Made by a program: the position numbers and the translations under genes
In this document: positions 1 to 34,114 of the stretch, piece by piece
Position numbering within the stretch: position 1 is the first letter of the stretch
Layout: every line of letters starts with the position of its first letter
The notes under the pieces: model-generated
Told to the model about the DNA's origin: nothing
Seen by the model: the letters and a program-made list of their open reading frames with translations, nothing else
The model's database searches: none
From: Deltaproteobacteria bacterium
GTDB lineage: Bacteria; Desulfobacterota; Desulfobaccia; Desulfobaccales; 0-14-0-80-60-11
Assembly (NCBI GenBank): GCA_026388765.1
Contig: JAPLJC010000166.1
Span: 1-34,114 of the forward strand
Reading direction: 5' to 3'
Length of the DNA: 34,114 nucleotides

Positions 1-130
1 GACCGGTGGCGGGGCAACCTCCGGCACAGGTGCCGCAGGTATAGCAGCGGTCCGCCAGCTCGGGGGCGATATTCCCGATCTTGCGGTGCTTTCGGTCTAC
101 CCTCACTTCTTTAGGGGCCTCTTCTGCCAT
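1..130 (-). CDS. HdrC-like 4Fe-4S protein, N-terminal fragment truncated by window edge
   Basis: Reverse strand reads MAEEAPKEVRVDRKHRKIGNIAPELADRCYTCGTCAGGCPATG..., with a CxxCxxCxxxCP cluster motif; TGGAGGAAAC RBS just before the ATG at 130; last gene of the Hdr/Fdh operon. Confidence 0.75.
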   Translation of the reverse strand, partial: MAEEAPKEVRVDRKHRKIGNIAPELADRCYTCGTCAGGCPATG

Positions 131-148
131 GTTTCCTCCAGGTGGTGC

Positions 149-2188
149 TTATTCCACCAATTTTTCCACCCGCGCCTTGCTGACTTTGAACTCCGGGATC
201 TTCGCCAGAGGGTCCAAGGCCTCCGAATTGGTCAGGACGTTGGTGGGGTTTTCGCCAAAATGAATGGGGAGGAAGAGATTGCCGGGAAGCATCTCCGGAC
301 TGATTTTGGCCGGGGCTTCAATGCGGCCGCGGGGCGATGAAATCACCAGGACCTCTCCCTCCCGCACCTTCAGCTTGAAGGCGTCTTGCGGGTTGATTTC
401 CACATAACCGGTGGGCTGTTCCCGGTCCAGAGCCGGCGACACCCGGGTCATGGTGCCGGTATGATAATGCGCGAACATCCGGCCGGTGGTCAAATAATAA
501 GGATACTCGGCATCCGGCAGCTCTCTCGGATCCTGATATTGCACCGCATGAAACTTACCGAGTCCGCGGGTGAATTGCACCGGGTGCAAAAACTTGGTAC
601 CGGGATGATCGGCAGTGGGGCAGGGCCAGTGCAGTCCGTCGATGCCCAGGCGCTCGTAACTCATACCGGCATAGCTCGGGGTCAAGGCGGCCATCTCCCG
701 GAAAATCTCTTCCGCATTGCGGTAGCTCATCGGATAGCCCATGGCGGTGGCCAGGCGGCTGGCGATCTCCCAGTCGGGGAGACAGTTGCCGAGGGGCTTG
801 ATGGCCTGGCGCAGGCGCATACAACGGCGCTCGGTATTGGTGAAGGTCCCGTCTTTTTCGGCCGAAGAGGCAGCCGGCAAAACTACGTGGGCTCCCTGCG
901 CCGTTTCCGACAGGAAGAGATCCTGGACGATCAAAAGCTCCAGGTTATTAAAGGCGTGCTTGAGGTGGTTGGCATCGGGATCACTCAATTTCGGGTTTTC
1001 ACCGATGACATAGAGAGCCTTGAGCTTCCCCTCACTCATGGCGGTGATCATATCCGGAAGGGTGCGGCCCGGCTTGTCGGGCAGGGGTCGGCCCCAAGCC
1101 TTGGTGAATTTGGCATTGGCCTCGGGGTTGGCCACCTGTTGATAGCCGGGAAAGACGTTGGGCAAGCCGCCCATGTCGCAGGCGCCCTGCACGTTGTTCT
1201 GGCCGCGCAAGGGGTTGACTCCCGAACTGGCCACCCCGACATTGCCAGTGAGCATGGCCAGGTTGCAGACTGACTTGACGTTGTCCACCCCGGTGGTGTG
1301 CTGGGTGATGCCCATGGTGTATAGGAGGGTGGCGGGCCGCCGGGTGGCGTAGATCTCGCTCATCTTTTCCAGGTCGGCCGGGGAGACCCCGCTGATCTCC
1401 TGGACCCGCTGGGGCGTATAGGCGGCCACGGTCTCTTTGAGCTCCTCGAACCCTTCGGTCCGGGCCTTGATGAAATCCCGGTCTTCCCAGCCGTTTTTCA
1501 GGATGAGGTGCATCATGCCGTTGAGCAGGGCGACATCGCTGCCCAGCCGCTGGTTCACGGCGACATCCGCAAAGTGGCTCATCTGGATGGCGCGCGGGTC
1601 GGCCACCAGGAGTTTGGCGCCTTTTTCCTTGGCGCGCAAGACCCGACGGGCGATGAGAGGATGGCTGGTCGAAGTGTTGGAGCCGATGATAAAAACACAG
1701 GCGGCGTCCTCGATTTCGGCGATGGAATTGGTCATGGCCCCACTTCCAAAGGCGGCGGTAAGACCTACCACCGTCGAGGAGTGTCAGAGGCGGGCGCAGT
1801 GGTCGACGTTGTTGGTGCCGACCACGGCGCGGGCGAATTTCTGGAGCAGATAATTTTCTTCGTTGGTAATCTTGGCCGAGACCAGGACCCCCACGCTATC
1901 GGGGCCGTATTTCTCAATGATGCCCTTGAGTTTCTCTGCGGTAAATTGCAGCGCCCGGTTCCAGGTCACGTCATGAAAGCGCCCGTTGACCTTGAGGAGG
2001 GGCGATTGCAGGCGCATGCGGCTGTTCACGAATTCATGCAGGTTCCAGCCCTTGATGCACAATTTACCCTGATTGACCGGATGGGTCTTGAGCGGCAAGG
2101 TTTTGAGGAGCTGGCCGTCCAGCACTTCGAATAACACCCCGCATCCCGTCCCACAATAAGAACAGACTGAGGGAACAAGTCGATACAT
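149..2188 (-). CDS. fdhA: Formate dehydrogenase alpha subunit (molybdopterin oxidoreductase), selenocysteine-containing; UGA at complement(1784..1786)
   Basis: ORFs 1784..2209 and 149..1771 are in the same frame, separated by one TGA: ...NNVDHCARL-U-HSSTVVGL..., the canonical FDH Sec site. N-terminal CSYCGTGCG Fe-S motif. SECIS-like hairpin GGUGGUA-GGUCU-UACCGCC 18 nt after the UGA. ATG at 2188 has GGAG upstream; a GTG at 2209 is an alternative start. Confidence 0.96.
1739..1786 (-). promoter_or_regulatory. SECIS-like element of fdhA (UGA plus downstream hairpin)
   Basis: TGA CACTCCTCGAC GGTGGTA GGTCT TACCGCC; 7-bp stem with one G-U pair and a GGUCU apical loop; UGA-to-loop spacing of 18 nt. 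Confidence 0.85.
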
Positions 2189-2211
2189 GGTTTTCTCCAG
2201 GCTGCCCACCG

Positions 2212-3021
2212 TCAGACTGCCTTCGAGTGGGGTTCGGCTTCCGGGGGAGTACTCTCACCCAGGAGGCTGAAAGGTGGCTGCTCGTGGCTGCCCCCGGTTT
2301 CATAGCCAAAAAGGTCTTTGACGATGCCATTGACTTTGCGATACAGGAGCCGCAAGGGAATATCCACCGGGCAGGCCTCTTCGCACAAGCCGCAGTCGAC
2401 GCAGCGGCCGGCCATGTGCACCGCCCGGATCAGATGGAACAGGGGGACCTCCGGCGGCAGGCCGCCGGTAGCCACCAAATCGTTATTCTCCAGGGAACAC
2501 TCCTTACAAAAGCACACCGGGCAGATATCCCGGCAGCCATAGCATTTCAGGCACTTCTGGAATTCGTACATCCACCGGGAATAGAGGCTCTCCTGATCGA
2601 ACTGGTCCATTTGGGCCACCGACATATTATTGTCGACGCCCAACTCCAGTTTGACCGCGCCGTAGGTCTGGGGCTGCAGGGTGGAGCAGGCTGCATGTTT
2701 CCGGAGTGGGGAGGGACAACAATTGACCTCTAGAATCTGAATTTGCCCGGGGGATATCTGTTGGTGCACTGTCAGGACATTCACGGCGCGCTGGTTGCAG
2801 TCGCGGCCCAAGATGCCGATCTTGAGCGCCGGTTTGATCGCCAGGATTTCGGTGGCCAGCTTTTCCAGGGCATAGCGGGCCGGACTGACGATCAATTCCC
2901 CGAGTTCCGCCAAATTTTCTTTACTGAAGGCATGGGGCAACGGATGGCCATCCACCTGTTTATAGCCCAGGAAGAGGTCCACCTTGCCGGTTTCCAGCCA
3001 GTCACGCACTTTATCCTTCAT
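2212..3021 (-). CDS. FdhB/FrhB-like iron-sulfur protein (coenzyme F420 hydrogenase/dehydrogenase beta-like, 4Fe-4S)
   Basis: 269 aa with KCLKCYGCRDICPVCFCKEC and CVDCGLCEEACPVD cluster motifs; directly upstream of fdhA and almost contiguous with it. Confidence 0.75.
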   Translation of the reverse strand: MKDKVRDWLETGKVDLFLGYKQVDGHPLPHAFSKENLAELGELIVSPARYALEKLATEILAIKPALKIGILGRDCNQRAVNVLTVHQQISPGQIQILEVNCCPSPLRKHAACSTLQPQTYGAVKLELGVDNNMSVAQMDQFDQESLYSRWMYEFQKCLKCYGCRDICPVCFCKECSLENNDLVATGGLPPEVPLFHLIRAVHMAGRCVDCGLCEEACPVDIPLRLLYRKVNGIVKDLFGYETGGSHEQPPFSLLGESTPPEAEPHSKAV

Positions 3022-3046
3022 AGCAGTTATCCTTTCCCGCGGCTCG

Positions 3047-3556
3047 TCAGGCCCCCGCCGCTGCTTTGGAGCAGCCGCAGCCGCAGCCGGAACCGGTCGC
3101 CTCGCTCGGCGCCGGAGCTAAATCCAGGGAGTCCAGAGAGTCCCCGTAGGTCTTGGCCAGAGGGTTGGGTCCCAGGTTCCGAATCTGCTCGGTGAACTCG
3201 GTGACGACTTTGACAAATTTTTGGGCTTCGGCCGAGGAAATCCACTCCAGGCGCAATCTCCCCCCCAGGCCTATAAAGGGTAGTAATTCCTTCAAAAAAG
3301 TCATGCGCTTCTTGGTCATGTGATTACCGTACAGGTAATGGCAGTCGCCGAGGTGTCAGCCGGCCACCAGGATACCGTCGGCGCCGCTCTGCAAGGCTCG
3401 CAGGATGTGATGCGGCGAGACGGTGGCGGAACACATGACCCGCAGCAGCCGGATATTGGCCGGATACTGCAAGCGGCTGACGCCGGCCAGATCGGCGGCT
3501 CCGTAGGCGCACCAGTTGCACACGAAGGCCAGCAGCCTGGGCTCAAAATTTTCCAT
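3047..3556 (-). CDS. mvhD: MvhD/VhuD-type hydrogenase iron-sulfur (delta) subunit, selenocysteine-containing; UGA at complement(3356..3358)
   Basis: ORFs 3356..3556 and 3047..3319 are in one frame: MENFEPRLLAFVCNWCAYGAADLAG...RVMCSATVSPHHILRALQSGADGILVAG-U-HLGDCHYLYGNHMTKKRM.... The family motif is GCHxGDCHYxxGN; UGA replaces the first Cys. Hairpin AUUACC-UGUAC-GGUAAU follows. Confidence 0.92.
3315..3358 (-). promoter_or_regulatory. SECIS-like element of mvhD
   Basis: TGA CACCTCGGCGACTGCC ATTACC TGTAC GGTAAT CACA; 6-bp stem, 2x2 internal loop, then 2 further pairs; G at loop position 2; 22 nt from UGA to loop. Confidence 0.7.
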
Positions 3557-3579
3557 CTTCGTCAGGTCTCCTCATCGTA

Positions 3580-6500
3580 TTAGCCAACGGCCAAAGCGCT
3601 CTTGATTTGCGCGTAAATTTGCCGGTTGTTGAAGCCCATCAGCATCGGCGCCTCGCTGGGACAGGCGGCCGCACAGGCGCCGCAGCCTTTGCAGAGGGCT
3701 TCGTTGACCACCGCCACTCCCTGTCCCTGATCCATCCCAATGGCCCCAAAAGAGCAGACATTGACGCAGATCTGGCAGCCGGAACATAACTCAGGGGCGA
3801 TCCGGGATATCAGACCGCTCACCTTGATGCTGCCCTTAGACAGGACGGTGGCCGCCCGGGCCGCGGCAGCCTGCGCCTGGGCGATGCTCTCCTCCAGGGG
3901 CTTGGGATAATGGGCCATGCCACAGAGAAAGATGCCGTCGTTGGCGAAATCCACCGGCCGCAACTTCTGATGGGCCTCCAGGAACCAACCATCGCCGTCC
4001 AGCGGCACCCGAAACATCTGGGCCAACTTCTGATCCTGGTGGGACTCGATGGCGGCCGCCAGCACCAGGAGGTCCAATTCCAGGCTTAACGGGCGACCCA
4101 GGATGGGATCGGTAAAGGCAAGGGCCAGACCGCCATCCCGGCTGGTCACCACCGGTTTGGCCTCCAGGGAATAGCGGGCGAACAGCACCCCCTCTTCCCG
4201 GGCCGCCTGGTAGAGATCCTCCCGGGGGCCATAGGTCCGCAGATCACGATACAGGACCACCACCTGGGCCTCCGGCCGGCGGCGTTTCAGCAACAGCGCC
4301 GCATGCACCGAGTGGGTGCAGCAGACCTTGGAACAATAAGGGTGGTGGTCATCCCGGGAACCGACGCATTGAATAAAGGCGATGTTTTCCGCCTCATCCA
4401 GGCGCTTATCCTTGCTCCGCAGCAGTTCGTCCAACTCGAGTTGGGTCACCACGGCAGGGTTTTCCCCATAGAGATACTCTTGCGGCCGGTATTCCTTGGC
4501 CCCGGTGGCCAGCACCGCGACGCCGTGCTCGATAACCTGGGAGGCGCCGTCACTGGACACTTGGGTCTGGAAATTGCCCACAAAGCCTTGCACCTCAGTC
4601 AATGAGGTATTGAGATGCACCGTCACCTTGGGATCAGCCTGCACTTCCTGGGCCAGCGCCTCGACAAATCTGCCGACGTCCTCACCTTTATAGGTGTGGA
4701 GCAGCCGCCGGGCCGCGCCACCGAGGACGTCTCCCTGTTCCACCAGATGCACGGGAAAGCCTTGCCGGGCCAGATTGAGGGCGCTGGTCATCCCGGCCAC
4801 CCCGCCGCCCACGACCAGGGCGGCCTGGGTCACCGGCAATTCCGCCTCATTGAGTGGGCTGAGGAGGGCGCTTTTGGTCACGGCCATGCGCACCAGGTCT
4901 TTGGCCTTGCGGGTGGCAATGTCAGGGTTATGGGCATGCACCCAGGAGTCCTGATTGCGAATATTGGCCATCTCGAACAGGTATTTGTTCAAGCTGGCAT
5001 TATTCATGGTTTCCTGGAAGAGGGGCTCGTGGGTGCGCGGAGAGCAGGCGGCCACCACTACCCGGTTCAGCCCCTTTTCGGCAATGATTTCGCTCATCTT
5101 ATCCTGCGTATCCTGGGAGCAGGTGTAGAGATTTTCTTCCACGTGCGTCACATGGGGCAGGCGGCGGGCATATTCCGCCACCTCGGGGACCCGGATGATC
5201 CCGCCGATATTGGTGCCGCAGTTGCAGATGAAGACCCCGATGCGCGGCGGTTCTTGGGCCACGTCCCGCTCCGGGGGATAGGTCTTCTTTTTGACCAGGG
5301 CGAAGCGCTGGTCGCTCAATTCGCTGGCCGCGGCCCCGGCCGCCGCCGAAGCCTCCATGACCGAATAGGGGATGTCTTTGGGGCCGGCCGCGGCGCCGCA
5401 CACGTAGATGCCGGGCCGGGAGGTGGCCACCGGGGCGAACGAAGTGGCGTCCGCGAAACCGTGGCGGTCTAATTCCACTCCCAGCTTGTCGGCCAGGGAG
5501 CGGAAAGCCTCCGGCGCTTCCAAGCCGATGGACAGAACTGCCAGATCAAAAAATTCCTTCTTCAGTTCGCCGCCTTCATCCACGTAGGAAATTTGCAACT
5601 GCTTGCTTTCCGGGTCCGGCATCAACAGGGAGTGCACCCGGGAGCGAATGAAGCGCACCCCGGACTTATGCTGGGCATTTTGATAAAAGCGCTCGAAATC
5701 CTTGCCGTAGGTGCGCATGTCCATGAAAAAGATGGTGGTCTCCAGATCGGGGGCATGCTCCTTGGCGATGACCGCCTGCTTAATGGCATACATGCAGCAG
5801 ACGCCGGAACAATAGGAATGGGTGCCGGGCTTGGTGTCCCGGGAACCGACGCACTGCAGCCAGGCAATCTTTTTGGGCTCGGCTTTGTCGGCGGGCCGGA
5901 TGAGATGGCCCCCGAACGGCCCGGAGGCGCTCAAGATACGCTCAAACTCCAGGCTGGTGACCACGCTGGGCAGGTGGCCGTAGCCGTACAAGTTATTGGC
6001 CTTTTTAGGGTCAAACGGCTGAAAACCCGTGGCCAGCACCACCGCCCCCACCTGCAGGGTCAGGTCCCGGCCCTGGTCTTCTAAGTTGATGGCGCCGCTG
6101 GGGCAGTGTTTTTCGCAGGCCTTGCAGGTTCCTTTCTTAAAATAGATGCAGTTATCCGCATCGATGGCATATTTCAGGGGCACCGTCTGGCTGTATCTGA
6201 CATAAATCGCCTTGCGTTTGGCCAGGCCCACGTTGTATTCATCCGTCACCTTTTTCGGGCATTTCTCGGCGCAGAGCCCGCAGCCGACACATTTGTCCAT
6301 ATCGACATAGCGTGGTTTCTGCTTCAACGTCGCCGTAAAGTTACCGGCTTCGCCGGAAACGGACTCCAACTCGGTAAGGGTCAAAAGCTCGATGTTTAAG
6401 TGCCGACCGCACTCAACCAACTTGGGCGAGATAATTCACATGGCGCAGTCGTTGGTGGGGAAGGTCTTGTCGAGCTGCGCCATGCTGCCGCCGATGCCGG

Positions 6501-6630
6501 CGCTTTTTTCCGTCAGATAGACGTAAAAGCCCGAATCGGCTAAATCCAGCGCCGCTTGCATCCCGGCAATACCGCCACCGACCACCAACACGGAGCCCCG
6601 CTTCTGTCCCTGGGTAAGGGCCTGACTCAT
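3580..6630 (-). CDS. hdrA: HdrA-like flavo/iron-sulfur protein (long form), selenocysteine-containing; UGA at complement(6436..6438)
   Basis: Same-frame ORFs 6436..6729 and 3580..6420: ...[66 protein letters not shown].... UGA replaces the second Cys of the HdrA NDCAMC motif. ATG at 6630 preceded by AGGAGG. Hairpin UUGAGUGC-GGUCG-GCACUUAA downstream. C-terminal half has a second [22 protein letters not shown] fold and two 4Fe-4S motifs. Confidence 0.95.
6393..6438 (-). promoter_or_regulatory. SECIS-like element of hdrA (3580..6630)
   Basis: TGA ATTATCTCGCCCAAGTTGG TTGAGTGC GGTCG GCACTTAA; 8-bp stem with one G-U pair, GGUCG loop, 27 nt from UGA to loop. Confidence 0.8.
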
Positions 6631-6833
6631 AAAACTATCCTCCTGGCTTGTCTCTCGGGCAGTCCCCCGGCCGGCTCGGCAATCGCCCGGCGGCTCGGGG
6701 AACAGAGAAAAAATCGGCTGGCCGATCAAGAGCCACTATAGCGCACCAACGTCCATTATGCCAATATTAACCTAAAGACAATTAAATGTAAATAAGTTTC
6801 GAAACATTGAAAGTAATTGCAGCCAGAGACTAG

Positions 6834-9800
6834 CTAGATCAGGCCCAAGGCGGCTTCGACCTGTGCCGTTAACTGCGGCATGGAAAAGCCGGCCACATAG
6901 ATCCCCTGCTTCGGACAGGTGGCCATGCAGGAACCGCAGCCTTTGCAGAGGATTTCGTTGATCTCCACCGTCTTTTTGACCTGGCCCTGTTTCATGTATT
7001 CCATCAGGGTGATGGCCTGGAAGGGACAGCCATCCACGCAGAAGGCGCAGCCATCGCAATTTTCATCTATCGGGATGGAGACATGGGCATCCAATTCCAG
7101 ATGATCTTTGGACAGGAGGGTGGCAGCGCGGGCGGCGGCGGCCAGTCCCAGGCGGATCGAATCTTCCAGGGGCTTGGGGTTGTGGCAGAGGCCCGCCAGA
7201 AAGATGCCTTCGGTGGCGCAGTCCACCGGCCTGATCTTGGCGTGGGCTTCGGAGAAGAAACCTTCCTCATTGAGCGCTACTTTATACATTTCCGCCAGCT
7301 GGGTATTGTCCCGGGGCACGATGGCGCTGGCCAGGGTTAAAAGGTCCACCGTCAGCTCCAGCGGCCGCTTAAGGATATGATCCGTCACCCGGATCCGCAT
7401 CCGGCCGTCCACCTCCTCCACCTGGGGCGGGTCCTCCAACTGATAGCGGATGAAGATCACTCCTTTCTGCAACGCCTGGTGATACAGAAACTCTCGTTCG
7501 CCATAGGTCCGCATATCCCGATAAAGGATATAGACCTCCATCTCCGGGTTAATTTCTTTGAACTTGAGGGCGTTGTCCACGGAACTGGTGCAGCACACCC
7601 GGCTGCAATAAGGCCGCTCCGGAATGCGGGAACCGACGCATTGAATGAAGGCCGCCGCCTGGGCATTCTTGATCAGGCGGCTATTGGTGGCGATCTCCCT
7701 ATCCATATCCAGGGAGAGAAAAACATTGGGATTTTTTCGATATAGATACTGCCCGTTGGGGCGATAGGGTTCGGCGCCGGTGGCCAGCACCACTACGCCG
7801 TGTCGGATGAGGGCGCCGTTGGAGAGGCGCGATGTGAAGTTGCCGACGGACCCCCCGGCCTCGATCACGGTGGCCTCGAAGTGGACGTGGATATGGTCGT
7901 GTCTTTGGACCCGATCGATCAGTTCATGCAGATAGGGTTTGACCTGCTCGCCCCTCCAGGTGGTGTGCAGGTTAAGGGCGTGGCCGCCCAGGCGGTCGGT
8001 GCCTTCCGCCAGGTCCACTTCATAGCCTTGGTCCGCCAAGGCCAGGGCCGTGGTCATCCCCGAAACCCCGCCCCCCACCACCAGGGCCTTGTGGGTGACC
8101 CCGACCGTGAGGGAGTTGAGAGGTTGCAGTAACCTGGCCTTGGCCACCGCCATGTTGACCAGATCCCGGCATTTAGTCGTGGCCGCATCTCGATTGTATT
8201 GATGGACCCAGGTGCACTGGTTGCGAATATTGGCCATCTCGAAGAGATACTTGTTCAGGCCGGCGTTGCGCAGCATGTCCTGGAAGATCGGCTGGTGTGT
8301 GGTCGGGCTGCAAGCCGCCACCACCACCCGGTTGAGATTATGCTCCCGGATCCTCTCGATCATCAGAGTCTGAGCGTCCTCCGAACAGGTAAAAAGATTT
8401 TCCTGGACATACGCCACATCAGCAATGGACCGGGCATATTCCGCCACCGCCGGCACATCGGCCACCCCGCCGATATTGATGCCGCAGTTACAGATAAATA
8501 CCCCGATCCGGGGTTCCTCCCCAGCCACCTCCTGTTCAGGCGGGTAGACTTTCTCTTTCAGCAGGCTGCCCCGGGCCGCCGCCAGTTGGCGGGTGGCGGC
8601 GGCGGCGGCGGCGCTGCCCTCCCGGACCGATTGGGGGATATCCTTGGGACCCGTAACCACGCCGCAGGCATAGATGCCGGGGCGGGAAGTGGCGACGGGC
8701 TCGAAGCAGCTATGCTCCACAAAGTTATAGCGGCTCAGTTGCACCCCCAGGGTTTCGGCCAACTCCCGGGTGGCGGGGGAAATCACCATGCCGGTGGCCA
8801 GCACCACCAGGTCGAAGGTTTCAGCGGCGACCTTACCGTCCTCAGTGACGTAAGACAGCTGTAAGTCCCCGCTATCCCCCAAGGCTTCCACGCTGTGGAT
8901 GCGGGAGCGGACCAGGCGCGTCCCCTGGCTGGCGGCGCGTTGGAAGTATTTCTCAAAATCTTTGCGGGGCGTCCGCATGTCCATATAAAAGATGGCCATG
9001 TCCAACTGCTGGCCGATATGTTCCCGGGCGATGAGGGCCTGCTTGAGGGAGGTCATGCAGCAGACCGACGAGCAGTAGGCCTGCGAGCCCTCCCGGTTGC
9101 TGCGCGACCCCACGCAGAGAATCCAGGCGATCTTTTTGGGCTCCCGGCCATCCGAGAGCCGCTGGACATGACCCTGGAACGGCCCGCCGGGGCTCAGGAA
9201 GCGTTCAAATTCCAGGGTAGTTACTACATTGGGGTGGGTGCCGTAAAGATAGTTGAGGCCCCGGGGATCGAAGGGCTGAAAACCGGTGGCCAGAATAACA
9301 GAGCCGACCTCCAGTTCCGTGACTTCCGGGGTCTGAGCGTGGTTCACCGCGCCGGGCAGGCAGGCCGCCACGCATTCCATGCATTCGGAGCAGACGCCGC
9401 AGTTGAGACAGCGGCCGGCCTCGGCCCGGGCCGCCTCGGGGTCCAGGCCCAGGCAGATTTCCTGGAAGCCCTGACCCCATTCCTCCAGGGGCAAGGTCGG
9501 CATGGGAGAACGCCGCTGTGTGGGATTGTTCTTGGGGATCGGCTGCCATTTGCCACCGGCCGGCAGCCGCCGCGGGAACTGGCGCCCCTCCTTCAGGTCC
9601 ACCCCTCGCAGGTAACGGTCGATGGAGACGGCCGCCTCCCAGCCGTCCGCGATGGCGGCGATGGCCACATACGGGCCGGTGACGACGTCCCCGCCGGCGA
9701 ACACCCCTTTGCGGGTGGTGGCCAGGGTGTCGGGGTTTGCCTTGATCAGGCCCCGGGGGGTCAGCTCAATGCCGTCGGCCACGGTGAGAAAGCGTAAATT

Positions 9801-11297
9801 GGAGCTCCGTTGGCCAATGGACATGATGACGATCTCGGCGTCCAGGGTGTCGAGCTGGTCCTCGAAATATTTGGGGGCGAAATGTCCTTGCTCGTCAAAG
9901 ATCTGAGCTACTTTCTTCAACCAAACGCCCTTGACCTTGCCGCCATCGGGGAGAATCTGCTTCACTCCCCAGCTGTGCCTGATTTCGATGCCTTCTTTTT
10001 CAGTCTCTTCCAATTCCCAGGGCGAGGCCGGCATCTCGTCGGGTCCTTCCAGGCAGACGATGGTCACCTGGGAGGCGCCCTTTCTCAGGGCGATGCGGGC
10101 GGCGTCAATGCCTACGTTGCCGCCGCCGATCACCACCACCTTTTTGCCGGCGGTGGGGGCGATACCGGTGGTGGCCACTTCCTTCAGATAATCCGCCGCC
10201 CAGACGACGCCCTCGGTCTCGATGCCGGGCACCCTGATGTGGACGGACTCCTGGCAACCGACGCTGATAAAGACGGCGGGATAACCGTCCCGGACGATGA
10301 GATCGCTGACGGTGCGCTCGGGAGTGATGGGCGAGTTACAACGGATATCCACCCCCAGCCGCTGGATGTAGTCGATCTCCCGCTGCAAAACCTTCCGGGG
10401 CAGCCGGTATTCCGGTACGCCGTAGCGTAGCCAGCCGCCGGGCTCCGCCGCCGCCTCAAAGATTATCGGCCGGTAGCCCATCAGCGCCAACTGGTAGGCG
10501 CAGCTCAGCCCGCCCGGGCCGGAGCCGATGATGGCCACCTCTTCATCGCGTTTGTCGATCTCCGGGACCGGCAGGGTGGCCCAATCCACCTGGTCGGCCA
10601 CGAACCGCTTCAAGGCGCAAATGGACAGCGGTTCATCAAGGTCCTGCCGCCGGCAATTGCCCTCGCAGGGATGCGGGCAAATGCGGCCCAGGGTGCCGGG
10701 CAAGGGCAGCTTTTCCATGATGACTTTGAGAGCTTCCGCATATTTTCCAGCTTTGATCAACTGGATATAACCTTGCGCATTGACGTTGGCCGGACAGGTG
10801 CGCACGCATGGCGCCCGGTCGAACTTCTTGATGGCAAAGGTGGCGGGAATGGCCTGCGGATAGGAGCGATAAATGGCCTGGCAATTGTTCAACCCCAGGT
10901 TGAACTCATCCGGGGTGCTGACCGGACAGGCGCGGGCGCAGTCGCCGCAGCCGGTGCACTTGGAGGCGTCGACGTAGCGGGGTTGCTTCTTCAAGGTAAC
11001 CGTGAAATTACCCTCCTCACCGGTTACTTCCTGCAATTCGGTGAGGGTATGCAGCTCAATGTTGATGTGCCGGCCGACCTCGACCAGCTTCGGAGAGATA
11101 ATTCACATGGCGCAGTCGTTGGTGGGAAAGGTCTTGTCGATCTGCGCCATGGTGCCGCCGATGCTGGGGCCCTTCTCTACCAGGTGGACATAAAACCCTG
11201 AATTGGCTGCATCCAGCGCGGCTTGCATGCCGGCGATACCCCCGCCGACTACCATGACTGCGCCGCACTTTTCCTCCGGAGAATGGCTCGCCTCCAT
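6834..11297 (-). CDS. HdrA-NfnB/GltD-HdrA fusion, selenocysteine-containing; UGA at complement(11103..11105)
   Basis: Same-frame ORFs 11103..11372 and 6834..11036: ...[67 protein letters not shown].... An internal domain with [17 protein letters not shown]...[14 protein letters not shown]...[22 protein letters not shown]...[22 protein letters not shown] is GltD/NfnB-like. ATG at 11297 preceded by GGAGG. Confidence 0.93.
11063..11105 (-). promoter_or_regulatory. SECIS-like element of the hdrA-nfnB fusion gene
   Basis: TGA ATTATCTCTCCGAA GCTGGTC GAGGTC GGCCGGC; 7-bp stem with two G-U pairs, loop beginning with G, 21 nt from UGA to loop. Confidence 0.65.
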
Positions 11298-11457
11298 AGA
11301 ATCCTCCCATGCCTTTTGGATTGGTCTTGAGATGTCCTGATAGCCTGAGCCAGCCGTAACATTGAGCCGCATTGGGCCGGATGGAATGGCTCGGGAGACC
11401 GCGGCAATTGCTGCCGCCGCCCCCGGTCTGCGGCCATATTCCCCAGATCTTGATATT

Positions 11458-12396
11458 TCAGGCTGCTCCTATTCTTAGTTTAGCCCCCGCAGCCGGCAGC
11501 AGGCAGGAAAGGACAAACATGAGCTGCTTCTGGGTCAGCTCGCCGATATGCTCATTCAGCCATTTCAAATCGCCGGACAGGATGGCGGTCTTGGCCTCGA
11601 AGGACAGGTTATAGGCCTCCAGGGCCTCGGTGTCCAGGTCCATCAAGGCCCGGCGAAAGTCCTGGTCTTCGGAGGTGCGGCTCAGCACTCGAAAGACTTC
11701 CCGCTTTTGCATCTCGAGCGCTTCCTGGTCCACCGCCTCCGCCCGGAGTTCGGCCCCGGAGCTTCTCTTCCAGTTTCTGCTCAGGATCGGCAAGAGAAAC
11801 TCCTGGACCAGAGGGCGCCAACCCAACTCCGGATAATGGCCGTAGACATCATCGATGACGGCGCCGCCATCCGGCAGGGTGACGCCCACTGCGGATTCCA
11901 TGAGGTTCAACAAGCGGTGGGCCTCATGATCGATCCAGGCGGTGTTCATCTCTCCGGAGAGCAAGTTGTTCAGATTGCGCTGGAGGTTGTTGGGCTTGAA
12001 CAAAAACAGCCAGCCTTCTCCATAAGGGTCGTCGTGGATCAGGCCGGGCCGCTGCTGCACCTTGGGGTTGATGGCTTCGATCACGCCATCCACCGGCGCC
12101 AGGAAGGGAGCCTTGTGTCCCTGCCTGACCAAGGCCGTACAGATGTGATCCTGATAATAGATCTTGCCGCGGTCGGGTAACTTCAGCCCGTCCGCTGGCC
12201 CCAGGATTTTCTGGGAAAAGTCATCCAAGCCTACTCGCACCTGGCTGTCGCTTTCGAGCACAGCCCAGGCATGGCCGCGGTGCAGATAATAGGCGCTGGT
12301 GGGCACCTGGAAGCCAAAGACTTCTGCCATCTGGGGTCGTGACGGCGGGGTAAAAACCTCCCGCTGATCTTTTTCTCCGTTATTTTGTTTGGCCAT
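11458..12396 (-). CDS. GcvH-like (lipoyl-domain fold) protein with a C-terminal extension
   Basis: [16 protein letters not shown]...[14 protein letters not shown]...[14 protein letters not shown] matches the glycine cleavage H protein pattern; about 100-aa extra C-terminus; AAGGAG RBS; first gene of the selenoprotein operon. Confidence 0.8.
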
Positions 12397-12464
12397 CACC
12401 GTCTCTCCTTTACGAATTACAGCCTGCGGATTATTGCCCTTCAGCTATGCTGCCTTATGGCAAA

Positions 12465-12479
12465 GCAAAGGCTGTGCCA
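12465..12479 (-). promoter_or_regulatory. Sigma54 (-24/-12) promoter for the selenoprotein Hdr/Fdh operon
   Basis: Reverse strand TGGCACAGCCTTTGC versus consensus TGGCACGNNNNTTGC; about 70 nt upstream of the GcvH-like start. Confidence 0.75.
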
Positions 12480-12600
12480 GTTCCCGAAAAATTATCTATC
12501 TATTGGAAATAGCTATAAAAAACGTGGCTCTCACCTTTACCCGGCAGAGGCAACCTTATGTTTAATAATGCAACAGACAAGATTCGAAATTAAATAACTT

Positions 12601-12643
12601 ATTAATATATCTAATTAATTAGCTGTTGGATATTTCAACAATG
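12601..12643. repeat. Inverted-repeat arm 1, candidate enhancer-binding-protein site
   Basis: ATTAATATATCTAATTAATTAGCTGTTGGATATTTCAACAATG matches the reverse complement of 13057..13099 at 38 of 43 positions; contains dyad TGTTG-N7-CAACA. Confidence 0.75.
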
Positions 12644-13056
12644 GTCTCTCTGGCTGTGGAAGAAGTCGGCAAAGGCACCGGCCGGCTGAGTGGTGCAGGA
12701 AATTCGGGGCGCGGCTGGCTGGAGGGCGGCGGCCAGAGGAGGCGGGCGCTGCCGGGGAGCGCCCCCCGCAACGGGTGCATCGGTAGCGCCGGCTTTAGTC
12801 TCGGCTTATCTGCCGGAATCGGTGGGGGTCCGGAGGTCCGCCCCACCAGAGCTAATATCCGTTGGCGACCAATGACAATTTTTCAAGTGGGCCGGGGTCT
12901 CGTCTGGGCATCGCAGGGTTTTGGTCAGGGCCTGGGGCTGCCACAAGCCACCATTGGCAGGAGAATCGGGATGAGATCATTATAATAGGGATTCGAAGGC
13001 CCCGGAAGCAGACGCCTCCATGGCCGGTTTTGTCGACTTCCCCCGCTGCGGCAACG

Positions 13057-13099
13057 CATTGTCGAAATATCCAACAACTAATTAACCAGAAATATTAAT
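13057..13099. repeat. Inverted-repeat arm 2, candidate enhancer-binding-protein site
   Basis: Reverse complement ATTAATATTTCTGGTTAATTAGTTGTTGGATATTTCGACAATG; 38/43 match with arm 1. Confidence 0.75.
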
Positions 13100-13230
13100 G
13101 GGTTAATCTAATACCAAATATTGCCTGTCGAATTATTAGACACTGTGGTTAGCTCCGGCTGAGCCGGGGCGGAAGCAGGGGTGCACTATATTAATAGTAA
13201 AATCAATCAGATATATCGATATCCCGTAAC

Positions 13231-13245
13231 TGGCACGTAGTTTGC
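13231..13245 (+). promoter_or_regulatory. Sigma54 (-24/-12) promoter for the plus-strand GcvH-like genes
   Basis: TGGCACGTAGTTTGC is an exact match to TGGCACGNNNNTTGC; about 50 nt upstream of the ATG at 13296. Confidence 0.85.
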
Positions 13246-13295
13246 GTATGGCCTAGGCAAAGAGTTTCGCAAAGCTGCCAAAGGAGGGACAGGTC

Positions 13296-13919
13296 ATGTC
13301 TCAGCAAAATACTGCAGTAAAAGATCAAATGGCGGAAGTCTTCGGCTTCCAGGTGCCCACCAGCAATTATTATCTGCACCGGGGCCACGCCTGGGCCGTG
13401 GTCGAAAGCGACAACCAGGTGCGGGTAGGCTTGGATGACTTTTCTCAGAAAATCTTGGGTCCGGCCGAGGAGCTCAGGCTGCCCGAGGTCGGCAAGGTCT
13501 ACTACCAGGATCACCTCTGCCTGGCGGTGTTCAGACAAGGACGCAAAGCTTCCTTTGAGGCGCCGGTGGATGGTGTGATCGAGGCCATCAACCCCAAGGT
13601 GCGCCAGAACCCCCGCCTGATCCACGACGATCCTTATGGGGAAGGCTGGCTGTTTTTGGTCAAGCCCAACAACCTCCGGCGCAATCTGGAGAACCTGTTC
13701 TCCGGCGAGGCCAATGCCACCTGGATCAATGAAGAGTCCCACCGCTTATTGAACCTGATGGACACCACGGCCGGCGTCACCCTGCCGGACGGCGGCACCG
13801 TCGTCGATGATGTTTTCGGCCACTATCCGGAGCTGGGCTGGAAGCCTCTGGTCCAGGAGTTTTTCTTACAAAACCTGACTAAAAGGGGTTTCTTGCCCGT
13901 TGCGAAACGGCAGAAATGA
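13296..13919 (+). CDS. GcvH-like protein
   Basis: 207 aa, [44 protein letters not shown]...[14 protein letters not shown]...[13 protein letters not shown]; close paralogue of 11458..12396; AAAGGAGGG RBS. Confidence 0.85.
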   Translation: MSQQNTAVKDQMAEVFGFQVPTSNYYLHRGHAWAVVESDNQVRVGLDDFSQKILGPAEELRLPEVGKVYYQDHLCLAVFRQGRKASFEAPVDGVIEAINPKVRQNPRLIHDDPYGEGWLFLVKPNNLRRNLENLFSGEANATWINEESHRLLNLMDTTAGVTLPDGGTVVDDVFGHYPELGWKPLVQEFFLQNLTKRGFLPVAKRQK

Positions 13920-14006
13920 ACCTGGAGCCATGGGATAGGGGGACGGGGCCGGCTTCCAAAGGCTTCGTCCTGCCGGTGCAGATGGTTTAAATAGGAAGGG
14001 AAGACC

Positions 14007-14900
14007 ATGGTAAACAAAGTTAAAGAGGGCAAAAAGCCCTGCATCTGGATGGAAGCCGGCGTGATCGATTTCAAGATCTGCAATCATGAGTTCGATTGCT
14101 CCACCTGTGAATTCGACCGGGCCATGACCGAAACCGCGGCCCAGAACCTGGCCCTGTGGAAGGCGGCTGAACCGACGACAGGCCAGAAAGCCCAGGTCTT
14201 CCTCCGGCAGGGGCAGAGGCGGCCGCGCCCCAGGGTGAAGAAATGCCGCCACATGGCCAGCGGCAGTGCCCCGGCCTATCTCTGCCGTGAGTGTTGCTTC
14301 GAGCAACTCCTGGAAGATCAAGCGGAGCTCCTGGCCGCACCGGATCGACCCAAGGTGCAGCAAGTCTTCGGCTTCGCGGTGCCGACCTCCAGTTACCTGC
14401 ATCGGGGTCATACCTGGGCAGCCCTGGAGAACACCGGCCGGGTGCGCATTGGCCTGGACGACTTTTCCCAAAAAGTCCTGGGCCCGGCCGACAAAATGAA
14501 ACTACCCAGCCCCGGGCAGGAATTTCATCACGACGCTGTGGGGCTAACCCTGGTCCGTCAGGGGAAAAAGGCTGCCGTCCTGGCGCCTTTGGATGGCATC
14601 ATCGAGGCGGTAAATCCCAAAGTCCGGAAAAGCCCCGGTTTGGCCCATGACGATCCGTACGGCGAGGGCTGGCTGTTTGTGGTCACCCCGACCAATTTAA
14701 AGCCGGACCTGGAGAATATGCTCTTTGGCCAGCGCAATGTCTCCTGGATCGAAAATGAATCCCACCGGCTGCTGGGGCTGCTGGAATCTTCGCTGGGGGT
14801 CACTCTCCCCTCCGGGGGGACGATCATCGACGACGTCTACGGCCACTATCCGCAATTGGGCTGGGAGCGTCTGGTGCAGGAGTTTCTCCTTACCGCTTAA
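14007..14900 (+). CDS. GcvH-like protein with N-terminal Cys-rich domain
   Basis: N-terminus PCIWMEAGVIDFKICNHEFDCSTCEFDRAM and CRHMASGSAPAYLCRECCFEQLL, followed by a GcvH-like domain ([16 protein letters not shown]...[12 protein letters not shown]). Confidence 0.82.
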   Translation: MVNKVKEGKKPCIWMEAGVIDFKICNHEFDCSTCEFDRAMTETAAQNLALWKAAEPTTGQKAQVFLRQGQRRPRPRVKKCRHMASGSAPAYLCRECCFEQLLEDQAELLAAPDRPKVQQVFGFAVPTSSYLHRGHTWAALENTGRVRIGLDDFSQKVLGPADKMKLPSPGQEFHHDAVGLTLVRQGKKAAVLAPLDGIIEAVNPKVRKSPGLAHDDPYGEGWLFVVTPTNLKPDLENMLFGQRNVSWIENESHRLLGLLESSLGVTLPSGGTIIDDVYGHYPQLGWERLVQEFLLTA

Positions 14901-14902
14901 AG

Positions 14903-15463
14903 TCAATGAATCAGCCCCTTGTCCCGGAGGTAATCGGCCAGCAGGACCTGGCAATATTCACAGAAGGCCAGCTTCTTCCGGTCCAATTTTTCCAGGTTGG
15001 CGGAAAAGCCCATGAGACAGGCGTCTTGCCGACAATGGCCCAGGCCGAAGGTGTGCCCCAATTCATGCAGGCTCAGCTGGATGAGGCGTCTCAAGTAGAC
15101 CTGCCTCGGCGGCATGACGCCGTCAGTGTCCCCCCGGGGCCGCGCCACTGAGATGATGGCGGCCTTCCCATCCAGTTGGGCTTCTCCAAAAACAAAAGTG
15201 AATATCGGGATGTAGAGGTCCACCGCGGTAATCCCTAAGATCCGAAAAGCCTCCGAATTATTTTCGGCTAATAAGTATGCCAATAGCTGGGTGGAATGGT
15301 ACTGCTGCCGCACCACGTGGTAGGTGTGTAGGGGTAAGGGTTTGGGGCGGAGCACTCGCACCGGCAGGGAAAGAATTTTGGCGATGGCGGTGCGCAATCG
15401 CCTCAGGATCTCCGGATCAATCGGGCCCAAGGCCATCAAGCCCAAAAATGGACGGTGTGACAT
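14903..15463 (-). CDS. amzA: Archaemetzincin-family zinc metalloprotease
   Basis: HELGHTFGLGHCRQDACLMGFSANLEKLDRKKLAFCEYC matches HExxHxxGxxHC-x4-CxM...CxxC. Confidence 0.9.
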   Translation of the reverse strand: MSHRPFLGLMALGPIDPEILRRLRTAIAKILSLPVRVLRPKPLPLHTYHVVRQQYHSTQLLAYLLAENNSEAFRILGITAVDLYIPIFTFVFGEAQLDGKAAIISVARPRGDTDGVMPPRQVYLRRLIQLSLHELGHTFGLGHCRQDACLMGFSANLEKLDRKKLAFCEYCQVLLADYLRDKGLIH

Positions 15464-15509
15464 GTGCCAACTAGGCGATGAGGCCGGGAAGCCGCGGTGC
15501 TCTCCGTTT

Positions 15510-16418
15510 TCAAGGCGCCAGGCCGTATTTCTTGATTTTGTGGTAGAGCGTGGTGCGGTTGATGCCGAGAACCTTGGCGACGTTGGAGATGTTACCGCCT
15601 TCTGCGGCCAGTACCCGGGCGATGTGTTGGCGCTCTATCTCCTCCAGGGATAATTTCCCCATTTCTGCCGCCCCACCGGCAGGAATGACAAAAGGCAAGT
15701 CGCCAAGTTTGATCTGCCGGTCTTTGCCCACCACGACCGCTCGTTCTATGGCATTTTCCAGCTCCCGGATGTTCCCCGGCCAGGGATACCGCCGCATCGC
15801 TTCCAGGGCCTCCGGATGGATGGAGTCGATCTTTTTGTTGGTCTCCGTGGCATAGCGTCTCAGGAAATGCTCGGCCAGCAGCGGGATATCTTCCGGCCGC
15901 TCGCGCAGGGGCGGCACCTGGATGTGGACCACGTTCAGGCGGTAGAACAGGTCCTGCCGGAAGGTTTTGAGCCGGATGCCTTCCTGGAGGTCTTGGTTGG
16001 TGGCGGCGATGACCCGAAAGTCGCTATGCAACGAGACGGTGCCGCCCACCCGGGTGAATTCCCGGGTCTCCAGGACCCTGAGCAGATCGATCTGCATCTT
16101 CATGGAGATGTCACCCACTTCATCGAGGAAGAGGGTCCCGGCATGCGCCATCTCCAACCGGCCTTTCTTGGTATATTTGGCGTCGGTGAAGGCGCCCTTT
16201 TCATGACCGAAAAGTTCGCTTTCCAGGAGATGTTCCGTGAAAGCCCCGCAGTTGATGGCAATAAAGGGGGCATAGCACCGCGGACTCTGGGCATGGATGG
16301 CCCGGGCCACCAGTTCTTTGCCCGTGCCGGTTTCCCCGGTGATCAAGACGGTGGCGTCGGATTGGGACACATCGACAATGGTTTCGAACAGCTTGAGCAT
16401 GACCGGAGCCTGGCCCAC
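15510..16418 (-). CDS. Sigma54-dependent transcriptional activator, AAA+ and Fis-type HTH domains
   Basis: GETGTGKELVARAIH (Walker A), ESELFGHEKGAFTDA (GAFTGA-like loop), GTLFLDEVGD (Walker B), NVAKVLGINRTTLYHKIKKYGL HTH. Reading frame continues upstream as ...ITRFENLVGQAPVM. Confidence 0.93.
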   Translation of the reverse strand: MGQAPVMLKLFETIVDVSQSDATVLITGETGTGKELVARAIHAQSPRCYAPFIAINCGAFTEHLLESELFGHEKGAFTDAKYTKKGRLEMAHAGTLFLDEVGDISMKMQIDLLRVLETREFTRVGGTVSLHSDFRVIAATNQDLQEGIRLKTFRQDLFYRLNVVHIQVPPLRERPEDIPLLAEHFLRRYATETNKKIDSIHPEALEAMRRYPWPGNIRELENAIERAVVVGKDRQIKLGDLPFVIPAGGAAEMGKLSLEEIERQHIARVLAAEGGNISNVAKVLGINRTTLYHKIKKYGLAP

Positions 16419-16425
16419 CAGGTTT

Positions 16426-16710
16426 TCAAAACGCGTAATCGTCGCTACCGTGTGCCGTCATCATGACAATGGTCGTGTCGGCATCGGTTTCCTTGATTTT
16501 CTTGAGCAGGGTAAGGCCGTCCATCTCCGGCATTTTGACGTCGAGGAGCATGATGTCAAAATGGTTCTCCTGAGTCATGGCCAAAGCCGCCGGACCGTTG
16601 GCCGCGGTTTCCACCAGATAGCCGTCCTGTTGCAGCCAGCCCCTTAAAGACTCGCGGATACTCAATTCGTCATCCACCACCAGGATCTTAATCTTTTTAT
16701 GCGGCAGCAC
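16426..16710 (-). CDS. Response-regulator receiver domain, truncated (N-terminal part of the same NtrC-like regulator, offset by +1 frame)
   Basis: MLPHKKIKILVVDDELSIRESLRGWLQQDGYLVETAANGPAAL...DIMLLDVKMPEMDGLTLLKKI...TIVMMTAHGSDDYAF then TGA; lacks the KPF segment; next frame immediately encodes FENLVGQAPVM. Confidence 0.85.
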   Translation of the reverse strand: MLPHKKIKILVVDDELSIRESLRGWLQQDGYLVETAANGPAALAMTQENHFDIMLLDVKMPEMDGLTLLKKIKETDADTTIVMMTAHGSDDYAF

Positions 16711-18991
16711 TATCTTCTCCAGGTTTAAAGGCAGGCAGACGGATAGTAAACGTGGTCCCTTGTCCCACGACGCTGTCTACTTTGATGGCACCCCGGTGAT
16801 CCCGGATGATGCCGTACACCACGGAGAGCCCCAATCCCACCCCGGAGCCAGCCTTTTTGGTCGTATAGAATGGTTCAAAGATCTGGGAAAAAGATTCTTT
16901 GGGGATGCCCACTCCGGTGTCGGCCACCCGCACCACCACCTCCCGGCGCCGGGAATTTTTCGTCGTCAAAGTCAGAGTCCCGCCCTCGGGCATGGCGTCC
17001 AGGGCGTTCAAGACGAGATTCAAAAAGGCCTGTTTCATCCAGCCCTGATCCGCCAGGACCGGGGCCAGGTCCGGAGCCAGCTGGCGTTCTACTTTGACCC
17101 CCTGCAGCCGCATCTGGTACTCGGTCAGTGATAAAGTCTGCCCCAGCAGGGCGTTGAGATCCACCGGTTTAAATTCCGGCTTGTTCTTGCGGGAAAATGC
17201 CAGAAGGTTGGACACGGTTTTGCTGACTCGGAAGGTCTCATTATAGATAATACCGAGATAATTGTGCATCTGGCCCAATTCTTCCTCGCCGGGAGTCCCG
17301 TTTGCCAACATGCGCTGCATCAATTTGGTGAAGTTCAGGATACCGGTCAGCGGGTTGTTGATCTCGTGCACCACGCTGGCGGATAATTTCCCCAAAGAGG
17401 TCATTTTGTCATCATGGAGCATCCGGGTCCGGTCCGTGATTTCTTTGGTGATGTCCCGGGACAGGTCGATCACGCGGTGGACCCGTCCTTCCTCGTCAAA
17501 TAGCGGGTGACAGACCACGTGAATATAATGCTCCCGGCTGTCCTTGTCGAAGTGGACGTGGGTGGCCGAGGCTGCTTTGCCGGTAGCCACCGCGTCCTTC
17601 AAGGGACAGGGGTGATCGGGACTGGTGCAGGGGCTCTCCAGGTGGTGCGAGACCTCATAACAGTGTTTGCCCACCACTTCTTCCCGTTTCAACCCCACCA
17701 TTTCCAGCAAAGCCCGGTTGACCTCGATGATGCGGTAATCCAGATCGATCACCATCATGTGATCTTCGATGCCGTTGACGATCGTCTCCAGGAAAACCTT
17801 GCTCTTGGTCGCCTGTTTGAGCAGCAGGCGGGTCTTATCCTCAGAATCGTGCAGGGCCTCCGCCAGTTGCTGGTGGGCGGTGACGTCTTTAATGACCTCG
17901 ATCACCCTTCTCCGCTTGGCTTCCGGCGGACACAGGGGCGACATGGTGATCTCGTCGTACCGCGTCATCCCGTCGGGGCCCGCATAGGACTGCAAAACCC
18001 GGCCGGTCACACACTCTTTGATGACTTGCGGCAGAGGACAGACCAGGCCCTGCCGGTCGCAGGGCTCGTCCAACTGATGAAAGACCTCGTAGCAGTGTTT
18101 GCCGATCAACTCCCCGGCTTTCTTTTGGAAGCGGTTGAGAAAGGTTTGGTTGACTTCCTCGATGGTATAATCGGGGTTCAGCACTAGCACCGGGTCGGGC
18201 AGGTAATCGAAGATTCTCTGAAAGTGGCTGCGTTGATCGGCTAATTTGATCTCGCTTTCCACCTTGAGGCGCAGCCGGTCTTCCTCTTTTTTGAACAATT
18301 CCCAAAATAGCCGGGATTGGATATGGTCGACAATCAGGGTGTGGGCCGGTTTCTGTTGGATGACGCTTTCCCGCACCTGCGGGTCCCCGGTGAGTTCGAG
18401 GATCAGGTCGGGATTTTGCTCCAGGAGGGCGGCGGCTTCCCCAAACGTCGGAATACCCAATTTCTGCGCCAGCACCATCCCCGAGGCCTGGGGATCGGGA
18501 TCGGCCACCCCGATGATGTTAATCCTTTGCCGATGGCGCAGCCCTGTGGCCATCTGCTGCAGAACCCTTTGACAGCCTCTGCCGCCCCCGACGATGCCGA
18601 TTTTTAAGGGGAAATATTCTTCGGTGAAGGATAAACCATTGGAGACGATGTCCCAAAAATCCTTCCCGGTAGGAGGCCGATCGCAATTGAGAACCGACAC
18701 CCCCTCCGGACAATGCGCCTGGAGTTCCTGGGTAACCTCCGGCCGACCGGTGGCGTTGAGGAGGATGTCAAGTTCAGGGAGTTGCAATAAGTCGTTAAAA
18801 TTAAGCGAAACAAAAAGATTATGCCGGTAGGCATACAAGATGCCGGGAGCTTCCGGGTTGAGATCGGCCACTCCCACCACCCGTAAGGGTTGATCATCCC
18901 TGCGGGCCGGCACCAAGGCCTCCAGGATGGCCAGGCCTTGCCGGCCGGCGCCCACCAGACCCAGGCGATATATCTGCTTGATAGGACTCAT
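16697..18991 (-). CDS. Histidine kinase with two N-terminal Rossmann-like domains and two Cys-containing PAS domains
   Basis: LGLVGAGRQGLAILEAL and IGIVGGGRGCQRVLQQM nucleotide-binding motifs; PAS motifs HCYEVFHQLDEPCDRQGLVCPL and HCYEVSHHLESPCTSPDHPCPL; HisKA VVHEINNPLTGI; HATPase VGIPKES...GSGVGLGLSVVYGI. Confidence 0.92.
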   Translation of the reverse strand: MSPIKQIYRLGLVGAGRQGLAILEALVPARRDDQPLRVVGVADLNPEAPGILYAYRHNLFVSLNFNDLLQLPELDILLNATGRPEVTQELQAHCPEGVSVLNCDRPPTGKDFWDIVSNGLSFTEEYFPLKIGIVGGGRGCQRVLQQMATGLRHRQRINIIGVADPDPQASGMVLAQKLGIPTFGEAAALLEQNPDLILELTGDPQVRESVIQQKPAHTLIVDHIQSRLFWELFKKEEDRLRLKVESEIKLADQRSHFQRIFDYLPDPVLVLNPDYTIEEVNQTFLNRFQKKAGELIGKHCYEVFHQLDEPCDRQGLVCPLPQVIKECVTGRVLQSYAGPDGMTRYDEITMSPLCPPEAKRRRVIEVIKDVTAHQQLAEALHDSEDKTRLLLKQATKSKVFLETIVNGIEDHMMVIDLDYRIIEVNRALLEMVGLKREEVVGKHCYEVSHHLESPCTSPDHPCPLKDAVATGKAASATHVHFDKDSREHYIHVVCHPLFDEEGRVHRVIDLSRDITKEITDRTRMLHDDKMTSLGKLSASVVHEINNPLTGILNFTKLMQRMLANGTPGEEELGQMHNYLGIIYNETFRVSKTVSNLLAFSRKNKPEFKPVDLNALLGQTLSLTEYQMRLQGVKVERQLAPDLAPVLADQGWMKQAFLNLVLNALDAMPEGGTLTLTTKNSRRREVVVRVADTGVGIPKESFSQIFEPFYTTKKAGSGVGLGLSVVYGIIRDHRGAIKVDSVVGQGTTFTIRLPAFKPGEDSAAA

Positions 18992-19153
18992 ACTGAACTC
19001 CGGAAAAGGAGTTGAACAGTTTGCACTCCTCTCCTGGTAACTAGCCTAAACTACTGAAAGGCGCCTGTCAATCCAAGTTTGAAACCCATCTTTTTTTAAC
19101 GTATGGTCATTATAAAAATTTTCCGGCGAATGAGAATCCCCGTCAACCTATGC

Positions 19154-20347
19154 TCAAAAAATGATCAGGGAAAGGCCGGCGACCGTAACCACCACCCAGG
19201 CCAGGTTAATTCTCAAAGCAATCAAGGCCACGGCCGCCCCGGCCATGATGGCCCAACTTGGCAGGTCAACCAGGGAGGCCCGGCCCAACTGGAGCGTCAC
19301 CAGGACCAGCATGCCCACCAGGGCGGATAATATGCCCTGGATAGCCAGGCGCATCCCGCGGCCCTCTTTGAGCCGTTGATATAATGGGGTCAAAAAGATG
19401 ATCATCAGGATGGGAGGCAGGAAGATGGCGACCGTTCCCACTAGCGCCCCCGCCAGCCCCTTGATCCAAAAGCCGATAAAGGTGGCCGTAATGATGATGG
19501 GACCGGGGGTGATAAAGCCGAGCAAGATGCCGTCCAGGAATTGCCGCAGGCTCAGCCAGCCCAGGTGGTCCACCATTTCCCATTGAAGAATGGGAATCAT
19601 GGCATAGCCACCCCCAAAGGCCAGGACGCCGACCTTGAGAAATATCAGGGACAACAGCCCCAGCCTCTGATCCAGGCGCCACAGGCCCCAGACCCCTAGA
19701 GCCAGAGCCAGAGCCACAGCCAGCGTCCGGGTGGCGCTGTGGCGGGGTTGGCTCAGGCGCTCCTGAGACGCAACCGCGCCCAAACCGTCTGCCTCGGGGG
19801 CCCACTTTAGTCCCAGGGCCCACCGCAGGAAACCCGCCGCCAGGAAAACCAGGAGATAGCTGGCCCCGCCCCAGAGCGCCCCCAGGGTCAGCAAGGCGAT
19901 CCCCGGGTCCAGCCAATGCCGCCTGATAATTTCCTTAAAGCGCCACAAGGCCTGGAGCAACAAGGCGATGACCACTGCGTTAAATCCTCTGGATAGCGCT
20001 TTGACCCAGGTGAGCTCGCCATACTCGAGGTACAGGGCCGAAAGACCGCACATGAGCACAAAGGCGGGGAGGATAAAGGCGCCGGCGGCGGCCAGGGCTC
20101 CCATCGTCCGGCGCAAACGGTAGCCCACATAAGTAGCCAGTTGCACCACGGTGGCTCCCGGCAGCAACTGGCAGAGGGCCAGTCCATCCAGAAAGTCCTT
20201 CTGGCTCAGCCAGCCTCGTTCTTGCACCACCTTACGGCGGATCGGCTCCACCATGGCCAGGCCGCCATAGGCGGTGCTGCCCAGATGCAGGAAGGTCCTG
20301 GTCAGTTCCCAGAGAGACGGTGCACGGATAGTCTCATCTTTATTCAT
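19154..20347 (-). CDS. chrA: Chromate transporter family (ChrA-like) membrane protein
   Basis: FLHLGSTAYGGLAMVEPIRRKVVQERGWLSQKDFLDGLALCQLLPGATVVQLATYVGYR and a repeated second half FLKVGVLAFGGGYAMIPILQWEMV. Confidence 0.9.
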   Translation of the reverse strand: MNKDETIRAPSLWELTRTFLHLGSTAYGGLAMVEPIRRKVVQERGWLSQKDFLDGLALCQLLPGATVVQLATYVGYRLRRTMGALAAAGAFILPAFVLMCGLSALYLEYGELTWVKALSRGFNAVVIALLLQALWRFKEIIRRHWLDPGIALLTLGALWGGASYLLVFLAAGFLRWALGLKWAPEADGLGAVASQERLSQPRHSATRTLAVALALALGVWGLWRLDQRLGLLSLIFLKVGVLAFGGGYAMIPILQWEMVDHLGWLSLRQFLDGILLGFITPGPIIITATFIGFWIKGLAGALVGTVAIFLPPILMIIFLTPLYQRLKEGRGMRLAIQGILSALVGMLVLVTLQLGRASLVDLPSWAIMAGAAVALIALRINLAWVVVTVAGLSLIIF

Positions 20348-20470
20348 CTTGGCAAGGTGCTCCCGGGTTGGCTGCCGGACTGCGGTCGGCCTAGGACCAT
20401 GGTGGGATCATAGGCCCAAAGAGGCCCAATGGTAAACCTAAATCAGCTGCTGCCAAACCAGGGCGGGTTC

Positions 20471-20506
20471 AATAAAAAGCGCCGGCAACCTTACGGCCAC
20501 CGGCGC
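20471..20506 (-). terminator. Rho-independent terminator downstream of tRNA-His
   Basis: Reverse strand GCGCCGG...CCGGCGC followed by TTTTTATT. Confidence 0.65.
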
Positions 20507-20554
20507 CCGTTTGCACCCTATACGCACCCTGTGGTGCTAACTACTTGAAATTAT

Positions 20555-20631
20555 TGGGGTGAGCGACGGGACTTGAACCCGCGACCGCCGAGGCCACAAC
20601 CCGGAGCTCTGCCAACTGAGCTACGCCCACC
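20555..20631 (-). tRNA. tRNA-His (GTG), CCA encoded
   Basis: Reverse strand GGTGGGCGTAGCTCAGTTGGCAGAGCTCCGGGTTGTGGCCTCGGCGGTCGCGGGTTCAAGTCCCGTCGCTCACCCCA; acceptor GTGGGCG/CGCTCAC, extra G-1, anticodon GTG. Confidence 0.93.
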
Positions 20632-20787
20632 ATCCGCTTCTTATGTAACACAGGAGTGGCCTCCTGGCAAGGGTGTGGGCGGGCGAAATTGCCACAGAAC
20701 CTGGGGAATCCCCTGATACCAGGTCGCGGTTAAAGGTTGGCTTTTAGTAGGCCATGGTGCGTAGGACGCACCGACAACTGCAGCAAT

Positions 20788-20818
20788 AAAAAGGCAGGGC
20801 CGGCGCCCCGCCTTTTTT
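20788..20818 (-). terminator. Rho-independent (possibly bidirectional) terminator after 20842..22536
   Basis: AAAAAGGCAGGGCCGGCGCCCCGCCTTTTTT; GC stem flanked by A and T runs. Confidence 0.65.
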
Positions 20819-20841
20819 GACCTGAGTCACCTCAGGGCCAA

Positions 20842-22536
20842 TCAATCAAGCAGCAATAAAGACCTGACGGCCGGACCGCTCATGGCTCCCTTGTAGTAAA
20901 GGGTGATGGTGGTGTCGGCGATCATGTAATTGGAATCTTTGTTTTTGGCGATGATGCGGATGCCCACCTCATGGGGCAGCGTGTAGTGGGTGTAAAAGCT
21001 GCTTATCTTGTACAGGTTCGAGGTGCAGGTGAAAATCCCGTTGCTGCCACTGTCGAACATCTGGGCCTCAGTGATGGGTTTATAACCATTAGTCAGCCAG
21101 GCCGGCATCTCCAGGCCGTCCACCAGCACCTGCATATAGACATTTTGCAGGTTAGTCGCCCCTTTAGGGTCGGTAATCTGGGCATTTACGGTTAGGGGAG
21201 TGGTATCTTCAAAAGCCCACGCCGACTTGCTGAAACTGATGCTGCTGATTAGGGGAGCCAAGCCGTTGCCCCCCGGCGGGGCGGTCATGTCGACTTGATG
21301 AATCCTGGCCGTCTGGTCGACGGGTTTGGTGGCCATGTAGTAAAAGCGGGCGAAAGTGCCGCTGGAATCGTCGACGAGATCGGTGAGGTAGTAAGGTGTG
21401 TTGCTCTCCCCAAACCAGTAGGAGAGGGTATCTCGCTGCTCCCCGGTGAGCAGGTTGACCCGGGTGGCCTTGTGGAAGGGCCCGGAAAACCGGGCAACGC
21501 GGGTGAAGTAGCCGTCGTCATAGAGGGTGGGAAAGGTGAAGCCGCCGCCATCACCGCTGAGCAAGCGTCTATTTTGATAGGTTGGAGAGGTAGTAAGCTG
21601 GAGATAGTAGAGCTTTTCGTTTTGGCTGCCGTCTTGACAGGCATAGAGAGCCGAGGCAGAGCCCTCGGGGGTGCCGATTTGCGAGGCGACGATCTTGTTA
21701 TGCAGGTCTTGCTCGGCCCAGACATAAGTATGGCCCTCGTCGGGAAGCCTGACGGGATCCTGGGAGGGGTTAGGGGGATTGGAGGGGGTGTTGACCCACC
21801 ACATAGCGGTGGATTTCGAGATTGATGAATACCATCTACAGAGTAACGAGCCGCCGTATTCGGAGGAGCCCAGATACCATAAGAGGTTGGTGTTTTGTTC
21901 CCCGGGCAGTTTGCTCATGGGCATCATCAGGTGGGCCGTATAAGTGTCATCGCCTACGTCGGCGTAATAGAGACCAACAACAGAAATGCCTCCGGGAGAG
22001 GTGACATGTTTGAAAAAGAGCCTGGTGCCGTCATAGTTCACCGTGTATTTCACCCGGCCATCGCTGCCGGCCAGGCCCTTGAAGGCCGGATGAACCTCCC
22101 AGACGAACCAGGGGATCAAATAATAAATATCCTGTCCATAGACGCCGAAGAAAAAGATGCGGTTGCCGTCGTGGCTCATGCGCAGGCCGTAAACGTTATC
22201 GGGGTTGACCCCTGCGGCGTTCAGGTAGGGGGTGCAGTCTCTCAGTTCGCCGCCGTTTCCCCGGACATAGAGGCGTTTATCAGAGTAAATGTCCAGTTTG
22301 ACCGTGAAGGCCAGGTGGTTATTGGTGGGGCTCGCCACGATCTCTTCAATGTGGCGGCCGGCGGTCTCATAGCCACCGCTGGGCCAGCCCTGCAACTGGG
22401 TCTCATCCACGATCTTGGTCATGGTCTGCCGGTATTTGATGGGTGCCGGGTAAGAACCGCCAACGGCTGGAAGCGCCCCCGCCAATATTAGCAAAGGGGC
22501 GAGAAGGAGACAATTAAGTTTAGCTATGGCAGTCAT
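20842..22536 (-). CDS. Secreted TolB/beta-propeller-like protein, paralogue of 22619..24235
   Basis: Signal peptide MTAIAKLNCLLLAPLLILAGALPAVGG; repeated motifs such as MSHDGNRIFFFG and NYDGTRLFFKH; C-terminus RSLLLLD. Confidence 0.75.
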   Translation of the reverse strand: MTAIAKLNCLLLAPLLILAGALPAVGGSYPAPIKYRQTMTKIVDETQLQGWPSGGYETAGRHIEEIVASPTNNHLAFTVKLDIYSDKRLYVRGNGGELRDCTPYLNAAGVNPDNVYGLRMSHDGNRIFFFGVYGQDIYYLIPWFVWEVHPAFKGLAGSDGRVKYTVNYDGTRLFFKHVTSPGGISVVGLYYADVGDDTYTAHLMMPMSKLPGEQNTNLLWYLGSSEYGGSLLCRWYSSISKSTAMWWVNTPSNPPNPSQDPVRLPDEGHTYVWAEQDLHNKIVASQIGTPEGSASALYACQDGSQNEKLYYLQLTTSPTYQNRRLLSGDGGGFTFPTLYDDGYFTRVARFSGPFHKATRVNLLTGEQRDTLSYWFGESNTPYYLTDLVDDSSGTFARFYYMATKPVDQTARIHQVDMTAPPGGNGLAPLISSISFSKSAWAFEDTTPLTVNAQITDPKGATNLQNVYMQVLVDGLEMPAWLTNGYKPITEAQMFDSGSNGIFTCTSNLYKISSFYTHYTLPHEVGIRIIAKNKDSNYMIADTTITLYYKGAMSGPAVRSLLLLD

Positions 22537-22577
22537 ATGTCCTCCCTCTGGTCTGATTAAAATCCTCAGTAAAAATA
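22491..22577. repeat. 87-bp direct repeat, copy 1 (promoter/leader/signal-peptide region)
   Basis: gcaaaggggcgagaaggagacaatt...cctcagtaaaaata, identical to 24190..24276. Confidence 0.9.
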
Positions 22578-22618
22578 GCGGGCCCTGCCTTTTTTGAGCT
22601 GAGTCACCTCAGGCCAGT

Positions 22619-24235
22619 TCAGTCAAGCAGCAATAAAGACCTGGCGCCTGTCCCGCTCAGGGCGCCTTTGGTGGTGACATTGATCACGGCGTCGGCCATG
22701 ACGTAGTGCTCGTCTTTATTTCTCACGACGATACGGACGCCTACCGGCCAGGGCAGGCGGTGAGTGGTGTAAAAGTTGCTCGACTTATAGGCGATGAAGG
22801 TGGTGGTGTAAAGGCCGCCTCCGGCGTTAACGAGGTCCGCAGTGTAATATAGAGGCTCAGAGTTCAGCCCCGAGGGGGACTCCTGGCCATCCACCAGGGA
22901 GTGCATCTGCACCGATTGGATATTGCTTAACCCCTTGGGGTCGCTCACCTGGACGGTGACGGTGACGGGATTGGTGTCGGTCAAGATCAGGTTCGGGCGG
23001 CTAAAGCTGATCGAGGTGATATCCGGCGCGGGCGCAGTGCTGGTGGGGGCCATGTCGATGCGGTGCAGGCAAGCCGGATTGGGATCACTGCTCATGAAAT
23101 AGTAACGGTTGTCGGCAGTAAAGTCGGTGAGATTGCCGGCCCCGACCAGGCCGGATTCAGGGAACCGAGCCGAGAGGGTATCACGTTTGTCTAGAGTGGC
23201 CAGGTTGACCCGGGTGGCGTTGCAGCCCGCGGCAAAGAACCGGGCCCAGGCGCCATCGGGGGACAGGGCCGGGAAGCCGACCTCGCCGGTGTTTGAATTG
23301 AGCAGGGTCTTGGCCCCGCTGACCATATTCACCAGGTATAGTTGGGGGTTGCCGCCGGAGTCCTGGTAATTATAGAGGGCCTTGCTGCCGTCGGCGCTCA
23401 TCAGGTGAGTGTAAAGCCACGGTAATGACCAGACCCAACCATGCCTTTCGTTGGGCATCGCTCCAAGGGGGAGAAATTGCCACATGGCCTGGAGGTTGTC
23501 GTGGTAATAATCCGGGTAGTACATGAACAGGAGGTTACCGCCGGTGCGGGCCGCGTCCAGGAAGTTCAAACCCCAATAGGTGGGGGCCGGGGTGAGGGAC
23601 AACACGTCGACCACCGGAGCGAGGGTGTTACTGCCCACGTCGGTGTAACAGAGGCCGTTATGCGTTTCGGTTAGGGGGGGGGTGCCTACCAGCCAAAAGT
23701 GCTGCAAATAGATGCGGCTGCCGTCGCTGTTCAAGGCGTAGGCCTTTAGGGGGGGCACCCAGAAGGCGTTCGGTAGATAGGCCGGATGGGGGGTGTAGGG
23801 CGGAGAGGTATCGAAATAATAAATATTTCCATTGGGATAGTCCATGAAGAACAAGCGGGAACCGGTATCGTTAATTTGCAGGGCGGCGATGTCGCCGGTT
23901 CTCGTGCTCATACCGGCAGGCAGGTTAGGGGTCAAGTCCACCAACCCGGTGCCATCGGCGTTCATCACAAAGATATGCTTATCGGAGAAATAATTCAGCT
24001 TGACTAGAAACCCCACTTTGGCGCCATTGGCACTGACCATGATATCGCAGGGATATCTTTTGTCAGTGGTATACCCAGTGGGCCAGCCCTGGACGTCGGT
24101 TTCCTGGATCAGCCTAACCATGGTCTGTTTGTATTTGATGCTGGCAGGGAAGGAACCGCCATGGGCCGCCAGCGCCCCCGCCAAGATCAGCAAAGGGGCG
24201 AGAAGGAGACAATTAAGTTTAGCTATGGCAGTCAT
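22619..24235 (-). CDS. Secreted TolB/beta-propeller-like protein, paralogue of 20842..22536
   Basis: MTAIAKLNCLLLAPLLILAGALAAHGGSFPASIKYKQTM; NADGTGLVDLTP, NDTGSRLFFMD, SPDGAWARFF propeller-type repeats; C-terminus RSLLLLD. Confidence 0.78.
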   Translation of the reverse strand: MTAIAKLNCLLLAPLLILAGALAAHGGSFPASIKYKQTMVRLIQETDVQGWPTGYTTDKRYPCDIMVSANGAKVGFLVKLNYFSDKHIFVMNADGTGLVDLTPNLPAGMSTRTGDIAALQINDTGSRLFFMDYPNGNIYYFDTSPPYTPHPAYLPNAFWVPPLKAYALNSDGSRIYLQHFWLVGTPPLTETHNGLCYTDVGSNTLAPVVDVLSLTPAPTYWGLNFLDAARTGGNLLFMYYPDYYHDNLQAMWQFLPLGAMPNERHGWVWSLPWLYTHLMSADGSKALYNYQDSGGNPQLYLVNMVSGAKTLLNSNTGEVGFPALSPDGAWARFFAAGCNATRVNLATLDKRDTLSARFPESGLVGAGNLTDFTADNRYYFMSSDPNPACLHRIDMAPTSTAPAPDITSISFSRPNLILTDTNPVTVTVQVSDPKGLSNIQSVQMHSLVDGQESPSGLNSEPLYYTADLVNAGGGLYTTTFIAYKSSNFYTTHRLPWPVGVRIVVRNKDEHYVMADAVINVTTKGALSGTGARSLLLLD

Positions 24236-24276
24236 ATGTCCTCCCTCTGGTCTGATTAAAATCCTCAGTAAAAATA
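24190..24276. repeat. 87-bp direct repeat, copy 2
   Basis: Identical to 22491..22577 by direct comparison. Confidence 0.9.
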
Positions 24277-24513
24277 TTTCACGATGTGGCCATAATATTA
24301 ATACCTCTTTTGTATAATTTCAAGATAGATTTAAATTTGATTCTCGGCACAACAGGAGTGAAAGGGGCCTCCAATATTAATTTATCTTTACTTTCCCGCA
24401 GGTTGCCGTTGGCTTAAACTTTTCGAAATACTCTGGTGGCGAGGTGGACCAGACCGCGGCGGTGGCCAAAGAGAAAAAGCCGCCCTGAGGTGACAGAAAG
24501 ACTCGGCGATGAT

Positions 24514-25317
24514 ATGCTTAAAACTATGCTGAAACGCACTTTTTTGCACCTCCCCAAGGTGGGGCCGCGGCGGGAGGGCCACTTCTGGCGCCAGGGGCTC
24601 GAAACCTGGGAGGACTTCCTGGCCGCCGCACGGGTCTATGGCCTGTCCGGGGATCGGGTCAGGTTCCTGAAGAAAGAATTGCGGGAATCTGTCGAGCGCC
24701 TGGCCGACCCCGGCTATTTTGCCCCCCGTCTGCCTTTGGGTGAGCATTGGCGCCTGTTTCGCGCCTTTCCCCGGGTCGGCTATTTGGACATCGAAACCAC
24801 CGGCACCTTCTGGCCGGGGCTCTTGGTCACCGTGGTGGGCCTCTACGACGGGGTGACCATGCGCCAATTCGTCCAGGGCTATAATCTGCAAGAGTTTCCC
24901 CGGGCCCTGGAAGACTTTGATCTCCTGGTCACCTTCAACGGCACCCAGTTCGATCTGCCGGTGCTGCGGGCCTATTTTGCCGACCTGGCCCTGCCGCCGC
25001 TGCAGGTGGATCTGCGCTTTCTGTTGGCCAGATTGGGCTACCGGGGCGGCCTCAAAAAGATCGAGCCCCGTTTCGGCATCCACCGCCCCGCCGAGGTGAA
25101 CGGCATGGACGGCTACATGGCGGTGCTTCTCTGGCAGCGCTACCAGCGGGGTGACCGCACCTCCCTGGACCTGCTCCTGAAATACAACCGGGAGGACGTC
25201 ATCAACCTGGAGGTCCTGATGGAGCAGGCCTTTCAGATGCAGCAAGAGCGTCTGTTGCCGGGTAATTCGTTCACCCCGGAGACCCAGAGGACCCAGAGGG
25301 CGCAGAACGGCATATAA
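24514..25317 (+). CDS. RNase H-like 3'-5' exonuclease domain protein (YprB-like)
   Basis: VGYLDIETTG, LLVTFNGTQFDLPVLRAYF, LLLKYNREDVINLEVL match DEDD exonuclease motifs; ORF could start at 24436. Confidence 0.85.
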   Translation: MLKTMLKRTFLHLPKVGPRREGHFWRQGLETWEDFLAAARVYGLSGDRVRFLKKELRESVERLADPGYFAPRLPLGEHWRLFRAFPRVGYLDIETTGTFWPGLLVTVVGLYDGVTMRQFVQGYNLQEFPRALEDFDLLVTFNGTQFDLPVLRAYFADLALPPLQVDLRFLLARLGYRGGLKKIEPRFGIHRPAEVNGMDGYMAVLLWQRYQRGDRTSLDLLLKYNREDVINLEVLMEQAFQMQQERLLPGNSFTPETQRTQRAQNGI

Positions 25318-25409
25318 AGAAGCACAGCCGGGGCGGCTGCCCAGATTCTGGGGTGAATTTACCTGAGACAGGGGCACCGCAGGCGGTGCCCCTGCGTATT
25401 TCTGGCAGA

Positions 25410-26300
25410 TTAATCTAACAAGAGAATCTGGGAAGGGGCAATCACGCCATTTTTGGGGGTGGCCAGAAAGCCATGAGTTTTATTGCTCTGATCGATATAA
25501 GAGCCCACAATCTGGCCGCGTCGGTTGATGCCATAGGCCCAGGATTGGACCGCAACGGAGGGTTCAATGGCGGTGAAGGTCTTGCCATCGAAAAGGAAAC
25601 CATGCATATGGTTGGAATTATCTCTACCAGCCCCCACTATCAGGCCGGCGGCATTTTTTCCATAGAGGATGGTGTCGGCAGCTTGATTGTCGATGGTAGT
25701 GTATTTATTGTTGTAAAAAATAAAACCATGTAAAGTTCCACTTATCACATAAAATCCCAATACTTCTCCGGCGTCAGTGATTCCCAAGGCCAGGGTGTTC
25801 TGGGCTCCCGGTGCTATGACCGGTGAATAGCTGCCACCGGAATATAGAAAGCCTATCTGTCCAGAAGGACCACCTGTGGAATATCCGACAATTTGAGATT
25901 TAGCGTTTATCCCAGAGGCATAGGTATTGGTAGCGTTGGGAAAATTCAGAGGATTAATGAAGCTGCCGTGATCATCTTGGAAACCATGCCAAACGCCCGC
26001 GACCGAATAGGAGCCCACAATCCTGCCGAGAGCATCGATTCCCGCGCCCTCAGTAGTACCCACTGCTCCCGGGACATCGAAGATAGAATATTGCCCTCCG
26101 TAATATAAAACTCCGTGCGAACTGTCCGTTGAGGTGAAGCAGGACCCGGAAATCTGGCCAGCGTCATTAATTCCTCTGAGCTCCGTACTCGCATAGCCGG
26201 GAACGTCCATGGTGGTAAAGCTGTAATTATAGGCAATAGCCGGAGTGGAGAGCAGCATTGCCGCCATGAGCGCCAAGATAATCGGAGGTAGTGTTTTCAT
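25410..26300 (-). CDS. Secreted HAF-repeat protein
   Basis: Signal peptide MKTLPPIILALMAAMLLSTPAIA; repeats GINDAGQISGSC, GIDALGRIVGSY, GINAKSQIVGYS, GITDAGEVLGFY, GINRRGQIVGSY; C-terminus SQILLLD. Confidence 0.85.
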   Translation of the reverse strand: MKTLPPIILALMAAMLLSTPAIAYNYSFTTMDVPGYASTELRGINDAGQISGSCFTSTDSSHGVLYYGGQYSIFDVPGAVGTTEGAGIDALGRIVGSYSVAGVWHGFQDDHGSFINPLNFPNATNTYASGINAKSQIVGYSTGGPSGQIGFLYSGGSYSPVIAPGAQNTLALGITDAGEVLGFYVISGTLHGFIFYNNKYTTIDNQAADTILYGKNAAGLIVGAGRDNSNHMHGFLFDGKTFTAIEPSVAVQSWAYGINRRGQIVGSYIDQSNKTHGFLATPKNGVIAPSQILLLD

Positions 26301-26580
26301 AATTTTCCTCTCAACGACCCTTTACCCGATTATCCCGAATCAGGAGATCATCTGATCCGGGGGATCAACCCTTGTCTGCGGCTAAATTTTATCACGAATA
26401 ATATAAAGATATCAATAAAAATAGTGACATCAGTCATTTCTTGGCGCCTTCAAGTGGTAAGAATTCACTCCAGGTATTCAAGGCGGTGAAGCGTTTTTCC
26501 GGTATGGTGAATTGGCTTGTGCGCCGGGGCGCTGGTATCGTAAGATATATATGATAAAATAAAGCGGTTCGGGGTGTAAT

Positions 26581-28299
26581 ATGCTGTTTTCACGGATGCT
26601 CATTCCCACTCTCAAAGAGACGCCGGCCGAGGCGGAGGCGATTTCCCATCAACTGCTGCTGCGGGCGGGGATGATCCGCAAGGTAACTTCTGGGATCTAT
26701 AATTATCTGCCCCTCGGTAAGCGGGTGCTGGCCAAGGTGGAGCGCATCGTCCGGGAGGAGATGGACCGGGCCGGGGCCCAGGAGGTGCTGATGCCCGCGG
26801 TGCAGCCCGCCGAACTCTGGCAGGAGTCCGGCCGCTGGGGGGTATACGGCAAGGAGCTGTTACGCTTCCTGGACCGCCACGAACGGGACTACTGTTTCGG
26901 CCCCACCCATGAAGAGGTGGTCACCGATCTGGTGCGCCGGGAGGTGCACTCCTACCGGCAACTGCCCCTGAATCTCTACCAGATCCAAACCAAATTCCGG
27001 GACGAGATTCGGCCCCGCTTTGGGCTCATCCGCTCCCGGGAGTTCATCATGAAGGACGCCTACAGCTTCCACAAGGGCGAAGCCGGGGCCGAGGCCTGTT
27101 ACCAGGACATGTACGACGCCTACAACCGCATCTTTAAGCGGTGCGGCCTCAATTTCAAGGTGGTGGAGGCGGATTCCGGTCCCATCGGCGGCAGCTTCTC
27201 CCATGAGTTCATGGTCCTGGCGGACACCGGGGAGGATCTGCTGGCCTCTTGCAACGCCTGCGCCTACGCCGCCAACCTGGAGAAGGCCGAGGTGCCCCTG
27301 GATTTACAGGAACCCGGGCCGCCCGCGGGTGATAAAGAGCTGATGGCCACTCCGGGGGTGCGCACCGTGGAGGAAGTGGCGGCGTTCTTGAAGGTTAACT
27401 CTAAGGATATCGTTAAGACCCTGATCTACGAGACGGAGCGGGGCCCGGTGGCCATCCTCATCCGGGGCGACCACGAAGTCAACGAAGTAAAGGTGAAAAA
27501 CCTGTTGGGGGTTACGGACCTGGCCCTGGCCGGGCTGATCCGGGTCCAGGAGCTCACCGGGGCCGAAGCGGGCTTCGCCGGACCGGTGGGGCTCGAGATC
27601 CCCATCTATGCCGACCAGGCGGTGGTCCGGATGAACGCCATGGTAACCGGGGCCAACCATGATAATCACCACCTGCTCAGGGTCCATCCCCAACGGGACT
27701 TCAAAATCAGCCGGATGGCCGACTTGCGGGCCGCGACGGCCCAGGACCCCTGCCCCCGCTGCGGGGGGGAGCTCACCATCCTGCGGGGCATCGAAGTGGG
27801 CCACATCTTCAAGCTGGGGCATAAGTATTCCAAGGCCCTGAAGGCCGTCTATCTGGACCAGGAGGGGGCCGAGCAATATATTTACATGGGCTGCTATGGT
27901 ATTGGGGTGAGCCGCATCGTGGCCGCGGCCATCGAACAGGGCCACGACGACCACGGCATTATCTTCCCCATGGCCCTGGCCCCGGTGCAGGTGGCTCTGA
28001 TCCCCATTTCCCTGAACGACGCCGCGGTGCGGGACTGCGTCTTTAAGTTGCACGAGGAACTGGAAACCGCGGGAATCGAAGTCCTCCTGGATGACCGGGA
28101 CGAGCGCCCCGGGGTGAAGTTCAAAGATTGCGATCTGCTGGGTGTGCCGCTGAGGGTGGTCATCGGCGCCAAGACCCTGGCGCAAGGCCAGGCGGAAGTG
28201 AAAGAGCGGCGGGCCCAGGCCCCGGAGTTCGTTTCCTTGGCAGGGCTGCCGGAATTCCTTAGACAGCGAATCAGCGCCCAGATCGGCGCCAGCAAGTAA
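26581..28299 (+). CDS. proS: Prolyl-tRNA synthetase
   Basis: MLFSRMLIPTLKETPAEAEAISHQLLLRAGMIRKVTSGIYNYLPLG...GPTHEEVVTDLVRREVHSYRQLPLNLYQIQTKFRDEIRPRFGLIRSREFIMKDAYSFH. Confidence 0.98.
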   Translation: MLFSRMLIPTLKETPAEAEAISHQLLLRAGMIRKVTSGIYNYLPLGKRVLAKVERIVREEMDRAGAQEVLMPAVQPAELWQESGRWGVYGKELLRFLDRHERDYCFGPTHEEVVTDLVRREVHSYRQLPLNLYQIQTKFRDEIRPRFGLIRSREFIMKDAYSFHKGEAGAEACYQDMYDAYNRIFKRCGLNFKVVEADSGPIGGSFSHEFMVLADTGEDLLASCNACAYAANLEKAEVPLDLQEPGPPAGDKELMATPGVRTVEEVAAFLKVNSKDIVKTLIYETERGPVAILIRGDHEVNEVKVKNLLGVTDLALAGLIRVQELTGAEAGFAGPVGLEIPIYADQAVVRMNAMVTGANHDNHHLLRVHPQRDFKISRMADLRAATAQDPCPRCGGELTILRGIEVGHIFKLGHKYSKALKAVYLDQEGAEQYIYMGCYGIGVSRIVAAAIEQGHDDHGIIFPMALAPVQVALIPISLNDAAVRDCVFKLHEELETAGIEVLLDDRDERPGVKFKDCDLLGVPLRVVIGAKTLAQGQAEVKERRAQAPEFVSLAGLPEFLRQRISAQIGASK

Positions 28300-28384
28300 T
28301 GGCACCGGCCTCCGGCCGGTGAAAGTACAGGCTGGCAAACCTGTGCCAGCAAGGTCTTACCGGTTCGGTTTGGTGATGGGAAAA

Positions 28385-28419
28385 AACTCGGAACTCAAAA
28401 CTCGAAACTGAAAACTTTT
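28385..28419 (+). repeat. Degenerate heptanucleotide array (5 units)
   Basis: AACTCGG AACTCAA AACTCGA AACTGAA AACTTTT immediately before the rel/spoT ATG. Confidence 0.75.
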
Positions 28420-28421
28420 CA

Positions 28422-30575
28422 ATGACTAGCCGCATCATCCGCCTCCAGGATATCGTCGAGGAAGTGCTTAAGCACCATCCGGAGGAGGATACTTCGATCA
28501 TTGAGAAGGCCTACGTCTTTTCGGCCCGGGCTCACGAAGGGCAATTGCGCCTGAGCGGTGAGCCCTATCTTTCCCACCCCCTGGAAGTGGCCTATCTCCT
28601 GGCCCAGATGGGCCTGGGGCCCGTTACCGTCAGCGCCGGCCTGCTGCACGATACGGTGGAGGACTCCGCCGCCACCCTGGACGACCTGGAAGAGTATTTC
28701 GGCGACGAAGTTACGGACGTGGTCAACGGGGTCACCAAGATCGGCCAGCTCACCTTCGGCGACCGCCAGACCCAGCAAGCGGAATACATCCGCAAGATGA
28801 TCCTCTCCATGTCCCACGACATCCGGGTGCTGCTGGTGAAGCTGGCTGACCGGTTTCACAATATGCGCACCCTAGGGTTCATGGAGCCGGCCAAGCGCAA
28901 AAGGATCGCCCGTGAGACCCTGGAGATCTATGCCCCTCTGGCCGGCCGTCTGGGCATGTTTCGCCTCAAGGCCGAACTGGAAGATCTGTCCTTCTTTTAC
29001 CTGGAGCCCGAGGCCTACCAGCAGCTCCAGGAGGGTCTGTCCCGCAAGCGGGGTGAGCTGGAGAAATATATCGAGGAGGTCTGTCAGCAGCTACGGGACA
29101 AGCTGGCCGAACAAAGCTTGAAGGGCGAGGTGAGCGGCCGCCTCAAGAATTACTACAGCATCTACCGCAAACTCCAGGCCCAACAGATTAGCCTGGATGA
29201 GCTCTACGATCTCCTGGCTTTTCGCATCGTCGTGGAGACGGTGGCCGAGTGCTACGAGGCCCTTGGGGTGATCCACGCCATCTTCCGGCCGGTGCCGGGC
29301 CGCCTCAAAGATTATATCGGCATGCCCAAGGCCAATATGTACCAGTCCATCCACACCACGGTGATCGGCCAGGTTGGCGAGCGCCTGGAGATCCAGATCC
29401 GCACCCGGGAGATGCACCGGGTGGCCGAAGAAGGCATCGCCGCCCACTGGAGCTACAAGGAGCGCCGGGCTTATCACGAGAAAGACGCCCAGCGCTTCAC
29501 CTGGCTCAAGCAGATGGTGGACCTCCAGAAGGAGTTGAAAAACCCGCAGGAACTCCTGGAAGGGGTGCGCCTGGAGCTCTACCCCGAAGAGGTCTATGTC
29601 TTCACCCCCAACGGCGACGTCAAGGAGCTGCCCCGGGGCGCCACCCTGGTGGATTTTGCCTATGCCGTCCATACCGAAGTGGGCAACCGCTGCACCGGCG
29701 CCAAGGTCAATGGCCGCATGGTGCCGCTGCGCACCGAGCTCGCCAACGGCGATACGGTGGAGATTATCACCTCGCCGCACCACCACCCCAGCCGGGACTG
29801 GCTGCAGTTCGTCAAGACCACCAAGGCCCGCCACAAGGTCCGCCAGTGGCTCAAGGCCGCCGAGCGGGAGCAGAGCGTCACCCTGGGCAAGGAACTGCTG
29901 GAGCGGGAGTTGCGCAAGTCCGGGGCCAGCCTGCAGAAGCTCTTGAAGGAGGGGGAGGAACTCAAACGGGTGAGCCAGGAGTTCTCCTTTGTGGGCGTCG
30001 ACGATTTGTTAGCCTCCATCGGCCATGGCAAGCTGTCGCCGGGGCAGATCACCGGCAAGCTTTTCAGGGCGGCTCAACCGCCGGAAGAAGTCCAGCCAGA
30101 ACCGGAGCGCAAAGAGAAGCCGTCGGATGCCGGCGGCAGCCTCCGAATCAAGGACCTGGACGACATGCTGATGCGCCTGGCCAACTGCTGCCAGCCTATT
30201 CCCGGGGATCCCATCGTGGGCTACATCACCCGGGGCCAGGGGGTCACCATCCACCGGTCCGACTGCCCTTATCTGGCCAGCACCGAGTCCTTCCGCCAGA
30301 TCCCGGCGGAATGGGACGGCGCCGGCGGCGCCGGGAAGCTCTACCCGGTGAAGATCCAGGTGGTGACGGTGGATAAGCCCGGCCTCCTGGCGGACATCAC
30401 CAGCGCCCTGAAGAGCGCCGACGTCAACGTCACCAAGGCCTCGGTAGAGACCCAGGATAATAAGGGCATTGCCCATTTCACCATCCAGGTGGGGGACCAG
30501 CAGCACCTGGACAGGGTCTTCGGGGCCCTGAAGCGGCTGAAGGAAGTAATTTCGGTCAGGAGGAAGACGGGGTAG
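28422..30575 (+). CDS. spoT: RelA/SpoT family (p)ppGpp synthetase/hydrolase
   Basis: HD domain HEGQLRLSGEPYLSHPLEVAYLLA...LLHDTVEDS, synthetase, TGS (VYVFTPNGDVKELPRGATLVDFAYAVHTEVGNRC) and ACT domains. Confidence 0.97.
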   Translation: MTSRIIRLQDIVEEVLKHHPEEDTSIIEKAYVFSARAHEGQLRLSGEPYLSHPLEVAYLLAQMGLGPVTVSAGLLHDTVEDSAATLDDLEEYFGDEVTDVVNGVTKIGQLTFGDRQTQQAEYIRKMILSMSHDIRVLLVKLADRFHNMRTLGFMEPAKRKRIARETLEIYAPLAGRLGMFRLKAELEDLSFFYLEPEAYQQLQEGLSRKRGELEKYIEEVCQQLRDKLAEQSLKGEVSGRLKNYYSIYRKLQAQQISLDELYDLLAFRIVVETVAECYEALGVIHAIFRPVPGRLKDYIGMPKANMYQSIHTTVIGQVGERLEIQIRTREMHRVAEEGIAAHWSYKERRAYHEKDAQRFTWLKQMVDLQKELKNPQELLEGVRLELYPEEVYVFTPNGDVKELPRGATLVDFAYAVHTEVGNRCTGAKVNGRMVPLRTELANGDTVEIITSPHHHPSRDWLQFVKTTKARHKVRQWLKAAEREQSVTLGKELLERELRKSGASLQKLLKEGEELKRVSQEFSFVGVDDLLASIGHGKLSPGQITGKLFRAAQPPEEVQPEPERKEKPSDAGGSLRIKDLDDMLMRLANCCQPIPGDPIVGYITRGQGVTIHRSDCPYLASTESFRQIPAEWDGAGGAGKLYPVKIQVVTVDKPGLLADITSALKSADVNVTKASVETQDNKGIAHFTIQVGDQQHLDRVFGALKRLKEVISVRRKTG

Positions 30576-30783
30576 GGCAGGGAGTAAGAGGGGAAAAGGT
30601 TAAAAGGGGAAAGGGGAAAAACTCAAGCTTATTCCTCTTGCGCCCTTTCACCGTTTTGCCCAGAAATAGGGCGGCCTGTGGCCGCCGTAGGTTTCTGGCA
30701 ATTGATTTTGCCTCAACCTAAATGTGTGGCAAAATAGTTAAGGCAGGCACGGAGGCCTGCCCCACTATCGATTGAATTTTTTA

Positions 30784-30811
30784 GCTGACCGCTGATAGCT
30801 GTAAGCTGAGA
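30784..30811 (-). repeat. Degenerate heptanucleotide array (4 units)
   Basis: GCTGACC GCTGATA GCTGTAA GCTGAGA, followed by GCTTTTTT. Confidence 0.65.
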
Positions 30812-30817
30812 GCTTTT

Positions 30818-31009
30818 TTAGGCCGGTTTGGCCACCAGGCCGGAGCGCAGGCAGCGGGTGCAGACCCGGATATAGCGGATGGTGCCCTGGCTGACGGCCC
30901 GGACCTTGCGCAAATTGGGCTTCCAGCGGCGCTTGGTATGGTTGTTGGCATGGCTGACATTATTGCCCACCACGGGGCGTTTGCCGCAGATGTCACAGAC
31001 GTAAGACAT
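30818..31009 (-). CDS. rpmB: 50S ribosomal protein L28
   Basis: [39 protein letters not shown]... Confidence 0.97.
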
Positions 31010-31074
31010 GAGACAACCCTCCTCAAACTTTTTAACTATATAAAAATTCTCGGGGAATGCAAGAGGGGGAGAGG

Positions 31075-31102
31075 CAGTTTTCAGTTTGCAGTTTTCAGTT
31101 TT
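31075..31102 (+). repeat. Degenerate heptanucleotide array (4 units)
   Basis: CAGTTTT CAGTTTG CAGTTTT CAGTTTT. Confidence 0.75.
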
Positions 31103-31431
31103 CGGTAAAAGCTTTGGATAATTAATAGATTATGCGAATCAAGAAAATGTAGAACCGCCGCCCTCGGCGGTTGTCAATGGTGGGGCGGCCGTCCCCGGCC
31201 GCCCAAGGATGGCAGGCACGGAGGCCCGCCCCACCTGGTCATTTTCGGAGCACGCGCAGAATCTGGTATTTTTTTTGGAGATTTTTCGGTCGCTGCGTTC
31301 CCTCAGGATGATAGACTATGTGTCTCACCGCCCCCTCCCCCTTGAGGGGGGAGGGCTGGGGTGGGGGTGGCGTTGTCGGGGCGATTCCCGAACCGCCCCT
31401 ACGCCCCCTACAGGGAAAGCGGGAAGCACTT

Positions 31432-31501
31432 GTAGGGTGCGTCCTACGCACCAATAATGGTTTGGTGCGGATAGGAAAATGGTGCGTAGGACGCACCCTA
31501 C
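31432..31501. repeat. Perfect 21-bp inverted repeat, dispersed palindrome family
   Basis: GTAGGGTGCGTCCTACGCACC (31432..31452) and GGTGCGTAGGACGCACCCTAC (31481..31501); a partial copy GGTGCGTAGGACGCACC lies at 20756..20772. Confidence 0.85.
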
Positions 31502-31559
31502 CAAAGCTTATATCCCCTCTCCCCCAATGGGGGAGAGGACTAGGGTGAGGGGGAATAAG

Positions 31560-32474
31560 ATGAACTTCAGCAGGGTGAGGCATTTCTGCAGTGCAGTACT
31601 TATTTTGGCGCTGCTCCTGGGGCTGGCCGCCCCGGCTCCGGCCCGGGACCTGACCCCCCGGGAAGAAGCGGCCCTCTTCTCTTACACTGATCTGGGGAAG
31701 GTGGACCTCTCCCCCAAGCAGGTGGAACTGGAGGTCTATGTCTCCCCCAGCCCGGAGCTGGCCGCCTGCCGGCGCATGATCGCCCAGGTGCAGGAACAGG
31801 TGCAGCAGTTCTACGCCCGCCTGGGGGTGTACCTGGTCTATGTCCCGGCCGGGCCCACACCCGGGCCCCTGGCCCCGACCCAGCGCCTGCGGGTGGAATT
31901 ACTCTCCGACAAGGAGTGGCTGGACAAAAGCTTCAAGGCCTTTGAGGTGGCCCCGCCGCTGCGCCTGCGCTTCCTCCAGGTCTGCCGGGACAAGTGTGCC
32001 TACTCCCACGTGCCCCTGTCGGTGACCCACATCTCCTTCAAGCGCTTCGAGCAGGCCCAACTGAGCGCCGATCCCAAGGACGACTCCCTGAACCGCAACT
32101 GGCTGGCCAACCTGCTGATCCACGAATTGGGGCACCTGCTGGGCCTCTACCACGCCCACGAATTTGTCAACGACCCCATCCCGGTGCGCCTCCCGGACAA
32201 GACCCCCAATTTCATGAGCCAGAAGATCGCCTTCAAAAAGACCATGGGCTTCGTGGAGTTTCAGCGCCTCCTGATCCACAGCTACCTGGGACACGGCAAG
32301 GTGTATCAACAATACCAGGCGGTTGGTTTCGACCCTCTGCGCTACCTGGAACTGGTGAAGCTCCACAACGGCTACCGGGAGCCCCTGTCTCAGATGGCCA
32401 AAATGGCCCAGCGGGTCAAGAAGGGCAGCCCCAAGACCTTCGACGACGACGATGATGACGATGATGATGATTGA
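31560..32474 (+). CDS. Secreted metzincin-like zinc metalloprotease with C-terminal poly-Asp tail
   Basis: Signal peptide MNFSRVRHFCSAVLILALLLGLAAPAPA; HELGHLLGLYHAH zinc site; ends KTFDDDDDDDDDD. Confidence 0.8.
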   Translation: MNFSRVRHFCSAVLILALLLGLAAPAPARDLTPREEAALFSYTDLGKVDLSPKQVELEVYVSPSPELAACRRMIAQVQEQVQQFYARLGVYLVYVPAGPTPGPLAPTQRLRVELLSDKEWLDKSFKAFEVAPPLRLRFLQVCRDKCAYSHVPLSVTHISFKRFEQAQLSADPKDDSLNRNWLANLLIHELGHLLGLYHAHEFVNDPIPVRLPDKTPNFMSQKIAFKKTMGFVEFQRLLIHSYLGHGKVYQQYQAVGFDPLRYLELVKLHNGYREPLSQMAKMAQRVKKGSPKTFDDDDDDDDDD

Positions 32475-32478
32475 AAGG

Positions 32479-32513
32479 CAGCGGTCAGCGGTCAGCTTTC
32501 AGCAGTCAGCTAA
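32479..32513 (+). repeat. Degenerate heptanucleotide array (5 units)
   Basis: CAGCGGT CAGCGGT CAGCTTT CAGCAGT CAGCTAA. Confidence 0.75.
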
Positions 32514-32608
32514 AGGCGGGCAGTAAAATGCAGGCCAGGCATTACTCGCCTTTTTAGTTAGTAGGCAGTGCCCACCAGGACATAATAATTCTTTCGAGCG
32601 AGGCAGCG

Positions 32609-33955
32609 ATGCTACGAGACCTTATCATACACATATTTGGGATTTTTGAGAAGGTTAATTGGCCTCCAGAGCCATTTGAGTTCCCCACATTAGTATTAAT
32701 TAATCTTTGGAACACTCAGAATCCTGCTTACAATGAGGAAGGTTCCGTTAAAAATCGTGAAAAGATTTTAGCGGCAGGATATGATGAACTGCAAATAATA
32801 AATCCCTTTAAAAACCTACTTGAGAATGATATACATATTTTTAAATGCTGTAATGATATTTACGCATTGGCAGTTCTTATTGATAGTTACTTCTTTCGTT
32901 ATTTCAATAAGGACAGAATTAGGGATATTTTTACCGCTTTTCATGAATTAGTTTATAATCGCGGACAGTTTAGTAAAATGTCGTTCTCTCACATATATAA
33001 TTTCGACTGCAACTTGGACACAATATCAATTAATGATTTTGAAATATTGAAAATTGAAGATAGGATAATTTCACGTATAACGGGCGAAAACCCAAATTTT
33101 CCAAGTTTCTTGCATCCGCCCAAAGTCGGGAATTATTTTTTAAAATTTCAAGATGATGTTCCCATAAAAGCTGAAGAAATCTATGGTTGGTTATCTAATA
33201 ATCATAAGCGAGCTTCAGAAATAGTCGCTATTCTTCAATACATTAAAGATGGGGTTACACATGTGGATTATACCGGCTTATATTTTACCCCTGATTGGGT
33301 AAATGTTATCCGAAGACCAGGGATTTTAATATGCGGCTTACCCAGAATAACTATATTTCCAGAGGGGAAAAATTATTTCTTGGATTCCGAAGAAACCCAG
33401 CTATTTCAAAAAATGTTATCTATTTTTTATAAGTATAAATCTAAAATATTTGAAAATAAATGCGAGCTACGAAAAATTATTGGGCATGCAGGAAGATACT
33501 ATGAGCTCTCTTTATCAGCAGAGAGATTGGATGACCGTTTTATTGATCTTTGGATTTCTATGGAAGCACTATTTTCACCATCCGATAGAGTACAACTTCA
33601 ACATTCTATTGCAGAAAATGCCGCCTTTTTTTTGAACGCAGATGGGAAGGAAAGGGAGGTTATTTTCAATAACTTAACTGCGTTGTACGAAAAAAGAAGC
33701 GGTTTGGTTCATGGGGGAACAGGCAAAACAAAAGATGAAATAAAATTTAGTGATGTCGAAATACTTTCTTCATATGTCAGAGATGCATTATTAAGATTTA
33801 CTGTTTTACAATTGCGAGGATATACGAAAAATACTGATATTTTTAAGGCTATTAGGTCTGCAATTTTTACCCATGAACAGTCAGAAAAACTCCACCATGA
33901 ATCCAGTCTTAAAAAATTTATTTTGGAAAAAGAAGGCATTGAAATAAATATATAG
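32609..33955 (+). CDS. AT-rich gene encoding a HEPN-type (ApeA-HEPN-like) protein
   Basis: 448 aa; C-terminal DRFIDLWISMEALFSP...TALYEKRSGLVHGG has an RxxxxH (RSGLVH) HEPN motif; composition markedly more AT-rich than the flanking genes. Confidence 0.65.
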   Translation: MLRDLIIHIFGIFEKVNWPPEPFEFPTLVLINLWNTQNPAYNEEGSVKNREKILAAGYDELQIINPFKNLLENDIHIFKCCNDIYALAVLIDSYFFRYFNKDRIRDIFTAFHELVYNRGQFSKMSFSHIYNFDCNLDTISINDFEILKIEDRIISRITGENPNFPSFLHPPKVGNYFLKFQDDVPIKAEEIYGWLSNNHKRASEIVAILQYIKDGVTHVDYTGLYFTPDWVNVIRRPGILICGLPRITIFPEGKNYFLDSEETQLFQKMLSIFYKYKSKIFENKCELRKIIGHAGRYYELSLSAERLDDRFIDLWISMEALFSPSDRVQLQHSIAENAAFFLNADGKEREVIFNNLTALYEKRSGLVHGGTGKTKDEIKFSDVEILSSYVRDALLRFTVLQLRGYTKNTDIFKAIRSAIFTHEQSEKLHHESSLKKFILEKEGIEINI

Positions 33956-34050
33956 AGGTTTTTGCTGGTCCGGACATTATGTAGTGATTTAGGGCGGCCA
34001 TCCCGCCTTATACATGGCGCGCAGTGCGCCCCTGCATTTCTTGTCCAAAT

Positions 34051-34088
34051 AAAGTAGAGGCGGCTCGCGAGCCGCCCCTACTTTTTTT
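34051..34088 (+). terminator. Rho-independent terminator
   Basis: AAAGTAGAGGCGGCTCGCGAGCCGCCCCTACTTTTTTT; long GC stem and T run. Confidence 0.75.
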
Positions 34089-34114
34089 ACTTATGGGGGT
34101 TGGGGGAGGGGCTT

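Follow-up and report, generated by a model that had tools for sequence, protein, structure and literature searches.

The window (the whole 34,114-nucleotide stretch of DNA analysed) encodes a soluble sensor histidine kinase of 764 aa that begins with two tandem Rossmann domains, a cofactor-binding fold better known from metabolic enzymes. Its domains and their conservation, the pairing of its gene with that of a response regulator, and nearby promoters and palindromes are evident in the DNA. Taking the proposal as a whole, it seems somewhat probable that this NtrB-type kinase senses cofactor state through the Rossmann pair and, via the NtrC-type regulator, controls operons for GcvH-like proteins, Hdr proteins and formate dehydrogenase. 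The kinase itself is of a known kind, and it is the input that is unusual. In outline, the two N-terminal domains of a cytoplasmic kinase would sense a metabolic cofactor state, most likely that of NAD(H), and the helix leaving the second domain would pass this state through two PAS domains to the HisKA/HATPase_c core, with PAS2 probably the site of a metal or other redox centre that may provide a second redox input. His542 would hand its phosphate to the regulator encoded just downstream, which would bind paired palindromes and activate the sigma-54 promoters of the divergent operons, with the outcome that a thiol/formate electron-transfer system would be matched to the redox state of the cell. 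In this scheme we infer that NAD(H) is the ligand, that a PAS domain holds a centre, and in which direction the system responds.

The kinase gene (16697-18991, minus strand) is a single open frame with an ATG start. From the N- to the C-terminus, Pfam and AlphaFold place Rossmann domain 1, Rossmann domain 2, PAS1, PAS2 (both PAS domains matching PAS_4), a HisKA dimerization and phospho-acceptor domain (residues 533-603; 17183-17395, minus strand) and a HATPase_c kinase domain (residues 648-754; 16730-17050, minus strand). The first-pass annotation had proposed a histidine kinase with two N-terminal Rossmann-like domains followed by two Cys-containing PAS domains, and this is borne out; the two glycine-rich segments that it quoted and both PAS Cys motifs lie within the 764-aa frame. 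The core is orthodox, with an intact H-box, N and G boxes, and a phospho-acceptor His542 that is kept in all 19 kinases. The whole architecture is retained in 18 order-level relatives, at 50-73% identity over residues 1-253 (in one of these relatives the frame is broken late), and this conserved layout rules out chance or a mis-framed reading. A membrane sensor is also ruled out, the highest hydropathy over 19 residues being 1.19.

Rossmann domain 1 (residues 5-122; 18626-18979, minus strand) carries the loop GAGRQG and Asp43 at the end of β2, and domain 2 (residues 127-245; 18257-18613, minus strand) carries GGGRGC, Asp164 and an ELTG segment and closes with a helix running on to the PAS domains. 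Pfam recognizes domain 2 as GFO_IDH_MocA at residues 129-198, barely above the cutoff (24.7 bits against 24), and gives domain 1 a sub-threshold match only. Structure prediction by AlphaFold, a check proposed with the first-pass annotation, shows two β-α-β Rossmann halves, with moderate confidence only for the tandem pair (pTM 0.48). Invariant in 19 of 19 sequences are G14, G16, G19, D43 and A48-P49-G50 of domain 1, and G135, G137, D164, A169, G171, E199-L-T-G202 and D222-H223 of domain 2; GxG, the β2 Asp and APG/A-x-G are kept by both domains in the 18 relatives. A GxGxxG loop had been claimed for each domain. Domain 1 has it, but domain 2 of the window has Cys instead of the third Gly. In domain 2 this position can be Cys, Ala or Gly, which is unusual for a dinucleotide loop and speaks against the NAD(H) reading. 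In a tree of the domains the first domains form one group and the second domains another, and thus the tandem is older than the radiation of the order. The protein is not a catalytic oxidoreductase, since it has no catalytic domain: domain 2 provides the NAD-binding Rossmann domain of the Gfo/Idh/MocA family, and PAS and kinase domains lie where that family would have its C-terminal catalytic domain.

When 395 sampled genomes of the phylum were searched with a profile built from the tandem, 110 had matches, mostly to a single copy resembling domain 2. The domain is N-terminal in 61 sampled frames, 44 of them with HATPase_c, 6 with GGDEF and 3 with sigma-54 AAA+, while 7 are stand-alone. These stand-alone copies are about 130-150 aa long and have no attached output. 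No dedicated Pfam or NCBIfam model for the domain turned up; Pfam matches are scattered over Rossmann families (Gfo/Idh/MocA in 15 and NAD_binding_3 in 10 of 63 members, E<0.01), and NCBIfam calls about half of the family acetaldehyde dehydrogenase, with the example member falling below the cutoff. The most conserved positions across the 63 diverse members are GxG, the β2 acid and the ELTG turn. The β2 end is acidic in all 63 (Asp in 57, Glu in 6), Thr is found in 59, and the third Gly of the loop is Cys (GxGxxC) in 44. Tentatively, and with rather less than even confidence, we suggest that the GxGxxC Rossmann domain may be a general, unnamed cytoplasmic NAD(H)-reading input module of the phylum, fitted to kinases, diguanylate cyclases and sigma-54 activators, in which the loop Cys is perhaps a second redox switch. 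A phylum-wide module common to these three outputs is what would surprise a specialist, and no description of it, or of Rossmann-type kinase inputs, was found in the open-access literature. A search of plasmids gave no matches, and a match in Rhodospirillales was dismissed as an ordinary Gfo/Idh/MocA enzyme.

The model of a single domain is confident (pLDDT 87, pTM 0.80). Its best solved fold matches are the NAD domains of acylating acetaldehyde dehydrogenases (1nvm, TM 0.57, E 2e-4), followed by PYCR1 structures, NADH complexes among them, and a profile search of solved sequences returns 1nvm again (E 3e-7). A β2 acid is the classical mark of NAD over NADP specificity. Dinucleotide binding is plausible because of the Rossmann fold, the acidic β2 end throughout the family and the best matches being NAD domains, and the type of ligand that the sequence points to is NAD(H) rather than NADP(H). 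Moderate confidence can be placed in NAD(H) as the ligand of the pair. At its end the model has a long helix (residues 100-121) that heads towards the PAS domains and would be a natural path for the signal. KinA counsels caution: NAD+ binding was proposed for one of its PAS domains, but in a later study the kinase was not regulated by NAD+/NADH (PMC5552956), which shows that NAD(H) in bulk does not always make a good signal.

Other readings place the signal elsewhere. PAS1 (approximately residues 250-372; 17876-18244, minus strand, boundaries approximate) has invariant Cys300, Cys311 and Cys318, and PAS2 (residues 401-516; 17444-17791, minus strand) has Cys444, Cys455, Cys462, His449, His478, His480 and His495 invariant in 19 of 19 kinases, as well as Cys494 in 17 of 19. 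A motif beginning HCYEV had been described for both domains; its Cys residues hold up, three being invariant in each domain, but the leading His is not conserved. A Cys-bound cofactor in these domains is possible. An Fe-S cluster, haem or metal in PAS2 could even be the main redox input, with the Rossmann pair only tuning the response. The invariant Cys/His set favours such an arrangement; however, PAS domains of unrelated architecture often have a similar Cys motif and the sequence assigns no particular cofactor, and we regard it as doubtful.

Alternatively, the Rossmann domains could bind another nucleotide cofactor, CoA or acyl-CoA, in which case the kinase would report acetyl-CoA supply and not NAD(H). 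Acylating acetaldehyde dehydrogenases, the best structural relatives, use NAD+ and CoA. A cultured relative, Desulfobacca acetoxidans, oxidizes acetate through the acetyl-CoA pathway (PMC3156406), which would suit this reading. It is nevertheless unlikely, as the β2 acid of all 63 family members is well matched to a ribose whose 2',3'-diol is free and should be unfavourable to CoA with its 3'-phosphate. Also improbable is that the Rossmann domains no longer bind a ligand and form a scaffold for dimerization or docking, with the signal entering via the PAS domains. The predominance of Cys at the third Gly in the wide family, the three Cys and four His of PAS2 and the action of the KinA PAS domains in oligomerization (PMC5552956) are in keeping with a scaffold, but a pure scaffold would have no need of the GxG, β2 acid and ELTG turn that are so well conserved. 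Sensing of NAD(H) by the Rossmann pair is the reading that we prefer.

In general plan the system resembles the NtrB and AtoS kinases with their NtrC-type regulators, sharing the PAS-HisKA-HATPase_c arrangement, the adjacent regulator, paired upstream palindromes and sigma-54 promoters, but the tandem Rossmann inputs and the predicted GcvH-like/Hdr/formate-dehydrogenase targets set it apart. The NAD domains of Gfo/Idh/MocA proteins, homoserine dehydrogenase and acylating acetaldehyde dehydrogenase likewise consist of a Rossmann half with a glycine-rich loop, and the acidic β2 end is a feature that NAD-type Gfo and homoserine enzymes share. Unlike in those enzymes, the Rossmann domains here lack a catalytic domain, are fused to signalling outputs and are mostly GxGxxC. 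The redox repressor Rex also uses a Rossmann domain to feed gene control, and solved Rex is a weak sequence match (E 0.025). However, Rex is itself a repressor that binds DNA and has a winged helix, whereas the output here is a kinase and its Rossmann domain begins at residue 5, with no N-terminal winged-helix domain. KinA PAS-A is part of a soluble kinase proposed to read NAD+, but it is a PAS domain instead of a Rossmann one, and its role as an NAD+ sensor was contested (PMC5552956). This is the only claim of an NAD+-sensing kinase that was found, and the open-access papers searched described no histidine kinase whose NAD(H) input has a Rossmann fold. The Rossmann input, modular and widespread and with a regulon predicted for it, makes it possible to test directly if cofactor state is read by two-component and c-di-GMP signalling, and provides a handle on the control of Hdr/formate electron-transfer genes in acetate-oxidizing sulfate reducers and their relatives.

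An NtrC-type regulator gene adjoins the kinase gene on its downstream side in 19 of 19 loci. In this assembly it is broken, 149 bp being absent relative to the closest relative with a change of frame, which could reflect either a genuine deletion or an error of assembly. The N-terminal fragment (16426-16710, minus strand) has a truncated receiver that stops after 94 codons, and the remainder, with the sigma-54 AAA+ domain and Fis-type HTH (15510-16418, minus strand), is out of frame with it. The window copy is therefore not a single-frame receiver, AAA+ and HTH protein; the regulator is full length in the relatives whose contig covers the gene. Beside the regulator lies a gene for an archaemetzincin-family protein (14903-15463, minus strand), and archaemetzincin genes are present at 12 of the 19 loci. 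GcvH-like genes are nearby in 15 of the 19. At five loci a formate dehydrogenase gene ends directly upstream of the kinase gene, preceded in four of them by ferredoxin, HdrA and GcvH-like genes.

The divergent GcvH-like genes of the window are headed by sigma-54 promoters. On the minus strand the -24/-12 element is consensus (TGGCACAGCCTTTGCT, 12464-12479), with palindromes 79 bp (12559-12575) and 144 bp (12624-12640) ahead of its -24 element; on the plus strand it is near-consensus (TGGCACGTAGTTTGCG, 13231-13246), with palindromes 88 bp (13126-13142) and 154 bp (13060-13076) ahead. Scanning for TGGC[AT]Y[AG]N4TTGC[AT] found 14 consensus sites in 320 kb, where shuffles gave an expectation of 0.3, and 11 of the 14 lie 0-330 bp ahead of GcvH-like genes. 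The 17-bp palindrome TGTYGGATWWTCCRACA occurs upstream of these promoters in several genera, 63-92 and 131-165 bp before the -24 element and commonly as a pair some 65-75 bp apart. This genome has seven further consensus sigma-54 sites, and none of them has the palindrome. Genome G024 has it at just one of 14 sites, the GcvH promoter beside the kinase, and G019 has it additionally ahead of two genes at the same cluster, one HdrC-like and the other rubrerythrin-like. A strict form of the pattern has just two copies in the 3.7-Mb genome, and both lie in the intergenic region between these promoters; neither copy served as a seed for building the motif, but some circularity remains, as the strict pattern was written after the local matches were seen. 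The palindromes are predicted to be sites for this regulator, the link being one of position and conservation.

The predicted minus-strand target operon begins with a GcvH-like protein (11458-12399) and continues with a 1400-aa GltD-HdrA fusion (6834-11036), an HdrA-type protein with an in-frame TGA that is likely to encode selenocysteine (3580-6630), a ferredoxin-like 4Fe-4S protein (2212-3021) and the formate dehydrogenase alpha subunit (149-2209). On the plus strand the predicted targets are a GcvH-like protein (13296-13919) and another with an N-terminal extension (14007-14900). The first-pass annotation saw in the kinase a suitable input for control of the neighbouring redox operon, and such control is well supported by the conserved gene order, the sigma-54 promoters and the paired palindromes found only there. 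We consider it highly probable, on this genomic evidence, that the kinase/regulator pair controls the GcvH-like/Hdr/formate-dehydrogenase operons.

Some features of the predicted target proteins can be added. The in-frame TGA of the formate dehydrogenase gene, also likely to encode selenocysteine, is at codon 142 in the context HCARLUHSSTVVGL, the usual selenocysteine position. The GltD-HdrA fusion suggests NAD(P)H-linked electron flow in its operon. All three GcvH-like proteins, encoded beside Hdr genes, have Lys at the likely lipoyl site, and the trio is reminiscent of the lipoate-binding proteins of the Hdr-like sulfur oxidation pathway (PMC6067878).
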